Source: Pseudofrankia coriaricola
GTDB taxonomy: Bacteria; Actinomycetota; Actinomycetes; Frankiales; Frankiaceae
Reading direction: 5' to 3'
Assembly: GCF_001854805.1 (NCBI RefSeq)
Contig: NZ_MBLO01000036.1
Span: forward strand, 1 to 64,000
Length of the DNA: 64,000 nucleotides
The translations under genes were made by a program, and so were the position numbers. Shown here piece by piece: positions 1 to 64,000 of the stretch. Each line of letters opens with the position of its first letter. The stretch's first letter is position 1. Below the pieces are notes generated by a model. The model was not told where the DNA came from and did no database searches. It worked only from the letters and a program-made list of their open reading frames with translations.

Positions 1-1815
1 CTAGGAGGCCGCTGAACAACGCCGGTTTTGGGGTTGACGCTCGGCTGGGTGTGTCGGCCGGGCGCCCGGCTGGGTGTGGTTTCTGGCGTTCGAGGGCGTG
101 GGTGGGCGGCGCTGGGCGTGCCCGGGGTGGTGCGGGGCTGTGTCGAGGGCTTCCGCTGTGGTTTCCGGGGGTCAGCCCGCCGGGGTGAGGGCCCAGGTGC
201 CGGTCGGGGTACGCGTGAGGCCGAGTGTGAGTAGCCGGGTGAGGTTGACGGTTGCCATGCGTAGGTGGAGCCACTGGTCGCCCGCGGCCTGGCCGCGGTA
301 GCGCAGCCGGCGGTGGCGGCCGTGGCCGATGAACCAGGCGATCGAGCGTTCGACCATGGGCCGGTGCTGCCGGTAGGTCTCGCGCAGGGGCTGGTCGGTG
401 GCCCACTGCTCGCGGGCGGCGCGCAGGACGGTGTGGTGGGGGTGCAGTTCGAGGGCGCGTCCGGTCCTGTTGGTGGTGCAGCGGGCGCGTAGCGGGCAGC
501 CGCGACAGCCCGCGCCGAACGTGACGTGGCGTTTCGGGCTGATCTTCCTGGTCAGCCCGTTCGGGCAGGTGACCGTGCCGGTCTGCTCGTCGACGGTGAA
601 GTCGTCGAGGGTGAACCCGCCTTCCACCGCGGGGCGCAGCCCGACCGGCCTGCTGACCAGGGTGTGCCCGGCCTGGGCCAGGTCGGCCCGGGCCTGTCCG
701 GTTCCGTAGGCCGAGTCGCCGAGGATCTCCAGGTCGGTGGCCGGTTCGTCGGCGAGCAGGCCGACGGCGACGGCGGCTTCCTGGTTGTCCTCGCCGGTTG
801 CCTTCGTGAGCTTCCCGTCGGTGAACAGGCCGGTGTCCGGCTCGACGACGACGTGGCCCTTGTAGCCGTCCTGGCGGTGGCTGACGGTCTTGTGGACGTG
901 CCGCGCCTGCGGGTCGACGGTGGAGATCACCCGGTCCGGGGCGACCTTCCGCGCGATCCGCCACCGCCCGTCGGTCCCGTCGGAGCCCTCGGCCGGCTCG
1001 ACGTCCTGCCCGGCGACCAGCGCGAGCAGGCCCAACGCCCCGGTGGCCGTCTCGTCGAGGTCCCGCGCCTCGGCGAACGCGGCCAGCACGGCGCGCGCGT
1101 CGCTGACCAGCGCCGAGACCAGGCCATCGCGGGCCGCCGGGTCCTCCCAGTCGATCCGCGGCTTGCCCGCCTGCGCGTAGTCATGCGCCGTGCACCGCTC
1201 GGCGACGACCTCGCCGGCACCGGGGACCTGCCGGACGGCCCGGCGGATCGCCCCGACCAGCTGGGTGACCGTGTCCTGGGTCGCGACCGCGTCATCCAAC
1301 ACCATCGAGTCCACCGCCCGGCGGGTCTTCCCCGCCAGCACCCCGGTCTCGGCGACGATGCCCCGCACCGCCTCGAAGATCCGGTTCGGCCGATCCGACC
1401 GCGCCAGCCGCCCCCGCCAGTACGTCAACACCGTCGGGTGATAGCCCTCATGATCCAACGGCAGCCCGCAGGCGACCTTCCACCGCAGGTCACACCGCAG
1501 CGCCTCCATCGCCTCCCGATCGGAGAACGCGTGCAGGCTCTGCAACACCAGCACCGACGCGGCCACCTCACCCGGCACCGACGGCCGGCCCGTCACCGAC
1601 GGGAACAGATCCACGAACAGACCCTCGTCGAACATCACCCGACGGTGCTCCGCCAGCAGCCGGTACATACTGCCCGCCACCACCAGATGCCCGACCAGCG
1701 CATCGGCGTCCAGCAACTCCCGGTCCGACCGGCTCCTCCCCAACACCAACCAATGATCCCAAACATCATGATCAGCGCCGGGGAGGCGCGCCGACGTTAT
1801 TCAGCGGTCTCCTAG
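1..1815. mobile_element. IS1182-family insertion sequence
   Basis: The element is bounded by inverted repeats of about 25 bp, at 1-25 and 1791-1815, matching at 22 of 25 positions; both begin CTAGGAG reading inward. They flank a single transposase gene on the minus strand. The left repeat starts at the first base of the window, so the outer boundary and any target-site duplication on that side cannot be seen. The transposase is full length, so the element could be active. Confidence 0.85.
172..1749 (-). CDS. IS1182-family transposase
   Basis: A 525-residue DDE transposase that would cut and join the ends of its insertion sequence. The N-terminal region (residues about 45-115, VTGRPSVPGEVAASVLVLQS onward) is the DUF772-type DNA-binding domain typical of IS1182 transposases. 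Probable catalytic residues are D147 (AVDSMV), D345 (ILGDSAYGTG) and E467 (PMVERS). A cysteine cluster (CPNGLT, then CRGCPLRARC) lies between the last two, as is usual in the family. The start is a TTG at 1749; a GTG at 1746 is an alternative. No frameshift or internal stop is seen. Confidence 0.9.
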   Translation of the reverse strand: MVLGRSRSDRELLDADALVGHLVVAGSMYRLLAEHRRVMFDEGLFVDLFPSVTGRPSVPGEVAASVLVLQSLHAFSDREAMEALRCDLRWKVACGLPLDHEGYHPTVLTYWRGRLARSDRPNRIFEAVRGIVAETGVLAGKTRRAVDSMVLDDAVATQDTVTQLVGAIRRAVRQVPGAGEVVAERCTAHDYAQAGKPRIDWEDPAARDGLVSALVSDARAVLAAFAEARDLDETATGALGLLALVAGQDVEPAEGSDGTDGRWRIARKVAPDRVISTVDPQARHVHKTVSHRQDGYKGHVVVEPDTGLFTDGKLTKATGEDNQEAAVAVGLLADEPATDLEILGDSAYGTGQARADLAQAGHTLVSRPVGLRPAVEGGFTLDDFTVDEQTGTVTCPNGLTRKISPKRHVTFGAGCRGCPLRARCTTNRTGRALELHPHHTVLRAAREQWATDQPLRETYRQHRPMVERSIAWFIGHGRHRRLRYRGQAAGDQWLHLRMATVNLTRLLTLGLTRTPTGTWALTPAG

Positions 1816-1930
1816 AGGATGTCTGACACCCCACAGGTTGCGACACCCCAGAGCGGCCGAGGGATGTCGCTGCGTCGGCCTCACTCTCGGCCGTGTTTCG
1901 TCGGGGTTCCGTTCCGACGTCTGACTGCTC

Positions 1931-1967
1931 GCAGGCTTTCCGACCCCCGGGGGGTCGGAAAGCCTGC
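1931..1967. terminator. Perfect 18-bp inverted repeat with 1-nt centre
   Basis: The arms GCAGGCTTTCCGACCCCC (1931-1948) and its exact reverse complement (1950-1967) are separated by one base. There is no T tract on either side, so it is either a factor-assisted terminator or a DNA-level palindrome such as a protein-binding site or repeat element. Confidence 0.5.
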
Positions 1968-2033
1968 GTGTCTGTCGTGATCCGGTGCGGCCACCAGCCA
2001 CTGGGCACGACGCTTGGGTGGGCACGGCAGGCT

Positions 2034-2090
2034 GGCCAGCACGATCACCTCTGCCGGGAACCGGAACCCGGCGAACTCGGAAGCCAGAAC
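2034..2090 (-). pseudogene. IS6-like transposase N-terminal fragment
   Basis: In one minus-strand frame the sequence reads SEFAGFRFPAEVIVLA, closely resembling the conserved N-terminus of IS6-family transposases (F-x-F-P-x-E-V-I-x-L-A). The usual continuation (VRWYLRY-type helix-turn-helix) is absent and the frame breaks. This rests on one short motif, so it is a suggestion only. Confidence 0.35.
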
Positions 2091-2318
2091 CACGGGACGG
2101 ACAGGACGACCCACCAGTCGATCATTCCTGAGCGGCTGGCCCGACCGCTGCGCCCCACCAACGCAACAGAGCCCTCGGTGGGCGTCGTATCGGGCCGGCA
2201 AAAAGTCTTGCTCTCCGCGCCCGCGGCGGTGTCCACCGGCGTGCAGCCGATCATGGAGCGGCCGCACGCCCCCGAGTCCCTCGACCTCGACCGCGGCGAC
2301 ACCCGCCCCCCTCCGCGT

Positions 2319-2960
2319 CTAGGCCGTTTCGCCGAGCAGCGCCCGGGCGAGCAGCGTGGCCGTGGTGCTCCGCCAGCGTTCCGGCGACCAGCCGAGGGTG
2401 CCCGTGGCGACGATGTAGTTCTCGGCGCTGGTGATCAGGAAGGCGAGATCGGCGGCGTCCTCGACGGTGAGCCCCGGGCGGAGCGCCGCGCGGTCGGCGA
2501 GCAGGCCGGCGAGAGCGCGGAACGCGGCGCGGCGCTGGCCCTCGTTCACGTCCCACTGCGCCGCGAGGTCGGGATCGGCGCCGACGGTGCCGCGGACGAC
2601 GGCGAGCAGCGGCGCCACCCGCCCCATGATCTCGCGGCCGCCGTTCGTCCAGAGCTCGATCACCCGGACCGGGTCGGGCTCGGCGGCCAGCTCCTCGAGC
2701 CACGGCCGGTCGAGGAGCGCGACCGGCTCGTCGTCGCCGACGGCGGCCACATCGAGCGCTTCCTTGAGCAGCGTCGCCTTGTTCCCGAAGTGGAAGTAGA
2801 CGGTCTGCACGGCGACGCCCGCGCGCGCCCCGACCTGGTCGAGCGTCGTCGTGCCGTAGCCCTGGTCGAGGAACAGGTCCGCCGCCGCGGCGACGATCCG
2901 CCGCCTGGTCAGCCTGGTCTTCTCGGCCCGACTCGGCCTGTCGTTGACGGGACCACTCAC
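2319..2960 (-). CDS. TetR family transcriptional regulator
   Basis: A 213-residue regulator. The helix-turn-helix occupies residues about 15-65 (RRRIVAAAADLFLDQGYGTT, then VGARAGVAVQTVYFHFGNKA), and the remainder is the helical ligand-binding and dimerisation domain. It starts with GTG at 2960 and is divergent from the VOC protein starting at 3017. The 56-bp gap holds two palindromes (2964-2979 and 2987-3002), the natural operator for self-repression and control of the VOC, hydrolase and glycosyltransferase genes. The ligand is unknown. Confidence 0.9.
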   Translation of the reverse strand: MSGPVNDRPSRAEKTRLTRRRIVAAAADLFLDQGYGTTTLDQVGARAGVAVQTVYFHFGNKATLLKEALDVAAVGDDEPVALLDRPWLEELAAEPDPVRVIELWTNGGREIMGRVAPLLAVVRGTVGADPDLAAQWDVNEGQRRAAFRALAGLLADRAALRPGLTVEDAADLAFLITSAENYIVATGTLGWSPERWRSTTATLLARALLGETA

Positions 2961-2963
2961 TCG

Positions 2964-3002
2964 CTAGAGATTACTCTAGTGAATTGCTAGAGTCGACTCT
3001 AG
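2964..3002. promoter_or_regulatory. Paired TetR operators
   Basis: Two copies of a CTAGAG...CTCTAG palindrome: an imperfect one at 2964-2979 (CTAGAGATTACTCTAG) and a perfect 16-bp one at 2987-3002 (CTAGAGTCGACTCTAG). Their centres are 23 bp apart, about two helical turns, in the divergent promoter between the TetR gene and the VOC gene. That position and symmetry are what a TetR dimer pair would use. Confidence 0.7.
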
Positions 3003-3016
3003 TCAAAGGAGGGGCC

Positions 3017-3400
3017 ATGCCCGACCTAGCACCGATCCACCACGTGAAGATCCCGGTCAGCGACGTCCGCGCCAGCAGCGAGTGGTACCTGCGGGTGCTC
3101 GGACTGGAGGTGGCGATCGAGTTCACCGAGGACGGCGAGCTCCGTGGCGTCGCCCTGGGGGCTCCAGACGGCACCACCCAGATCGCGCTCCGGCACGACC
3201 CCGAGCGCGCCGCCGCCCTCGCCGGCTTCGACCTCGTCGCGCTCGGCGTCCCGACCCGGGACGGCGTCCAGGCCTGGGCCGACCACCTGGCCGCCATCGA
3301 CCAGGAGCACGGCGGCCTCGTCACCGGCCACCACGGCGGCACCGTCCTCGTCGGCCTCCACGACCCCGACGGCATAGAAATCCGTCTCTACGCCAACTGA
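3017..3400 (+). CDS. VOC (glyoxalase/dioxygenase-fold) family protein
   Basis: A 127-residue single-module vicinal-oxygen-chelate protein. It begins IHHVKIPVSDVRASSEWYL, the classic first beta strand and helix with the metal-ligand histidine, and ends GLHDPDGIEIRLYAN, with the usual D-P-D-G and E near the C-terminus. The ATG at 3017 is chosen because AAAGGAGG lies 5 bp upstream at 3005-3012. The substrate cannot be told; members include glyoxalases, antibiotic-binding proteins and ring-cleaving dioxygenases. It is probably controlled by the adjacent TetR and co-transcribed with the hydrolase that follows 29 bp later. Confidence 0.9.
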   Translation: MPDLAPIHHVKIPVSDVRASSEWYLRVLGLEVAIEFTEDGELRGVALGAPDGTTQIALRHDPERAAALAGFDLVALGVPTRDGVQAWADHLAAIDQEHGGLVTGHHGGTVLVGLHDPDGIEIRLYAN

Positions 3401-3429
3401 CCGATCACAGACCGAGAAGGAGAATCTCC

Positions 3430-4224
3430 ATGCGACACACCGACTCCGGCGGCGACGGCGAGCCGCTCGTCCTGATCCACGCAGCAGTCTTCGCCGACTG
3501 GTTCGTCCCGTTCGAGCGCGAGCCGGCCGTCGCCGGCCTGCGCCGGATCCGCGTCACCCGCACCGGGTACTCGGACCCCGCACCCGCCGAGCCGCTGTCG
3601 GTGGCCGACCACGCCGCCGAGTGCGCGGATCTGTTGCGCCGCCTCGGGACCCGGCGGGCCCGGGTGCTCGCGCACTCCTCCGGCTGCGTGGTCGCGCTGC
3701 AGCTGGCGCTCGACCACCCGGAGCTGGTCAGCGAGCTCGTCCTGGTCGAGCCGCCGCTGATCGACCCGCTCCTGCCGCCGCGGGACCGGGCGACGGTCGC
3801 CGCCGCGATCGGCCCTGCCCTGGGCGCGGCGATGGGCGCCGCCGCCCAGGGCGACCTGCGCACCGCCTTCGACACCTTCCTGGCGGCGGTGTGCGGACCG
3901 GAGCACCGGTCCGTGATCGAGTCCGCCCTCGGCCGAGCCGGCCTGGAACGCGCCGAACGCGACTGCGGCTACTGCTTCGCCGGCGAGGTGCCCGCGCTCG
4001 CCGCGTGGCACTTCGACGAGGAGCTGGCGCGCCGGATCGAGCAGCCGGTCCATCTCGTCGCCGGCGGCGAGAGCCCACCCTTCACCCATCGCCTCATCGA
4101 CCACCTCGCCACGATGTTGCCCGACACCCGCACCACCGTCGTCCCCGGCGAGAACCACCTGCTCCCCCTTCGCGCCCCTGCCGCCCTCGCCACCCTCCTC
4201 CCCACCCCGACCCCTGCCCCCTAA
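3430..4224 (+). CDS. Alpha/beta hydrolase
   Basis: A 264-residue alpha/beta-hydrolase-fold protein. The nucleophile elbow is AHSSGCVVA (serine at about residue 80, H-S-S-G rather than the usual G-x-S-x-G). The acid probably lies near VAGGESPPF, and the C-terminal catalytic histidine is in VVPGENHLLPL. The start at 3430 follows GAGAAGGAGA. It lies 29 bp after the VOC gene in the same orientation. The substrate is unknown; an esterase or a C-C or lactone hydrolase would fit. The first 1-2 bases of the elbow differ from consensus but the fold pattern is clear. Confidence 0.85.
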   Translation: MRHTDSGGDGEPLVLIHAAVFADWFVPFEREPAVAGLRRIRVTRTGYSDPAPAEPLSVADHAAECADLLRRLGTRRARVLAHSSGCVVALQLALDHPELVSELVLVEPPLIDPLLPPRDRATVAAAIGPALGAAMGAAAQGDLRTAFDTFLAAVCGPEHRSVIESALGRAGLERAERDCGYCFAGEVPALAAWHFDEELARRIEQPVHLVAGGESPPFTHRLIDHLATMLPDTRTTVVPGENHLLPLRAPAALATLLPTPTPAP

Positions 4225-4452
4225 CCGCTCCGACCGTGCGGCGCGCGTTCCCTCGACTCAGATCTGGTGCGCCGTCCCTCCCGTGCTGCTCTCGCCGCGG
4301 GAGGGACAGCGCACCACCCGACGCGTCGACCAGAACCAGGACCGTGAACACGCGATGCCCGCGCGGCCGTGACCAGCACCACCGCACCCACCACCGCACC
4401 CACCGCCGCGCCGCCCGGCCGCCGCTGTCGCCCTGCCTGAGGAGAACCCGCC

Positions 4453-5805
4453 ATGGCCCGATTCCTGTTCGCCACGGTTCCCGCCGTCGGCCACACCCTG
4501 CCCGCACTACCCATCGCCCGCGCCCTGATCGAACGCGGCCACACCGTGCGCTGGTACACCGGCGTCGCCTTCGCCGACAAGATCACCGCTGTCGGTGCGA
4601 GTTTCCACCCGATCACCGATCCCGGCTTCGACTACAGCCTGGACGGGCTCGACCAGCGCTACCCGCGGCGCCGGGAGCTGTCCGGGCTGAAGAAGCTGCA
4701 GTTCGACATGGTGCAGGGGTTCTCGAGACCGGTGCCGAGCCAGGTTCGGGACCTGCGGGCACTGTTGCGGGAGGAGCCGGCTGATGCCGTGATCGCCGAC
4801 ACCGGGTTCATCGGCGGGGTGTTCCTGCGGGAGCTGGGCGGACCGCCGCTGGCCGGGTTCGGCGTGAGCGTGCTGCCCTTCACCAACAGGGACCTCGCGC
4901 CCCTCGGCATGGGTCTGGCGCCGGCCCGCGGCCCGCTCGGCCGGCTGCGCAACCGGGCGCTGGCCAGCTCCATCCGACGGCTGCTGCTTCGCCCGGTAAC
5001 CGCCGAGCTCAACCGGACCCGGCGGATGCTCGGCCTGCCCGCGTCGTCCGCCGCGATCTTCGACTATCCGCTGGCCACCCAGCTCTACCTGCAGTTCAGC
5101 GCGCCAAGCTTCGAGTACGCCGTCCCCGACGTGCCCAGCCAGGTCGCCTTCGTCGGACCACCGCGGCAGCCGGTCGACCCCGGCTGGCAGCCGCCGGCCT
5201 GGTGGCCCGAGCTGTCAGGGCGGCGGGTCGTGCTCGTCAACCAGGGGACGGTCGCGACCGACGCCGACCAGCTGATCCGGCCCGCGCTGGCCGGGCTCGC
5301 GGGCGAGGACGTGCTCGTCGTCGCGGCCACCGGAGACGGCGACCCGGCGGGGCTAGCGCCGCTGCCGGCGAATGCACGGGTGGAGCGGTTCATACCGTTC
5401 GACAGGCTGCTGCCGCACGTCGACGTGTTCGTCACCAACGGCGGCTACGGCGGTGTGCAGCTCGCGCTCTCGCACGGCGTCCCGATCGTCGGCGCAGGCA
5501 AGACCGAGGACAAGATCGAGGTCAACGCGCGGGTGGCCGCGGCCGGTGTCGGGGTGAACCTGCGCACACAGACCCCGGAGCTGGGCCAGATCCGCGCGGC
5601 CGTCGCGGCGGTACTCGCCGACTCCCGGTACGCCACCGCCGCGCGCCGGATGCAGGCCGAGATCACGAAGGCGGGACGCGAGATCCGCGCGGCCGAGCTG
5701 CTCGAACAGCTCGCCGGAGGGCCGGCGCTGGAGCGGCCCTGGACGGCCCAGGCCGGTGCCGAGGGCGAAGGCGGCCTGCACCACCGAGTAGGTGCCGCCG
5801 GCTGA
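4453..5805 (+). CDS. MGT/UGT-type glycosyltransferase (GT1)
   Basis: A 450-residue glycosyltransferase of the macrolide/UGT class, which transfers a sugar from an NDP-sugar to a small acceptor. The N-terminal domain starts MARFLFATVPAVGHTLPALP, the acceptor-side Rossmann fold with the conserved G-H-x-x-P. The C-terminal donor-binding signature is FVTNGGYGGVQLALSHGVPI followed by KTEDKIEVNARVAAAG. TGAGGAGA lies upstream of the ATG. It is 228 bp after the hydrolase in the same orientation and could be part of the same TetR-controlled group, perhaps inactivating a toxic natural product. Confidence 0.9.
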   Translation: MARFLFATVPAVGHTLPALPIARALIERGHTVRWYTGVAFADKITAVGASFHPITDPGFDYSLDGLDQRYPRRRELSGLKKLQFDMVQGFSRPVPSQVRDLRALLREEPADAVIADTGFIGGVFLRELGGPPLAGFGVSVLPFTNRDLAPLGMGLAPARGPLGRLRNRALASSIRRLLLRPVTAELNRTRRMLGLPASSAAIFDYPLATQLYLQFSAPSFEYAVPDVPSQVAFVGPPRQPVDPGWQPPAWWPELSGRRVVLVNQGTVATDADQLIRPALAGLAGEDVLVVAATGDGDPAGLAPLPANARVERFIPFDRLLPHVDVFVTNGGYGGVQLALSHGVPIVGAGKTEDKIEVNARVAAAGVGVNLRTQTPELGQIRAAVAAVLADSRYATAARRMQAEITKAGREIRAAELLEQLAGGPALERPWTAQAGAEGEGGLHHRVGAAG

Positions 5806-6392
5806 GCGTCGCTCGGCAGGCATCCCCCTCCTCCGGCAGCGGTTCCTCGACCGGCCTTGGGCCCGGGGCTACCCGGCGGGTCGAGGCGCGATGCCTGAGG
5901 CTCGGCGGTCATGCCGCCTTCGCGGCCCTGCGGGCGCGGCGGGTGGCCCGGGCAGAGCGGACCAGGTAGGCCGGCGTCGGCGGTACCCAACCCAGCTGGG
6001 CGGCGGTGCCCAGGTCATCGGCCGGCCAGGGGCCGCGCTATGTCGTCTCTGGGCGGAACGGTCGTGACCACTCGGCGAATCGCGGCGTCGCGGTCAAGCG
6101 ACGCGATGATCTCGGTGTACTGCTTCTGGAGCGCGGCCAGCAAGTCGAGGTTCGCTGAGGGCGGATGCGTCTTTCCGTTGCTGAGCACGCCCGACCTCCG
6201 TCCGGTTCCGAGCACCTCCGAGTTCGGACGCCCAGCAAGGCCGACCTACCGCAGGACAGCCCCGAGTGAGCTGCACCGCGGCCGGGAAGGCGGCCGTCGG
6301 TAGCACCCGAAAAGTAGAGCGCCAACGCATTCCACGAAGAACGAGTCCCGGCTGGCCGACTCGGGGTGGTGCCAGGTGGGTAGGCAGCGGAT
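5806..6392. other. Intergenic region without a clear gene
   Basis: No supported gene. A minus-strand frame at 6015-6215 contains a protein-like stretch (LDLLAALQKQYTEIIASLDR) that may be the tail of a lost gene, but it has no start signal and no family I recognise. Confidence 0.4.
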
Positions 6393-7115
6393 GTGGTGGT
6401 GCTGGAGGTCGCCGAGGAACTGCGGCCGCTGCTGTACGGGTCCTGGCGACGGGCGCGGAAAGGCGGTCTGGTCGGCGGGCTGTCTCCGGATCCGGACGCC
6501 ACGCTGGGGCACGTCGTGCAGTCGATCGGGGTACCGCTGACCGAGGTCGGAGCGCTGCGGCGGGCCGATGGTGCGGTCCTCGGCCAGTCCAGCCGGCCCG
6601 GGCCGGACGAGATCGTGCGGGTCGAGCCGCCGACGCGTCCCCAGCCGCTGGCCGAGCCACGGTTCGTCCTCGACGTACACCTGGGCGCGTTGGCCCGTCG
6701 GCTGCGGCTACTCGGCCTGGACGTGGCCTACCGTAACGACGCCGCCGATGACGAACTCGTCGCCCAGGCGATCCGAGAACGCCGGGTGCTGCTGACGCGG
6801 GACCGGGGCCTGCTGTTCCGGCGAAGCCTGCCGCGCGGCGCGTATGTCCGCGGCGACCGGCCCGACGACCAGGTACACGATGTCCTTGACCGATTCGCGC
6901 CGCCACTGGCGCCACTCACCCGCTGCGTCTCCTGCGGAGACGAACTGCGGTCAGTGCCGAGGGAAGCCGTCCTCGACAAGGTCGAGCCCGGCACCCGCCG
7001 CACCGCGGCCCACTTCACCCGCTGCGTCGCCTGCGGCCAGATCTACTGGCGCGGCGCCCACGCCCACCGCCTCGACGCGCTCATCGCCACGGCCAGCACG
7101 GGTCGACACCGGTAG
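6393..7115 (+). CDS. Mut7-C RNase-domain protein with ThiS-like N-terminus
   Basis: A 240-residue protein of the Mut7-C family. Residues about 1-85 form a ubiquitin/MoaD-like domain (Mut7-C_ubi). Residues about 90-165 are the PIN-like RNase domain, beginning RFVLDVHLGALARRLRLLG with the conserved aspartate and continuing RRVLLTRDRGLL. The C-terminal part has two CxxC knuckles (CVSCGDEL and CVACGQIYWRG) forming a zinc ribbon. The family is inferred to act on RNA, but a specific substrate is not established. The GTG start at 6393 is in a GTG-GTG-GTG run, so the exact start is uncertain by a few codons. Confidence 0.88.
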   Translation: MVVLEVAEELRPLLYGSWRRARKGGLVGGLSPDPDATLGHVVQSIGVPLTEVGALRRADGAVLGQSSRPGPDEIVRVEPPTRPQPLAEPRFVLDVHLGALARRLRLLGLDVAYRNDAADDELVAQAIRERRVLLTRDRGLLFRRSLPRGAYVRGDRPDDQVHDVLDRFAPPLAPLTRCVSCGDELRSVPREAVLDKVEPGTRRTAAHFTRCVACGQIYWRGAHAHRLDALIATASTGRHR

Positions 7116-7317
7116 CCGATACCGGGCGCTCGCGCGCGTCGCGCCCCCGGAAACCCCAGCCCACCGCTGGATGACCAGCTTGGTCAGGCTGCCGCGCCCA
7201 AGGCGCCGGTCTGGCACCGTGGGCTTACCGGGCTGCGGCGAGGGTGGGCAGCGGCCCGCGAGCCAGGTACGTCACGCTGTCAGGCACACCGCGTCGCGCC
7301 GTAGCGCCGTGCCTGTG

Positions 7318-8349
7318 TCAGAGGTTCCACACCCGGGCGGCCTTGCCCGCCACCATCAGTTCTCGCTCGTGCGCGGGGACGCCGGCCATTTGCTCCTCGA
7401 CAATCTCGCGGGACCGCGGCCAGCTCGTGACCGGGTGGGGGTAGTCCGTCGACCATAGGATGTTCTCAACCCCGAGGCGGTGGCGCAGCAGGTGGACCGC
7501 GTCCGCCTCCTCGATGAACGTCAGGCTGACCTGTCGGTGGAAGTACTCGCTCGGCAGCCCGTTGATGGCGGGGAAGTCGTAACCCTGCCGCTTGACCATG
7601 TTGTCCACGGCCGACAGCCACCAGGCGACCCAGCCGAGGCCGGGCTCGACGAACACCACGCGCAGGCCGGGGTGTCGCTCGAGGACACCACCCATGATCC
7701 ACATCCCGAGCGCCTCGGAGGCGGACAGGGCGGCGAGCGGCACCATCACGCCCTTCTGCGGCGTCGGGTCGCGCCGGACCAGGTCGTCCAGGTTCGTGTT
7801 GAGGCCGGTGTGGCAGCACACGGGCAGGCCGGTGTCCTCGATCGCGCGGAACAGCGGCGCGTACCGGTCGTCGGGGTATTCCGGCAGACCGAACTCGTTG
7901 GGGAACACCGGCAGCTGCAGCGACTTCGCGCCGAGCACGGCGACGCGACGCACCTCGGCGACGGCGGCCTCGATGTCGTGGATGGGGATCTGGTAGGAGA
8001 TCACCAGCCGTTTCGGGTCCGCGCTGGCGTAGTCGCGCAGCACCTCGTTGAACGCGTAGGTCGCCTCGGCCGCGCCCTCCTTCAGGTCCCCGATGTAGCG
8101 GAAGGCGCTGACCTCGGAGTAGACGACCTCCGCGTCGACACCGTCGGTGTCCATGTCGGCCAGGCGGGCGGCGCCGTCGCCGTAGCCGGGACGGGTGAAC
8201 ACCGCGTTCTTTCCGCCGACCGCGCCGTCCGTGTAATGGCGGGCCGGCTCTACGCTCTTGTCGATGTTGAAATATTTCGGGCCTGTCGGAGCAGTTACTC
8301 GGCGAGCGATGAAAGGGAGAACCGAAAGCTTCGGGACGGCGAACATCAT
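7318..8349 (-). CDS. Amidohydrolase family 2 protein, short at the N-terminus
   Basis: A 343-residue TIM-barrel metal hydrolase or decarboxylase of the amidohydrolase_2 (ACMSD-like) class. Visible landmarks are ARLADMDTDGVDAEVVYSEV, the histidine in LPVCCHTGLN and the late aspartate in NILWSTDYPHPVTSWP. The N-terminal metal motif (D-x-H-x-H or D-x-D-x-H, normally within the first 15 residues) is missing: the protein starts MMFAVPKLSVLPF. A purine-rich GGGGTAAGG precedes the ATG, so it may still be translated. The truncation faces the primase-helicase island 42 bp away. A complete relative lies at 56551-57786. Confidence 0.8.
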   Translation of the reverse strand: MMFAVPKLSVLPFIARRVTAPTGPKYFNIDKSVEPARHYTDGAVGGKNAVFTRPGYGDGAARLADMDTDGVDAEVVYSEVSAFRYIGDLKEGAAEATYAFNEVLRDYASADPKRLVISYQIPIHDIEAAVAEVRRVAVLGAKSLQLPVFPNEFGLPEYPDDRYAPLFRAIEDTGLPVCCHTGLNTNLDDLVRRDPTPQKGVMVPLAALSASEALGMWIMGGVLERHPGLRVVFVEPGLGWVAWWLSAVDNMVKRQGYDFPAINGLPSEYFHRQVSLTFIEEADAVHLLRHRLGVENILWSTDYPHPVTSWPRSREIVEEQMAGVPAHERELMVAGKAARVWNL

Positions 8350-8370
8350 GCCTTACCCCGGTGAGGCAAT

Positions 8371-8389
8371 GATCGTTCCAAGGACGATC
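8371..8389. terminator. Small hairpin after the primase-helicase gene
   Basis: GATCGT (8371-8376) and ACGATC (8384-8389) form a 6-bp stem with a 7-nt loop just beyond the stop codon at 8392 on the minus strand. A weak terminator candidate. Confidence 0.3.
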
Positions 8390-8391
8390 AA

Positions 8392-10797
8392 TCAGGTTGG
8401 GAAGTGCACGCTGGGGGTGTGAGCGAGGCGTCTTGGGTCGGGGAAGCCGAGGCTGGTGTAGCCGGGGGCGCGTTTGGTGAGTGATGCGGCGAGTACAGCG
8501 GTCAGTTCGTCGTGGTAGTCGTGGACTTCGGCGGTGGTCTTGCCGTCGTGGGGGCGCAGGATGCGGCCGGTGTACTGGACGAGGCGTCCCTTGTAGGAGA
8601 CGGGCGCGGCGAGGAACAGGGTGTCCAGGGCGGGGCAGTCGAATCCTTCGCCGGCGTAGGGGCCGGTGGCGACGGCGAGCAGGGGCGGACCGCCGGGTTG
8701 TGGCGTCAGGCGAGCGAGCGCGGCCGTCCTGTCTTTGGCACCCATGCCGCCGCGGAGCACGACAGGGTCGTGGCCCATGTCGCGCAGCGCGTCGGCGATT
8801 TTCTGTAGATGTGCGGTCCAGGTGGTGAGGACCAGGCAGTTTCTGCCTTGAGCCAGGGCGGCGGCGACATCCGCGGTGACTTGGCGGATGCGCTGGCTGT
8901 TCGCGATCAGGTCTTTGTAGATCTCGGCCATCCCGCCCGGGGCGGTCGGGTCGGCGTCGCCCGCGTAGCGGTAGCCGGTGGGGTGGACATGCAGCACAGG
9001 TGTTGGCCGTCCGTCGGGGGCGCTGCCGGGCAGCATGGGGATGCCATCGGCGGGCTCGTGGGGGCCGGTGATGGTGTGGCGGACCGGGCCGACGTGCAGG
9101 GTGATGAGGTCGTCGAGCTTGTCACGCCGGTATGGGGTGGCAGTCAGGCCGAGCCAGCGTCGGGCCGGGATTTGCTTGACCGCGTGGGTGAAGGCTGCGG
9201 CCGGAACGTGGTGGCACTCGTCAGCGACGACGAGGCCGTAGCCAGCGGTCAGTTCGGCGATGTCCTCGCGGCGGGCGAGGGTTTGCAGAGTAAGGATGTC
9301 GACGGTCCCGCGCAGTTTGGCGCGGCCGCCACCGAGCTGTCCTGCCTTGATCCCCAGGAACTCGGCGATCCGGGTCCGCCATTGGTCCGCGAGTGCCTTG
9401 CGGTCCACCAGGACCAGGGTCGGTGTCTGGTGAGCGGCGATGACCGCGCAGGCCATCACGGTCTTGCCGGAGCCCGGCGGCGCGACCAGGACGCCGAGGT
9501 CGTGTTCGGTCAGCTTCGTGAGGGCTTCGTGTTGTACGGCGGTGAGTGTGGCGGTGCAGGTAAATGCGTGTGCGATGCCAGTGACCCGTTCGTCGGTGAC
9601 GTCCAGCCGGCTGCCGGCCTGCTCGGTGAGCGAAGCGACGGTGGGGAGCATGCCGCGCGGCAGGATCAGGCCGCCGTCGAGGGTCTCGTCGTAGCTGTGC
9701 AGGAACCGGGGGATGCCGTAGGTGGAAGCGCGCATTCGCTGCCGTTCCTGGAACAACGGATTGTGCATGGAGGCAGCGTGCCGCAGCGTCGCGGCCAGGC
9801 CCGGGGTCAGCTCCGACTGCTCGACCCGGATGCCAGCTCCGAGCCGGGCGTGGAGGACAGCGGCGACGGCGGGCCGGGTCACGGTTGAGGTGGGGGAAGC
9901 GAGCGTGGTGGCCTCGGCGGCCACGGCGACCCGTCCGACGCGGTCGACGGCACGTCTGAGTTCCTGCGGGGTCATCCGGCCGAGCGTGGACAGGTAGGCC
10001 CACTGGTCGGCATGCGGCTCCAGGATGGCCAGGTCCAGGAAGACGGTTGCGCCGTTCTGTCGGGCAGGTTTGAACAGCGGCGCAGCGATCAGGTTTCCCA
10101 TGCCCCCTGTCGGGAGCATGTCCTGTGACGGGAACAGCCGGTCGTAGCTGGCCAGGCTCAGCCGGCCGCGTAGCGCCATCGCCTCCCGCAACAGTCCGCT
10201 ACCCAGGCGGCGGGCCGTCTCGGCGGGGACCGGCGAGGTGAAGAACACCCACGCGTGCGCGCCCGTACCCGACCGGGACACCTCCAAGGCGACAGGGACC
10301 TGGAGGGCGCGGCCGGCCTTGATGTACATCAGCGCGTCGAACATCGCCTCGGGCCCGTCGAAGTCGGCGGCCAGCCACCAGCAGCGGTCACCGTCCAGCA
10401 GCGGGTACACGCCGACGTGCATCTCGCCTTTCAGATGGGCGGCCAGAACGTCGGCGGTAAGCGGAAGGTAGTCGCGGTCCTCGTGTCGGACGCCCTTGCG
10501 CCATCCTCCGCGCACCGCCGGGACCCAGCCCGACTTGCCAGTGCGGCGGTTGTCGAACCGGACCGCGTACACGTCCGTGCGGGCGGCGAACAGTGCCCCG
10601 AAAAACGCCACCTTCGCCGCGGGCGGGGAGCCGTTGTTCACCAGCCCTGGAGGTGCTTCGAAGAAGGCCGCCTGCGTGGGGCCGGGCGGGGCCGCCTGCT
10701 GCGGGGTGAGCTTCAGCAAGCGCAGTAGGCGAGTATTCTCGGCCCGCAACCGCGCCAGCTCAGCCTCGACCTCCGGTGGAAGCTCCGCCACAGTCAC
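8392..10797 (-). CDS. TOTE-type AEP primase fused to SF2 DEAD/DEAH helicase
   Basis: An 801-residue two-part protein. Residues about 8-30 form a leucine-rich coiled coil. Residues about 55-290 are an archaeo-eukaryotic primase domain of the TOTE conflict-system class: D145-F-D147 (WLAADFDG) and S174...H181 (SRSGTGAH), with a third aspartate at about 255 (TVFLDLAIL). Residues about 415-760 are an SF2 helicase: Walker A APPGSGKT (439-446), DECH (526-529), TATP (552-555) and QYTGRILR (741-748). The protein ends soon after the helicase, with no nuclease domain. It starts at GTG 10797 (or GTG 10791), only 7 bp from a CRISPR repeat. Proteins of this class are thought to act in defence or element conflict; the mechanism is inferred. 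Confidence 0.85.
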
Positions 10798-10803
10798 AAA
10801 CTA

Positions 10804-10955
10804 GTCGTCCCCGCACGCGCGGGGATCTTCCAACGTGAGTACGCCGGTCCGCGATGGGTGCTCGCGGTCGTCCCCGCACGCGCGGGGATCTTCCCAGGGG
10901 TGAGGCAGACTCAGACATGGGTCTCCCGTCGTCCCCGCACGCGCGGGGATCTTCC
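10804..10955 (+). CRISPR. Type I-E-like CRISPR mini-array, 3 repeats
   Basis: Three identical 28-bp repeats lie at 10804-10831, 10867-10894 and 10928-10955. Each begins GTCGTCCCCGC and ends GCGGGGATCTTCC, the dyad layout of I-E repeats. The spacers are 10832-10866 (35 nt) and 10895-10927 (33 nt). By repeat convention the transcript would read rightwards, putting the leader side at 10804, where the primase-helicase start codon sits instead. No cas gene is visible in the window, and no AT-rich leader is seen. Reading the minus strand through the repeats gives the well-known spurious peptide DPRACGDD. Confidence 0.93.
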
Positions 10956-11021
10956 GGGGCTCATGATCTGCGATCCGCTCAGGTCCCGGAACACCCGGTA
11001 CAACTTCCCGTCGTATTCGCT
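10911..11021 (-). pseudogene. Possible gene tail running into the CRISPR array
   Basis: A minus-strand frame reads SEYDGKLYRVFRDLSGSQ, protein-like and without alanine/arginine shadow character. It is bounded upstream by a stop and enters the third CRISPR repeat, ending at a TGA at 10911. It may be the relic of a gene cut by the array. I do not recognise a family. Confidence 0.2.
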
Positions 11022-11038
11022 CTACCCAGAGACCTGAG

Positions 11039-11917
11039 CTATCGCGGGACCCGTGCCTGCGGCGGGTGGCCGGGCAGGCCGTGCTCGGCGAGCGGGCCGA
11101 GGCGCAGGGCCGCGTCCGCGCACCGGCAGGCGAGCTCAGGCAGGGCGCCCAGCGCGCTGCGCCACGCGCCAGGTACGCCACCGCGGTCGCTGTCGTGCAG
11201 CAGGATCGTGGCGCCGCCGCGCAGGTCGGGCCCGACGGCGGCCAGGACGGACAGCGGCGTGGCGCCCGCCTCCCAGTCACGTCCACGCGCCGTCCAGAGC
11301 ACCGGGGTCAGCTCGAGGCGGCGGGCGGCGGCGAGCACCGCGGCCGACAGGATGCCGTGGGGCGGCCGGACGAACCGGGGCGGGCGGCCGGTCGCCGCGG
11401 CGACCAGCTCGTGGGTGCGGGCAAGCTGGTCGTAGGTGGACAGCGGGCCACGCAGCAGCATCGGCTTGCGGTCCCAGCCGTGGATGGCCAGCTCGTGCCC
11501 GGCGGCGGCCATGTCGACGACGAGCCCCGGCGCGCGGCTGACCGCGTCGCCGAGGACGAAGAAGGTCGCGCGGATCTCGAGCTCCTCGAGGACCTCGAGG
11601 AAATGGGGCGTGGAACGCGGGTCCGGCCCGTCGTCGAAGGTCAGCGCCACATGGTCGGCGGCGCCGAACCCGGCAAGGGCGGGGGTGAGCCGGCCACGGA
11701 CCCCGCGCAGCGCCGTCACCGCGGGCAGCCCGTAGCCCAGTCCCGCCACCACGGCGGCGCCCGCCACGGCCGGCCAGGAAACCACCGCGCCGACCGGCAG
11801 CCCCAGGACGCCGACGAGCGCCCGCCGCGCCGGGCCGCGCGGCCCGCCCGCGATGGTCACCGCCTCGCGAGACGCAGTCATCGGGTCGGTCACCGAATCG
11901 GCCACCATGTATCGCAC
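11039..11917 (-). CDS. Polysaccharide deacetylase (NodB-like), membrane-anchored
   Basis: A 292-residue carbohydrate esterase family 4-type protein, expected to remove acetyl groups from cell-wall or other N-acetylated glycans outside the membrane. Residues about 28-70 give one or two hydrophobic helices (VGVLGLPVGAVVSWPAVAGA) acting as anchor. The NodB domain has motif 1 VALTFDDGPDP, motif 3 RFVRPPHG and a late ILLHDSD. Motif 2, normally H-(S/T)-x-x-H, reads HGWDRKP, so the second histidine ligand is missing. The start is GTG 11917, or ATG 11908. Confidence 0.85.
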   Translation of the reverse strand: MRYMVADSVTDPMTASREAVTIAGGPRGPARRALVGVLGLPVGAVVSWPAVAGAAVVAGLGYGLPAVTALRGVRGRLTPALAGFGAADHVALTFDDGPDPRSTPHFLEVLEELEIRATFFVLGDAVSRAPGLVVDMAAAGHELAIHGWDRKPMLLRGPLSTYDQLARTHELVAAATGRPPRFVRPPHGILSAAVLAAARRLELTPVLWTARGRDWEAGATPLSVLAAVGPDLRGGATILLHDSDRGGVPGAWRSALGALPELACRCADAALRLGPLAEHGLPGHPPQARVPR

Positions 11918-12072
11918 TGTGCCATGGCTATCGCGAATAGCCCCTCATCTCACCACCCGGCGCGCCCAAAGCGACACGGCAGTCGCCCTTGCCGCACGGG
12001 GCGGCGACGAGCGCGGCGAGGATCAACCGCCCAGGCCGGCGGACGGCGATGGCTGCCGGCGGCGCGGCGAGG

Positions 12073-13017
12073 TCAGACAGCGCTGGGCGCGTCGGCGACC
12101 TCGGCCTCGGTGGGCATGGACGGGCCGGCCCCGAACCGGCCGACCGCGAGGCCGGCGGCCGCGTTCGCCCGTTCGAGGGCCTCCGCCGGGGCCACTCCCG
12201 CGGCCAGCGACGCGCCGAGCGCCCCGCAGAAGCAGTCGCCCGCGCCGGTGGTGTCGACCACCGGCACCCGCCGGCCGGGCACGGCAAGCACCTCGCCGCC
12301 GATCCGCGCCAGCGCGCCGTCCGCTCCCAGGGTCACCACCACGTCGCCGAGCGGCGTGCCGTCCGGAGCGGCCAGCCGGTCGCCGGAGCGCAGCAGTTCC
12401 TCGACCCCCCGCGCGGCGCCGCCCACGCCCGTTCCGATGCCCACCAACTGGGCGAACTCGGTCTCGTTGACGACCAGAACGTCCACGGCGGCGAGCAGCT
12501 CCCGGCTCGGCACGCGAAACGGCGCCAGATTGAGAATCGTCGTCGCGCCGGCGGCGCGGGCGGCGCGCGCCGCCGACTCGTTGGTCTCGGCCGGGATCTC
12601 GCCCTGCAGCAGCACGACGTCACTCGGGCGGATCGCCGCGTCGGTCACTCTCGTCGGGCTCACAGCCGCGTTGGCGCCGGCGACCACGATGACGGTGTTC
12701 TCGCCATCGTCGGCGACCGTGATCAGCGCGGTGCCCGATGGGCCGCGCTCGGTCCGGACCCACGCGGTGTCGATGCGTTCGGCGTCGAGGAAGCCGGATA
12801 GCACGGTCCCGAAGCCGTCGGCGCCGACCGCGCCGACGAGCACCGTCGGGGCGCCGAGCCGGCGGGCGGCCACGGCCTGGTTGGCGCCTTTGCCGCCGGG
12901 CACCTGGTGCACCGAGCCGCCGGCGAGTGTCTCGCCGGGCGCCGGCAGCCGAGGCACCGTCACCACCACGTCCATGTTGATGGAACCAATGACGACGACC
13001 CGCCCGCGCTCAGCCAC
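12073..13017 (-). CDS. rbsK: Ribokinase
   Basis: A 314-residue PfkB-family sugar kinase that phosphorylates D-ribose to ribose 5-phosphate using ATP. The N-terminus GSINMDVVVTVPRLPAPGET, followed by GGKGANQAVAARRLG, is the ribokinase substrate-lid and sugar-binding signature. The C-terminal DTTGAGDCFCGAL contains the anion hole and catalytic aspartate. The length matches E. coli ribokinase. It starts with GTG at 13017. No ribose transporter or repressor is adjacent, so the sugar could also be another pentose or a nucleoside-derived ribose. Confidence 0.9.
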   Translation of the reverse strand: MAERGRVVVIGSINMDVVVTVPRLPAPGETLAGGSVHQVPGGKGANQAVAARRLGAPTVLVGAVGADGFGTVLSGFLDAERIDTAWVRTERGPSGTALITVADDGENTVIVVAGANAAVSPTRVTDAAIRPSDVVLLQGEIPAETNESAARAARAAGATTILNLAPFRVPSRELLAAVDVLVVNETEFAQLVGIGTGVGGAARGVEELLRSGDRLAAPDGTPLGDVVVTLGADGALARIGGEVLAVPGRRVPVVDTTGAGDCFCGALGASLAAGVAPAEALERANAAAGLAVGRFGAGPSMPTEAEVADAPSAV

Positions 13018-13115
13018 GCCTCATCCTCGCCCGCCTGCCTGGCCGGGCACATGCGGTGGCCTTCACATGAGCCCAGCCCGTCCGGCCCACGCGGCCGGGG
13101 TCGGGCACGGCGTGA

Positions 13116-13652
13116 TCAGGCCGCGGTGGCGAGGTCGTGCAGCGCCGTGACCGTGCGCCAGTTGCGGGTGGTGGCCGTGACCGCGAGCCGGCGCTCGATC
13201 GCGGTGTTGTTGAGCTTGGTGCGCCCGTAGCCGTGCGGGCAGTGCAGGTAGACCTCCCGCCCGACGACGGCGACGTCCTCGCCCTCGGCCGTGAGCGCGG
13301 CGAGCCCGGCGACGCGGGCCTTGTCAGGCTGGTCCGCCAGGAACGTGACGTGCAGTTTGGTGGGGTCCGGCTCACGGTCAAGGAACGGGTTGCCGGCGGC
13401 CAACGCGGCAAGTTCGTCCCGGTTGCGCAGCAGGACCGTGGTGCGCACGCCGATCTCCCGGTCGATGCGGGCCTCGATGTCCGCCGCTAGCGCCGACCGG
13501 GGTGCCTCGGTGCCGAACAGCACGTTGCCGGTCCGCAGATAGGTCGAGATCCCCGCATACCCGAGTCCGGAGAAGATGGCGTGCAGGTCAGCCATGCCGA
13601 CCTTGACGCCGCCAACATTGATCCCGCGCAGCAGCGCCGCGTAGGTGGTCAC
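13116..13652 (-). CDS. DUF1697 family protein
   Basis: A 178-residue protein of the widespread DUF1697 family. It has the characteristic opening YAALLRGINVGGVKVGMADL, then YLRTGNVLFG (usual YIQSGNVVF), then a lysine-rich end (PHGYGRTKLNNTAIERRL). The biochemical function is unknown. GAAGGAGG precedes the GTG start at 13652. It is 98 bp upstream of the ribokinase in the same orientation. Confidence 0.9.
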   Translation of the reverse strand: MTTYAALLRGINVGGVKVGMADLHAIFSGLGYAGISTYLRTGNVLFGTEAPRSALAADIEARIDREIGVRTTVLLRNRDELAALAAGNPFLDREPDPTKLHVTFLADQPDKARVAGLAALTAEGEDVAVVGREVYLHCPHGYGRTKLNNTAIERRLAVTATTRNWRTVTALHDLATAA

Positions 13653-13745
13653 CAGCCTCCTTCCGGCCCCCCACGCGGCACTCTACGAGCACGAGGCACC
13701 CGCTCTCGGCTAGTTCACCGATCCGACAGAATCCGCGCGGACCCC

Positions 13746-16547
13746 CTAGCGCCGAGGCGCAGCCGCCGAAGCCGCCCCGGCGGCCCGGCCGGTGGGCTCG
13801 CCCGCGCTGGCCGGGCCGGCAGGGCTTCCCGGGCCCGCGGACCGCCTCGAGCCGGTGCCAGCCGACGCCGAACCCGCCTCGCCCACCGCGGCACCGCCCG
13901 GCGCCGGGGTGACGCCCCGCGCCGCGCCCGAACTGTTCCGCGCAGCCCCCGGGGCCGCACCGGTCGCGCTCGCCGCCTTGGTCACTCCGGCCGCCTTGGT
14001 CGCTGTGGTCGCCTTCGTTGCCTTGGTCACGCCGGCCGCCCTGGTCACTTTGGCGGCGCCAGCAACCCCAGTCCCCTTGACGGCGCCAGTCACACCGTTC
14101 CCCTTGGTGGCACTGGTCCCCTTGGCGGCGCTGGCCGCGCGACTCCCCTTGACGGCACTCGCCGCGCCGGTTGCCCCACTCCCCTTGACGGTGTCAGTAG
14201 CACCGCTTCCCTTGGCGGCACTCGCCGCGTCACTCGCCTTGACGGCGGCGGCTCGTTCGGTGTCCTGGCGCGCGGCGGCCGCCGGGGCCGAACTTGCCGT
14301 GGTTACGGCGGCGGTCGCGGGAACCGCCGCGGCCGCGGCGGCCCTGGCGGCCACCGGCGTCCGGAGTGCCGGCGGCTGGCGCGCCTTCCCGCGCGCCGCG
14401 GCCGCCGGCGTCGCATCCGACCTGGGCGACGGAATCTCGGCCGACGTCGCATTTCCGGACCGGCCGGCTCCAGCCGCCGACGTGCCGGCCGTGGCGCCTC
14501 GTGCCCTGGCCGCGCCGGTCCTAGCCGCGCTGGTCTGGGTTGTGCTCGCTCCCGTGGCCCTCGTCGCGGCCGAGCCAGTCCCCGCGGCGCTCTTCGTCCT
14601 GGCCGTTCCCGTCCCGGTCGCACTCTTCCCAGCCGCGCTCTTCCGGGCGGCGCTCGCCGCGGCGGCGCCATGGGTGAGCGTGCCTCGGGCCGCGGCGTCG
14701 CCGCTCGCCGCCACGCGAGGACGGGGCACCCCGCCGGCCCGGCCGCGGCTCCCGTCCAGCATGCGCTGGACCGCGAGATCGGCGAACGCCGCGATCGTCA
14801 ACGCTGGGCCCACGCCAAGCGGCCCGGGCAGCGCGGCGCCGTCCAGGACGTACAGGCCGGGGTGATCGAAGACCTGGCCAAGCCCGTCGACGACGCCGTC
14901 GCGCGGGTTGTCTCCCATCGGGGCACCGCCGAGCGGGTGCGCGGTGACCCGACGGCGCGGCGTGGCCAGCGGGTGCGACTCGAGCCGGCCGCCGAGGCCG
15001 TCGGCCAGCCGCGCCATCGCCGCGCGCATCCGCTCGGCGTCCACATCCCGGTCCGCGCCGGCGCGTTCGAGGCCGAGCCGGTCGCCGTCCAGCCGCAGCA
15101 CTCCGTCGGCCGCGGGCCGGCCCATGGCGAGCAGGGGCAGGACGGCTTCCCCGTCCGCGCCGGCCTCGGCGAGCCGGGACAGCTGTCCGCGCAGGTCGTC
15201 CGGTCCACCGCGCAGCCGCTCGGCGGCCCAGTCTCGGGCGAGCCGCAGTGGATGGACCAGGCTGCCCCGCAGGCCACCGCCACCTCCGCCGGCGGCGGCC
15301 CGGTGGCCCGCCAGTAGCCAGGAGACGAACGTGGGTACGCCGGCGTCCTGGATGTGGAAGCCGGGCTCGCCGTCGGGCCCGTCCGGCACCGCCACGGCCG
15401 AGGTGACGGTCGGGGCGGCGCCCAGCGGCCAGAGAGAGCCATCCTCGCGGCGGGCGCCAGCCACCAGCCCGAGCGCGTCGCCGTTGCCGCTGAAGCCGTG
15501 CCCGAGCATCGGGCTGAGCCCCGGCAGCGCGGCCCGGCTGCGTAGCAACAGGTAGGTGGAACCGAGCGCGCCCGCGGCCAACACGACCCGCGCGCAGCGC
15601 ACCGTACGCGCCGGCAGCATGGCCAGGTCACGCGACGTGCCGTCGACGGCGCCGTGGTGCTCGGCGTAGGTGACGACCCAGCCGCCGCCGTCGTCCGGCG
15701 CGATCGCCAACACCTCACAACGCGTGCGGATCTCCGCGCCGTGGTAGGCCGCCGCCGACAGGTAGGTGTGGTCCAGGCTGTTCTTGGCCCCGTGGTTGCA
15801 GCCGAGGACGCAGTCGCCGGCGAGCTGGCAGGTCGCGCGGGCGCGGCCGTGCACGTTGCCGTAAGGGGCTTCGGGGAGCGCGAGCCCAGGCGCGGTGACG
15901 CCGAGGGCGGCGAAGCTGACCGCGAGCGCCGGCTGCCGCCATTCCAGCCCCATCCGCTCGGCCGCGGCGCGCAGCGCGGTGGTCCGCTCGGTGGCCTCGT
16001 AACCGGGGCGCCCGGCCGGGAATGGCGCCGCGCCGAGCATCTTCTCCACCGCGTCGTAGTGCGGTTCGAGGTCAGCGCGGCTGATCGGCCACGGCCGACC
16101 GGCGGCCGCCCGGCGGCGCGAGCCTGCGCCCGCCGACCCGCCGGCGCCGCGGGTCCGGCTCGCGGCTTCGGCGCCAGCGCGACCGCCGGTCGCGGCCCCC
16201 CCGCGGCTCGCCCGCGCGTCGGGTTGCACGAACCAGCGTTCGTCGGCGCGCATCAGCGCGTTCGCGAAGACCAGCGAGCCGCCGCCGAGCCCCGACGACA
16301 CCACCGCGTCGAACCCGCCCAGCGACCAGATGTCGAACAGGCCGTGCCTGCCCTCGCCGGGGTTCCAGTATTCGCGGGCCACCTCGCGCGGCGTACGCGG
16401 GAAGGCGCCCGGCGGGTAGGCCCGGCCTCGTTCGAGCACCAACACATCACGGCCGGCCTCGGCGAGCCGGAACGCGGTGACCGATCCACCGAAGCCCGAC
16501 CCGACGACGACCGTCTCGACCTGCTCTGGCGCGGACTTGCGGACCAT
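13746..16547 (-). CDS. Cholesterol-oxidase-like GMC oxidoreductase with long H1-like tail
   Basis: 933 residues from the ATG at 16547, chosen because TVVVGSGFGGSVTAFRLAEA, the FAD-binding Rossmann motif, then lies near the N-terminus. The catalytic region ends with VTAHPLGGAPMGD and LYVLDGAALPGPLGVGPALT, typical of cholesterol-oxidase-type GMC enzymes. A low-complexity alanine/arginine insert (about residues 125-155) interrupts the FAD domain. After about residue 640 there is a roughly 290-residue tail of Ala, Lys, Thr, Ser and Gly with KGSGAT, VKGTG and TKATKA-type repeats, like histone H1 or the mycobacterial HupB tail. The tail is not normal for the family. Expected reaction: oxidation of a sterol or another secondary alcohol with O2. 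Confidence 0.85.
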   Translation of the reverse strand: MVRKSAPEQVETVVVGSGFGGSVTAFRLAEAGRDVLVLERGRAYPPGAFPRTPREVAREYWNPGEGRHGLFDIWSLGGFDAVVSSGLGGGSLVFANALMRADERWFVQPDARASRGGAATGGRAGAEAASRTRGAGGSAGAGSRRRAAAGRPWPISRADLEPHYDAVEKMLGAAPFPAGRPGYEATERTTALRAAAERMGLEWRQPALAVSFAALGVTAPGLALPEAPYGNVHGRARATCQLAGDCVLGCNHGAKNSLDHTYLSAAAYHGAEIRTRCEVLAIAPDDGGGWVVTYAEHHGAVDGTSRDLAMLPARTVRCARVVLAAGALGSTYLLLRSRAALPGLSPMLGHGFSGNGDALGLVAGARREDGSLWPLGAAPTVTSAVAVPDGPDGEPGFHIQDAGVPTFVSWLLAGHRAAAGGGGGGLRGSLVHPLRLARDWAAERLRGGPDDLRGQLSRLAEAGADGEAVLPLLAMGRPAADGVLRLDGDRLGLERAGADRDVDAERMRAAMARLADGLGGRLESHPLATPRRRVTAHPLGGAPMGDNPRDGVVDGLGQVFDHPGLYVLDGAALPGPLGVGPALTIAAFADLAVQRMLDGSRGRAGGVPRPRVAASGDAAARGTLTHGAAAASAARKSAAGKSATGTGTARTKSAAGTGSAATRATGASTTQTSAARTGAARARGATAGTSAAGAGRSGNATSAEIPSPRSDATPAAAARGKARQPPALRTPVAARAAAAAAVPATAAVTTASSAPAAAARQDTERAAAVKASDAASAAKGSGATDTVKGSGATGAASAVKGSRAASAAKGTSATKGNGVTGAVKGTGVAGAAKVTRAAGVTKATKATTATKAAGVTKAASATGAAPGAARNSSGAARGVTPAPGGAAVGEAGSASAGTGSRRSAGPGSPAGPASAGEPTGRAAGAASAAAPRR

Positions 16548-16922
16548 ACGCCCTCGGACCCTTCGCTGCGACAATCGGTCACCATCAATTCGGCACGCAC
16601 GGTAGTCGCCCGATTGCCATCTGTCGAAGAAGGGGAGGTACTGACTGGTCGCGTCCGCTTCCGGGCCACGCTGACATCGGCGGGTTCGAGGAGCGGGCGC
16701 CCACGACGGCGCTCCGGCGCCGCCCGTCCCAGGATGGTCAAGCTGGCGACAGAGCGTGACGCTGGGACGCATGGATACGCGCACGGCCAGCCGCGCACGG
16801 CCAGCATGGCGTGCCGGCGGCGCGGGACCGCCATGAGCCCGCGAGTCGCAGGAAGGCCCGTATCGTGCGCGCCAGACTTTCATCGATGTCGGCGGGGCTG
16901 GCCGCTACGGCCCAGAAACACC

Positions 16923-16954
16923 CGGAGCCGGCCGGGAAGTCCCGGTCGGCTCCG
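16923..16954. terminator. Strong hairpin, 15-bp arms
   Basis: CGGAGCCGGCCGGGA (16923-16937) pairs with TCCCGGTCGGCTCCG (16940-16954) with one mismatch and a 2-nt gap. GAAAGG follows rather than a T run. It may terminate transcripts entering from the right. Confidence 0.45.
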
Positions 16955-17059
16955 AAAGGTACTGGCCGCTCGTGACGGCCGTCATGCATTTCTCGCGCAA
17001 CGCCCGTGGACGGGCGGCGTCGCGGATGTGTCGCGGGTAACTCGGGGTCTGTCTCTTTG

Positions 17060-17078
17060 GTGCCGGGTTGCCCGGCAC
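17060..17078. terminator. Hairpin with 8-bp perfect stem
   Basis: GTGCCGGG and CCCGGCAC pair around TTG, followed by TTGG. It lies 200 bp beyond the stop of the small gene at 17279 on the minus strand and is a possible terminator. Confidence 0.4.
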
Positions 17079-17278
17079 TTGGTTGGCCGGTCTCGCGCGC
17101 CCGCCCGTGTCGTGGGTCACTCGGCCCGGTATCCGGCGGGCCTCGTTGCCAGCCGCCCGAAAGTGGATACCGCCGGTATTCGGGAAGGCGCCGAATACGA
17201 GCCGGCCGAAACGCCCGGCCCCGCGCCCCCGGCCACCGCCATATGCGGCGGCCCGGCAGCGCGGATGACGCCGAGGTC

Positions 17279-17449
17279 CTACAGGGACGAGCCCTGGCGG
17301 ACGAGGATGACCTCGAGCTCGTGGCGAGCGTTCGGCGAGAGGGCGTCCTGGGCGAGGTAGGTCTCGAGGGCCCGGCGCTGGCGGCGGGCGACCCGGCGGG
17401 CGGCGGCCTGCGACCGCAGACGCGTGATGGTGGAGGTGTCGTTGCTCAT
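17279..17449 (-). CDS. Small basic hypothetical protein (56 aa)
   Basis: A 56-residue protein starting MSNDTSTITRLRSQAAARRV and ending ELEVILVRQGSSL. The ATG at 17449 is preceded by AGGAGA at the right distance, a better signal than any upstream start. It is probably two amphipathic helices with an arginine-rich middle (RVARRQRRALE), so nucleic-acid or membrane contact is possible. I do not recognise a family. A fairly AT-rich region upstream (17490-17600) could be its promoter. Confidence 0.6.
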   Translation of the reverse strand: MSNDTSTITRLRSQAAARRVARRQRRALETYLAQDALSPNARHELEVILVRQGSSL

Positions 17450-18573
17450 GTCGTTCTCCTGGGGCAGGTGTGACCGCGACCGCATTTCCCCGGCGGCCGC
17501 AAATCCATTGTGAACCATATTTCTGGGCTTTTCGAGGACGGCCGGGAGTGACCTCTGACGCATACCAGACAAGCCAATTGGCACCGGCGGCCGGCGAGTG
17601 GTCCGGGCCACATTCCCTTCTTTCTTACCGACGCCAAGGAATGAGTGGCACCGGTCACAGGAGACAAAGCGGCTGACTGGCATCGATTCTCTGGCCGGCT
17701 GCCGCCCGGCCATGCCAATAGGTTGTTCGCGCAGGTGGCAGGCCTATAAAGCGCCCGGCGGCGCCGCGATCCTCTCGCCGCTCCGCGCCGGCAGGCCGCC
17801 GCCGAGCCTCACCGGAGATTCTGACCCGCCCCGCCAATGACCCTCGACCGTGGGATCCGCCAGCTATGACCAGTCACTCGCCGGGCTGGCGCGGGAGCCT
17901 GAGCCGGCCGCCGCCGCGGCCAGCCCCGTGCCGTGACCTCGGACACGGCGGGCGCACCGCCGGCCGCCCCTCGTCCGGCTCCCGGCCAGGTGCCGCGCGG
18001 CGCGCCGATGACCACAGCGGGCAGCCTGGAGTCACCGGGGCCCATAGGAGGACAACAAAACGTAACCAGCTCGACACGGAGGTGAGATTTACAGTGCCGT
18101 AGATGTTCGTAGACAGGATTGAACCAGGAGCCGGAGCCGGTGGTCCGCGGCGACGCGGCGTCGATCCGACAGGAGGCCAGGTGCGCGACCAGCTGCGGTG
18201 GGCGGCCGAGGTGATCGCCGCCGCCAACGACAAGGATCTGCTGAGCATCAGTGCCGCCGACGACGCCCCTGAGCTGTCCCGGCACAGCGCGCATCGGCTC
18301 GCCGCCGGCTGGCTGCCCGCGCCCCGCGGACCCGCGGACCGGGCGAGTCGCTGGCACCGCCCGACCCGGCCCGTTTCCGACGGGGTGTGAGCTCGGACCA
18401 ACAGCGGCCGAAGCCGACCACCCCGGGGTCGGCGCCGATCCGGCCGGACCGGTCCGGTTGGCACCGGTCCGGCCGGCGCCGGTCCGGTCCGGCCGACCTC
18501 GCCCAGCCCCCTGCACGCTGGGCCGCCCAGGCGCCGGCGATCGCGGCGGCGCCACCAGGCGCATCCACGCTGA
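17450..18573. other. Long region without a convincing gene
   Basis: Over 1.1 kb with no ORF that looks coding. All open frames are rich in Arg, Pro and Gly, as expected of shadow frames. One plus-strand frame at 18180-18330 (RDQLRWAAEVIAAANDKDLL) looks protein-like for about 45 codons but has no start signal. A short GCCGGTCCGG-rich direct repeat lies at about 18430-18500. Confidence 0.4.
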
Positions 18574-18840
18574 GCGAGGGGCCTGTCAGATGTCTCGGGC
18601 TGCCTCGCCGCCTGGCACGAGGGGCAGGCCCATTCCTGTGCGGGCCTGGACCACGCCGTCTGGTTCCACCGCCCGGCGCGCCTCGACGACCGGGTGCTCA
18701 TGGTGGATGTCACCCCGCACGCGGCCGCCAACGGTCGCGGCGTCCGCACCGGGACGATCCACAGCCACGACGGCCGGCTCTTGGCGAGCCTCACCCGGGC
18801 GTGCCTGTTCCGGGACCTGCGCCCGGACGCCGCCGCGTGG
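18574..18840 (+). pseudogene. C-terminal fragment of TesB-type acyl-CoA thioesterase II
   Basis: The plus-strand frame from 18574 (just after an in-frame TGA at 18571) reads AGLDHAVWFHRPARLDDRVL, then HSHDGRLLASLTRACLFRDL. This is the second hot-dog domain of thioesterase II (SLDHAMWFHRP; DGRLVAS) with its conserved aspartate. The N-terminal hot-dog domain is absent and there is no start signal, so this is a remnant. It lies antisense under the C-terminal extension of the monooxygenase gene. Confidence 0.75.
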
Positions 18841-20595
18841 CGAGCTGCTCGTGCCCGCACGGGGCTCCGGCACCACCGGACGCACGTCGGCTCGGGCCGG
18901 CTGTCCGGTGACCGCTTCGGGCGCCGTCTCGGCCGGGGAGAGAAAGCGCAGGTCGGGGCCGGTGACCCGGCCGAACCGGAGCGCGCGGACGTCCGCCAGG
19001 TAGCTCATCCGGGTTCGCCATGGTGGGCGGTCGCCCTGGCGAGGCAGCTCTCCCGCGTCGCGGAGCACGTAGCCGGCGTTCAGGCCGAGCAGTGACGACC
19101 CGCTGGCCGCCCCGTCGGCGGAGCCGGCCGGGATCGCGCCGTTCGCCGCGCGCGCGGCGCCGTCGGCCAGGCTCGCGCCGTCCGGCCCGGCACCGGCTCC
19201 GGCCGGCGCGGCGGGGCGGCCTGGGACGAAGATGCGGTAGCCGCGCCGGTCGAGGTGGCGCAGCAGCCGGCCGAGGTGCTCGGCCACCAGGTCGACCTTC
19301 AACGTCCAGGACGCGTTGATATAGCCGAAGGCGAAGACGAAGTTGGGGACGCCCTCGAGCATCATGCCCTTGTAGACCCGCTGCCGCGGCACGCGCACCG
19401 TCTCGCCGTCGACGGTCAGCGCGATCCCGTCGAACATCCGCAGCCGCAGGCCCGTCGCGGTGACGATGACATCGGCGGCGAGCTCCCGGCCGGACCTCAG
19501 CTGGATGCCCCGCTCGGTGAAGGTGTCGACATGGTCGGTGACGACCTCGACGTTCCCGGCCGAGATCGCCCGGAACAGGTCGCCGTCCGGCGCGACGCAG
19601 AGCCGCTGGTCCCACGGGCCGTAGCTCGGGGTGAAGTGCGTGGCGACGTCGTAGCCGTCCGGCAGCGCCCTGGCGACCCCGGCCAGCAGCTCCCGCCGCA
19701 CCATCTCGGGGCGGCTCCGGCTGAGCCGGTATATGAGCTGGTTGCGCAGGATGTTGCGCCAGCGGACCAGCCAGGCGGCCCACCGGCCCGGCAGCACGCG
19801 CCGCAGGCCGCTCATCAGCGGGTCGACGGCGGGCAGTGAGGCGACATACGTCGGCGAGCGCTGCAGCATCGTGACGTGCGCGGCCCGCTCGGCGAGCGCG
19901 GGTGCGAGCGTCATCGCCGTGGCGCCGCTGCCGATCACCACCACCCGCTGACCGGTGTGGTCCAGGTCGTCCGGCCAGTGCTGGGGGTGCACCACCCGGC
20001 CGGGGAACGCCGCGCGGCCGGGAAAGTCCGGCTCATGGCCCCGGTCGTAGCGGTAGTAGCCGGTGGCGCCGACGAGGACGTCACAGGTCAGCCGAACGTG
20101 CCGTGGCCCGGCGTCGCCCGAATCGTCAGGGCTGCCCAGGCCGTCCGGCCCGTCCGGGTGCCGCGCGCCGGCCGCGGCGGGGGCGGCCGGTACGCCCGGC
20201 GAGGCGTCCGCGGTGAGCTCGACGTCGACGGTCCAGCCGGCCCGCGCGCTCGACCAGCTGGCCGCGACCGCCCGATGGCCGTACCTGACCAGTTCGTCGA
20301 CCCGGTGGGCCCGCGCGGTCTCGGTCAGGTAGCGCAGGATCGAAGGCCCGTCCACGATCGACTTCTCGCCCGTCCAAGGCCGGAAACCGTAGCTGAGGGA
20401 GTTCATGTCCGAGTCGGACCGGATGCCGGGGTAGCGGAAGAGGTCCCACGTCCCGCCGAGCGTGCCGCGGGCCTCCAGCAGGGCGACACGGCGGCCGGGC
20501 TGGCTGGACAGCAGGTGGGCGGCGATGCCGATGCCGGACAGCCCGGCGCCGATGATCAGAACGTCGATGTGCTCGCCTGGCAGCCTGGCCGCCAT
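18586..20595 (-). CDS. FAD-dependent monooxygenase (Baeyer-Villiger/FMO type), extended C-terminus
   Basis: 669 residues from the ATG at 20595. It has an FAD-binding motif (VLIIGAGLSGIGIAAHLL), an internal NADPH motif (VVVIGSGATAMTLAPALAER) and the Baeyer-Villiger signature FPGRVVHPQHWP (F-x-G-x-x-x-H-x-x-x-W-P). It would insert or add oxygen to ketones or heteroatoms using NADPH and O2. The core ends near MSYLADVRALRFGRVTGPDL. The last 100 or so residues are encoded by the complement of the TesB fragment and have a shadow-like composition, so the original stop was probably lost. A second low-complexity insert (about residues 475-510) precedes the last conserved block. Confidence 0.85.
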   Translation of the reverse strand: MAARLPGEHIDVLIIGAGLSGIGIAAHLLSSQPGRRVALLEARGTLGGTWDLFRYPGIRSDSDMNSLSYGFRPWTGEKSIVDGPSILRYLTETARAHRVDELVRYGHRAVAASWSSARAGWTVDVELTADASPGVPAAPAAAGARHPDGPDGLGSPDDSGDAGPRHVRLTCDVLVGATGYYRYDRGHEPDFPGRAAFPGRVVHPQHWPDDLDHTGQRVVVIGSGATAMTLAPALAERAAHVTMLQRSPTYVASLPAVDPLMSGLRRVLPGRWAAWLVRWRNILRNQLIYRLSRSRPEMVRRELLAGVARALPDGYDVATHFTPSYGPWDQRLCVAPDGDLFRAISAGNVEVVTDHVDTFTERGIQLRSGRELAADVIVTATGLRLRMFDGIALTVDGETVRVPRQRVYKGMMLEGVPNFVFAFGYINASWTLKVDLVAEHLGRLLRHLDRRGYRIFVPGRPAAPAGAGAGPDGASLADGAARAANGAIPAGSADGAASGSSLLGLNAGYVLRDAGELPRQGDRPPWRTRMSYLADVRALRFGRVTGPDLRFLSPAETAPEAVTGQPARADVRPVVPEPRAGTSSSPRGGVRAQVPEQARPGEARQEPAVVAVDRPGADAATVGGRVRGDIHHEHPVVEARRAVEPDGVVQARTGMGLPLVPGGEAARDI

Positions 20596-20607
20596 GATCA
20601 CTCCCAT

Positions 20608-21257
20608 CGCCAGCCCATCCCCAAGATACGGGCCACCCCGGTGGGCGAAGCCGCCGGCCCCGAGGACAACGGCGTCGCCACCGATCCCCCGGCCGCAGGC
20701 AACACCGCCAGGTCGGGCGGCGAGCCCGCTGACCAGGCCTTCGAGGCTTGGACCGGCGCCCGTCGCCCCGATTCTGCCCGCTTCAACCGGGCAGCCTCGT
20801 TGTCGGCGGCATGTTCAGCGATTGTTTTTCATACGCTCGCGCGTCGTCGCGAGGACGCTCGCTCGCTGTCGCGGCAGGCTCGCTCGCCGACGCCACACGC
20901 TCGCGCACCGGCGCCGTCGTACCCGGCGTCATCGATCAGGCCCGCCGGCCGACAGACATCCCATGGGCTCGGATGTCCAGCCCAGCCACAGCTGGTGACG
21001 GCGCATTGGCGCAATACCAACCCAGCCACCTCGCCAGCCCGGTCCCAGCCAGACCACCGCGATATGCCAGGGCCCGGAACCACGCGGGGAGGGCGCTCAG
21101 CGCCCGACACGGGGCGAGCGCGCCCAGCGCCTCGCCCCGACAGACGGGACCGGTCAGCCGATCTCGTCAACCGATCTCGTCAGCCGGGCTGGTCAGCCGG
21201 GCTGGTCAGCCGGGCTGGTCAGCCGGGCTGGTCAGCCGGGCCCGTTGGCAGGGCTGG
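20608..21257. other. Intergenic region with 13-bp tandem repeats
   Basis: No supported gene. It carries a tandem repeat array at its right end (21153-21269) and GC-skewed sequence with CGCTCG clusters at 20830-20890. Confidence 0.5.
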
Positions 21258-21269
21258 TCAGCCGGGCTC
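21153..21269. repeat. 13-bp tandem repeat array
   Basis: Units of GTCAGCCGGGCTG: two variant units ending ATCTC (21153-21178), four perfect units (21179-21230), one partly changed unit at 21231, an interruption, and another unit at 21257. Each unit contains TCA, a stop on the minus strand. The array overlaps the stop codon of the ATP-binding protein gene, which lies at 21258-21260. Confidence 0.85.
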
Positions 21270-22517
21270 GCCGGCGGGCGCCCCCGGCAGCTCTCGCTCC
21301 TGCCGCTGGCGCAGGTACTCCTCGAAGCTCAGCGGCGGCGGTACCGGCTCGCCGCGGCCCGCGGCGCGCAGCTGGGTGACCAGGCTGGAGACGTACCAGC
21401 GCCGGAAGTCTCGATGCGCCGGCGGCGAGGCCAGCGTGAGCAGCCGCGCCTCCCGCGCGTACCCGTCCGCCTTGTCGAGGGCCGCCAGGTACTCCTCGCC
21501 CGCGTCGGCGATGCTCGCCGGCAGCCACAGCTCCAGCTGGGTGCGCCGCTGCCCGGCGGCCGCCGCGGCCAGTGCCTGCCGGCGGATCGCCTGCCTCGCC
21601 TCGCCGAACCGTTCGGTCACCGTCCGGATCAGCTCCGCCAGCTCCGGCGGGACGGGGGCACTCTCGCCGTTGATCTCGCCCACCGCGGCCAGGGTGAACT
21701 CGCGGACGAGGTTGTCGACATGGCTCTTCGCGGCGAGCAGCAGGTCGGTCGAGACGTCACCGAGGCTGACGCGGTAGCGCGGCGGCGAGCCCAGGCCGTG
21801 CCCCGTCGAGGCGGCGTCCGCCGACGCCGTCGCCACGGCCGGATCGGCGCTTCGGCCGCCGCCGGGCCCGGGCTGTACGGCGGGGACGGCGGCTCCGTCC
21901 AGGCCTGCCCCCTCCAGGCCGGTCTCGACCGGGCCGGAGGGGTGCGGGCTGGCCCGGCCGTCCGGTTCGCCGGCGCCGGCCAGGTCGACCTCGGCCCAGA
22001 CGACCTTGCCGTGCCGGTTCACGTCCGTCCCCCACCTCGCCGCGATCGCGGCGACGAGCGCCAGCCCGCGGCCGGTCATCGTGTCCGCGCTGCTGCGGGC
22101 GCGCAGGGGGGCCACCTGGCTGGTGTCGGCCACCTCCACACGCAGCGACGAGCCACGGGCGACGAGCCGCAGGTGGACGGGAGGCTCGCCGTGGAGCACG
22201 GCGTTGGTCAGCAACTCGCCGGCGAGCAGCTTGATGTCACCGGCGAGGTCACGCATGGGCAGGGTCGCGCGGGCCAGCCGGCTGGAGATCTCCCGACGAG
22301 CTCGCGGCACGGCTTCCGGCGCGCCGTCGACCCGCAGCGCCATCAGCACCTCACTGCCAGAGGCCTCGGTGCCGTCAGACGCCCCGTCGGCACCCGAATC
22401 CGACCCGCTCGCGGTGCCATCGGCGTTTCCACTGCTGTCGATCACATACGTCCCCAGCTCGGCAGATCGGCCGAAGGAGCTGCGATCATGTCCATCCAGT
22501 GCGCCTCCGGAAGCCAT
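21258..22517 (-). CDS. HATPase_c anti-sigma-like regulatory protein with helical C-terminus
   Basis: 419 residues from the ATG at 22517 (GTG at 22445 or TTG at 22571 are alternatives). Residues about 60-185 are a GHKL ATPase domain of the SpoIIAB/RsbW type: N-box LLAGELLTNAVLHGEP, G1 VEVADTS, G2 TGRGLALVAAIAARWG. Such proteins bind ATP and hold sigma factors or anti-anti-sigma factors, or act as light or stress sensors. A proline/glycine-rich linker leads to a 200-residue helical region (LLLAAKSHVDNLVREFTLAA onward) of unknown role, possibly binding a partner. There is no kinase or receiver domain nearby. Confidence 0.8.
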   Translation of the reverse strand: MASGGALDGHDRSSFGRSAELGTYVIDSSGNADGTASGSDSGADGASDGTEASGSEVLMALRVDGAPEAVPRARREISSRLARATLPMRDLAGDIKLLAGELLTNAVLHGEPPVHLRLVARGSSLRVEVADTSQVAPLRARSSADTMTGRGLALVAAIAARWGTDVNRHGKVVWAEVDLAGAGEPDGRASPHPSGPVETGLEGAGLDGAAVPAVQPGPGGGRSADPAVATASADAASTGHGLGSPPRYRVSLGDVSTDLLLAAKSHVDNLVREFTLAAVGEINGESAPVPPELAELIRTVTERFGEARQAIRRQALAAAAAGQRRTQLELWLPASIADAGEEYLAALDKADGYAREARLLTLASPPAHRDFRRWYVSSLVTQLRAAGRGEPVPPPLSFEEYLRQRQERELPGAPAGEPG

Positions 22518-22700
22518 TGGCGGCAATGTCGGCCGTGCGGTGCCTTGCGTACCCCAACCGCACGACGACAAATCACCATGCCCAAAACATGACAGGCAGT
22601 CCGATCCCAGGACAGGAAGCTAGCTACCCCTTTTTGGCGCGCCCACGGCTGGCCAGTCGCACCGCCGGGTGGTCCGCCCGCTGACCCCGGCCGGCGGCCC

Positions 22701-22740
22701 GGCGACGGTCAGGACGGCGTGGCGACGGTCAGGACGGCGT
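22701..22740. repeat. 20-bp perfect tandem duplication at GH3 stop
   Basis: GGCGACGGTCAGGACGGCGT occurs twice, at 22701-22720 and 22721-22740. Each copy includes the TCA that is the stop codon of the GH3 gene on the minus strand; the used stop is at 22729-22731. Confidence 0.9.
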
Positions 22741-25539
22741 CACGACGGCGACGGCGCCGCGCAGGGTGAGCGTGGCGCTGGACGGGCCGACCCGCAGCGT
22801 GAACGTGCCAGGCTCGGTCGACCAGCCGCCCGGACCGTCGCCGTCGGTGGCGGGTCGCCAGTACTGGAAGGCGCGCGGCGCGATCTCGACCGAGATGGTG
22901 GCCTTCTCACCGGGAGCCACGTCAGCCGTCGCGAAGCCGGCCAGCCACAGCGCGGGACGCTCGACGGCCGAGTCCTCGCGGCTCAGGTATGCCTGGACGA
23001 CCGTGCGACCGGGACGGTCACCGCTGTTGCGCACGGTGACCCGCACGCGCACGGCCTCGCCCGGGGCGACGGCCGCCGGGACCGCGAGCGACTCATACAC
23101 CCAGGTGGTGTAGCCGATGCCGTGGCCGAACGGATAAGCCGGCCCGCCCTGCGGCGGCGCGGCCGGCAGGGAGCCCTCCGCCGCCGCCGGCTCATCAGGC
23201 GACGCCGCCGCGGTGCGCCGGGACCAGCCCCGGTAGCCGACGTGAAGGCCCTCGTCATAGTCCAAGGCGCCGTCGACCGGTGTGACCGACCAGGCCGGGC
23301 AGTCCTCGGCCCTGGCCGGCCAGCTCGTCGGCAGCCGCCCGCCGGGCTCCACGCGGCCGAGCAGCACGTCGGCGAGCGCCGCGCCGAACTCCTGTCCCGG
23401 GAACCAGGACAGGAGCACGGCCGGCACCTCCTCGCGCCAGGGCAGGAGCACCGGCGCGCCCGCGTTGACGACCACGACTGTGCGGGGGTTGGCGGCGGCC
23501 ACCCTGCGCACCAGCTCGTTCTGCCCGGTCGGGAGGTCCAGGCCCGCGCGGTCGACGCCCTCGCTCTCGACCCGGTCACTCGTGCCGACGACGACCACCG
23601 CCACATCCGCCGAGGCGGCGAGCTCGACGGCGGTCTCGAGCTCCTCCGCGCCAGGCGGTGACGGGTCCTCGCCCAGCAGCGCGAACGACGCGACCGGCAT
23701 CCCGGCCGGCGGGTCGTGGCGCAACGTGACCAGCACGTCCTCGCCCGCCGTCAGGTCCATGCCGGCCCACCAGACCGGCGGGCGCAGGATCGCCGCGACG
23801 ATGTCCCCGTCGGGCGGCTCGAGTGTGTCGTCGTAGAGCACGGTCTCCGTGCCGGTGCCCGTGCCCGTCGCCGTGGCCGTACCGGTGCCGCCGGCGGCCG
23901 CGGCGCCGACGCGGGCGCGTAGCGAGAACCGGCCCATTCCCGCGAAGCCGAGCGGGTGATGGCCACTCGCGCGCGCGGTCAACAGCGCCGTCACCTCCAC
24001 CCTGGCGGAGCTGGCCAGCACCGGGTCGTCCATGAACATCAGCCGGCCGGACAGCCGCCGTTCGCTGCGCAGCAGCTTCCCGGCCGCGTCGAAGAAACGG
24101 ACCCGCAGACCCGGCTCACCCGACTCCGGGTCGCGCGCGCCCGCGGTCGACAGCGGCGCGGGCCAGGGCTCCGCGCGCACGCCAGTGGCGGTGACGACCT
24201 CGCCGCCCTCGCCAAGCGCGGCGCGCAGCCCGTCGGCCGGGCCGACCAGGTACGGCGGGAAGACGGTGGCACTGCCACCGCCCTGCCCGCGGGGCAGCGT
24301 GGCGTTCGGCCCGATCACGGCGACCCGGCGTGTCCCGCCGGACGCGCCGGGTGCGCCGGCGCCCGTCAGCGGAAGCAGCCCGCCCTCGTTGCGCAGCAGC
24401 ACCATTCCGCCCGCGGCCGCCCGCCGCAGCAGGTCGCGCGCGTACGGTCCGGCGGGGTCGGCCCCCGTGCCGTCAGCCCCCGTGCCGTCAGCCCCCGTGC
24501 CGTCAGCCCCCGTGCCGTCAGCCCCCGTGCCGTCAGCCCCCGTGCCGTCGGCCGCGCCGGCTCGGTCGCCACCGCCCGCGATCTCCTCCGCGCCGGCGGC
24601 CTGATCGGGCCTGGCTGGGTCGGCGAGGGCGCCGACGCGGGCGGCGAGGCGCAGCAGGCGGCGGGCCTTGTCCTCGACGAGCTCGGCGGGGACGCTCCCG
24701 TCCCGCACCGCGGCGACCAGAGCGGGGCCCCACGGGCCCCACGGGCCCGGCATCACCAGGTCCAGGCCGGCCAGGGCGGACGGGACGGTGGAGCGGGTGG
24801 CGATCCAGTCCGAGACGACCAGGCCGTCGAAACCCCACTCGTCCTTCAGCGGGCCGCGCAGCAACGGGTTCTCGGTCATCGTCGCGCCGCCTACGCTGTT
24901 GTAGGCGGCCATGACCGCCCACACGCCGGCCTCACACACCAGCGCCTCGAACGGCGCGAGGTAGACCTCGCGCAGCGCGCGCTCGTCCACGCGGACGTCG
25001 ACGGTGAACCGGTCGGTCTCGGACTCGTTCGCGACGTAGTGCTTCACGGTCGCCGCGACGCCGCCCGCCTGGATTCCGCGTACCAGCGCGGCGCCCAGCC
25101 GCGCTGTCAGCAGCGGGTCCTCGGAGAGGCACTCGAAGTGGCGGCCGCCCAGCGGGCTGCGGTGCAGGTTGACGGTCGGGCCGAGCACGACGTCGACGCC
25201 CTTCGCCCTGGCCTGCGCGGCGAGCAGCCGCCCGACGCGGCGCAGCAGCGGCTCGTCCCAGGTCGCCGCGAGCGCGGACGGGCAGGGCAGGTTGGCGGAC
25301 GGCTCCCGCTCGTCGGCACGCTCGCCGCGCACGCCGGCCGGGCCGTCGGAGAGCACCATCGCCCGCAGGCCGGCCTCGGGCGATGGCCACGTCCGCCAGA
25401 ACGACGCGCCGGTGAGCAGCCGGACCCGCGCTTCCAGATCCAGCCGGGCGAGCGCCTCCGCGACCCGCTTCTCCAGCACGTCCGCGGTGCCCGTGACGCC
25501 CGCGCCGGCAACGTCCGCCCTGGCGGCGCCCCCGTTCAC
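22729..25539 (-). CDS. Glycoside hydrolase family 3 beta-glycosidase with PA14 insert
   Basis: 936 residues from the GTG at 25539, preceded by AGGGAC. It is a retaining glycosidase removing terminal beta-linked sugars. The N-terminal TIM barrel has VLGPTVNLHRSPLGGRHFEC, KHYVANESETDR and the nucleophile aspartate (about 244) in GLVVSDW. The second domain starts at GMVLLRNEGGLLPL. A PA14-like insert (about residues 470-640) and a fibronectin-III-like C-terminus (FGHGIGYTTWVYE onward) follow, an architecture of bacterial beta-glucosidases. No signal peptide is seen, so it is probably cytoplasmic. A linker encoded by a 15-bp repeat gives six GADGT-type units near residue 350. Confidence 0.9.
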   Translation of the reverse strand: MNGGAARADVAGAGVTGTADVLEKRVAEALARLDLEARVRLLTGASFWRTWPSPEAGLRAMVLSDGPAGVRGERADEREPSANLPCPSALAATWDEPLLRRVGRLLAAQARAKGVDVVLGPTVNLHRSPLGGRHFECLSEDPLLTARLGAALVRGIQAGGVAATVKHYVANESETDRFTVDVRVDERALREVYLAPFEALVCEAGVWAVMAAYNSVGGATMTENPLLRGPLKDEWGFDGLVVSDWIATRSTVPSALAGLDLVMPGPWGPWGPALVAAVRDGSVPAELVEDKARRLLRLAARVGALADPARPDQAAGAEEIAGGGDRAGAADGTGADGTGADGTGADGTGADGTGADGTGADPAGPYARDLLRRAAAGGMVLLRNEGGLLPLTGAGAPGASGGTRRVAVIGPNATLPRGQGGGSATVFPPYLVGPADGLRAALGEGGEVVTATGVRAEPWPAPLSTAGARDPESGEPGLRVRFFDAAGKLLRSERRLSGRLMFMDDPVLASSARVEVTALLTARASGHHPLGFAGMGRFSLRARVGAAAAGGTGTATATGTGTGTETVLYDDTLEPPDGDIVAAILRPPVWWAGMDLTAGEDVLVTLRHDPPAGMPVASFALLGEDPSPPGAEELETAVELAASADVAVVVVGTSDRVESEGVDRAGLDLPTGQNELVRRVAAANPRTVVVVNAGAPVLLPWREEVPAVLLSWFPGQEFGAALADVLLGRVEPGGRLPTSWPARAEDCPAWSVTPVDGALDYDEGLHVGYRGWSRRTAAASPDEPAAAEGSLPAAPPQGGPAYPFGHGIGYTTWVYESLAVPAAVAPGEAVRVRVTVRNSGDRPGRTVVQAYLSREDSAVERPALWLAGFATADVAPGEKATISVEIAPRAFQYWRPATDGDGPGGWSTEPGTFTLRVGPSSATLTLRGAVAVVTPS
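24457..24546. repeat. 15-bp coding tandem repeat, six units
   Basis: GTC(A/G)GCCCCCGTGCC is repeated six times in frame within the GH3 gene and encodes a Gly-Ala-Asp-Gly-Thr linker between the barrel and the second domain. The copies are nearly identical, suggesting recent expansion by slippage. Confidence 0.9.
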
Positions 25540-25570
25540 GACGTCCCTGGCCCGTTCACGACGTCCCTGG
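25531..25570. repeat. 20-bp tandem duplication of the GH3 start region
   Basis: CCCGTTCACGACGTCCCTGG occurs twice in tandem. On the minus strand each copy holds a GGGAC ribosome-binding-like motif and a GTG start. The two GTGs (25559 and 25539) are in different frames. The upstream one makes a 7-codon peptide (MNGPGTS) whose TGA overlaps the downstream GTG. Confidence 0.85.
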
Positions 25571-25975
25571 CCACTGTGTCCTCCACACCCACACCCCGCG
25601 CGATCCGACCTCACCGCCACCGGGCCGACGGGTGGTGGGCTGGTCCCGGCGGAGTCGGCCCGCCAGCGGCGGGCGGGGTGTGCGGATGTTCCGATACCAC
25701 CTTCTACACTTCAGTAGCTGGAGAGTATTGTCAGGCCCCAAACCGTCACCGGACATGCCTGTCTCCACCAAACCGTCCGCACAGCTACGCAAGGCCCCGC
25801 AATGGTCGCATGGTCACCGGCGAAGACGCCCACCGGGCCGCCGACGGCCATGCCAGGCCTGACAGCGGTCGTGTGACCGGCGGTGGCGACCGCCAACGCC
25901 TGACATCGTGTACGCCCGAGTTCCAGCCGCCGATCCGGGGGTCCGCCCGCAGTGCCTACGTCTCTGGGCCTGGTG
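25571..25975. other. Intergenic region upstream of GH3
   Basis: No gene seen. The stretch 25685-25745 is comparatively AT-rich and is the likely place for the GH3 promoter, but I cannot assign clear -35 and -10 boxes. Confidence 0.4.
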
Positions 25976-27322
25976 TTAGTTGACCTGCTGCCAATTGACG
26001 GAGTGCCGCTGGGCACGGCCGTTCGCCAGCGGCATGGGCGACGCGGGCTGGCTCGGCACGCGGGTCCCGGCGCTGGCGGGGGGCGTCAGGACCGACTGCA
26101 ACGTCCAGCGCCAAGCCCGCAGCGCGAGGCTCTCAGGCACGTCCACGTGCTCGAAGCGCACCGTCTCGCCGGCGGCGACGGGACGCTCGACCGTCGCCCC
26201 GCCAAGCAGCCCGATGGGCACGTGGTCGGGCTCGTCGGCGATCAGCACCGCCTCGCCGCGCACCTGGAAACCGCCGATGGCCTGCCCGATCGACTCCCCC
26301 GCCGCCAGGTCGCGCTTGGCCACCGCCGCGACGCTGGCCCGCGGGTTCGGGCCGTTGTTGAAGGCGACGAGGTCACCGCGCAGCAGCCGGTCGATCGTCA
26401 GCGGGATCTCCAGGTTGCACAGGTGGAACGGGCGTTCCAGCAGGACGTATGGCGAGTCGCCGAGCCTGACCTTGTAATAACGGAGGAACTCGCCGAGTTC
26501 CTCGGTGAAGGTGGCCACGACGAACACGCCCGGGTTCCCGTGCTCGGGCAGCACGTAGTCGCTGAGGGGGTCCCCGCCGCGTGCCGCGGCCGCCTCGGCG
26601 AGCTGGAGGGCGCCCGTCCGCACGGTGTCGGTGCGCGGGCCGAGCAGGCCGCGGCGCGCGATCGTCGCGCCGAGCCCGTTGGCGACGAGCGCCTGCTCTA
26701 TCTGCAGCTTGGTGCCGTCGGTGAACGAGGTGACCTGGGTCAGCGAGATGCCCTGCCGCCGCGCCCAGTAGTCCATTTCCGCCGGCGTCGGGTTGTGGTT
26801 CAGGAAGCCCTTGATGTTCCCGTAGACCAGCGGGGTCACGCCCATCTGCCTGGCCTCGTGCGCGAGCAGCGCGAGGGTGCCTGGCTGATCGCCCTGGGCC
26901 TCGATGATGGGGCCGAGGCTCGCCAGGTACGAGCCCGAGGTCACCTGCAGCTCGGCGTCCATGGTGATCACCGGCAGCCGGGCCTCCAGGACCGCGGCCG
27001 CCACCTCGGTCCCGTGGACCGCGTCCCCTGTCGTGATCACGACCACGTCGGAGTGCGCGATCAGGCGCTCCACCGAATGGGTGACCCGACCGTCCCAGGG
27101 GCCGACGGCGTCGTCGAGCGGGCGCCGGGTGAGCACCCGCGACAGCCGCAGCCGGGACGACCGGCCCAGCATGTGCGCGAGGCCGCGCGCGATGTACCCC
27201 GTCCCCACGACGCCGACCCGCACCTCCGCCGACGGCGTCGGGGACGCCACACCGGGCGCCGGCCACACGATGGACGAGGCGGACCGCATCGTTCTCATAG
27301 TCATGTCAGCACTCGCAGTCAT
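25976..27322 (-). CDS. COG4091-type NAD(P)-dependent oxidoreductase with SAF domain
   Basis: A 448-residue protein of the class annotated as predicted homoserine dehydrogenase/SAF-domain protein. It has an N-terminal Rossmann fold (VRVGVVGTGYIARGLAHML), a middle catalytic region (FLNHNPTPAEMDYWARRQGI; SFTDGTKLQIEQALVANGLG) and a C-terminal SAF-like domain (AAVAKRDLAAGESIGQAIGG). True homoserine dehydrogenase activity is doubtful in this class; relatives sit with carbohydrate genes. It lies between the GH3 and apiosidase-like genes, all on the minus strand, so a role in processing the released sugar is inferred. No good ribosome-binding site was seen; ATGs at 27322 and 27304 are both possible. 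Confidence 0.8.
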   Translation of the reverse strand: MTASADMTMRTMRSASSIVWPAPGVASPTPSAEVRVGVVGTGYIARGLAHMLGRSSRLRLSRVLTRRPLDDAVGPWDGRVTHSVERLIAHSDVVVITTGDAVHGTEVAAAVLEARLPVITMDAELQVTSGSYLASLGPIIEAQGDQPGTLALLAHEARQMGVTPLVYGNIKGFLNHNPTPAEMDYWARRQGISLTQVTSFTDGTKLQIEQALVANGLGATIARRGLLGPRTDTVRTGALQLAEAAAARGGDPLSDYVLPEHGNPGVFVVATFTEELGEFLRYYKVRLGDSPYVLLERPFHLCNLEIPLTIDRLLRGDLVAFNNGPNPRASVAAVAKRDLAAGESIGQAIGGFQVRGEAVLIADEPDHVPIGLLGGATVERPVAAGETVRFEHVDVPESLALRAWRWTLQSVLTPPASAGTRVPSQPASPMPLANGRAQRHSVNWQQVN

Positions 27323-27454
27323 CAGAATGTCGCCGTGGGCATCGATGCCGTCGGGCTGGGGAGCGCTGGCTGCCTCACCCGGACACGTGAGCCGTTGGGC
27401 ACTGGTGACGTTCCTTCCATGACGGTGACGCCGCCCGGGGGCGTTTCCCGGCCG

Positions 27455-28744
27455 TCACGTGAGCAGGACAATCGAGCCCTCGCCGGGCGGCTGGGCGACG
27501 AGTTCCCCCTGGTCGGGGGCGAAGTACCGGCCCATGGCGTCCCTGCCGGCAAGTCGCGCCGGCAGGTCGGCGAGCGTCACGTCGGGGTAGAACGTGACGG
27601 CTCCCGAGCCGTCTGCGCGGGCCCGGGTGATCGAGCGGAGCGTGCCACCGGAGGCATCGACGGTCGTCACGCCCCCGGGGTCCGGGAGTCCGTGACGCCG
27701 CAGCACCCGGTGGCTCGCGCCGAGCAGCCTCGGGGTGGGCAGCGCGGCCGCGGTGTCCAGGCTCTGCCTCCCCCAGTGCGCCAGGAACGCCCCGTCGCCG
27801 ACGTTCCACATCCCGTGCGCGCCGTAGCAGTAGGCCGCCGCGCCGGCGAGCATCGACACCCAGTAGGCGAACAGCTGGTCGGCGGGGCCGAAGTCGTCGC
27901 GGATCCCCTCGTACCAGGGCTCCAGGTTGATGAACGGCCGACCGGGGAAGCGCCGGGCGACCCGCGCCGGCCACTCCCACAGCAGCGGCCGGCTGGCCTG
28001 GTCGTGGCCGGTCTGCACGGTGACGGCGGCGAGCAGGCTGGCGCGGTCCAGCGCATCCGCGCTGGTCTCGCCCGGGATGACATGCGCGAGCACCGCCCGG
28101 TCGGTCGAGGCGACGAGCGTGCCGAGCACCTCGTCCCAGCCCTCGCGGCGGGCCCGCGCCGCGGCGGCGTGCCGGCGGCGGACGTAGCGGGCGCGCAGTG
28201 GCCGCAGCGCCCCCTTGAGCCGGCCCGGCAGGCGGGCGCGGGCGGCACTGCGCCGCAGGTCGTCGGTGGACCGGTCGGGCAGCAGCGCGTCCTCCCTGCC
28301 GATCCACAGGTTGGTCTCGCCGGACAGGCAGTACAGGACATCCAGGTCGTCGAGCCGGTCCACCAGTCGCGCCCACCACGCGGTGGCGCCGGAAACGCCG
28401 AGCCAGGCCAGCTGGTGGCCCCAGCAGCCGTAGACGACGGCCGTGAGCCCGACGGCGTTGAGGCGCTCGATACGCCGTCTCGCGTGGTCGAGGTAGTGCG
28501 TGTTCGGCCGGCCGTCCGCGAACCAGGGCGGGCCGTGGCTGCTCCAGGCACTGGCATTGTCCGGGCCCACCTCGGGCGGAATCCCGACGACGAGCTGGAC
28601 GGCGCTGAACCCCTGCGCGGCCCGTAGCCCGGCCAGCTCGGCGAACCTGTCATCGGACAGCCTGCTGGTGAGAGCGAACCACCAGCTGTCGGCCAGGAAG
28701 CAGGGCACGCCCTCCGGGGCGGACACCGTTCCTGGCAACGACAT
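27455..28744 (-). CDS. Apiosidase-like (DUF4038/GH140-type) glycosidase
   Basis: 429 residues from the ATG at 28744; a TTG at 28756 is in frame. It has the layout of apiosidase-like TIM-barrel glycosidases: N-terminal CFLADSWWFAL (usual D-T-x-W), FSAVQLVVGIPP, a likely acid/base glutamate in VLYCLSGETNLW and a second in FINLEPWYEG. A small beta domain closes the protein. Family members release apiose or related branched sugars from plant cell-wall or glycoside side chains. No secretion signal is evident. It is 132 bp upstream of the COG4091-type gene, same strand. A copy of the TetR palindrome lies 170 bp upstream of the start. Confidence 0.78.
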   Translation of the reverse strand: MSLPGTVSAPEGVPCFLADSWWFALTSRLSDDRFAELAGLRAAQGFSAVQLVVGIPPEVGPDNASAWSSHGPPWFADGRPNTHYLDHARRRIERLNAVGLTAVVYGCWGHQLAWLGVSGATAWWARLVDRLDDLDVLYCLSGETNLWIGREDALLPDRSTDDLRRSAARARLPGRLKGALRPLRARYVRRRHAAAARARREGWDEVLGTLVASTDRAVLAHVIPGETSADALDRASLLAAVTVQTGHDQASRPLLWEWPARVARRFPGRPFINLEPWYEGIRDDFGPADQLFAYWVSMLAGAAAYCYGAHGMWNVGDGAFLAHWGRQSLDTAAALPTPRLLGASHRVLRRHGLPDPGGVTTVDASGGTLRSITRARADGSGAVTFYPDVTLADLPARLAGRDAMGRYFAPDQGELVAQPPGEGSIVLLT

Positions 28745-28915
28745 GTTTGCAGTCAACTCCCGTCACACAGGTCGCGAGACGGCGGGGTCGGGCATAACGG
28801 GCCCTCGCGACAATGTATGACGGTCGTGGGCAGCCGCACTGTACCCGCGTGACCTGGCCCGACGCCGAGGCGCGCCTCTTGACCGGGTTCGTCCTACCGT
28901 GGTACAGATTCGGAC

Positions 28916-28933
28916 CTGTCAGTCGGCTGACAG
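28916..28933. promoter_or_regulatory. TetR-type operator (second copy)
   Basis: CTGTCAGTCGGCTGACAG: 7-bp arms CTGTCAG/CTGACAG around TCGG, followed by TGCC. It shares CTGTC-N8-GACAGTGCC with the site at 29707-29724. It lies between the TetR gene and the apiosidase-like gene, in the latter's promoter region. Confidence 0.65.
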
Positions 28934-28949
28934 TGCCGACGACCGGAAG

Positions 28950-29693
28950 TCAGCCGGCCGATCCGGCCAGCGGCAGCGGACCACCCTGCCCGGCCATCGC
29001 CCGCGCATCGCCGTTCCGCGGCCCGCCGCCGTTGGACGGCCCGCCGCCGTTGGGCACGTCGCGCGCCCCGCCGGCGTCCGCGCCCTCGCGATCGGTGTCG
29101 GGCAAGACGCCGCCGGGTTCGAGGATGTCGCGGACGACGGAGCGCAGCTCCGCCCGTAGCTCCTCGGTCGGCGTCTCCGCAAGGACGTCGCCGGTCATCA
29201 CGAGCCCAAATATCACGGCACCCAGTGCGAACGACAGCCGTAGACGCCGCGCCTGCGGTATCCCCGGGTCGGTCAGCAGGCGCCGGGCGCGTTCCTCCAT
29301 GTCCTGGTTCGCGCCGTCGTGCTCATGGTCTTGCAGTCCCTCCAGAGCCGCGTGGTTGCGCAGGTGGAACATGAAGAGCTGGCGGTTCTCCAGGATCAGG
29401 TCGACGAACTCGTCGATCATGGGCACCCAGTCGGCCGGACGGACCCGATCCGCCTCGATCCGCTCCAGCCCCGCCTTGCCGATGTCGTGCAGCCGCAGGT
29501 GCAGCGCCAGCAGGATGTCGTCCTTGCTGGCGAAGTGGTAGTACAGGGCCGCCTTGGAGAAGTTCATCCGCTCGGCGATCTCACGCAGCGAGGTCTTCTC
29601 GTAGCCGTTCGCGGTGAACAGCTGAAGAGCGACGTCGAGGATCTGCTCCCGAGTGCTCTTCTCGCCCGCGGGGCGCGCCGGCGGCCTGGCCAT
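28950..29693 (-). CDS. TetR family regulator
   Basis: A 247-residue regulator. The N-terminal helix-turn-helix is clear ([40 protein letters not shown]), followed by a [12 protein letters not shown] helix and a ligand-binding domain. The last 40 residues are a glycine/proline-rich tail with a short repeat ([13 protein letters not shown]). It is divergent from the DrrAB-type exporter. A palindrome lies 14 bp upstream of its start and a matching one just beyond its stop, so it probably represses itself, the exporter and the glycan genes. The ATG is well placed, but no strong ribosome-binding site is evident. Confidence 0.88.
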
Positions 29694-29706
29694 CAGCCAA
29701 TCTTAC

Positions 29707-29724
29707 CTGTCGGCAGGCCGACAG
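29707..29724. promoter_or_regulatory. TetR-type operator (first copy)
   Basis: CTGTCGGCAGGCCGACAG: 8-bp perfect arms CTGTCGGC/GCCGACAG around AG, followed by TGCC. It lies just upstream of the TetR start codon in the divergent gap with the ABC exporter operon. Confidence 0.7.
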
Positions 29725-29951
29725 TGCCTCCCCAGCGATCCATCAGAGCCTCCCCACCGATCCGTCAGACCCGGATGCACGCGAGTCCGTACCCCACCGC
29801 CGATTCCGATCGGCCGACGGATCGGCGGGACCCCCGCCGAGCAGGCCAGAAGCGCGCCGGTCAATCGTAACGCAGAACTTACTTGACGACCGGCAGGTTA
29901 TACGCTGTCCTTACCGTGCGGCAAGTAACCACTCTAGGGAAAGAGCACCGG

Positions 29952-31049
29952 ATGGTCCAGACCATGATCGAGGCCGAGGGCCTCACCAAGCGCTACGGCG
30001 ACACGCAGGCGCTCGCCGGGATCGACCTGAGCGTCCCGGCGGGGACGATCCTCGGCGTCCTCGGCCCCAACGGGGCCGGCAAGAGCACCGCCGTCCGGAT
30101 CCTCACCACGCTGGCGAGGCCGACCAGCGGCTGGGCCAAGGTCGCCGGCCACGACGTGGTCGCCCAGGCCGGCGAGGTCCGCCGCCGGATCGGCGTGACC
30201 GCGCAGGACGCGACGCTGGACGAGGCGCTGACCGGCCGGCAGAACCTGCGGATGGTCGCCGAGCTCGCCGGCCTGCGCCGCGCCCAGGGCGCCACCCGGG
30301 CGACCGAACTGCTCGAGCGGTTCGAGCTGACCCACGCGGCCGACCGGCCGGTGCGCGGCTACTCGGGCGGCATGCGCCGCCGGCTCGACCTGGCCGCGAG
30401 CCTGGTCGCCAGGCCGCCGGTGCTCTTCCTCGACGAGCCGACCACCGGCCTCGACCCGACCAGCCGCGTCCGGATGTGGGACGTCATCCGTGAGCTGGTC
30501 GCGCAGGGCACCACCCTGCTGCTCACCACCCAGTACCTCGACGAGGCGGACGCTCTGGCCGACCGGATCGTCGTCATCGACCACGGCCAGATCATCGCGA
30601 ACGGCACCCCCAGCGAGCTGAAGTCCGCCGTCGGCGGGACCCGGCTCGAGGTAACCCTCACCGACGCCCACCACGGCGCGGTCGGGGCGCTCGCGCCGCT
30701 GGTCGCGGGGCGGGTCGACGTCAGCGCCGACGGCCGGAGGCTGCGGGCCGCGGTCAACGCCGGCGCGGGCGTGGCGACGGCGGTGATCCGCGCGCTCGAC
30801 GCCGTCGGCGCCGTCGTCGACGACGTGGCGGTGCACCCGCCGTCGCTCGACGACGTCTTCTTCGCGCTCACCGCCACCGGCGCCACCGCCGCCGCCACCG
30901 GCCAGCCATCCACCGACAGCGCCGACCCCACGGACAGCGGTGGCGCGGCCGACGCCGGCGAGCCGGCGGCGCCTCTGCCGCGTACGCCGGCCATGGCCAC
31001 GGGGCTGCCGGTCGCCACCTACCCCGACAAGATCAAGGGAGCCTTGTGA
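29952..31049 (+). CDS. DrrA-type ABC exporter ATPase
   Basis: 365 residues from the ATG at 29952; AGGGAAAGAG lies upstream. It is the ATP-binding subunit of a two-gene ABC-2 exporter of the daunorubicin-resistance class. It has Walker A GPNGAGKST, Q-loop TAQDATLDEAL, signature YSGGMRRRLDLA, Walker B VLFLDEPTTGLDP and a C-terminal DrrA-type domain ending near PSLDDVFFALTATG. A disordered alanine/threonine tail follows. Its TGA overlaps the GTG/ATG of the permease gene, so translation is coupled. The substrate is probably a lipophilic drug, polyketide or lipid. Confidence 0.93.
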   Translation: MVQTMIEAEGLTKRYGDTQALAGIDLSVPAGTILGVLGPNGAGKSTAVRILTTLARPTSGWAKVAGHDVVAQAGEVRRRIGVTAQDATLDEALTGRQNLRMVAELAGLRRAQGATRATELLERFELTHAADRPVRGYSGGMRRRLDLAASLVARPPVLFLDEPTTGLDPTSRVRMWDVIRELVAQGTTLLLTTQYLDEADALADRIVVIDHGQIIANGTPSELKSAVGGTRLEVTLTDAHHGAVGALAPLVAGRVDVSADGRRLRAAVNAGAGVATAVIRALDAVGAVVDDVAVHPPSLDDVFFALTATGATAAATGQPSTDSADPTDSGGAADAGEPAAPLPRTPAMATGLPVATYPDKIKGAL

Positions 31050-31900
31050 TGACCCAGCTCGCGCCGGCGCTCGACGCCGCCCCGGGTCTCCCGGCACGGT
31101 CCGGGACGTTCTCCCGTCCCTTCCGGGACGTCGCCGTCCTCACCCGGCGCAACCTCATCCACATCGCCCGCGAGCCGCTGCAGCTCTCGGACGTCCTGAT
31201 CCAGCCGGTGCTGTTCACGCTGCTGTTCATCTACGTGCTGGGCTCCGGCGTCTCGCTCGCTGGTGGCTCGTACAAGGACTTCGCGGTCGCCGGGCTCGTC
31301 GTGCTGAACCTCACCACCTCGGTGATGGGAACCGCGGTCGGGCTCACCACCGACCTGAACACGGGCACGATCGACCGGTTCCGCGCGCTGCCGATCTGGC
31401 GGGCGGCGGTGCTGGTGAGCCGCTCGGTGGCGGACATCCTCTCGGCGGTCCTGTGCACGACGATGGTGCTGCTGACCGGGCTCGTCATCGGCTGGCGCCC
31501 GCACACCTCGGTGCCCGAGTTCATCGCCGGCTTCGCGATCCCGCTGCTGTTCTCCTACGCGCTGATCTGGGCGACGGCCTGCCTCGGCATGGTCACGGAG
31601 GGGCCGGAAAGCGCGCAGGGCATCGGCCTGGTGATCCTCTTCCCGCTCGCGATCGTGTCGAACGCGATGGTCCCGACCTCGGGGATGCCGGCGTTCGTCC
31701 GCACGATCGCCGACTGGAACCCGGTCAGCGCCGTAGCCGCCGCGATGCGCCAACTCTTCGGCAACCCCAACCCATCAGCCGCGGCGCACGCCTGGCCGAT
31801 GCAGCACCCGATCGCCGCGGCGATCCTGTGGTCGGTCGCGATCCTGGCCGTGACCGCCCCGCTCGCCGTCCACCTCTACCGCCGCCGCACCACCGACTAG
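31046..31900 (+). CDS. DrrB-type ABC-2 permease
   Basis: A 284-residue ABC-2 family membrane subunit with about six hydrophobic segments: VLIQPVLFTLLFIYVLGSG, FAVAGLVVLNLTTSVMGTAV, ADILSAVLCTTMVLLTGLVI, FAIPLLFSYALIWATACLGM, GIGLVILFPLAIVSNAMV and AAAILWSVAILAVTAPLAV. The family motif DRFRALPI (DRLRSLPM type) is present, as is the late NPVSAV. The start is GTG 31046 or ATG 31049, overlapping the stop of the ATPase gene. It forms the exporter channel with the preceding gene. Confidence 0.92.
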   Translation: MMTQLAPALDAAPGLPARSGTFSRPFRDVAVLTRRNLIHIAREPLQLSDVLIQPVLFTLLFIYVLGSGVSLAGGSYKDFAVAGLVVLNLTTSVMGTAVGLTTDLNTGTIDRFRALPIWRAAVLVSRSVADILSAVLCTTMVLLTGLVIGWRPHTSVPEFIAGFAIPLLFSYALIWATACLGMVTEGPESAQGIGLVILFPLAIVSNAMVPTSGMPAFVRTIADWNPVSAVAAAMRQLFGNPNPSAAAHAWPMQHPIAAAILWSVAILAVTAPLAVHLYRRRTTD

Positions 31901-32020
31901 TGGGAGCTACCGGTCACGGGTCTGACCGCGCTTCTTCAGCACCAGCCCCTCCGCGGGGTCCCCGCCGATTGGCTGCCAGTCTCGACAGGTCGGGCGTGCC
32001 GACAGGCACCGAGTCCCTAC

Positions 32021-32782
32021 CTAGCCAATCGGTGGGGAAGGTCGGGCGCCCGGCGCCTTGCGGCGCATCGACCACATTTGCGGGGAGCGCTCGACCTCGA
32101 CGCCGACGTCCCAGGAGACGCCGGGGCTGCCGGTCGAGCGGCGGAAGGAGGCGACCGTGCGCCGGGAAAGCTCCGGGTCCGCCGCCGCGGCCGCGGCGAG
32201 GTCGAAGGCCGTCTGGTCGACGGCCGCGTCGTCGACGGCGGCCCAGGCCATGCCGAGCTCGACCGCGCGCGTCCCGGTGATCGCCGCGCCGAACAGACCC
32301 AGCGCGGCGGCCGCCTCCCGGCCGGCCGTCCGCGCGAGCAGCGCGAAGTGCCCGCCACCCGGGTGCAGGCCGATCCGCAGGAAGCCGGACAGCAGCCGGG
32401 CGTCGCGGCCGACGACCCGCAGGTCGGTGGCGAGCGCGAGGTTCATCCCCGCGCCGACCGCCGCCCCGCGGATCGCGGCGATCGTGGGCGAGCGCAGCTC
32501 GCCGACCCGCAGAAACGCTTGGTAGATCGCCTCGATGCTCTTGAAGTGCGCGTCCTCGGCCGGGTCCGCGCCGGCGGCGGCGAGCACTGCGCGGTCGGCG
32601 CCGGCGCAGAACGACGCGCCGCCGCCGATGACGACCGCGCCGACCTTGCCGTCCGCGTCCGCCTCGTCGAGGGCCGCGACCAGCTCGGCCGCCATCTCGA
32701 CGGTGAGGGCGTTGCGCCGGGCCGGTGCGTCCAGGGTCACGACGGCGACACCGTCGCTGGCCTCGTAGCGGATCTCGCTCAT
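32021..32782 (-). CDS. Enoyl-CoA hydratase/isomerase (crotonase)
   Basis: A 253-residue crotonase-fold protein acting on an enoyl-CoA. It has the N-terminal strand GVAVVTLDAPARRNAL, the oxyanion-hole loop IGGGASFCAGADRAVL and the second hole segment IRGAAVGAGMNLALATDLRV. The catalytic positions are not those of a textbook hydratase: the region after GLHPGGGHFALLAR has H and G instead of the usual glutamates, so isomerase or hydrolase chemistry is possible. It is convergent with the exporter operon and lies 116 bp from the next crotonase, same strand. Confidence 0.88.
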   Translation of the reverse strand: MSEIRYEASDGVAVVTLDAPARRNALTVEMAAELVAALDEADADGKVGAVVIGGGASFCAGADRAVLAAAGADPAEDAHFKSIEAIYQAFLRVGELRSPTIAAIRGAAVGAGMNLALATDLRVVGRDARLLSGFLRIGLHPGGGHFALLARTAGREAAAALGLFGAAITGTRAVELGMAWAAVDDAAVDQTAFDLAAAAAADPELSRRTVASFRRSTGSPGVSWDVGVEVERSPQMWSMRRKAPGARPSPPIG

Positions 32783-32898
32783 GGTCCGTCCTGTCGACGT
32801 CGGGAACGGGCTGGGCTGCGACGACGGGTAAGCGGGTAAGCGGTGTCGGCCACCGACCCAATCCGCCTAGGCACGCTACCGACGCCGATCGCGACATG

Positions 32899-33963
32899 TC
32901 AGCGGGACGCGGCCACCTCGTCCACGAGGCCCCAGCGCAGGGCGGTGGGGGCGTCGAGGAATGCGCTGGTCAGGACCGTCCAGGCGGTTCGGCGCCGCCC
33001 GATCCGCCGCGTGACGCTGACCGTGCCGCCGGCGCCCGGCACCAGGCCGAGGCGCAGCTCGGGGAGCTGGATCGCGACGTCCGGGGCGGCGACGACGCGG
33101 TCGGCGAAGGCCGGGATCTCGATGCCTGCGCCGACGCAGGCGCCATGGATGTGCGCGACGGTCCGGTGGGGGCAGCGGACGATCTCCGCGCCGGCGCTGG
33201 CGCCCGTCCTGACCAGGTGTGCCCTGGCCAGGTCGGGGGCGGTGCCGAACTGGGTGAGATCGCCGCCCGCGCCGAACGCCGGCCCGGCGGCTGTGAGCGC
33301 CACCTCGGTGAGGGTGTCGTCGGCCGCCGCGGCGCGCAGGGCCGCGACGAGCGCGTCGCGGGTCACCGTGTCGAAGGCGTTGCGGGCCTCCGGCCGGTTG
33401 AAGGTCAGCACCAGCCGGTCGCCGTCGCGGCGGGCGAGCAGCGGCTGGGCGCTGGGCCGGTGCTCGCGCGGCGGGCGCGCGGCGAGCCAGCGGGCGAAGT
33501 CCGCGCCGGCCAGCAGCGTCGAGTACGCCAGCGACTCGGCGACCAGCCCGTCCAACGGCTCGAGCCGCCCGGACATCCGCAGCAGCCCGACGAGCGCCAC
33601 CGCGGCCTCCGGGTGCTCGCCGACCGCCCGAACCAGCGTGGCCACGGCCGCGTCCACGTCATCGCCCGGCGCCAGCACCTCGGGCAGCAGCACGTCGAGC
33701 CCCGCCTCGGCGGGACTCGACGGGGAGCCCGAGCCGGCACCAGGACGGTCGGCCCCGGGGCCGACGCCGACGAGCACGAGCGGTGGGCGACGGGCAGTCA
33801 GTGCCGCCACCTCGTCAGGGCGCGCGTCGGCCAGGTCGACAAGGAGGATCGGCACGGGGAAGACGTCGGCGAGGTCGGCCGGCGACAGTGACCGGACGAG
33901 GTCGAGCGCCGACGCGGCCGGCAGCGCCTGCGCCTGCGCCCCCAATGCCGTGCTCACGGCCAT
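32899..33963 (-). CDS. Crotonase-domain protein with N-terminal extension
   Basis: 354 residues from the ATG at 33963. The C-terminal half (about residues 185-354) is a crotonase: RLVLTFNRPEARNAFDTVTR, AAGPAFGAGGDLTQFGTAPD, IHGACVGAGIEIPAFADRVV and LGLVPGAGGTVSVTRRIGRR, the last containing the usual glycine-rich catalytic loop. The N-terminal 180 residues (SPADLADVFPVPILLVDLAD onward) resemble a second, degenerate crotonase half with no active-site loops. Partner genes (a CaiB-type transferase starting 39 bp away, divergent) suggest CoA-ester catabolism. Confidence 0.85.
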   Translation of the reverse strand: MAVSTALGAQAQALPAASALDLVRSLSPADLADVFPVPILLVDLADARPDEVAALTARRPPLVLVGVGPGADRPGAGSGSPSSPAEAGLDVLLPEVLAPGDDVDAAVATLVRAVGEHPEAAVALVGLLRMSGRLEPLDGLVAESLAYSTLLAGADFARWLAARPPREHRPSAQPLLARRDGDRLVLTFNRPEARNAFDTVTRDALVAALRAAAADDTLTEVALTAAGPAFGAGGDLTQFGTAPDLARAHLVRTGASAGAEIVRCPHRTVAHIHGACVGAGIEIPAFADRVVAAPDVAIQLPELRLGLVPGAGGTVSVTRRIGRRRTAWTVLTSAFLDAPTALRWGLVDEVAASR

Positions 33964-34002
33964 ACCGTATGCCCGGTGGGGTGAAGAAACGGCGCGAGGG
34001 CG

Positions 34003-35712
34003 GTGACGGTGGCGGCGACCGGAGCACGGGCGGCTCTCCCAGACGTGCTGTCCGACTGGGCCGCCGACCTGCGCGCGGGCCGGACAGGGACCACCAGCTG
34101 GGAGTACGGCGTCGAACCGGGCTGGGCGGCGAGCGGGGCGATGGCCCTGACCGGGCATCCCGACGCGGCCCCGCTCGGGCTGACCGTGCCGTTCGTGGCC
34201 CGGCTCGACGCGGCGCTCGCCGTCATCCGGGCACTGGCCGCCGAGCTGGGGCATCCCTTTCGCGCCCCCGCCGGCGCCACTCCCCTGCCGGCTGATGGGC
34301 CTCCGTCCGCGCGAGGCTCCGCCACGGTCGCGCGAACTTCGGCCGTGCACCCGGCTGATGGGCCTCCGTCCGCGCGAGGCTCCGCCACGGTCGCGCGAAC
34401 TTCGGCCGTGCATCCGCCCGCGAGCGCCGGTCAGCTCCTCGGCGAGCGGGCCGCGGCCCTCGGGCTGACCCGCGGCGGGCTCTTCTCCGCCGGCCGGGCC
34501 GCCCGGCTGATCCGCGCCGCCGACGGCTGGCTTGCCGTGAACCTCGCCCGGCCGGACGACGTCGACCTGCTGCCCGCCTGGCTGGAGGGTGACGACCTCG
34601 AGGCCACCGACGCGGACCGCGCCGACAGTGCCCGCCCGGCTTCCGAGCGCGGCCAGGACGGCGCGCCGCCGCCGCGGGCACGGCCGTGGAGCGCGCTGGC
34701 CGCCGCCGTCGCCGACCGGCCGGTGACGGTGCTCACGGAGCGGGCCGAGCTGCTGGGGCTGCCGGTCGCGCTGGTCGTCGACCCGGCGACGGCGGCGGCC
34801 GATGCCCAGGCGCGGGCCAGGGGCCAGCGGTTCCCGTTCGCGCCCTTCCTCGTCGATGGCTGCCCGCCGGACACGCCCGCCGGCGGCGCCACCCGTCCCA
34901 CGGCCGGCCGCCAGGCCGGCGCGCGCGGCGGCACGGGCGGCGTGGGCGGCGGCGTGCATGACGACGGCGGGTTCACCGTCATCGACCTGTCCTCGCTCTG
35001 GGCCGGGCCGCTGTGCGCGCACCTGCTGGGGCTCGCCGGCGGCCGGGTCGTCAAGGTCGAGGGCGCCAGCCGGCTCGACGGCGCCCGCGAGGGACCCGCC
35101 GCGTTCTACGACCTGCTGCACGCCGGGCACGCCAGCGTCACCGTCGACCTGCGCCGCGCCGAGGGCCGGGCCGCGCTGGTCCGGCTGATCGAGGGCGCGG
35201 ACGTCGTGCTCGAGGCGTCCCGCCCGCGTGCCCTCGACCAGCTCGGCATCGGCCCCGCCGCCATGATCACCCGGAACCCGTGCCTGACCTGGGTGAGCAT
35301 CACCGGCTACGGCAGGACCGGGCCGTGGCGGCAGCGCCCGGCCTTCGGGGACGACGCGGCGGCCGCGGCGGGCGCCGTCGCCGTCGACGCGGCCGGCGGC
35401 CCCGTCTTCCTCGCGGACGCGGTGGCCGACCCGGTCGCCGGCGTCCTCGCGGCCGCCGCCGCGCTCGCGAGCCTCGCCGCCGGCGGCGGCCGCCATGTCG
35501 ACGTCGCCCTGCGTGAGGCTGTCGGCTCGCTGCTGGCCGGCCGTCCCGCCCTGCCCGACCACGACCCAGGCCTGCCCGTGCCTCCCGGTGGCGGGACGCC
35601 CTTCGTCGCCGCCGCGCCATGCCTGCGAGCTCCCGCCGGTCGCGCCGCCCCACCCGGCCACGACAACCACCGCCTGCTGGGCGCCCCGGTCCCCGGCGAG
35701 CACACATGCTGA
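34003..35712 (+). CDS. CaiB/BaiF (family III) CoA-transferase
   Basis: A 569-residue protein. The C-terminal part is a family III CoA-transferase: VIDLSSLWAGPLCAHLLGLA, GRVVKVEGASRLDGAREGPA, FYDLLHAGHASVTVDLR, then ADVVLEASRPRALDQLGI and SITGYGRTGPWRQRPAFGDD. The N-terminal 300 residues are a weaker, perhaps duplicated, domain (WAASGAMALTGHPDAAP). Such enzymes move CoA between carboxylic acids. Two perfect copies of a 21-residue unit sit near residue 100. GAGGG lies 5 bp before the GTG start. The stop overlaps the start of the next gene by 7 bp, indicating co-transcription. Confidence 0.85.
   Translation: MTVAATGARAALPDVLSDWAADLRAGRTGTTSWEYGVEPGWAASGAMALTGHPDAAPLGLTVPFVARLDAALAVIRALAAELGHPFRAPAGATPLPADGPPSARGSATVARTSAVHPADGPPSARGSATVARTSAVHPPASAGQLLGERAAALGLTRGGLFSAGRAARLIRAADGWLAVNLARPDDVDLLPAWLEGDDLEATDADRADSARPASERGQDGAPPPRARPWSALAAAVADRPVTVLTERAELLGLPVALVVDPATAAADAQARARGQRFPFAPFLVDGCPPDTPAGGATRPTAGRQAGARGGTGGVGGGVHDDGGFTVIDLSSLWAGPLCAHLLGLAGGRVVKVEGASRLDGAREGPAAFYDLLHAGHASVTVDLRRAEGRAALVRLIEGADVVLEASRPRALDQLGIGPAAMITRNPCLTWVSITGYGRTGPWRQRPAFGDDAAAAAGAVAVDAAGGPVFLADAVADPVAGVLAAAAALASLAAGGGRHVDVALREAVGSLLAGRPALPDHDPGLPVPPGGGTPFVAAAPCLRAPAGRAAPPGHDNHRLLGAPVPGEHTC
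34288..34413. repeat. 63-bp tandem duplication inside the CoA-transferase gene
   Basis: Two copies of a 63-bp unit (34288-34350 and 34351-34413) differ at about one base. They are in frame and encode a 21-residue unit, ADGPPSARGSATVARTSAVH plus P. The unit is unlike the rest of the protein and contains GCGCGAGGCTCCGCCACG-type partly palindromic sequence. Confidence 0.9.
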
Positions 35713-37343
35713 TCGTCAACGCGGAGATCGACGGCCGGGGCGGCCGGGCGGTACGGATCGACGGCGGGCTCGTCGCCGCGGTGGGCGACGGCGACGGCCG
35801 GGAGGGACCGCGCGCGCGGCGCGGGGAGGAGGTGGTCGACGCGCGCGGCGGAATGCTGCTGCCCGGGCTGCATGACCACCACATCCACCTGCTGGCGCTC
35901 GCCGCGCTGGCCTCGTCGGTGCCCGTCGGCCCGCCGGCGGTACGTGACGCGGCGGAGCTGGCTGGCGCGCTGCGGGCCGCGGCCGCGGGCGCGCCGCCCG
36001 GCAGCTGGGTGCGCGCCGTCGGCTATCACGAGTCGGTCGCCGGCGACCTCGACCGCCACGCGCTCGACCGGATCGTCGCCGACGTCCCGGTGCGGGTGCA
36101 GCACCGTTCCGGCGCGCTGTGGGTCCTCAACTCGGCCGCCCTCGCGGCGCTGCGCGTGCCTGCCGGACGGACGGCTGGCGCACGCACGGCTCGCGGGCAC
36201 ACGGCTCGCGGGCACACGACCACCGGGCACCCGACCGCTCGGCCCGCGGCTGGCGGGCAGACGGCCGCTGGGCCCGGGGCCGCCGGTGACGCCGCGGCCG
36301 GCCTGCCGGCGGACGGCCGCTTCTTCCGCGCCGACGACCGGCTCGGCCGGTGGCTGGCCGCGGCGGGGGCCGGCGGCGCGGTGGAACGGGCAGACCTCGC
36401 CGCCGTCGGCGCCCGTCTGGCCAGCCATGGCGTCACCGGCGTCACCGACGCGACCGTCACGACCGGCCCGGCCCAGGTCGCGACGCTGCGCGCCGCCGTC
36501 AAGGACGGGTCGATCCCGCAGCGCCTGGTGCTGATGGGGCCGCCCGACCTGGCCGCGACGGGGCCTCCTTCCGGGGCCACACATGACCGCCCCACGATCT
36601 GGTGGGATCTTCCGGGCAATCGCACGGAGGATGTCACCAGATCATGGCGCGGCACCGGAGGCCGGATCGGGTTCGGGCCGGTGAAGATCGTGCTGGATGA
36701 CGAGCATGCGGTCGACCTGGACGAGCTGGCGGCGACGGTGCGGGCGGCGCGGGCCCGTGGCCGGCGGGTCGCGGTCCACTGCGTCACCCGGCTTCAGCTC
36801 GCTCTCGCGCTCGCGGCGCTGGACGCGGGTGGCGGCGCGCTGCCCGGCGACCGGATCGAGCACGGGGCGGTGCTGCCGCCCGATCTCGCCGAGCCGGTCG
36901 CCGCGGCCGGCCTTACCGTGGTCACCCAGCCGCATTTCCTCGCCGAGCGCGGCGACGCCTACCTGCGCGACGTCGATCCGGATGACGTGCCCTGGCTGTA
37001 CCGGTGCGCCGGCCTGCTCGCCGCCGGCATCCCGCTGGCCGCCGGCACGGACGCCCCGTTCGGCGGCGCCGACCCGTGGGCCTCGATGCGGGCCGCCGTG
37101 CGCCGCCGGGCCCCGTCCGGCCAGGTCATGGGCCCCGGCGAGGCGCTGCCCGCGGCCAGGGCGCTCGCCCTCTACCTCGGCGACCCGGCTGACCCGGGCG
37201 GCCCGCCGCGCCGGGTCGTCCCCGGCGCGCCCGCCGACCTGTGTCTGTTCGCCCAGCCCGCCGGGGCGATGCTCGCCGACCTCGACCCCGGCCCGGCCGT
37301 CCTCACCCTGGTCGCCGGCGCCGTCGTCCACCGCGCCGGCTGA
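35706..37343 (+). CDS. YtcJ-type (COG1574) amidohydrolase
   Basis: 545 residues from the ATG at 35706, which overlaps the transferase stop. It is a metal-dependent amidohydrolase of the YtcJ class, with an N-terminal beta strip (MLIVNAEIDGRGGRAVRIDG), metal motif GLHDHHIHLLALAAL (H-x-H), GSWVRAVGYHES, RVAVHCVTRLQLALALA and a late aspartate in AGTDAPFGGADPW. A low-complexity repeat (ARGHTARGHTTTGHP) interrupts the middle. The substrate is unknown. The overlap with the CoA-transferase gene suggests a common degradation pathway. Confidence 0.88.
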   Translation: MLIVNAEIDGRGGRAVRIDGGLVAAVGDGDGREGPRARRGEEVVDARGGMLLPGLHDHHIHLLALAALASSVPVGPPAVRDAAELAGALRAAAAGAPPGSWVRAVGYHESVAGDLDRHALDRIVADVPVRVQHRSGALWVLNSAALAALRVPAGRTAGARTARGHTARGHTTTGHPTARPAAGGQTAAGPGAAGDAAAGLPADGRFFRADDRLGRWLAAAGAGGAVERADLAAVGARLASHGVTGVTDATVTTGPAQVATLRAAVKDGSIPQRLVLMGPPDLAATGPPSGATHDRPTIWWDLPGNRTEDVTRSWRGTGGRIGFGPVKIVLDDEHAVDLDELAATVRAARARGRRVAVHCVTRLQLALALAALDAGGGALPGDRIEHGAVLPPDLAEPVAAAGLTVVTQPHFLAERGDAYLRDVDPDDVPWLYRCAGLLAAGIPLAAGTDAPFGGADPWASMRAAVRRRAPSGQVMGPGEALPAARALALYLGDPADPGGPPRRVVPGAPADLCLFAQPAGAMLADLDPGPAVLTLVAGAVVHRAG

Positions 37344-37467
37344 GGCGCCGGCTGATCACCGAGCCGCTCGGTACCCACACGCCACCCCGACGTGGCATAC
37401 CGGTTGTTCTGCGGCGTTCCCGCCAGGTCGGCTGCCGGACACTGGCAAGACACGTAAAGTCCACGTC

Positions 37468-38370
37468 ATGGTCAACGGCTTTCTGCTGCACGGCCCAAGA
37501 TCGGTCGCGCGGCGGCTGGGCCCCGCCGGTACCGTCCTCTCCGAGGCGGCCAGACGCGCGCCCGGGCCGGACGCCGCCAGCGCGGCGCGGGCGCGGACCG
37601 CCCTCCACGCGCGCTACCGCCGGTTCGTGCGGCTCCTCGACCCGCCGGGACCGCATGGCCGCGCGACCGAGGTCAGCACGCTGCCCGGCGCCCTGCGCCG
37701 CTTCCTGGAGCACCCCCGCCCGCCGGTGCTGATCGGCGTCGTCGCGACGCTTGGAGCGGCGCGCGCCACGCGCGGGGACTTCCGCCGGTCCGACGCGGCG
37801 GTCGCCGTCGGCGCCGCGGCGGCGCAGCCCTTCGTGGAGTGGGCGATCCACCGCTTCATGCTGCACGCGGCGCCAGAAGGCCGATACGGCCGCGCCGCCT
37901 ACCAGGCGGCCGGCTGGGGCCACGCCCAGCATCACCGGGACCCGGCGAACCTGAACTCGATGTTCATGCGGGGCCAGGACGTGCTCGGCGCCGGAGCGGT
38001 CGCGCTCGCGGCCGGTGCCGTCGGCTCACCGCGGCTGGCCACCGGGATGTTCTGCGTCGGAGCGGCGGTGCTCGCCTACGACTGGACGCACTTCCTGATC
38101 CACACCCGCTACCAGCCACGCTCGGCGTTCTACCGGCAGGCCTGGCGCAACCACCGGCTGCACCACTTCCGCAACGAGCGGTACTGGCTCGGCGTCACGT
38201 CCTCCGTCGCCGACGTGGTGCTCCGCACCAGCCCGGCGCGCGACGCCGTCGCCGTCTCCCCCGCCGCGGCCCGCCCGGACGTCCATCCCCCGCGCGGTGG
38301 CGGTGCGGACGTCGACGGGGCGGACGCCGGTCCTTCGCCGGCGACGACCGCCCCTGCCGGCCCGGAGTAG
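37468..38370 (+). CDS. Fatty acid hydroxylase/sterol desaturase family protein
   Basis: 300 residues from the ATG at 37468. It is a di-iron membrane enzyme with the histidine clusters HRFMLH, HAQHH, HFLIHT and HRLHHF that bind the iron pair. Hydrophobic segments include ALAAGAVGSPRLATGMFCVG and GAAVLAYDWTHF. It would hydroxylate or desaturate a lipid or carotenoid chain. The C-terminal 50 residues are a disordered proline/alanine tail. It lies 124 bp after the amidohydrolase; no clear ribosome-binding site was noted. Confidence 0.85.
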   Translation: MVNGFLLHGPRSVARRLGPAGTVLSEAARRAPGPDAASAARARTALHARYRRFVRLLDPPGPHGRATEVSTLPGALRRFLEHPRPPVLIGVVATLGAARATRGDFRRSDAAVAVGAAAAQPFVEWAIHRFMLHAAPEGRYGRAAYQAAGWGHAQHHRDPANLNSMFMRGQDVLGAGAVALAAGAVGSPRLATGMFCVGAAVLAYDWTHFLIHTRYQPRSAFYRQAWRNHRLHHFRNERYWLGVTSSVADVVLRTSPARDAVAVSPAAARPDVHPPRGGGADVDGADAGPSPATTAPAGPE

Positions 38371-38877
38371 CTACATCCCGGTCTTGCGGAAGTCCCAGCT
38401 GACGATCTTCTCCGGGACGAGCTTGAGCCAGGCGTGCCGGCCGTCGTAGTGGAACTTCCCGTTGCCGTACTTGTCGCCGAACAGCCGCTCGGGCTCGGCG
38501 AGCAGGTCGGCGGCGGCCGCGTCGCCGGTGCGCGGCACCTCGCCGACCACGGCGACATGCCCGATCAGCTCGACGCCGCGCAGTTCGCCGAAGCCGTGGC
38601 CGGTGTCGATGATGACCGAGACGCGCGGGTCACGGTTGAGGTCCGTCCAGCGCTGGCTCTTGACGATGCTGTTCAGCCAGAACGCCGTGCCGTCCCAGAC
38701 GAACCACAGCGCCGAGGTGTGCGGGGCGCCGTCGGCGCCAACGGTGGAGACGCGGCAGGTGCGCTCCTCGGCGAGAAACGCGTCGATCTCGGCGGGCGCC
38801 ATCGCTATCCGCCGCCCGCGTCGCTGCTGACGCGGGGTCGCAGGCGCCGAGCCTTCCGCCGCGGTGTCGACACTCAT
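38371..38877 (-). CDS. Pyridoxamine 5'-phosphate oxidase-fold (PPOX) protein
   Basis: A 168-residue split-barrel flavin/F420-binding protein. It has the characteristic EERTCRVSTVGADGAPHTSA followed by LWFVWDGTAFWLNSIVKSQR, RDPRVSVIIDTG and RGVELIGHVAVVGEVP. Actinobacterial members often use F420 to reduce or hydrolyse lactones and dyes. GAAGGGATGGGACGACG precedes the ATG. Its stop codon abuts that of the convergent hydroxylase gene, with no space for a terminator. Confidence 0.88.
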   Translation of the reverse strand: MSVDTAAEGSAPATPRQQRRGRRIAMAPAEIDAFLAEERTCRVSTVGADGAPHTSALWFVWDGTAFWLNSIVKSQRWTDLNRDPRVSVIIDTGHGFGELRGVELIGHVAVVGEVPRTGDAAAADLLAEPERLFGDKYGNGKFHYDGRHAWLKLVPEKIVSWDFRKTGM

Positions 38878-39012
38878 CGTCGTCCCATCCCTTCGTCAAC
38901 CCGCCCGGCCGGTGCCACCGGCGTGCGGGAGGTTCGCTCCCGTTCGCGAGAATAGTGCTCTCACCAGCTCCGGCGCTCGTCCCAGCGCCTCGGACATCCC
39001 ACGGTCCGGCTG

Positions 39013-39300
39013 TCAGACGACGTCGGCCGCGACCCGGTTCGGTGAGACGTTCGCGCAACCCAGCCGCCGCTGGTCGCCGATGATGACGGCGCGGACCTCG
39101 GCGCCCGGTGCGGCCGCCGCCTGGATCTGCTTCACCGCGTCGTCGAGCCTGCTCGCCGTCCGCCCGCAGATCAGCACGTTCGCTCCGTCGGCCGCGAGCC
39201 GAAGGGCGACCGAGAGACCGATCCCGCCGCCACCTCCCGTGACCAGGGCCGTCGTGCCTTCCAAGGATCGCGTGCCTTCCAAGGGCCCTGGCGCAGCCAT
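39013..39300 (-). pseudogene. Truncated short-chain dehydrogenase
   Basis: 95 residues starting MAAPGPLEGTRSLEGTTALV and containing the SDR cofactor motif TGGGGGIGLSVALRLA and an ANVLICGRT beta-alpha unit. After about residue 70 the sequence no longer matches an SDR and stops, so the N-N-A-G and Y-x-x-x-K parts are missing. It is an N-terminal remnant next to the alcohol dehydrogenase. A 12-bp repeat (CTTCCAAGG) lies at its start. Confidence 0.75.
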
Positions 39301-39452
39301 CGGCGTCCTCAGTCTCCCGTCATCACAGGTGGTTGATCGGCGGTGGCGAGTGGCGACGCCCGCAGACCGGTGGGTGAGGCCCCGACCACCGGCGATCGAT
39401 GAAGCGTGAGCGGACGGCGCCCGCGGGCTGGAACGGCCTGGACTGGGACGGC

Positions 39453-40568
39453 CTAGAAGACGAGCGCGCCGCGCAGGATGCGGCCGGCCTCCAGGTCGGC
39501 GTAGCCCTCGTTGACCTGGTCGAGGGTGTAGGTCTTCGTGACCAGCTCGTCGAGCTTCAGGATCCCGGCCCGGTACAGGTCGAGCAGCTTCGGGATCTGC
39601 ACCCGCGGGCTGACCGAGCCGTACATACAGCCGCGGATCTGCTTGTTCATCATCGCCACCATGAACAGGTTGATGTCGGCCTGCCCCTGCGCCATCGGCG
39701 CCACCGAGGTGATCACGCAGGTGCCGCCCTTGGCGGTGAGCGTCAGCGCCGGCTCGAGCAGGCTGCCGAGCATGACGCCGAAGGTGCAGATCACCACGTC
39801 GCACATCGCGCCGCCGGTGAGTTTCCCGACCTCGCCGATCGCCTCGTCCAGCGACGAGTAGACATGGGTCGCGCCGAAGCGCAGCGCCTGCTCACGCTTG
39901 AACTCCACCGGGTCGACCGCGATGATCTTACCCGCGCCGGCGATCTTCGCGCCCTGGACGGCGTTGACGCCGATGCCGCCGACACCCAGGACGGCGACGC
40001 TGTCGCCGGGCCGGACCTCGCCGCGGTTGACGGCGGAGCCGAATCCGGTCGCCACCCCGCACGAGACCAGCGCGACGGCGGTCCATGGGATGTCCGGGTC
40101 GACCTTGACGACGGACGACTCGGCGAGCAGCTGGTACTCGGCGAACGCGCCGAGCTGCGAGTAACGGGCGACCGCCGTGTCCCCGAACCGGTGCGCCACC
40201 CGGCCGTCCGTGATCATTCCGAGGTCGAACAGCTTCGCCCCCACGTCACACAGGTAGGCCCGCCCGGACCGACAGGGCTGGCAGCGCCCGCACGACGGGA
40301 CGAACGACATCGCGACATGGTCGCCGGGCTCGACCGACGTGACGCCCTCGCCGACGGCGACGACCTCGCCGGCGCCCTCGTGGCCGCAGACGACCGGGTA
40401 ATGCGGCATCGGCATGTCGCCGGTGCGGGCGTGCTCGTCGGAATGGCACAGGCCGGTCGCGCGCAGCTGGATGAGGACCTCGCCGGCCCGGGGCTCGTCC
40501 AGCTCGATGGTCTCGATCTTGTAGTCCTGGCCGGGGCCGAACAGCAGCGCCGCTCGTGTGCTGACCAT
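39453..40568 (-). CDS. Zinc-dependent alcohol dehydrogenase, NDMA/Rxyl_3153 type
   Basis: 371 residues from the ATG at 40568, preceded by AGAGGA. It is a medium-chain dehydrogenase with catalytic zinc ligands (GLCHSDEHARTGD; CGHEGAGEV), structural zinc cysteines (SCGRCQPCRSGRAYLC) and cofactor motif AVLGVGGIGVNAVQGAKIAG with an acidic residue (AVDP) that favours NAD. It resembles the NDMA-dependent/mycothiol-type subgroup of actinobacteria, whose members may keep a tightly bound nicotinamide and use a separate electron acceptor. It would oxidise an alcohol from the surrounding catabolic genes. Confidence 0.92.
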   Translation of the reverse strand: MVSTRAALLFGPGQDYKIETIELDEPRAGEVLIQLRATGLCHSDEHARTGDMPMPHYPVVCGHEGAGEVVAVGEGVTSVEPGDHVAMSFVPSCGRCQPCRSGRAYLCDVGAKLFDLGMITDGRVAHRFGDTAVARYSQLGAFAEYQLLAESSVVKVDPDIPWTAVALVSCGVATGFGSAVNRGEVRPGDSVAVLGVGGIGVNAVQGAKIAGAGKIIAVDPVEFKREQALRFGATHVYSSLDEAIGEVGKLTGGAMCDVVICTFGVMLGSLLEPALTLTAKGGTCVITSVAPMAQGQADINLFMVAMMNKQIRGCMYGSVSPRVQIPKLLDLYRAGILKLDELVTKTYTLDQVNEGYADLEAGRILRGALVF

Positions 40569-40889
40569 GGCAGCCGTCCTCTCATGAGCCGTCCGACCGC
40601 GCGTGTCACCGACGCGGCTGCCCGCCACTCCCGCGTGGCCCGTTCCGGGACCCGGGCCGGTCTCCGTCGGGGCGGGTTGCCTCATGCCCCGGAAGACGTT
40701 CTCGCGTGGACCATCGCGCGATCCGAAAGACCCCGGCTCGGTGGGAGTCCTGACGGTTAGTCAGAATGGCGCACCCCGCTACCGGATGCGACCAATCTCC
40801 TCGGATGGGCCGCCGACCGCGCACCGCGGGCCGGAGCGCCTGTCCCGCACACAGAGGGTGCCCAGCGGGCTCAGCCGCACCCAGCGAGC
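40569..40889. other. Intergenic region
   Basis: About 320 bp with no supported gene or strong hairpin. It presumably holds the alcohol dehydrogenase promoter. Confidence 0.4.
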
Positions 40890-40913
40890 GGGCTCGTCCC
40901 GCACGATGACGTC

Positions 40914-41135
40914 ATGGACGCGGCGCTCGAGGGCCTGCGGGCCTGCTGCCGCGGCGCCCCGGACGCCCGCGCCGACGTCAAGCGGGTCATCGGCGCCCAC
41001 TACGGCACCTACGACCACATGACCATGGACAAGAGCGCGTTCGGCGACGAGGCCCGCGAGGGCTGGCTCGCGTTCTCCGAGCGCCCCGACCCATCCTGGG
41101 TCTGCGAAGACCTCCGCACCGGCGGCCGTCTGTAG
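40914..41135 (+). pseudogene. C-terminal fragment of an enoyl-CoA hydratase
   Basis: 73 residues. The part RADVKRVIGAHYGTYDHMTM, then FGDEAREGWLAFSERPDPSW, matches the C-terminal end of crotonases that finish with a lid helix (VKR...YDHMTMD...E-x-x-E-G...F-x-E-x-R-x-P-x-W). No active-site part lies upstream, so this is a remnant or a detached fragment. The ATG has no clear ribosome-binding site. Confidence 0.7.
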
Positions 41136-41255
41136 CCCGACCGGCCGTCGGCGACGTCCTCGGACGGTCGTCAAGCGGTTATCGAGCGGGCGAGCCCGGC
41201 GCCGCAGTCCTAAGGCCAGCCGGTCCTAAAGCCTCGCGGTCCCGAGGCACCAACG

Positions 41256-41474
41256 CTACGTGTCGTCGCCGTCCCCGGCGGCGTCGCCCTCGGGGACGGC
41301 GTCGGGGCGGTGAACGGCCAGCCAGGCGTCCACGTCGGCCTTCCGCCAGATGCGCATGTGATCAGCCGTACCGGCCGGTATGGGGAATGACGGGCGCCGG
41401 GTGAGCTGATACGCGCGCGTTCGGCCCACCTTTAGGCGCTTCATCAGGTAGCCGATGGTCACGAAGCTCTCCAC
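41256..41474 (-). CDS. Small MerR/AlpA-like helix-turn-helix protein
   Basis: 72 residues from the GTG at 41474 (ATG 41444 possible). It begins VTIGYLMKRLKVGRTRAYQL, a winged-helix motif, continues TRRPSFPIPAGTADHMRIWR and closes with KADVDAWLAVHRPD, the layout of excisionase-like and AlpA-like DNA-binding proteins. Such proteins act as excisionases or as small activators beside mobile elements; no integrase is visible nearby. It is divergent from the acidic protein with a 70-bp gap. Confidence 0.75.
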   Translation of the reverse strand: MESFVTIGYLMKRLKVGRTRAYQLTRRPSFPIPAGTADHMRIWRKADVDAWLAVHRPDAVPEGDAAGDGDDT

Positions 41475-41544
41475 TGCGCGGACAGTAGATCTGATTGGTG
41501 CGACACTGTCGGGTGCGACAGAGCCGGGAGCGTCAGGAGGAGCC

Positions 41545-42294
41545 GTGCCCAAGCAGGACTCGACGTCCAACCAAGACCAGGCAGCCGAAGGCGAGCCAGG
41601 CGGGAGACTCCCGTCAGCGAGCATCGACGAGCCGGCGGCGCAGGCGGAAACGCCGAGCGACGGCGGTGGCGCCGGTGATGCGCCGACGGCGCCCAGCAGG
41701 GCGGCGCACCCCGCCCTGGAAGGCGCGGGCGAGCCCGCTCAGCCGCCGACCGCGCCGCACGACACGAGGGGCCCGCGGTCACGCCGCGCCGGGCTGGCCA
41801 TCCGCCTCGGCCCGCACGGCGCTCGGCCGGCCGGCCCGCCGCGGGCGGGCGCGGCGCCCGAGGCCGACGAGATTCCCTGGGCGGACGAGGTGGCGGCGGC
41901 GGTAGCCGCGGTCGGCCTCGCGCCGCCGCCCACCGACGAGCGGACGGACGCCGACGAGCAGCAAGAGACCGTGGCACCCGAGGACGACCCCGCGACCGAA
42001 GGCGTCTCCGCGTCAGCTGGCGCCGACGAGCCCGCGGCTGTCGTGGACCGGGCCGGCGTCTCCGGGCCGGAAGCCCTCGCCGACGCGGAAGACGACGCGG
42101 CGGTGGGAGGCGACGCGGCGGCCGGAGGCGACGCGGCCACCGAAGACGACATGACCACCGCGGACGACCCGGCTACGGAGGACGAGACGGCCACGGAGGA
42201 TGACACCGAGCCGGAGGACTTCGCCGCGTCGTTCTTCTGGCGCTCGGCGGTCCACGACGGGCCGGCGACCCCGTGGCGCTCCCTGTTCAGCTGA
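41545..42294 (+). CDS. Acidic, low-complexity hypothetical protein
   Basis: 249 residues from the GTG at 41545, preceded by AGGAGG 4 bp upstream, the best ribosome-binding site in this part. It begins VPKQDSTSNQDQAAEGE and is rich in Ala, Asp, Glu, Pro and Thr. There is one more ordered part (RRAGLAIRLGPHGA; EIPWADEVAAAVAAVG). Near the C-terminus come short acidic repeats (EDDAAVGGDAAAGGDAATED) and a closing FFWRSAVHDGPATPWRSLF. It is likely disordered. No family recognised; it lies divergent from the helix-turn-helix gene. Confidence 0.65.
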   Translation: MPKQDSTSNQDQAAEGEPGGRLPSASIDEPAAQAETPSDGGGAGDAPTAPSRAAHPALEGAGEPAQPPTAPHDTRGPRSRRAGLAIRLGPHGARPAGPPRAGAAPEADEIPWADEVAAAVAAVGLAPPPTDERTDADEQQETVAPEDDPATEGVSASAGADEPAAVVDRAGVSGPEALADAEDDAAVGGDAAAGGDAATEDDMTTADDPATEDETATEDDTEPEDFAASFFWRSAVHDGPATPWRSLFS

Positions 42295-42389
42295 CGGGAC
42301 GGGTCACCAGGGTGGGGACGGACAGCGCTCACGTGTTCATCACCGGGAACGACGCCCAGAACGACACCAGTAAGGACGGGGAGAGGGCC

Positions 42390-42971
42390 ATGGGTAGCGC
42401 GGCGCGGGTCGTCGTGCCGGACGCCGGGGGTGCCGCCGAGGCGGGGCGGTCCCAGCTGGTCAGCCTGGCGCTGCCGGACCGGGCCGGGCTGCTGCTGCGG
42501 CGTGCCCCCGGGACCGCGGCGCCGGAGCACGCCGGCCGTCTGGTGGAACGGCGGTCCCGGGCGGTCGTCGGGGACGTGCGGGCCGACCTGCACTTCGTCG
42601 AGCTGCAGCGGGGGGAGCTCGTCCGGGTGGCGCTCAGCATGGCGAGGCTCGCGCACGTCCGGACCGTCGTCGTGTGCCCGGCGGGCGTCTCGCCAGGGCG
42701 GACGGCGCTGGCGCTCGCGGTCGCGGGCATGCTGCGGCAGCGGCGGATGAGCCCGGCGCCAGTCGTGACATGCGCCGTGTGCCCGCCCCTCGGGGACGGC
42801 AAGACGGCCATCCCGCACGAGGTCCGCGTCGCGGCCGCCGGCCAGGTGCAGGAGCGCCTCGTCTGGGAGATCGTCGCCTGGGACGACGTTCCGGCCTGGC
42901 TCGCGGGCCTGGGCACGAGCCAGCGCGCGCCAGGCCAGCCAGCCGGGAGTGGCCGTGACGGCCGTCCCTGA
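42390..42971 (+). CDS. Hypothetical protein (193 aa)
   Basis: 193 residues from the ATG at 42390, preceded by GGGGAGAGG. It has two alpha/beta-like segments (LVSLALPDRAGLLLRRAPG; HVRTVVVCPAGVSPGRTALA) and ends with QERLVWEIVAWDDVPAWLAG. There is a single CAVCPP cysteine pair. No family recognised. It follows the acidic protein by 95 bp on the same strand and may be co-transcribed. Confidence 0.55.
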   Translation: MGSAARVVVPDAGGAAEAGRSQLVSLALPDRAGLLLRRAPGTAAPEHAGRLVERRSRAVVGDVRADLHFVELQRGELVRVALSMARLAHVRTVVVCPAGVSPGRTALALAVAGMLRQRRMSPAPVVTCAVCPPLGDGKTAIPHEVRVAAAGQVQERLVWEIVAWDDVPAWLAGLGTSQRAPGQPAGSGRDGRP

Positions 42972-43212
42972 GCTCGGCCGGCCCGGCTCGCCTCCGCCGA
43001 GCTGCTCACGGCGGCGCCGAGCTGTTCGCGGCGGAGTTTCGCGCCTGTCCCGTTTTGCGGGCCCCCACGACGTTCGTGAAAGAATCAGCAGGTCAATGGG
43101 TCGAGGGCCTGCGCCCTGACCGGTTGGCGCGACAGGAACGCCGAGGGAGACACCATCGGCGACGGGGCGGCGCGGCCAGGCGGGCGGCCCGCGGCGAAAG
43201 GCGGGCGAGCTC

Positions 43213-43704
43213 GTGGACACCGCACTCGACGCCGCGGACCAGCCGCGCACGCAGGCGGCTCTCGCCGGAGTCCAGCTGCTCGCCGCCGGGTACCTCGGGC
43301 TCAGCGTGGTGGCGCTGCTCGGGGCCCTCGCGCTGCGCGGCCACGCACCGATGGTCTACGCCGCGGCCGGCGGCCGCGTGCTGTCCGGCGTCGTCGTGGT
43401 CATCCTCTCCCAACGCGCCGCCCACGGGATCCGCCGGGCGTTCCAGCGGCTGCGGATCGTGTCCGCCATCGTCACGGTCACGGTCGTACCCGTTCTCGTG
43501 ATGCCCGGCCTGCCGGGCTGGCTGAAGCTCGAGCACGCCGCCTGCGGCCTGCTCATGCTGACGGTCGTCCGCATCGTCAACGGCCGCCGGTCGGGGTCGG
43601 CCTTCGCCACCGCCGTGCCCGACCGGGCCGACAGCGCGCGCCAGCCCGGCCGGCACCGCCAGCCCCGCCAGCTCCGCGTTCACCACGAGTCGCGGCGGCC
43701 CTGA
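43213..43704 (+). CDS. Small integral membrane protein
   Basis: 163 residues from the GTG at 43213. There are four predicted hydrophobic segments: VQLLAAGYLGLSVVALLGAL, AAGGRVLSGVVVVILSQ, IVSAIVTVTVVPVLVMPGL and HAACGLLMLTVVRIVNGR, followed by a basic tail (RRSGSAFATAVPDRADSARQ). No family recognised; it could be a small transporter-like or structural membrane protein. It is 241 bp after the preceding gene, with a bidirectional terminator downstream. Confidence 0.7.
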   Translation: MDTALDAADQPRTQAALAGVQLLAAGYLGLSVVALLGALALRGHAPMVYAAAGGRVLSGVVVVILSQRAAHGIRRAFQRLRIVSAIVTVTVVPVLVMPGLPGWLKLEHAACGLLMLTVVRIVNGRRSGSAFATAVPDRADSARQPGRHRQPRQLRVHHESRRP

Positions 43705-43791
43705 CCGGGCGGAACGGCCGCGGCGAGGACCCATCGGACGATCCTCAGCTCCCGCTGGCCGCCAGAAGGCGGAACGTCCAGCCGTCCGGTC

Positions 43792-43831
43792 GGCCGAGGC
43801 GCCTCCACCGATCAGTGGAGGCGCCTCGGCC
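43792..43831. terminator. Bidirectional terminator, 17-bp perfect stem
   Basis: GGCCGAGGCGCCTCCAC (43792-43808) and its exact complement (43815-43831) around a CGATCA loop. It lies in the convergent gap between the membrane protein gene (ends 43704) and the acyl-CoA ligase gene (ends 43841). Confidence 0.85.
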
Positions 43832-43840
43832 CAGCCTGCC

Positions 43841-45388
43841 TCAGGAACCGACCGACTCGTCCGCGAGATCGGCGACGAGCTGGGCCACCTGGTTGCGCAG
43901 GAGCTTGCCCGTAGGGGTGTACGGGAGCTCGTCGACGAAGACCACCTCGTCGGGGGTGCGGGAGCCGCGCAGGCGGGCGCGGACGTAGTCACGCAGCTCG
44001 TCGGCGGTCGCCGTCTCGTCGGGCAGGGCGACGACAGCGGCGACGATCCGCTGCCCCCACGTGTCGTCGGGCGCGCCGAACACGGCGACGTCGCGCAGCT
44101 TCGGGTGGCGGCCGAGGACGTCCTCGATCTCGGCCGGGGCGATGTTCTCGCCGCCGCGGATGATCGTGTCATCGCTGCGGCCCGTGATGAAGACGTAGCC
44201 GTCAGCGTCGAGGTAGGCGCCGTCCTTGGTCGGGAACCAGCCCTCCTCGTCCAGCACCGAGCCCAGGCCCTCGTACTCGCCGGAGACCTGCTCCCCGCGC
44301 ACCCACAGCAGACCGGGCTGGCCGACGCCGGCCGGGTTGCCGGCCTCGTCACGGATCTGGAACTCGACGCCCGGCACCGGCCGGCCGGCCGAGCCGAGGC
44401 GGGCACGCACCGCGGCGTCGTCTGCGGCGAAGGCGTCGCGGTGGTCGTCGGGGCCGAGCACGGCGATCGTCGAGCTGGTCTCGGTCAGGCCGTAGGCATT
44501 GACGAAGCCGGTGTCCGGGAAGGCGGCCAGCGCGGCCTCGAGCACCTGGCCGGGCATGCGGGCGCCGCCGTAGGCGAGCGAGCGCAGGTGCGGGGCCTCC
44601 GCGGGCTTGCCGCCGAGCACCTCGACGACGCGCACCAGCATCGTCGGCACCAGCATGACGTTGGTGATCCGCTCGGCGCGGACCGTGTCGAGCCAGGCCT
44701 GGGCCTCGAAGTTCGGCAGGTAGCAGATCCGCCGGCCGGAGTAGAAGTTCGTCAGCACCGTGCCGACGCCGGCGACGTGGTACGGCGGGACGCTCACCAG
44801 GATCGCGTCGTCCTCGTCGGCCGAGGCGAACTCGACCGTCTGCAGGACGTAGGAGATCAGGTTCGAGTGCCGCAGGATGACCCGCTTGGGCGCGGACGTG
44901 GTGCCGCTGGTGAAGAGCAGGACGCCGGTGGCGTCCGGGTCGACGTCCGGCGGGTCGAGGTCGGCGAACGGGTCCGCGCCGGGCGCCGGGGTGGCGGAGG
45001 CGGCGAACCACTCCTCGGTGGTGACGATGCCCGCGACGCCCTGGACGCCGTCGACGGCGCCGCGGTAGGCCTCGTCCGCGATGACCAGGACGGCGCCGAG
45101 CTGGGCGATCTGGCCACGCAGCTGCTCGGCGGACAGGCGGTAGTTCAGCGGCGCGATCGGCACCCCGGCGGACGCGGCGGCGAACAGGACGACGGGGAAG
45201 GCCGGCCCGTTGACACCGATGAACGCGACCCGCTCGGCCCCGGACGCCTTGATCGCGGCGGCGCCGGCGGCGACCCGGGCGCCGACCTCCTCATATGACA
45301 ACCCGCCGCCGGAGCGCGAGCCCAGGGCGATTCGCTCGCCATAGGCGCCGCGGGCCATGTCCAGCAGCATCGCGATCGTCATCCGCAC
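43841..45388 (-). CDS. AMP-dependent acyl-CoA synthetase/ligase
   Basis: A 515-residue adenylate-forming enzyme joining a carboxylic acid to CoA using ATP. It has the AMP-binding motif LLFTSGTTSAPKRVILRHSN (P-loop-like S-G-T-T-x-x-P-K), VNAYGLTETSSTIAVLGP, D-G-Y-V-F-I-T-G-R-S-D-D and the C-terminal catalytic lysine in PYTPTGKLLRNQ. The GTG at 45388 or the ATG at 45382 is the start, with GCGGGA just upstream. It is a fatty-acid or aromatic-acid ligase; the exact acid is unknown. Confidence 0.92.
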   Translation of the reverse strand: MRMTIAMLLDMARGAYGERIALGSRSGGGLSYEEVGARVAAGAAAIKASGAERVAFIGVNGPAFPVVLFAAASAGVPIAPLNYRLSAEQLRGQIAQLGAVLVIADEAYRGAVDGVQGVAGIVTTEEWFAASATPAPGADPFADLDPPDVDPDATGVLLFTSGTTSAPKRVILRHSNLISYVLQTVEFASADEDDAILVSVPPYHVAGVGTVLTNFYSGRRICYLPNFEAQAWLDTVRAERITNVMLVPTMLVRVVEVLGGKPAEAPHLRSLAYGGARMPGQVLEAALAAFPDTGFVNAYGLTETSSTIAVLGPDDHRDAFAADDAAVRARLGSAGRPVPGVEFQIRDEAGNPAGVGQPGLLWVRGEQVSGEYEGLGSVLDEEGWFPTKDGAYLDADGYVFITGRSDDTIIRGGENIAPAEIEDVLGRHPKLRDVAVFGAPDDTWGQRIVAAVVALPDETATADELRDYVRARLRGSRTPDEVVFVDELPYTPTGKLLRNQVAQLVADLADESVGS

Positions 45389-46096
45389 TCCCGCTCGTCA
45401 AGGGCCACAGACAGGCCGAGCGGCTCCCCGGCGGCGCGCCCGCGGCGCGACGCGGAAAGCCTGCTCAGCCCCGGGTATCGGTGCCTAGACGCTTGCACCC
45501 CGTGGTCAGGGCGCGCAACCGTTCGCAGCGATCGTCACAGGCATTCCAGCGCGATCGTCACAAGTCTTCCAGCAGGTGCCGCGGGCCGCCGGACGGAACA
45601 GATCGCCATTCTACGATATGCGCCACCCGACGCCCCCAGAGACGCATGGGCAGCGGCCACCCGGAGACCAACAACCGCGGGACCGATCCGCTCGACTGGC
45701 CAGCCGGACGCAAGGAGAGATGGCGCCACCCGGGACCCGCGGAACGGACCGGCCGCGGCCGGCACGCGCGCCAGCGGCCAACCCCCTGATAAGAATCAAG
45801 TTCTAGGCGGGCGAAACCCTGACCACCGCGGCCTGTCGGGACGTGGATGGTCGGGCGACGTCCGGTTGATTGCCGTTCTCTTAAGTGAGAATGTGGTTCT
45901 GGCTTCGGTCTGGTGGCCTCCCTGGTGCCCAGGCCGCCGGCCGTGCCGCGGCCAGTCATAGCCTTGGCCGCTGTCGCCGCCACCGTCGCCGTCCGCGGCA
46001 ACGGCAACGGCAACGAGGCCAGGACGCCACGAACCAGCGACGCCCACGAACCAGCGACGCCACACCAGCGCGTCAGCGCCCGCGAAGGAGCAGCAC
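45389..46096. other. Divergent intergenic region with operator-like palindromes
   Basis: About 700 bp between the ligase (minus) and crotonase (plus) genes, with no credible ORF. Inverted sequences lie at 45789-45805 (AAGAATCAAGTTCT) and 45876-45891 (TTCTCTTAAGTGAGAA). These are candidate sites for a TetR-type regulator. The repeated CCACGAACCAGCGACGCC (about 46028-46060) lies just before the crotonase. Confidence 0.5.
45876..45891. promoter_or_regulatory. Operator-like palindrome
   Basis: TTCTCTTAAGTGAGAA has 5-bp arms (TTCTC/GAGAA) around TTAAGT and is much more AT-rich than its surroundings. It lies 206 bp upstream of the crotonase gene, where a repressor of the divergent pair would bind. 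Confidence 0.4.
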
Positions 46097-46846
46097 ATGT
46101 CCGTCGACGTCGAACGGCGTGGCCCGGTCACCATCGTCACGATCAACCGGCCGAGCGCCGGCAACTCGCTCGACGGCGCCACCATGACCGGGATCGGCTA
46201 CGCCTTCGAGGAGGCGGCGAAGGACAACGAGGTCCGCGCCGTCGTCCTCACGGCCGCCGGCGAGAAGATCTTCTGTGCCGGCATGGACCTCAAGGCCTTC
46301 GTCACCCCGGGCGCGATGGAGGTGCAGGGCCCCGGCCTGGGCATCTTCATGCGGCAGGCGTACCCCAAGCCGATCATCGCGGCGGTCAACGGCGCCGCCG
46401 TCGGCGGCGGCTTCGAGCTGGCGCTGTTCTGCGACCTCATCGTCGCCGCCCAGACCGCCAAGTTCGGCCTGCCCGAGGTCTCCCGCGGCCTGGTCGCGGC
46501 CGGCGGCGGCACCCGCCTGCCGACCCGGATCCCGCTCGCCTTCGCGCTTGAGCTCGGCCTCACCGGCAAGCCCGTCATGGCCGCACGGCTCTACGAGGTG
46601 GGCCTGGTCAACCGGGTCGTCCCGGCCGCCGACGTGCTGACGACCGCGCTCGAGCTCGCGGACGCGATCGCGGACAACGGCCCGCTGGCCGTCCAGTGCA
46701 CCAAGGCCCTGATGCACGGCGAGGTGCCGGCGGCCGACTGGGACGGCATCGGCAAGGCCGTCGCCCCGGTCTTCGCCAGCGAGGACGCCAAGGAGGGCGC
46801 GACCGCGTTCGCCCAGAAGCGCAAGCCGAACTGGGTCGGCCGCTGA
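46097..46846 (+). CDS. Enoyl-CoA hydratase
   Basis: A 249-residue crotonase, complete. It has RGPVTIVTINRPSAGNSLDG, the oxyanion-hole segment AAGEKIFCAGMDLKAF (G-M-D-L), VNGAAVGGGFELALFCDLIV and catalytic-glutamate-region FGLPEVSRGLVAAGGGTRLP. The C-terminal lid is FASEDAKEGATAFAQKRKPN. GAAGGAG precedes the ATG. It would hydrate a trans-2-enoyl-CoA in beta-oxidation. It is divergent from the acyl-CoA ligase at 45388, with shared control likely. Confidence 0.93.
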   Translation: MSVDVERRGPVTIVTINRPSAGNSLDGATMTGIGYAFEEAAKDNEVRAVVLTAAGEKIFCAGMDLKAFVTPGAMEVQGPGLGIFMRQAYPKPIIAAVNGAAVGGGFELALFCDLIVAAQTAKFGLPEVSRGLVAAGGGTRLPTRIPLAFALELGLTGKPVMAARLYEVGLVNRVVPAADVLTTALELADAIADNGPLAVQCTKALMHGEVPAADWDGIGKAVAPVFASEDAKEGATAFAQKRKPNWVGR

Positions 46847-46930
46847 CCAGGCACTGATGGTGGCGAGCCGGGCCCGTGTACCGGGCCCGGCTCGCGCCAG
46901 CGCCCGCCGGCACCCCGCCATACTGGCCCG

Positions 46931-47866
46931 GTGGAACCCATCGCGCCGTCCGGGCGGCAGCTGGAGCTCAGCCATGCCGACAGCACCGTCACGATCGTCG
47001 AGGTCGGCGGCGGGCTGCGCGACTACCAGGTCGGCGGCGTCCGGGTGCTCGACGGCTACCCCGTCGACGCCATGGCGCCGCACAGCAGCGGCCAGCTGCT
47101 CGCGCCCTGGCCGAACCGGATCGCCGGCGGCCGCTACCCGTGGGGCGGGAAGACCCAGCAGCTGCCGATCAGCGAGGTCAAGACCGGCAACGCGAGCCAC
47201 GGCCTCGCCCGCTGGTCGGCCTGGGATCTGGAGCGGACCGGCCCCGCCGCGGCCACCGCGTCGTTCGTGGTCCGCGCCCAGTCCGGCTACCCGTTCACCG
47301 TCGCCGTCACCGCCGCCTACGCGCTCGGCGACGACGGTCTGACGGTCACCATGACGGCGACCAACCTGTCGGCGGCCCCCGCCCCGGTCGGCATGGGCGC
47401 CCATCCGTATCTGCTGGTTCCCGGGCCGGGCGGCGCGCCGGTGCGCGCCGACGACGTCACGCTCACCCTGCCGACGGAGCGGGTGCTGCTCGTCGACGAC
47501 CGGATGATCCCGGCCGGGACCCAGGACGTCGCGGGCGGGCCGTTCGACTTCCGCGCCGCGCGCGCGGTCGGGCCGCTGGCCATCGATCACTGCTTCGCCG
47601 GGCCACGCCGCGACCCTGACGGCCGCGCTCGCGTCGTCCTCGCCGCGCCGGCCGGCGGCGGGTCCGTCACCGTCTGGATGGACGAGGCCTGGGACTACAT
47701 CCAGGTGTTCACGGGCGACACGCTCAGCGTGGACGAGCGGCGCCGCAGCATCGCCGTCGAGCCGCAGACCTGCCCCGCCGACGCCTTCAACTCCGGCGAG
47801 GGGCTGCGCGTCCTGGAACCCGGGGAGAGCTTCGGCGGCTCCTGGGGCATCTCCCCCGTCCTGTGA
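46931..47866 (+). CDS. Aldose 1-epimerase family protein
   Basis: A 311-residue galactose-mutarotase-fold protein that interconverts alpha and beta anomers of free sugars. It has LLAPWPNRIAGGRYPWGGK (substrate-binding N-R), TGNASHGLARWSAWDL (catalytic histidine), PVGMGAHPYLLVPG (second histidine), AIDHCFAGPRRDP and glutamate in the ending CPADAFNSGEGLRVLEPGES. The start is GTG 46931, 85 bp after the crotonase, same strand. Confidence 0.92.
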   Translation: MEPIAPSGRQLELSHADSTVTIVEVGGGLRDYQVGGVRVLDGYPVDAMAPHSSGQLLAPWPNRIAGGRYPWGGKTQQLPISEVKTGNASHGLARWSAWDLERTGPAAATASFVVRAQSGYPFTVAVTAAYALGDDGLTVTMTATNLSAAPAPVGMGAHPYLLVPGPGGAPVRADDVTLTLPTERVLLVDDRMIPAGTQDVAGGPFDFRAARAVGPLAIDHCFAGPRRDPDGRARVVLAAPAGGGSVTVWMDEAWDYIQVFTGDTLSVDERRRSIAVEPQTCPADAFNSGEGLRVLEPGESFGGSWGISPVL

Positions 47867-47978
47867 CACCGCCGGGGCAATAGCCGCGGTATCCCACGCC
47901 AGCCCCGGTTCGCTCCGTGCTACGCCGACTGGCCACGCGGGACTCGTCCAGGTCGCGCCGGGTCGAGGCGGATGTGGG

Positions 47979-48788
47979 TCAGAAGTCGCTGCCGCCGTCG
48001 ACGTTGATGTCGGCGCCGGTCATGTAGGAGTTGGTCCGGGAACTGACGAAGGCGATGACCGGGCCGATCTCCGCCGGGTCGCCCGCACGCGGCAGGAACG
48101 CCGGATGCGCGAAGTCCTCCTTGATGACGCGCATCGCGTCGGCGAGGCTGTCCGGATCGATCCCGCGGCTGGCGGGCAGCGCCCGCAGGTAGCCCTTCAT
48201 GCCCTCGGACAGGAACGAGCCGGGCGAGACCGTGTTGACGAGGATGCCGTCGGGCGCGAGCGACTGTGCCAGGTTCTTGCTGACGCTGGTCAGCGCCGCC
48301 TTGGCCGCGGTGTAGGCCACCAGGCCGGGCGACTGCCGGCGGGTCGAGTGCGCCGACACGTTGACGATCCGAGCCCAGGCGGCGGCGCGCAGCAGCGGCA
48401 GCGCGGCACGCACCGTCCGCACGGCCGACAGCGTGCCGATGTCGAACGTCGCGACCCACTCCGCGTCGTCGGAACCCTCGAACCCCTTGACCCCCACCTC
48501 GACCGGCCCGGCCGCGTTGACGAGCACGTTCAGCTCACCCCAGCGGCCGCCGACCTCCTCGAAGGCCGCGGCCACCGACGCGGCGGCGGTCAGGTCGGTG
48601 ACTGTCCCGAACGCCTCGGCCGCGCCGAGCGCGAGCGCGCGCTCGACGGTCTCGTCGAGCGCCGCCTTGCCGCGGGCGAGGACGGCGACGCGCGCGCCCT
48701 CGCGGGCGAAGCTCTCGACGGCGGCCCGGCCCATCCCCTTCGAGCCTCCGCTGACGACGACGGCCGCGCCGCCTAATCCAAGGTCCAC
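47979..48788 (-). CDS. Short-chain dehydrogenase/reductase
   Basis: A 269-residue classical SDR: cofactor motif VVVSGGSKGMGRAAVESFAR, NVLVNAAGPVEVG (N-A-A-G), catalytic VNVSAHSTRRQSPGLVAYTA (S and Y-x-x-x-K: YTAAKAAL) and an ending TGADINVDGGSDF. It reduces or oxidises a carbonyl/alcohol, perhaps the hydroxyacyl-CoA step beside the thiolase. GAAGGAGA is ideally spaced before the GTG start at 48788. It lies 115 bp downstream of the thiolase, same strand. Confidence 0.92.
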   Translation of the reverse strand: MDLGLGGAAVVVSGGSKGMGRAAVESFAREGARVAVLARGKAALDETVERALALGAAEAFGTVTDLTAAASVAAAFEEVGGRWGELNVLVNAAGPVEVGVKGFEGSDDAEWVATFDIGTLSAVRTVRAALPLLRAAAWARIVNVSAHSTRRQSPGLVAYTAAKAALTSVSKNLAQSLAPDGILVNTVSPGSFLSEGMKGYLRALPASRGIDPDSLADAMRVIKEDFAHPAFLPRAGDPAEIGPVIAFVSSRTNSYMTGADINVDGGSDF

Positions 48789-48903
48789 CGGATCTCCTTC
48801 CCGCGCGCCGCCGCGCGGCGCGGTCGAGTCTCGCGACAGGTTCCTCGGCCGAGCCCCAGCCTGCTGTGAGGCGGCCGCGCCGAGCTCCGGGACGGGGCCC
48901 CGC

Positions 48904-50115
48904 TCAGTTGATTTTCTCGAAGATGGCGGCGATGCCCTGGCCGCCGCCGATGCACAGGGTCTCCAGGCCGTAGCGGGCGTCGCGGCGGTGCATCTCGTGC
49001 AACAGGGTGGCGAGGATCCGCCCGCCGGTCGCGGCCACCGGGTGGCCGAGCGAGATACCGGAGCCGTTGACGTTGATCCGCTCCCAGTCGGCCTCGGTCA
49101 CGCCCCACTCCCGGGTGCAGGCCAGCACCTGCGCGGCGAACGCCTCGTTGACCTCGATGAGGTCCAGGTCCGAGAACTTCAGCCCGGCGCGGTCCAGTGC
49201 CTTCGCGGTCGCCGGCACCGGGCCGATGCCCATCGTGCGCGGCGGCACCCCGGCGACCGCCCAGGACACCAGCCGCGCGAGCGGACGCAGCCCGAGGCGC
49301 TCGGCCTGTTCGGGATGGGTGACGATGCACGCCGACGCGCCGTCGTTCTGACCGCTGGCGTTGCCGGCGGTGACAGTGGCCTCCGGGTCGGCCTTGCCCA
49401 TGATCGGCCGCAGCTTGGCCAGGGTTTCCAGCGAGCTGTCCGGCCGCGGGTGCTCGTCGGTGGTGACGACGACGCTTTCCCGCTTGCGCGGGACGGTGAG
49501 CGGGATGATCTCGTCGTCGAACCTGCCGGACCGCTGGGCGGCGACGGCGCGCTGGTGCGAGCGCAGTGCCAGCTCGTCCTGTTCCGCCCGGGGGATCGAG
49601 TACTCCTTGCGCAGGTTCTCCGCCGTCTCGATCATCCCGCCCGGGACGGGGAAGTTCCGGCCGCCCGCGGTGACCCGCCCGCGCGCGAGCGCGTCGTGGA
49701 AGGTCAGCCCGCCGCCGCGCACGCCCCAGCGGCTCTCATGGGAGAAGAACGGCGCGTTGCTCATGCTCTCCGCGCCGCCGGCGATGATCAGGTCACTGAC
49801 GCCGGTCTGCACCTGCATCGCCGCGGTGACCAGGGTCTGCACCCCGGAGCCGCAGCGGCGGTCGACCTGCAGGCCGGGAACCTCGACCCCAAGCCCCGCG
49901 TCCAGCGCCACGACCCGGCCCAGCGCCGGCGCGTCCATGCTCGGATAGCAGCACCCGAACAGCACGTCGTCGACGTCCGCCGCCGCAAGCCCCGTCCGCT
50001 CCACCAGACCACGCACGACGGCGGCGCCGAGCTCGTGGACGGCCAACGGCCGGAGCGAACCCCCGTAGCCACCCACCGGGGTCCGCACCGGGCTGCAGAT
50101 CACCGCGTCACGCAT
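48904..50115 (-). CDS. Acetyl-CoA acetyltransferase (thiolase)
   Basis: 403 residues, a standard thiolase. It has the acyl-binding cysteine in VDRRCGSGVQTLVTAAMQVQ (about residue 90), IIAGGAESMSN, the GNASGQNDGASA region, VNEAFAAQVLA, NGSGISLGHPVAATGGRI and the second cysteine in ETLCIGGGQGIAAIF. It cleaves 3-ketoacyl-CoA or condenses acetyl-CoA. GGAGGATGA precedes the ATG at 50115. A promoter-like pair lies about 170 bp upstream. With the SDR and the nearby ligase and crotonase it completes a beta-oxidation set. Confidence 0.94.
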   Translation of the reverse strand: MRDAVICSPVRTPVGGYGGSLRPLAVHELGAAVVRGLVERTGLAAADVDDVLFGCCYPSMDAPALGRVVALDAGLGVEVPGLQVDRRCGSGVQTLVTAAMQVQTGVSDLIIAGGAESMSNAPFFSHESRWGVRGGGLTFHDALARGRVTAGGRNFPVPGGMIETAENLRKEYSIPRAEQDELALRSHQRAVAAQRSGRFDDEIIPLTVPRKRESVVVTTDEHPRPDSSLETLAKLRPIMGKADPEATVTAGNASGQNDGASACIVTHPEQAERLGLRPLARLVSWAVAGVPPRTMGIGPVPATAKALDRAGLKFSDLDLIEVNEAFAAQVLACTREWGVTEADWERINVNGSGISLGHPVAATGGRILATLLHEMHRRDARYGLETLCIGGGQGIAAIFEKIN

Positions 50116-50283
50116 TCATCCTCCACCGACAGTCCCGCGGTCGGCGGTCAGCCGACTCCTGGTCGGTCACACCGTGACGCGCCGGCGCACCGCGCCGCAA
50201 CAGGTCTCCCATCCCGACGACACCGGAAGACAGATCATCGGGGTCGCCCCCGACCGGCGTTCGGCGGCGACCCCGACGGGCCC

Positions 50284-50312
50284 ACCATACGCAGGTTATA
50301 TACATTATTCAA
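50284..50312 (-). promoter_or_regulatory. Candidate sigma-70-type promoter for thiolase
   Basis: On the minus strand, TTGAAT (50312-50307) and TATGGT (50289-50284) are separated by exactly 17 bp in a strikingly AT-rich patch (TTATATACATTATTC) within GC-rich DNA. It points towards the thiolase gene, with a 5' leader of about 160 nt. Confidence 0.4.
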
Positions 50313-51179
50313 CTAACACGCTTGGCGCGGAGGCCTCCGGGACGGTCCTGGCACCGTGGCGAAGGCCGTCAGGATCGCCGCGCGGATAGCGGATGGCTGT
50401 TCGGCCCAGGGGGCGTGCCCGGCGGCGCTGAACACGATCCGGTTTCCGGCGGGCAGGGCCACGAACAGGGAGTCGGTCGCCTGCCAGGGGCGCGGGTCGT
50501 CCGAGCCGAGCAGCATGGTCACCGGTCGGCGCAGGTCGGCGGCAAGGGTGAGGAGATCCACCGTGTCGCGATCCGCCCAGAGCTGCCGATAGGCCGCGGT
50601 GTTCACCCCGACGTGCGGGGGGCGGGTAGCCCACAGCGCGGCGGCGTGCTCGATCGCCGCGGGACCAGGCGAGAAATCAGGCCGCCACTGCAGCAGGCAC
50701 CACTCCCGCTCCTCGGCTGGGTTGCGTTGGCGACTGCCAAGCTCCATCCACCGAGGCAGGTCCGCGCCCAGGCGGCGCTCCCGCTCGGAGACGTATCCAT
50801 CCCGAAATCCATCGCCCGCACCGACCCCGGCGACGTAGACGACGCCGGTGACCCGATCGGGAAAATGCGCGGCGTAGCGCAGGGCGAGCTCGGCGCCCCA
50901 GGAGTGCCCGACCACGCCCCAATGGTCCACTCCTAGCGCGGCCCGCAGCTGCTCCAGATCGTTCACAGCCTGCTCGATGGTGAACCGCCCACCGCCGCGG
51001 TCGGTGGACCGTCCGCAGCCGCGCTGATCGAACCGGATCACCGTGAACACGTCATCCAGCAGCGCGGCAAGGGGCGCGAGGTAATCCCACAGTCCTGGCC
51101 CACCATGGCACAGCAGAAGAGGTGGTCCATCACCACTGACCGCGGTCCACAACAGCGTGCCGTCCGACAGCTCGACCAC
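50313..51179 (-). CDS. Alpha/beta hydrolase, proline-iminopeptidase-like
   Basis: A 288-residue hydrolase. It has the oxyanion sequence LLLCHGGPGLWDYLAPLAAL (H-G-G-P-G), FDQRGCGRST, nucleophile elbow VVGHSWGAELALRYA (G-x-S-x-G, serine about residue 106) and the late PAGNRIVFSAAGHAPWAEQP with the catalytic histidine. The H-G-G-P-G and D-Q-R-G-C-G-R-S motifs are typical of prolyl aminopeptidases and related epoxide or lactone hydrolases. GTG start at 51179. Its end lies inside the putative thiolase promoter region. Confidence 0.9.
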   Translation of the reverse strand: MVELSDGTLLWTAVSGDGPPLLLCHGGPGLWDYLAPLAALLDDVFTVIRFDQRGCGRSTDRGGGRFTIEQAVNDLEQLRAALGVDHWGVVGHSWGAELALRYAAHFPDRVTGVVYVAGVGAGDGFRDGYVSERERRLGADLPRWMELGSRQRNPAEEREWCLLQWRPDFSPGPAAIEHAAALWATRPPHVGVNTAAYRQLWADRDTVDLLTLAADLRRPVTMLLGSDDPRPWQATDSLFVALPAGNRIVFSAAGHAPWAEQPSAIRAAILTAFATVPGPSRRPPRQAC

Positions 51180-51388
51180 AACAAGATCCTAGTGTCTGTG
51201 TCCGAGCCGGCGGGGCGTGGAAGGCGTTCGCGAAGATGAACGCCGCCTCTCGGAACAGGATGGCGCCGCGCCCGCGCGAGGCGGCCGCAAGCCGGCCTGA
51301 CGTCGACACGACGGCGCGCCAGGGGCCGGATCTCGGCCGTCTGACGCACGGCGCCGGACCTGCGACCAGCGCGGCCTGCCGGAGCGGG

Positions 51389-53137
51389 TCAGCCGGGTGG
51401 TTCTGGCTGGCCGGGTGCTGATCCGCTGGCGGGCGGGCCGGTGCCGCCGGCTGCCGGGGCGCTGTGATCGTACTCGTCGTCTCCGTGGTCCTCTCGAAGG
51501 AGGGCGTCATCGAAGAGGGCGTCGGAGCGATCGCCGGGCCAGGCCGCCTCGGGGCAGACGGACACCTCGGCGGCGTGGCAGTCATCGACGGGCAGCCGGA
51601 TCGGCTCGCCGTCGTGTCGAGCGTCGTCCACGTGGACCGGAGGTTCCCAGATTCCGCGGTAAAGATGGTCGAAACTGCGGTGTAGCGGATTTCGGCGGGG
51701 CTTGCGCTGAGGATCAACGGAGTAGGGCGGGACGAAGTAGGGATGGCCGTCCGGGCCCATCATGACGGCCCATTCTCCTCGATGCACAACCCGGTGGTGA
51801 AAACCGCACAGTAGGACGGTGTTGGAAAGATCCGTCCTTCCGCCGCACATCCACGGAATGATGTGATGGGCGTCGGCGAACGCGGTTGTGCGCGTGCAGT
51901 TGGGAAAGGCACAGCCGCCGTCCCGGACGGCCAGGGCACGGCGTAGCCAGGGCGGGACGATCCGGCGGGTCCGGCCGAGTTCCAGCGGCATTCCCTCCTG
52001 GGACAGGAGGATATGGGTGACGTCGGCGTCGCAGCAGATCCTTTCCAGGACGGCGCGGGAAAGCGGCAGGCCGTGGCCGGTGGTGGCCGGGAGGGCGCCG
52101 TCCTGGCCGAGCAGCCCGTTCAGGGTGGTGGTGACGGCGACGTGTGGCCGGGTGCCCCGAGCAAGCGGCAGGGCGCCACTGGCCAGGACCCGTTCGGTGA
52201 TCTCGATCAGAGCATCGGCACGTCGCTGGGCGACCGTGCGGTGGTCCTCGGGGTTCTCGCCGAGCGGCTTGGGCTTGGACAGTGGCTCCAGCGCGGCGCG
52301 CAACGCCGCGGCACCCTCAGCATCCAGTGTCCCGTGCAGACGGGTCGTGCCGTCGGGCTGGTCGGTCAGGTGCAGCTCACGGCGCCGCGCCTGGTCACCG
52401 GTGTCGCCAGGGTCCGAGCCGGGCGGGTGCAGCTGGTCACGCAGCCGATCGCGGATCGTACGACCGAGCGCCGCCAGATCACCGGCATCCAGGACCTCCG
52501 CCTGGGCGAGCAGGAACTCCTCCGCCCAGTCCCGCTGCTCCCCCGGCGTGTCCGACGGCAGCGCCCGCAGCGCGCCGACGATGACGGCGGCCTGGTCCTG
52601 ACTGATCGCGGCCCGGGTGAGAGCCTGGCCGGTGCGGAGGTAGGCCGCGTCGAGGTCGCGGGCCAGGTCCACGGTTCGGCGGGCGTCAGCGGGGCGCGCC
52701 TTCAGCTGCGAGCGCACAAGCTCGACGGTCGAGGGCAGGTCCTCCTCCCCGAACACTCCCCGTAGGTCCCGCCCACCCAGGTCCCGCACAACCGCGAACA
52801 GCACCCCGGCCAGCAGCCTCCGCCCCTGTTCCACCCCGTCGAGGAACTCCAGCACCTCCAGCTCCGACAGCGCCCACAGGTTCACCCCGGCCAGCGCCTT
52901 CAAACCACCGACCACCGCGTCCAGCTGAGCCAGCGCGTGATGCCGCCCGCCAGAACCAATCCCATTCCCGCCAACGAAAAAGCCGCCGCCGAAATCCGGC
53001 GTCGCACCGTTTTCGCACCCGTTTCCTGCCACACCGCCGCCGACGGTCGGCGAGTCGGGATGGATTCCAGAATTTAGGCCGGCCGGTACCTGCGCCGACC
53101 GGTCTTCCGGTTCCTCGGAGACGGGCAGCTCGAGCAT
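51389..53137 (-). CDS. DUF222 HNH endonuclease
   Basis: 582 residues from the ATG at 53137, preceded by GTGGAGG. It belongs to the actinobacterial family joining an N-terminal helical DUF222 domain (about residues 60-370; LDAVVGGLKALAGVNLWALS, with RRTVDLARDLDAAYLRTGQA) to a C-terminal HNH nuclease. The HNH core is GGCAFPNCTRTTAFADAHHI, then WMCGGRTDLSNTVLLCGFHH, with the zinc cysteines and histidines intact. These proteins occur in many copies in actinobacteria, often near mobile DNA; the role is unproven. The gene lies just downstream of the TerD-nuclease fusion gene on the same strand. Confidence 0.9.
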   Translation of the reverse strand: MLELPVSEEPEDRSAQVPAGLNSGIHPDSPTVGGGVAGNGCENGATPDFGGGFFVGGNGIGSGGRHHALAQLDAVVGGLKALAGVNLWALSELEVLEFLDGVEQGRRLLAGVLFAVVRDLGGRDLRGVFGEEDLPSTVELVRSQLKARPADARRTVDLARDLDAAYLRTGQALTRAAISQDQAAVIVGALRALPSDTPGEQRDWAEEFLLAQAEVLDAGDLAALGRTIRDRLRDQLHPPGSDPGDTGDQARRRELHLTDQPDGTTRLHGTLDAEGAAALRAALEPLSKPKPLGENPEDHRTVAQRRADALIEITERVLASGALPLARGTRPHVAVTTTLNGLLGQDGALPATTGHGLPLSRAVLERICCDADVTHILLSQEGMPLELGRTRRIVPPWLRRALAVRDGGCAFPNCTRTTAFADAHHIIPWMCGGRTDLSNTVLLCGFHHRVVHRGEWAVMMGPDGHPYFVPPYSVDPQRKPRRNPLHRSFDHLYRGIWEPPVHVDDARHDGEPIRLPVDDCHAAEVSVCPEAAWPGDRSDALFDDALLREDHGDDEYDHSAPAAGGTGPPASGSAPGQPEPPG

Positions 53138-53413
53138 GCCTCCACGGAACCACATATTCGAACACCTGTCCAGCTCTCGCCATTTCGGCGAGCGCCACTG
53201 GCGGCATTTAGAAACCCGAAGGTAGATTCCTGGAGATCTAAGCCGGGAATGCCAAAGAATCAGCGGTCGATGCCATCGCCAAAGGTATCCCGAGGTCAAA
53301 GGCGCGCATCTGCCATCTGCGTGGCGATCGATGGCCTACTGCCCCGCGCCGAGGTCTCGGGCTCGGAAGCCGGACTACAGCATCGGCAACAAGCCCTCCG
53401 CGCAGCGTCGCCG
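53138..53413. other. Gap between the two nuclease genes
   Basis: 275 bp with no gene. It is AT-richer at 53140-53240 and probably carries the HNH gene's promoter. Confidence 0.4.
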
Positions 53414-55504
53414 CTAGGCAGATGACGACGTGGCGGTGGCCAGCGCGGTCACGACCGCGCCATGGAACTTCTCGACGGCCGTGACGACCGACGTGATGAA
53501 GGTGTCCTTGCCGCGGCCCCGTTTCGACCCGAGCGGCCAGCTCGCCGAGACCACGAATCGACGGATCTCATCCGGCGGGGCCATGAGCAGCACCGTAGGC
53601 CGGCGGCGGATCGTGGACAGCGTCTCGGCGCGGGTGCTGGTCTCGGCCCCGCTCGGGGCAGCGGCGTACACGGCCTCGGCCCGTAGGCGGCCGGAGGCAC
53701 CGTCGAGCCGGCCCAGCAACCAGTCGACGGCCGCACCCGGAGGCCGCCTTGGCGTCGGTTCGACCGGGAAGGAGCAGGTCACTTTGCTGGTGCGCAGGTT
53801 CGCTGTCAGGGTCAACGGCCCGGTGACCCCGGTCAGGGACAGCGACGCCGTGAGGCTACCCAGTCGGCACAGCTCATCGCCGAGGTACTCACGGCGCCGG
53901 AGGCGGTCCGTGCCGGCATGCACCAGCGGGACCACCGCCCGTCCCGCCAGACCGCCGAGGTGCAGGCACAGGTAGCTGGTCAGCTGGTCGAAACGCTCGA
54001 GGACGTTGGGCAGATCCTTGTCCGTCGCGCGCAGCGTGCCCTGCAGGACGCCGTCACGTATCCGCACCCAATGACGCCCCATGTCCTCGAAGATCTGCGC
54101 GCCGGAACGGGGATGCTCGAGGTACCGCAGCAGTTCCCGCAGGATGTAGGCCTGGGAGTTATCTGCGACGCCGTGCTGGGCGAGCAGCTGGCAGTGGTAG
54201 CGGATCTCTGCCCAGGAGAGATGGGAGAGGCCAACGTCGTCCGGTGCCGCGAGACTCTGCTCGAGCGGGTGGCCTTCGCCGACCGAAGTGATCTGGTTGG
54301 AGATCGTCAGCAGTCCGTCGAACCCCTCGTCGCGGGCGATCCGCAGGTAGGCCGTGAGCTGGCGGTCATTGAGGAGGTTCTTGCCGGTCTTGACTTCGAC
54401 CAGGCCGGTCCATGGTCGCTGGCCCGGCCGGTCAACCTGGATGACTCCGTCAGGACGGTACGCACTGCCGTTGAGAGCGAAGGACACCTCGGTGAAGGTC
54501 GTCAGGCGGCCGCCGCGTGGCGCTCGCATCCGGTCGCGGAAGATGTCGCCCAGTTCATCGACGCCCGCCAGCACAGCCAACAGCGCGGAGGTCGCCCGGC
54601 GCTCCTGCTCCTGGGCACCGCCGATGCCAGCCACCGGGAACAGCCGGGCCTGCTGCCACCCGCGCGCCACGCCGGCCAGTGGGGCGGGCGTGGACGGCGT
54701 GGCGAGGATGGAATCCGCACCAGGGATCTTGCGGATGTCGATCTGCTCGGTGGGCGGGTCGATGACGAGGTCGTCACCGTCACCCTCAGAGTCGCCGGCC
54801 TCGCCGGACATGAAACCGGGAGTCGCGACGTCGGCGCCGGTGGCGGCGTCGAGGCCATAGTCGGCGATGAGCGCATCGATCCCGCCGTCATAGCCCTGCC
54901 CCACGGCCCGGAACTTCCACTTTCCGTCCCGCCGGTAGATCTCCCCGAACACAAAAGCGCGCTCGGTTGTCGCGTCCGGGATGTCGAAACGCAGCAGCTC
55001 GGTGGAGTCGGAGCTGCGCATCAGTCGTAATCGCAGAAACGCCAACTGACCGAAGACGCCGCCCGTCGCCGGGTCCATGCTCGCGGCGAGCACGACCTTC
55101 TCGATGCTGTCCGCCAGGTCGTCCACATCGACTTCAATGACGTCGGCGAAGCCGGTGAACCGTTCGGAGGTGAAGGACACCTTGCCGCGCAGCCGGACCG
55201 CACCGTCACCGCCCGCCTTCTGGTTGTAGAAGACGAGGTCGTCGTTGGACCGGGCCTGGCCGTCGTCGCCGACGAGCACGGCGCTCACATCGGCGTCGAG
55301 TCGACGGCCCAGTTCGACGCCCCATTCGAGCATCACCGAAACGGACCCGAGCTCGTCGGCGAGCGCGCTAAGGGTGACGTTTCCCCCCCTTGCGCAATGC
55401 CGCGACGTTGGCAGCGCACATAGCGCGTCATGGTAGGGCAGCCAGCACCGCTTGGAGCCACCGGGCCACGATCGTGAGGACGGGGACCTGCGATCGCATG
55501 TCAT
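53414..55504 (-). CDS. TerD-domain protein fused to a PD-(D/E)XK nuclease-like domain
   Basis: Up to 696 residues counted from the ATG at 55504. Residues about 40-218 are a TerD domain: GGNVTLSALADELG, ADVSAVLVGDDGQARSNDDL, VFYNQ, RFDIPDATTERAFVFGEIYR, RDGKWKFRAVGQGYDGG. This is the calcium-binding stress-domain fold of tellurite-resistance clusters. A linker (about 219-300) leads to a C-terminal half containing E339 (TFTEVSF), D352 (YRPDGVI) and E370-V-K372 (LVEVKTGKN), the layout of PD-(D/E)XK nucleases, followed by LTAYLRIARDEGFDGLLTIS. The rest (about 410-690) is unassigned. The true start is unclear because of a G7 tract at 55383-55389; see findings. Confidence 0.72.
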   Translation of the reverse strand: MTCDRRSPSSRSWPGGSKRCWLPYHDALCALPTSRHCARGGNVTLSALADELGSVSVMLEWGVELGRRLDADVSAVLVGDDGQARSNDDLVFYNQKAGGDGAVRLRGKVSFTSERFTGFADVIEVDVDDLADSIEKVVLAASMDPATGGVFGQLAFLRLRLMRSSDSTELLRFDIPDATTERAFVFGEIYRRDGKWKFRAVGQGYDGGIDALIADYGLDAATGADVATPGFMSGEAGDSEGDGDDLVIDPPTEQIDIRKIPGADSILATPSTPAPLAGVARGWQQARLFPVAGIGGAQEQERRATSALLAVLAGVDELGDIFRDRMRAPRGGRLTTFTEVSFALNGSAYRPDGVIQVDRPGQRPWTGLVEVKTGKNLLNDRQLTAYLRIARDEGFDGLLTISNQITSVGEGHPLEQSLAAPDDVGLSHLSWAEIRYHCQLLAQHGVADNSQAYILRELLRYLEHPRSGAQIFEDMGRHWVRIRDGVLQGTLRATDKDLPNVLERFDQLTSYLCLHLGGLAGRAVVPLVHAGTDRLRRREYLGDELCRLGSLTASLSLTGVTGPLTLTANLRTSKVTCSFPVEPTPRRPPGAAVDWLLGRLDGASGRLRAEAVYAAAPSGAETSTRAETLSTIRRRPTVLLMAPPDEIRRFVVSASWPLGSKRGRGKDTFITSVVTAVEKFHGAVVTALATATSSSA

Positions 55505-55552
55505 GCAGCTGCGTCGGGCCGATGTGAAGTTTCAATGGCCATCGTGACGGCT

Positions 55553-55589
55553 GCGGCCCGCACCCGGGCGATATTGGCGTGCGGGCCGC
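55553..55589. terminator. Hairpin, 11-bp stem, after the catabolic operon
   Basis: GCGGCCCGCAC (55553-55563) pairs perfectly with GTGCGGGCCGC (55579-55589) around a 15-nt loop, 63 nt beyond the stop of the SDR gene on the minus strand. Confidence 0.6.
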
Positions 55590-55651
55590 ATTCGCGTCGT
55601 TGGCCTACCTGTGACCGAGTCGCCGGTGCGCGAAGTCGGCCGGGACGGGGG

Positions 55652-56554
55652 TCAGACGGGTAGCAGGGTGTGCCCCGGCGAGGTGGGGTTGAGGCCGGCT
55701 GCGAAGCGTTCGGCGCGTTCGCGCAGGGTGTCGGCGGCGCCGTCGCGGCCGAGCATGATGACGTACTCGCCCGCGAGAATGCCGCGCAGCACGTCGGCGG
55801 CGACCTCGTCCAGCGGCTGCAGCGGCAGCTCGTGCCCCGCCTTCGCCGCCGCCTCGGTGAGCGACTCGATCGTCAGCGCCGGGGTTGCCCGCGGCGCCTC
55901 CCTGGCGAGCTCCGCCGGCCGGTTGCGGTCCGAGGTCCACAGGCCGGTGGCGAGCAGCCCCTTGCCGGCCGGCAGGAACAGCGACACCCCGATCGGGTGC
56001 CCCTGCTCGGTGAGCTGCGCGCCGAGGCACTCGGTCAGCGTCGCCACCGCAGCCTTGCTCGCCGCGTACACCGAGGCACCCGGCATCGGCGCGACCGCGC
56101 CGTCTCCGGACGAGGTGTTCACGACGTGCCCCGGCTCGCCGGAGGCGATCATGCGCGGCAGAAACGCCCGCACCCCGTTGGCGACGCCGTAGACGTTCAC
56201 TCCGAACGTCCAGCGCCAGTCGTTCGGTGTGGTCTCCCATGCCTTGGCCGACGGCGGCCCGACCCCGGCGTTGTTGACCAGCACATGGGTGCGCCCGTGG
56301 CGGCGGAACACGTCGTCGGCCAGTGCCTCGACCGACGCCGGGTCGGAGACGTCGGTGACGACGCCGCTGACCTCCGCGCCGGTAGCGGCGGACAGCTCCG
56401 CGGCGGTGGCGTCCAGCGCGCCCTTCTCGATGTCGGCGAGCACCACGACGGCGCCGGCCCGGCCGAACGCCTCGCCCAGGGCGCGGCCGATGCCGGCCGC
56501 CCCGCCGGTGATGACGACGACCTTGCCGGCGAAGTCCGTGAGGGTGGCGCTCAT
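55652..56554 (-). CDS. Short-chain dehydrogenase/reductase
   Basis: A 300-residue SDR with cofactor motif VVVITGGAAGIGRALGEAFG, HVLVNNAGVGPPSA, the catalytic serine in VVNTSSGDGAV and Y-x-x-x-K in ASVYAASKAAVATLTECLGA. It is longer than a core SDR, with a helical C-terminus (LREAPRATPALTIESLTEAA) typical of actinobacterial catabolic SDRs. The ATG at 56554 overlaps the amidohydrolase stop by 4 bp (ATGA), so translation is coupled. Probably the oxidation or reduction step of this operon. Confidence 0.92.
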   Translation of the reverse strand: MSATLTDFAGKVVVITGGAAGIGRALGEAFGRAGAVVVLADIEKGALDATAAELSAATGAEVSGVVTDVSDPASVEALADDVFRRHGRTHVLVNNAGVGPPSAKAWETTPNDWRWTFGVNVYGVANGVRAFLPRMIASGEPGHVVNTSSGDGAVAPMPGASVYAASKAAVATLTECLGAQLTEQGHPIGVSLFLPAGKGLLATGLWTSDRNRPAELAREAPRATPALTIESLTEAAAKAGHELPLQPLDEVAADVLRGILAGEYVIMLGRDGAADTLRERAERFAAGLNPTSPGHTLLPV

Positions 56555-57786
56555 GCCGTCCCGCTTTCCTCGCCCGAGCCGCTCGCCGAGCCGTGGATCT
56601 CCTCCGGGTCGGGGCCGATCCGGTCCACGACCGGGGCCAGCGCCGCGAGGTCGAACCCGTACAGGTCGACGGCGTTGAGGCCCAGGATGCGCCGTGCCTC
56701 CGCCTCGGGGACGTCGCCGAACCGCTCTCGCAGCCACTCCCGGGTGTGCGGCCAGGTGCCCTCCGGGTGCGGGTAGTCGTGGCCCCACATCAGCCGGTCG
56801 ACGCCGACGTCGTGCCGCCGCGCGACCTCGACCTCGCCCATCACCGAGCTCGCGAGCCAGATGTTGCGCCGGTAGTAGTCCGACGGCTTCATCGTCATCC
56901 CGTCCCGGAACGTCGACGGCCCGTACTTGCGAGTGGGGTGGTCGCCCTCCCACTTCGAGTCCATCCGGGTGAGGACGTCCGGCACCCACCAGGCACCGTT
57001 CTCCGCGATCGCGTACCGCAGCGTGGGGTGGCGCTCGAAGACGCCGCCGAGCAGCAGCGCCCAGAACGGCCGGGCGGCCCACCAGTAGGCCTCCATGGCG
57101 TAGATCGCGAGCAGGCCCGGCCCCCAGGTGTAGTCGGTCGGGCCGACGCCGGAGTGGGTGTGCACCACCACGCCCGCGTCCGCGCACGCCGCCCACAGCG
57201 GGTCGTAGACCGGGTCGTTGTAGGCCGGGTAACTGCCCCACTTGGCCGGGATCATGATGCCGCCGCGCAGGCCGTGCTCGGCCGTCCACTCGACCAGCCC
57301 GACCGCCGCGGCGACGTCGTGAAGCGCCGGCACGATCGCGACGCCGTAGCGGCGGTGCGGGTCGTGCTGGCAGAACTCGGCCAGCCACCGGTTGTGCGCC
57401 CAGGCGCCGGCCATGACCAGCTCCGGGTCGCAGTCGCCCGACAGGCCGAGCCCCGAGCCGAACGGCGACGCCGAGACGCCGCCGACGCCGGCCGCGTCCG
57501 CGTCCGGGAAGACGACCTCGGCGGCCACACCCTCGCCGTCGAGCTCCTTGGTACGCACCACCGGGTCCCAGGACCCGGCCATGCCGCCGTGGCCGCCGAT
57601 CTCGGAGTCCCACTCGGCGAGGAACCTGCGGTGCTCGTCCTGGTTGATCAGCTGGGACTGCGTGACGTCGTTCGCGAGGGACTCGTCGAACGCCGCCCGG
57701 TACTTCGGGTCGATGTACTCGCGGTACCGCTCGGGCGGCAGGCCCGCGTGGGTGTCGGTGGAGATCAGCAGGTACTTCTCACTCAT
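56551..57786 (-). CDS. Amidohydrolase family 2 protein
   Basis: 411 residues, complete. It begins KYLLISTDTHAGLPPERYRE with the N-terminal metal motif (D-T-H), then GIMIPAKWGSYPAYND, VVVHTHSGVGPTDY (metal histidine), HPTLRYAIAENGAWWVPDVL and MWGHDYPHPEGTWPHTREWL (catalytic aspartate). Members are decarboxylases or hydrolases of ring-derived acids. Its GGGAG-preceded ATG at 57786 lies 19 bp after the acetoacetate-decarboxylase-like gene. It is the intact counterpart of the truncated gene at 7318. Confidence 0.9.
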   Translation of the reverse strand: MSEKYLLISTDTHAGLPPERYREYIDPKYRAAFDESLANDVTQSQLINQDEHRRFLAEWDSEIGGHGGMAGSWDPVVRTKELDGEGVAAEVVFPDADAAGVGGVSASPFGSGLGLSGDCDPELVMAGAWAHNRWLAEFCQHDPHRRYGVAIVPALHDVAAAVGLVEWTAEHGLRGGIMIPAKWGSYPAYNDPVYDPLWAACADAGVVVHTHSGVGPTDYTWGPGLLAIYAMEAYWWAARPFWALLLGGVFERHPTLRYAIAENGAWWVPDVLTRMDSKWEGDHPTRKYGPSTFRDGMTMKPSDYYRRNIWLASSVMGEVEVARRHDVGVDRLMWGHDYPHPEGTWPHTREWLRERFGDVPEAEARRILGLNAVDLYGFDLAALAPVVDRIGPDPEEIHGSASGSGEESGTA

Positions 57787-57805
57787 GGCCGGTGCACTCC
57801 CGCCG

Positions 57806-58570
57806 TCAGTGGTCGTAGCGGCTGTGGGCGAACGGCTCGAAGGCGACCGGGTCGACCGGGCCGACGACGCTGGTCCTGGCCTTCGACGACCGGGTCGTCC
57901 ACGTGATCGAGACGGTCTCGAGCATGGGCAGGTCGACGATCGGGGCCGTCGGCTCGTCGCGCAGCACGAGCTTGCCCTCGACCTTCTCGACGGTGACCGG
58001 AGTGCGGACCTGGTCGTAGCGGACGAGCAGCGGGTCGCCGTCGAAGCCGGTGCCGGACACAGCGGGCATGAACTTGTACCACCACTGCGACGACGGGTAG
58101 GGCTCCGGCACCGGCAGGGCACCGGTGACGTCACCGACGATCTCCACGAATGTGACGCCGTTGCGGGTGATCCGGCCCTCGACGTGGTCGCCAGAGCGGG
58201 TGAGCTCGATGTCGGCGAGCTTCTTCGGCTCGCCGTTGCGCTCCCGGCTGATCGCGAGCGCGCTTTCGAGGTCGATCGGGATGAGCAGCGGGTACTCCCC
58301 CGTCACACCGTCGTACACCGCGTCGACGGCGAGGAAGCCGACCATCTCCTTGTACCGGTGGGCGCCGAACATCAGGTCGATGTCGCTGACCCGGACGTGG
58401 ACGCGGGGCTCGGCCGGCGGGGTCAGCGGCGGCGGCAGGAGGGCGGCCAGCACGTCCGGGTCGGTCAGGTAGACGACCTCCAGGGACGGGATCGGCGGCA
58501 GGCCGGCTCCCAGGTCCTGCTGCTCGCCATCGGATAACTTCTTGACCTCATGTACCCACCGGTTGGCCAT
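57806..58570 (-). CDS. Acetoacetate decarboxylase family protein
   Basis: A 254-residue ADC-fold protein. The ADC signature is visible: EYPLLIPIDLESALAISRER followed by NGEPKKLADIELTRSGDHVE, with adjacent lysines at the Schiff-base position (usual E-x-x-G-x-P-K-K). The N-terminal EVVYLTDPDVLAALLPPPL is also typical. It could decarboxylate, hydrate or aldol-cleave a beta-keto compound. GAAGGAGA precedes the ATG. It lies in the operon between the Rieske oxygenase and the amidohydrolase. Confidence 0.88.
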   Translation of the reverse strand: MANRWVHEVKKLSDGEQQDLGAGLPPIPSLEVVYLTDPDVLAALLPPPLTPPAEPRVHVRVSDIDLMFGAHRYKEMVGFLAVDAVYDGVTGEYPLLIPIDLESALAISRERNGEPKKLADIELTRSGDHVEGRITRNGVTFVEIVGDVTGALPVPEPYPSSQWWYKFMPAVSGTGFDGDPLLVRYDQVRTPVTVEKVEGKLVLRDEPTAPIVDLPMLETVSITWTTRSSKARTSVVGPVDPVAFEPFAHSRYDH

Positions 58571-58674
58571 GGGATCTCCTTCACAGACGTAGATCTGGCG
58601 GTGGTTGGTTCTCGGGTGACGTCTCGGGGGATGGCCCGCGCACCGGGGCGGCGCTCAGGCTCCGGGGCCGGTAC

Positions 58675-59790
58675 TCAGGCGTCGGGGTAGGAGTAGAACT
58701 GCTCGCACCAGCGGCGGTGCTCGGTGACGCCCTTCTCGGAAGGCCGCAGGACCGGCGGGTCCTTGTAGATCTTGTTCTCCCAGATTGGGAAGTCCTGGCT
58801 GACGCCGGCGACGAAGCTGTCGGCCGCGGCCTCGGCGGTGCCATCGCCGAGCGAACGCGGCGAGGTGAAGATCCACCGGCAGTGGACGTGCTCCTCGTCG
58901 ATCGGCGTCGTGGAGCTCAGGAACGTGGTGTAATCGCGCACCCGCAGCACGCCGAGGCCCAGGCCGAAGCCCTCCCGGACGAAGGCGCCGTCGAGGGCGA
59001 CGGTGCGCTTGTGGTGCCCGTCGGTGTGGAACTCCTCCTCCGGGACCGCCTCGGTGCCGTGCACGAACTTGAAGTGCGGGGTGTCGACGTTGTTCTCCGC
59101 CATCTCCTGGCAGCAGCTGGCGACCTCGAAGTCGCGGACGACGATGGGTGACCAGTCGTCGTCGTGGAACTCGGGCACCTCGGGCACGTCGTAGAAGGGC
59201 TCCTTGCCCTCCAGGTGGTGCCAGGCCCAGATCATGTGGTTGCGCTCGAGCGTCGGGTAGGTGCGGGCGGTGGCCGTCTTCGGGATGTGGTCGACGTCGT
59301 CGTAGGGCACCTCGACGCAGGTGCCGCTCTGGCCGTCGAACCGCCAGCCGTGGAACGGGCACTGCAGGGTGCCGCCGACGACCCGGCCGCCGGCACCCAG
59401 GTGGGCGCCCAGGTGGGGGCAGTAGGCGTCCAGCAGGTGCGGGGTGCCGTCGGCGCCCCGGAAGAGCACCAGGTCGCGGCCGAAGTAGTACAGCGGCTTG
59501 ACCTGGCCGGGCGCGAGCTCGTCGGCGGTGGCGACGATGAACCAGCCGTTCGGGATCGGGAAGGGGAAACGCGGCCGCCGCTCGCGGCGGACCCGGTAGC
59601 GCATCGAGAGGTCGGTGACGGTGTCCGGACACTGCGGCATCGGGAGGCCGACCAGCTCCGTGAGGGGCCCAGTAACGGTCGGGACCTCGACACCCTGGTA
59701 GAGGCTGTCCGCGGGAGGCTGCGCAGGCTGTCCCAAGGGTTCCGCCCGTGTCGCCTGCTGGGATAAGCGAGCCTCGCTCGAGATCGTCAT
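58675..59790 (-). CDS. Rieske non-heme iron oxygenase, KshA-like
   Basis: A 371-residue oxygenase subunit. It has the Rieske [2Fe-2S] cluster ligands CPHLGAHLG and CPFHGWRFDG, and the mononuclear iron site in AENNVDTPHFKFVHGTEAVP (D-x-x-H-x-x-x-x-H). The layout resembles 3-ketosteroid 9-alpha-hydroxylase (KshA) and other single-component-oxygenase monooxygenases. It would oxidise a ring or a steroid-like substrate with a separate reductase, not seen in the window. GGAGG precedes the ATG at 59790. First gene of a four-gene operon. Confidence 0.92.
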   Translation of the reverse strand: MTISSEARLSQQATRAEPLGQPAQPPADSLYQGVEVPTVTGPLTELVGLPMPQCPDTVTDLSMRYRVRRERRPRFPFPIPNGWFIVATADELAPGQVKPLYYFGRDLVLFRGADGTPHLLDAYCPHLGAHLGAGGRVVGGTLQCPFHGWRFDGQSGTCVEVPYDDVDHIPKTATARTYPTLERNHMIWAWHHLEGKEPFYDVPEVPEFHDDDWSPIVVRDFEVASCCQEMAENNVDTPHFKFVHGTEAVPEEEFHTDGHHKRTVALDGAFVREGFGLGLGVLRVRDYTTFLSSTTPIDEEHVHCRWIFTSPRSLGDGTAEAAADSFVAGVSQDFPIWENKIYKDPPVLRPSEKGVTEHRRWCEQFYSYPDA

Positions 59791-59902
59791 GTGCTGCCTC
59801 CGAAGCAGTGGACGCAGAGTGGATAAGATATACGATCAGGCCTTGCGGCCTGGGCTGGCGTCGAGCGTCCAACCGACCGCCGCGATCACTGAACCATCAT
59901 TC

Positions 59903-59914
59903 AACAACGTTGTT
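59903..59914. promoter_or_regulatory. Palindrome in divergent promoter
   Basis: AACAACGTTGTT is a perfect 12-bp palindrome in the gap between the Rieske oxygenase (minus) and the acyl-CoA ligase (plus). It is AT-rich in a GC-rich context and well placed as an operator controlling both operons. Confidence 0.5.
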
Positions 59915-59964
59915 CGCTGATTCACAAGACCCGTTCACCCGACGACGAGAAGCGGGAGAGCCAC

Positions 59965-61599
59965 GTGACCGACGGCGTCTGGGGTAGCGCCCCCCGGCAC
60001 ACCACGACCGCGCTGCTGCTGGCACGCACCGAGAAGGACCCGGACTCGGAGTACCTCGACGTGAACGGCGCCAAGTTCAGCGCGGCCGACGTCGCCCAGA
60101 CGGCCGCGGCTCTCGGTGCCGCGCTGGTGCGCGAGCTCGGCCTCCAGCCGGGCGACCGGGTCGCGAGCCTGCTCGAGAACTCGCCGGAGGCGATGCTCGT
60201 CTGGTGGTCCACCCAGTGGGCCGGCGGCATCGCGGTACCGATCAACACCGCCTACAAGGGCGAGTACCTGCGCCACCAGCTGCGCGACTCGGGCGCGACC
60301 GTGCTCGTCGTCGCCGCCGACCTGGCCGACCGGGCGCGGGCCGTCACCGGCGACCTCGAGGCGCTGCGCCACGTCGTCGTGACCGGGCCCGAGCCGGTCG
60401 ACTTCCCGGGCGCCACATCCCACCGCTGGGACGACCTGGCGAACGCGAGCCCGCTCGCCGCCCCGGTCGAGCGCCGGCCGTCGGACCTCGCGACGTTCAT
60501 CTACACCGGCGGCACGACCGGTCCGTCGAAGGGCTGCATGCTCAGCCACAACTACCACGAGGCGCTGGCCACCCAGATCGGCGTCACCTGGGGGCGGACC
60601 GCTGACGACGTGCTGTGGACGCCGCTGCCGCTGTTCCACTACAACGCGCTGACCACCGCCGTGATCGGCGCGCTGGTCTTCGGCGGGCGCTCCGCGATCT
60701 ACCGGAAGTTCTCGGTCTCGAACTTCTGGCCGGAGATGAACCGCGCCGGCGCGACCCTGACCTCGACGCTCGGCACGATGGCCTACCTGCTGGCCCACGA
60801 CGTCGACCGGCCGGAGATGCCGAAGTCCGGCGCGCCCGAGGCGAACACGTCGCTGCGGATGATGGGCGCCGCCCCGCTGCCGCCCGAGGTCGACGACATC
60901 CTGCGCGGCCGGTTCGGCATCGACACGTTCTCCGGCGCCTACGGCGTCACCGAGGCGAGCCTGATCTCCAGCCTGCCGCCCGGTGCGCGCAACAGGCCGC
61001 GGGCCGCCGGCATGATCAACAAGGACTACTTCGACGTCCGCGTCTTCGACGACGAGGACAACGAGCTCCCCCGCGGCACCGACGGCGAGATCGTCATCCG
61101 GCCGAAGCTCGCGCACGTCATGTTCGAGGGCTACTGGGGCCGGCCGGAGGCGACCGTCGAGACCAGCAGGAACTGGTGGTACCACACCGGCGACATCGGC
61201 CGGATCGACTCCGACGACTTCCTCTTCTTCGTCGACCGCAAGGCCGACTACCTGCGCCGACGCGGCGAGAACATCTCCAGCTTCGAGGTCGAGCGCATTC
61301 TCATGGGCCACGGCGAGCTCGCCGACGTCGCCGTGCACGCCGTCTTCAGCAAGCTCACCGAGGACGACGTGAAGGTGACGGCGACCCGCAGGGAGGGCTC
61401 GACGCTCACCGAGGAGCAGCTCTTCCGCTGGTGCGTGGACGCGCTGCCGTACTTCGCGATCCCCCGCTACGTCGAGTTCCGCGACGAGCTGCCCCGCAGC
61501 CCCGTGGGCCGCGTCCTCAAGCGTGACCTGCGCGCCGAGGGCGTCACTCCCACCACCTGGGACGCCGAAGCCGCCGGTATCACCTACGAGAAGCGCTGA
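59965..61599 (+). CDS. Acyl-CoA synthetase (FadD-type)
   Basis: A 544-residue acyl-adenylating ligase. It has TFIYTGGTTGPSKGCMLSHN (P-loop), FSGAYGVTEASLISSLPPG, ATVETSRNWWYHTGDIGRID, DFLFFVDRKADYLRRRGENI and the C-terminal lysine in ELPRSPVGRVLKRDLRAEGV. It resembles the FadD17/crotonobetaine-ligase branch and would activate a carboxylic acid produced by the divergent operon. GGGAG lies upstream of the GTG at 59965. It is separated from the Rieske operon by a 174-bp shared promoter. Confidence 0.92.
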   Translation: MTDGVWGSAPRHTTTALLLARTEKDPDSEYLDVNGAKFSAADVAQTAAALGAALVRELGLQPGDRVASLLENSPEAMLVWWSTQWAGGIAVPINTAYKGEYLRHQLRDSGATVLVVAADLADRARAVTGDLEALRHVVVTGPEPVDFPGATSHRWDDLANASPLAAPVERRPSDLATFIYTGGTTGPSKGCMLSHNYHEALATQIGVTWGRTADDVLWTPLPLFHYNALTTAVIGALVFGGRSAIYRKFSVSNFWPEMNRAGATLTSTLGTMAYLLAHDVDRPEMPKSGAPEANTSLRMMGAAPLPPEVDDILRGRFGIDTFSGAYGVTEASLISSLPPGARNRPRAAGMINKDYFDVRVFDDEDNELPRGTDGEIVIRPKLAHVMFEGYWGRPEATVETSRNWWYHTGDIGRIDSDDFLFFVDRKADYLRRRGENISSFEVERILMGHGELADVAVHAVFSKLTEDDVKVTATRREGSTLTEEQLFRWCVDALPYFAIPRYVEFRDELPRSPVGRVLKRDLRAEGVTPTTWDAEAAGITYEKR

Positions 61600-61641
61600 C
61601 CCACCGCGTCGGTCGCGGTCCCCGCCTTCCCGAGATTGTTT

Positions 61642-61682
61642 GTGGCCGACGGCGGTGCCCGAAACGCACCGCCGTCGGCCAC
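61642..61682. terminator. Bidirectional terminator, 17-bp perfect stem
   Basis: GTGGCCGACGGCGGTGC (61642-61658) and its exact complement (61666-61682) around CCGAAAC. It lies in the convergent gap between the acyl-CoA ligase (ends 61599) and the GntR gene (ends 61697). Confidence 0.9.
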
Positions 61683-61696
61683 GACTCAACGCCGGG

Positions 61697-62392
61697 TCAG
61701 TCCTCCGGGCTCCAGAGGATGTTGCGGGACTTGAGGAGGTCGACGACGAGGTCGCCGTGACCGCGCAGCATCTTGACGAACTCCACGGAGGCGCGCTGGC
61801 CGTTGCGGGCCCTTATGGCCCGGTTGACCGCGGCGATGCCGCGCTTCTGCGGCTGGATCGTGCCGGGAACGAGCGCGAAGAAGTTGCCCGGAATGACGCC
61901 CGTCATCAGCCGGCCGAACGACGACAGCCGAGGTGACTGCGCCATCGCGAAAATCTGGCGAATATAGGCCTCGTTGGCGTGCAGGACATCGTCGGGGTCC
62001 TCCGCCGCGCGCAGCGCGCGCTCGGCCGTGGACAGCGCCTCGATGCCGTCGTCGTCGCCCCGCTCGGTGGCCCGTTCGGAGGCCAGGCCGTACAGCTGGC
62101 CAAGCAGCGCGTAGTGGTCGCGCACCGAGTTCAGATCCAGGCCGTGGACGAACGCGCCGCGGTGGGGCTCGATCGAGATCCAGCCTTCGCTCTCCAGCGC
62201 GATCATCGCCTCGCGCACGGGAATGCGGCTGACACCCAGCTCCTCGGCGATCTCGTCCTGGCGGACGTGGTCGCCCTGGCGCAGGGTGCCGGCGAAGATC
62301 AAGCCCCGGATGTGGTCGGCGACCTGGCTTCCGCTGCTCCTGCGGTCGACGACGGACCGCTTGCCCGGGGCGTGGTGCCCAAGCGGGCTCAC
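61697..62392 (-). CDS. GntR family regulator, FCD domain
   Basis: 231 residues from the GTG at 62392, chosen because it gives the usual family length; the frame stays open to 62530. The winged helix is SGSQVADHIRGLIFAGTLRQ, then DEIAEELGVSRIPVREAMIA and LESEGWISIEPHRGAFV. The C-terminal FCD helical bundle follows (RDHYALLGQLYGLASERATE onward), with the metal-ligand histidine in LHANEAYIRQIFAMA (usual D-x-x-F-H-x-x). It probably senses an acyl-CoA or carboxylate and controls the adjacent Rieske/ligase catabolic genes. Confidence 0.85.
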   Translation of the reverse strand: MSPLGHHAPGKRSVVDRRSSGSQVADHIRGLIFAGTLRQGDHVRQDEIAEELGVSRIPVREAMIALESEGWISIEPHRGAFVHGLDLNSVRDHYALLGQLYGLASERATERGDDDGIEALSTAERALRAAEDPDDVLHANEAYIRQIFAMAQSPRLSSFGRLMTGVIPGNFFALVPGTIQPQKRGIAAVNRAIRARNGQRASVEFVKMLRGHGDLVVDLLKSRNILWSPED

Positions 62393-63044
62393 CGCGGTCG
62401 CCGTCCGGCGGTTGGGAGGTATGGCCGGCTCCTTCAGCTCAGGTCCAGGGTGCCGAGTTGCTGGCTCCTTCGACTGGGTCGAGCGAAACGCCCACCCACC
62501 AGTCCGCACGCGGACCAGTGGATACCCCACAACGGCGAGAGCTCGCCCGGGGGTCCAGGAAGGCCGGGTCCTCGCCGTGCCTTCTGCGGCCTCGGCGGGA
62601 ACCTTTCTGCTGGGAAGGCATCACGGGCCGCCGGGAAGCCGGCCGAGGCCGGCGAACAGGTGACCCGCCGTGTTCCCGCGCGGGCAGCGGACCGCGGGGA
62701 ACTTGCAGGAAGTATACGACTGGGCAGTGGTGACATCGTCGCTCTAGGCGTTCGCCCGGACATCGCGTCCGTCACTTTTGCTCCATCGGTACCACCCTGA
62801 GGACACCTGGATCCGATACCCGAGAGACCGCGAGTTACCGCAGCCATACCCATTTGTGACCACGCGGCGCCCGGCCCGGGGAGCCTCGGATTCCGGAACC
62901 GGGAGAAGACAGCGGACGGGTACACGGTCCGCGTCACGCCGAACACGTCCTTTACCGCTCGTGTCCGGCCGTGCCGCGCCGCCGGGCCGTCGGCCGGGCC
63001 ATCACGGCGAGGCGTCGCGCGGTCACGGGCCTGCGCGGCATGCG
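62393..63044. other. Intergenic region
   Basis: About 650 bp with no supported gene beyond the open extension of the GntR frame to 62530. It contains GTATAC within AAGTATACGACT at 62711-62722, similar to a site upstream of the Rieske gene. Confidence 0.4.
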
Positions 63045-64000
63045 TCAGTCCTCCAGGTCGACGCGCGGGCCGCCACCCGCGCCGGAGGTCGCGACGGCGT
63101 CGAGCGGCCGCGCGCCGGCCACCGCCGCCTCGGCAGCCTCGGGGATGATGCCCAGGTAGGCGGTGGCCAGACGCTCGGCGTCGACCTCGGCCGCCGGACC
63201 CGTCCAGGTGATGTGGCCGACGGTGAGGAACGCGACCCGGTCGGCGATCGCCAGCGCGTCGCGGGTCTTCTCCTCGGCGATCAGCAGCGTGGTGCCCTGG
63301 CTCTGCAACTGCCGCAGCGCGTCGAAGATCTGCCCGATGATGAGCGGCGCGAGGCCGAGCGACGGCTCGTCGGCGACGAGCAGCCTCGGCGGCCGCACGA
63401 GCGCCGGCGCGAGCGTGAGCATCTGCTGCTCACCGCCGGACAGGGTGCCCGCCGCCTGGTTGCGCCGGTCCTTGAGCAGCGGGAAGGCCGCGTACGCGGT
63501 CTGCCGCTCCTCGGCCGCGCGCAGCCACAGCATCAGGTTCTCCTCGACCGTCAGGTCGGGGAAGATGCCACGGCCCTCGGGCGCGAGGTAGACGCTGTCG
63601 CGCTCGCGGCGCCGCGCCGGCACCCGGGTGACGTCCTGACCGGCGAGCCACACGCCGCCCGCGCGGATCGGGACCAGGCCGCCGACGACCGAGCACAGTG
63701 TCGTCTTGCCGGCACCGTTGCTGCCGAGCAGCGCGACCGCCTCGCCGGCGCCGACGGTCAGGTCGATGCCGTGCAGCACCTCGATCTCGTCGTAGCCGGC
63801 CTTCAGGCCGGCGATCCGCAGCACCGGCTCCGCCGACGCCCGGTCCCCGTCCGTGGCCGCGACCGGGGACGTCGTGGCCACGGGCAGCGGCCGCAGCGTC
63901 GTCGCGGGCAGCGTCGTCGCGGGCGCGTCCGCCCCGGCCGTGCCAACCGTCGCGGCCGCCTGCTGCCTGGCCGCCTTGCGCGCGGTCCGCTCGCGCTTGG
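63045..64000 (-). CDS. livF: Branched-chain amino acid-type ABC ATPase (LivF), partial
   Basis: The ATPase proper runs from the stop at 63045 to about 63830. It has VLRIAGLKAGYDEIEVLHGI, Walker A LLGSNGAGKTTL, the LivF-specific YLAPEGRGIFPDLTVEENL, signature LSGGEQQMLTLAPALVRP and Walker B LLVADEPSLGLAPL. It drives uptake of branched-chain amino acids or other small amides and acids. A GTG at 63881 could be the start but has no ribosome-binding site. The frame has no stop from there to the window edge, encoding a linker (KRERTARKAARQQAAATVGT), so the gene may be fused to an upstream Liv component. The signature reads L-T-L-A-P-A-L instead of the usual L-A-I-A-R-A-L. Confidence 0.85.
   Translation of the reverse strand, partial: KRERTARKAARQQAAATVGTAGADAPATTLPATTLRPLPVATTSPVAATDGDRASAEPVLRIAGLKAGYDEIEVLHGIDLTVGAGEAVALLGSNGAGKTTLCSVVGGLVPIRAGGVWLAGQDVTRVPARRRERDSVYLAPEGRGIFPDLTVEENLMLWLRAAEERQTAYAAFPLLKDRRNQAAGTLSGGEQQMLTLAPALVRPPRLLVADEPSLGLAPLIIGQIFDALRQLQSQGTTLLIAEEKTRDALAIADRVAFLTVGHITWTGPAAEVDAERLATAYLGIIPEAAEAAVAGARPLDAVATSGAGGGPRVDLED

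Follow-up and report, generated by a model that had tools for sequence, protein, structure and literature searches.

A TerD domain with substituted calcium ligands fused to a predicted PD-(D/E)XK nuclease in Pseudofrankia coriaricola

Two groups of described proteins come closest to the gene analysed here. The first is the TerD family, of which Klebsiella TerD (2kxt) and a Streptomyces protein (3ibz) are the solved relatives by sequence. Passages of earlier publications link the ter operon to oxidative stress and to the inhibition of phages (PMC8123226), propose TerD and TerB as possible sensors of a nucleoside-type signal of an incoming threat (PMC7824862, PMC7159879), and refer to an anti-phage system with McrBC that depends on TerD (PMC3710099). 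The second group comprises the VRR-NUC and RecB/Cas4-like nucleases. In RecB/Cas4 enzymes the ExK motif is followed by Q-x3-Y, and members of this clade have a histidine or cysteine cluster in the upstream helix and a helicase partner. A sensor-plus-nuclease plan is also seen in Card1 and Can2, which combine a CARF sensor with a PD-(D/E)XK domain.

The gene described below bears on the question of what TerD proteins do and how Ter systems relate to DNA processing, as it physically joins TerD to a predicted nuclease. TerD fusions are of a known kind; the joining to this uncharacterised PD-(D/E)XK family is new as far as the literature searched extends, no paper naming it having been found among PMC papers on TerD in connection with nucleases, fusions or DNA damage. 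Anantharaman 2012, reportedly the central paper on Ter systems, was outside the scope of this search. A built-in comparison makes the question testable in common laboratory strains: a bare version of the nuclease is present in genomes that gave no TerD match.

Gene layout and coding evidence

The window is the whole 64,000-nucleotide stretch that was analysed, taken from the 11.2 Mb genome of Pseudofrankia coriaricola (Frankiaceae). Positions 53414–55504 of the minus strand form a single unbroken ORF of 696 codons, and reading the same interval on the plus strand meets internal stops. An earlier note, made from the sequence, had described an ORF here with a TerD domain at about residues 40–218, followed by a probable nuclease with D352, E370 and K372. 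Pfam places TerD at residues 38–216, and the three residues are indeed found at those positions. The features are as follows.

53414–55504, minus strand: whole gene, TerD-PD-(D/E)XK fusion protein of 696 amino acids (ORF call and homologues)
54857–55393, minus strand: TerD domain, residues 38–216, with K and V at the positions of the Klebsiella TerD Ca2+ ligands D78 and N79 (Pfam PF02342 and calcium-site table)
54665–54844, minus strand: linker, residues 221–280, pLDDT below 50 (AlphaFold, model residues 187–246)
54173–54616, minus strand: predicted PD-(D/E)XK core, about residues 297–444, with the E301 helix, a first strand ending before E339, P351-D352-G353, E370-V-K372-T-G, Q382...Y386 and N403 (invariant residues, secondary structure and VIA-align)
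54446–54454, minus strand: P351-D352-G353 codons, D352 being 54449–54451 (invariance)
54389–54397, minus strand: E370-V371-K372 codons (invariance)
53435–54172, minus strand: C-terminal helical and alpha/beta region, about residues 445–690, conserved within the nuclease family (alignments and model)

The very low model confidence of the linker is as would be expected for a disordered stretch.

Intact homologues of equal two-domain layout are present in nine other Frankiaceae genomes, their nuclease parts being 49–52% identical to that of the window. Values of dN/dS were 0.03–0.16 in four pairs of relatives and 0.18–0.36 between the window gene and one relative (L035), a pair for which dS exceeds 1. 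Judged from these ratios, the TerD part and the nuclease part are both under purifying selection; dN/dS of the TerD part was lower than that of the nuclease core in three of five pairs and higher in two. GC by codon position is 0.69/0.51/0.85 over the gene, with the maximum at position 3. Residues 1–34 (window 55403–55504) depart from this pattern (0.50/0.74/0.74): they lack the coding signature and any clear counterpart among relatives, yet no in-frame ATG, GTG or TTG alternative occurs before residue 57, so that the true start is uncertain.

The TerD domain and its calcium site

The Pfam model PF02342 matches residues 38–216 with E 1.8e-42 and 145.4 bits against a cut-off of 25.3, which places the domain in the TerD family; besides TerD, nothing in Pfam matches the full window protein at E <= 1. 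The whole domain aligns with the family (E 1e-31 to the Klebsiella protein) and retains its WKFRAVGQGY motif. It differs from the family in being joined to a nuclease and in the substitution of two calcium-ligand positions.

Positions of the Ca2+ site were taken from a passage on Klebsiella TerD in PMC8779313 and tabulated for 20 fused TerDs, including that of the window, and for the 13 other TerD matches of the window genome. Both D78 and N79 are lost in all 20 fused domains, lysine taking the place of D78 in 17 of them. D42 is kept in 20/20 and D40 in 17/20; at the E89 position, 17 domains have D, two have A and one has E. With D78 and N79 replaced throughout, the fused TerD is unlikely to bind calcium like Klebsiella TerD. 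This loss speaks against calcium binding and not against TerD membership. Nor is it unique to the fusion, since eight of the 13 other TerDs of the window genome have also diverged there; of the remaining five, four have all ten site positions intact and one differs at two.

The same genome joins TerD to TerF-type vWA, TPR, AIM24 and CAP domains. These four types (TerD-vWA/TerF, TerD-TPR, TerD-AIM24, TerD-CAP) likewise couple TerD to a second domain, but their identified partners include no nuclease family. The genome also holds a further TerD fusion of 678 amino acids (L158:1501–3534, contig C234), whose C-terminal 485 residues have no Pfam match at E <= 0.01 and whose TerD likewise lacks most calcium-site residues.

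The predicted nuclease and its tail

Residues 283–690 represent a family with a length of about 410 residues. Of 216 loci confirmed by a genome scan, the best 80 were compared, and all of these are actinobacterial by record title. No match over cut-off was found for the family in Pfam, NCBIfam or PADLOC. Residues 283–696 were aligned with 12, then 64 sequences, and later with 103 distinct sequences including distant ones. Among the 103, 24 positions are invariant, including E301 (in the upstream helix), E339, P351, D352, W365, E370, K372, Q382, Y386, N403 and W431. Conservation of D352, E370 and K372 in homologues had been set beforehand as a check on the nuclease assignment, and all three are present in 103/103. 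The P-D-G, E-x-K and Q-x3-Y motifs are invariant in the 64-sequence alignment; the G of P-D-G is found in 100 of the 103, and Q382 and Y386 are kept in every one, in agreement with the RecB/Cas4 Q-x3-Y rule.

An AlphaFold model of the nuclease part, built from the 64 sequences, had a mean pLDDT of 91.1 and a pTM of 0.90. In model numbering, its elements run as a helix (H15–32), a strand (E51–56), a short hairpin, a strand right after D352 (E71–76, D at 70), a strand with E370 and with K372 just past its end (E83–89; E88, K90 just after), a helix with Q382 and Y386 (H98–111) and a last strand (E115–120). A second helix (H34–44) and the short strands E60–62 and E65–67 are additions to the core. 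The predicted fold has the PD-(D/E)XK alpha-beta-beta-beta-alpha-beta order; D is placed at strand two of this core and ExK on strand three. The earlier note had expected a prediction for the C-terminal half to return this fold with D352, E370 and K372 clustered; the element order was recovered, and as far as strand order goes the three residues would be co-located.

VIA-align of model residues 18–160 gave AF1548 (Z 9.1, rmsd 3.1, 113 aligned), followed by Card1/Can2, PaqCI, FokI and BamHI at Z 6–8. The structures listed are largely PD-(D/E)XK proteins; RPB5, SfsA, XisH-type and other non-restriction proteins are listed as well, and Z values of 7–9 are near the background of which the tool warns. 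Motif and topology were therefore given more weight than these ranks. Foldseek of the nuclease part against the PDB returned nothing at E <= 0.001, and the top viral Foldseek match was a PD-(D/E)XK protein (E 1.7e-4).

Sub-threshold Pfam matches among the 64 members were to VRR_NUC (21 members, best E 0.0022), TnsA (15, best E 0.0038) and Tox-REase-7 (12, best E 0.044). In ten relatives inspected in detail, scores were 12–16 bits against cut-offs of 23.8–26.5 and three of the ten matched none of these families; all ten sub-threshold stretches inspected overlap the D...ExK region. The nuclease domain of the window protein itself has no Pfam match at E <= 1 and thus stays below the VRR_NUC, TnsA and Tox-REase-7 cut-offs. 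From the invariant motifs, the core order in the model and the largely PD-(D/E)XK structures listed, residues from 283 on are very probably a PD-(D/E)XK nuclease, and the assignment made in the earlier note holds as a prediction.

Compared with the VRR-NUC and RecB/Cas4-like nucleases, the order PDG...ExKTG followed by Q-x3-Y is shared and the weak Pfam matches fall on that stretch; the VRR_NUC structure 4qbn aligns with the predicted core at Z 6.3 (rmsd 4.2, 90 aligned). The present family differs in falling below every curated cut-off seen and in carrying an extra tail of about 245 residues. Card1 and Can2 reach Z 6.6–7.7 for the nuclease part and have an analogous sensor-plus-nuclease plan, but Pfam finds no CARF match here and the N-terminal domain is TerD, so that the likeness is one of plan only.

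For the tail, VIA-align gave 2a8e (Z 8.2, rmsd 4.7, 179 aligned) as well as 6vu7 (Z 7.4, rmsd 3.9, 128 aligned), which would suggest a YbjN-like or DUF1054-like fold. A 12-sequence profile comparison with YbjN gave 4.3% probability over 25 columns (E 0.0094, from a single comparison), and neither fold was assigned to the tail. Matches to ribosomal S15 (E 0.55 and 0.65) and isolated weak hits in unrelated families (PhnG, XAP5 and others in Pfam; some in NCBIfam; AbiEii at 0.0074 and two more in PADLOC) were taken as chance.

Distribution, genomic setting and possible role

Nine of the 80 best loci are fusions and 71 are without TerD. A midpoint-rooted tree was computed for the 103 distinct sequences, after removal of duplicates and of the short L131; it does not include L002–L010 (same contigs as L035–L043), the fragments L133 and L134 (below threshold) or L170–L195. 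TerD is found on 20 of the 103 sequences and absent from 83; the fused sequences group in a single clade (support 0.98). They derive from Frankiaceae, from Streptomyces plasmids and Streptomyces-type genomes, and from Rhodococcus plasmids and one related genome; "Streptomyces-type" and "Rhodococcus-type" denote genomes whose genus was assigned from the clade shared with named plasmid copies. Nuclease-only versions are intact in many actinobacterial genera.

Presence of the gene is patchy. It is intact in 10 of 35 Frankiaceae genomes (two others have nothing but fragments) and in one of eight genomes of the window's own genus; of 150 genomes surrounding a Streptomyces-type one, 36 gave a match. 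Among 72,556 plasmid records it occurs on 11; ten of these copies are annotated as TerD family protein and one is without annotation, and the TerD domain was confirmed in the four plasmid copies inspected. A sibling genome (G002; L032, about 8783–9450) holds a decayed copy, two pieces at 84–87% DNA identity with the middle missing and the end gone, in a stretch otherwise dissimilar to the window. Patchy presence and this decayed copy indicate that the gene is dispensable. In two siblings, both the TerD-nuclease gene and the neighbouring DUF222-HNH gene are missing from the matching stretch examined. No copy was found in the phage collection, and three candidate stretches among viral contigs were not confirmed; a phage origin was rejected on these grounds. 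In one genome (G558, contigs 31 and 34) the nuclease domain is present twice, each time at full length.

The architecture of the gene was compared with the TerD repertoire of its host in one draw of 396 Actinobacteria genomes, 19 with a nuclease match and 20 with TerD. The nuclease is present in 7 of the 20 TerD-positive genomes, fused in all seven, and in 12 of the 376 TerD-negative ones, fused in none (Fisher p 9.5e-6, uncorrected for kinship; two of the 12, G073 and G140, have partial copies only). The seven comprise five genomes of one genus, one other and that of the window. The fusion alone makes a genome TerD-positive, yet each of the seven holds at least 11 further TerD matches. All 20 fusion genomes checked have 10–20 TerD matches, fusion included. 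A TerD match was found in 0/29 bare-nuclease genomes checked; with TerD in no more than 20 of the 396 drawn genomes, this result alone has a chance probability of 0.22. The match between architecture and TerD repertoire is confounded by kinship.

The reading that we tentatively favour, while giving it somewhat less than an even chance, is that a calcium-blind TerD adaptor links the Ter stress apparatus with a RecB/VRR-like nuclease. The protein would be a three-part enzyme made of TerD, a flexible linker and a nuclease of about 410 residues with its alpha/beta tail, the metal-dependent PD-(D/E)XK part carrying the RecB/VRR-like signature D352, E370-x-K372, Q382-x3-Y386. This nuclease would have gained its N-terminal TerD once, in one actinobacterial lineage. 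As the fold is kept and the calcium ligands are lost, the fused TerD is most likely a calcium-independent adaptor; it may bind other TerD/Ter proteins or their ligand and so position the nuclease at the stress apparatus for the cutting of damaged or foreign DNA. A more specific version, doubtful as a whole, takes the TerD with the broken calcium site as a constitutive dock that would recruit the nuclease onto calcium-regulated TerD assemblies, turning stress sensing by other TerDs into localised DNA cutting; the fused form would then have spread among TerD-rich Actinobacteria, with TerD-less relatives keeping the bare nuclease.

In favour of the tethering reading are the invariant D352, E370 and K372, the sub-threshold Pfam matches on the D...ExK region, the core order and structural matches of the model, the single fusion clade, the replaced ligands D78 and N79, the TerD-rich background of the fusion genomes checked and the other TerD fusions of the window genome. 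Several results are counted against it: no curated nuclease model is reached, the VIA-align scores are near background and Foldseek gave no PDB match at E <= 0.001, most other TerDs of the window genome have diverged at the calcium site too, the repertoire pattern is confounded by kinship, and the gene is dispensable. Nor was a conserved partner gene found, the best neighbour cluster recurring in 13 of 88 loci (81 with the nuclease gene found) and the best neighbour in 5 of 22 Streptomyces-type loci, in 21 of which the gene itself was located. Neighbours shared among the 88 loci reflect within-genus synteny (Kribbella, Lentzea) or scattered common families. This lack of a partner, common to both forms, agrees with the main rival, in which the enzyme is an autonomous DNA repair or DNA-clearance nuclease and TerD only stabilises or oligomerises it, with no link to a Ter network. 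It is the main rival because the bare form persists, intact and in many genera, in genomes where no TerD was found, and the enzyme can hence exist without a Ter system. Around 13 Streptomyces-type copies, transport, sugar and further metabolic families predominate among the Pfam families shown (25 of 66), which also fits. We regard such a role as a serious possibility, set against two observations: the fused form was seen exclusively in genomes rich in TerD, those of Frankiaceae, Streptomyces-type and Rhodococcus-type hosts, and its TerD part is about as conserved as the nuclease core.

A second alternative to tethering is a restriction gene that acts alone against phages or plasmids and whose TerD would sense an infection-related ligand and trigger the nuclease. 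The patchy presence in Frankiaceae and around the Streptomyces-type genome, the occurrence on plasmids and the lack of the gene at the corresponding position in two siblings are counted for it, as are the published passages on TerD/TerB sensing and on the McrBC system cited above. HINT polymorphic toxin, RES/HTH and ThiF-Mov34 genes are kinds often seen in conflicts, and such genes are held by three of the four plasmid neighbourhoods inspected. The earlier note had suggested that genome neighbours might reveal a defence-island setting; this did not emerge from PADLOC for the Streptomyces-type copies examined. Near 13 such copies (drawn from 20 loci), 95 proteins, after removal of nuclease-family members, gave 4 matches at E <= 1e-10, compared with 5 among 105 proteins of the control stretches (11 of 16; one, in G501, 0.5 Mb away and ten 1 Mb away). 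The window protein has no PADLOC match at E <= 1 and no NCBIfam match, three single weak PADLOC matches occur among 64 relatives, and no copy was confirmed in the phage and viral collections. A defence role thus fits printed ideas on Ter systems and receives no support from the neighbours of the 13 Streptomyces-type copies; we consider it unlikely.

The earlier note had also proposed that the fusion and the next gene form a two-nuclease, TerD-gated module. The DUF222-HNH gene is there as described, at 51389–53299 from its first start codon (DUF222 1.7e-44, HNH 5.9e-5 in Pfam), on the same strand and with 114 bases between the ORFs. This adjacency is in favour of a module, but DUF222 has 16 matches in the window genome, two pairs of which are pieces of one frame, giving about 14 places. 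Around the G002 remnant, only the two pieces of the TerD-nuclease gene were found from the window, and no DUF222-HNH gene. With about 14 places and no conserved neighbour in the loci compared, the DUF222-HNH gene is one of many and no constant partner; the module was rejected as highly improbable.

Two minor observations concern the surroundings of the gene. In the window, positions 55652–59790 hold a steroid/lipid-catabolism-like cluster (SDR, amidohydrolase, acetoacetate decarboxylase-like and KshA-type oxygenase genes), which is kept in the two siblings that lack the TerD-nuclease and DUF222-HNH genes. On the Rhodococcus plasmid pRZP3 (L138, 12288–16139), the fusion gene precedes a run of hypothetical, ThiF-type, Mov34/MPN and DUF6602 genes of equal orientation that looks like a conflict-type ubiquitin-like cassette.
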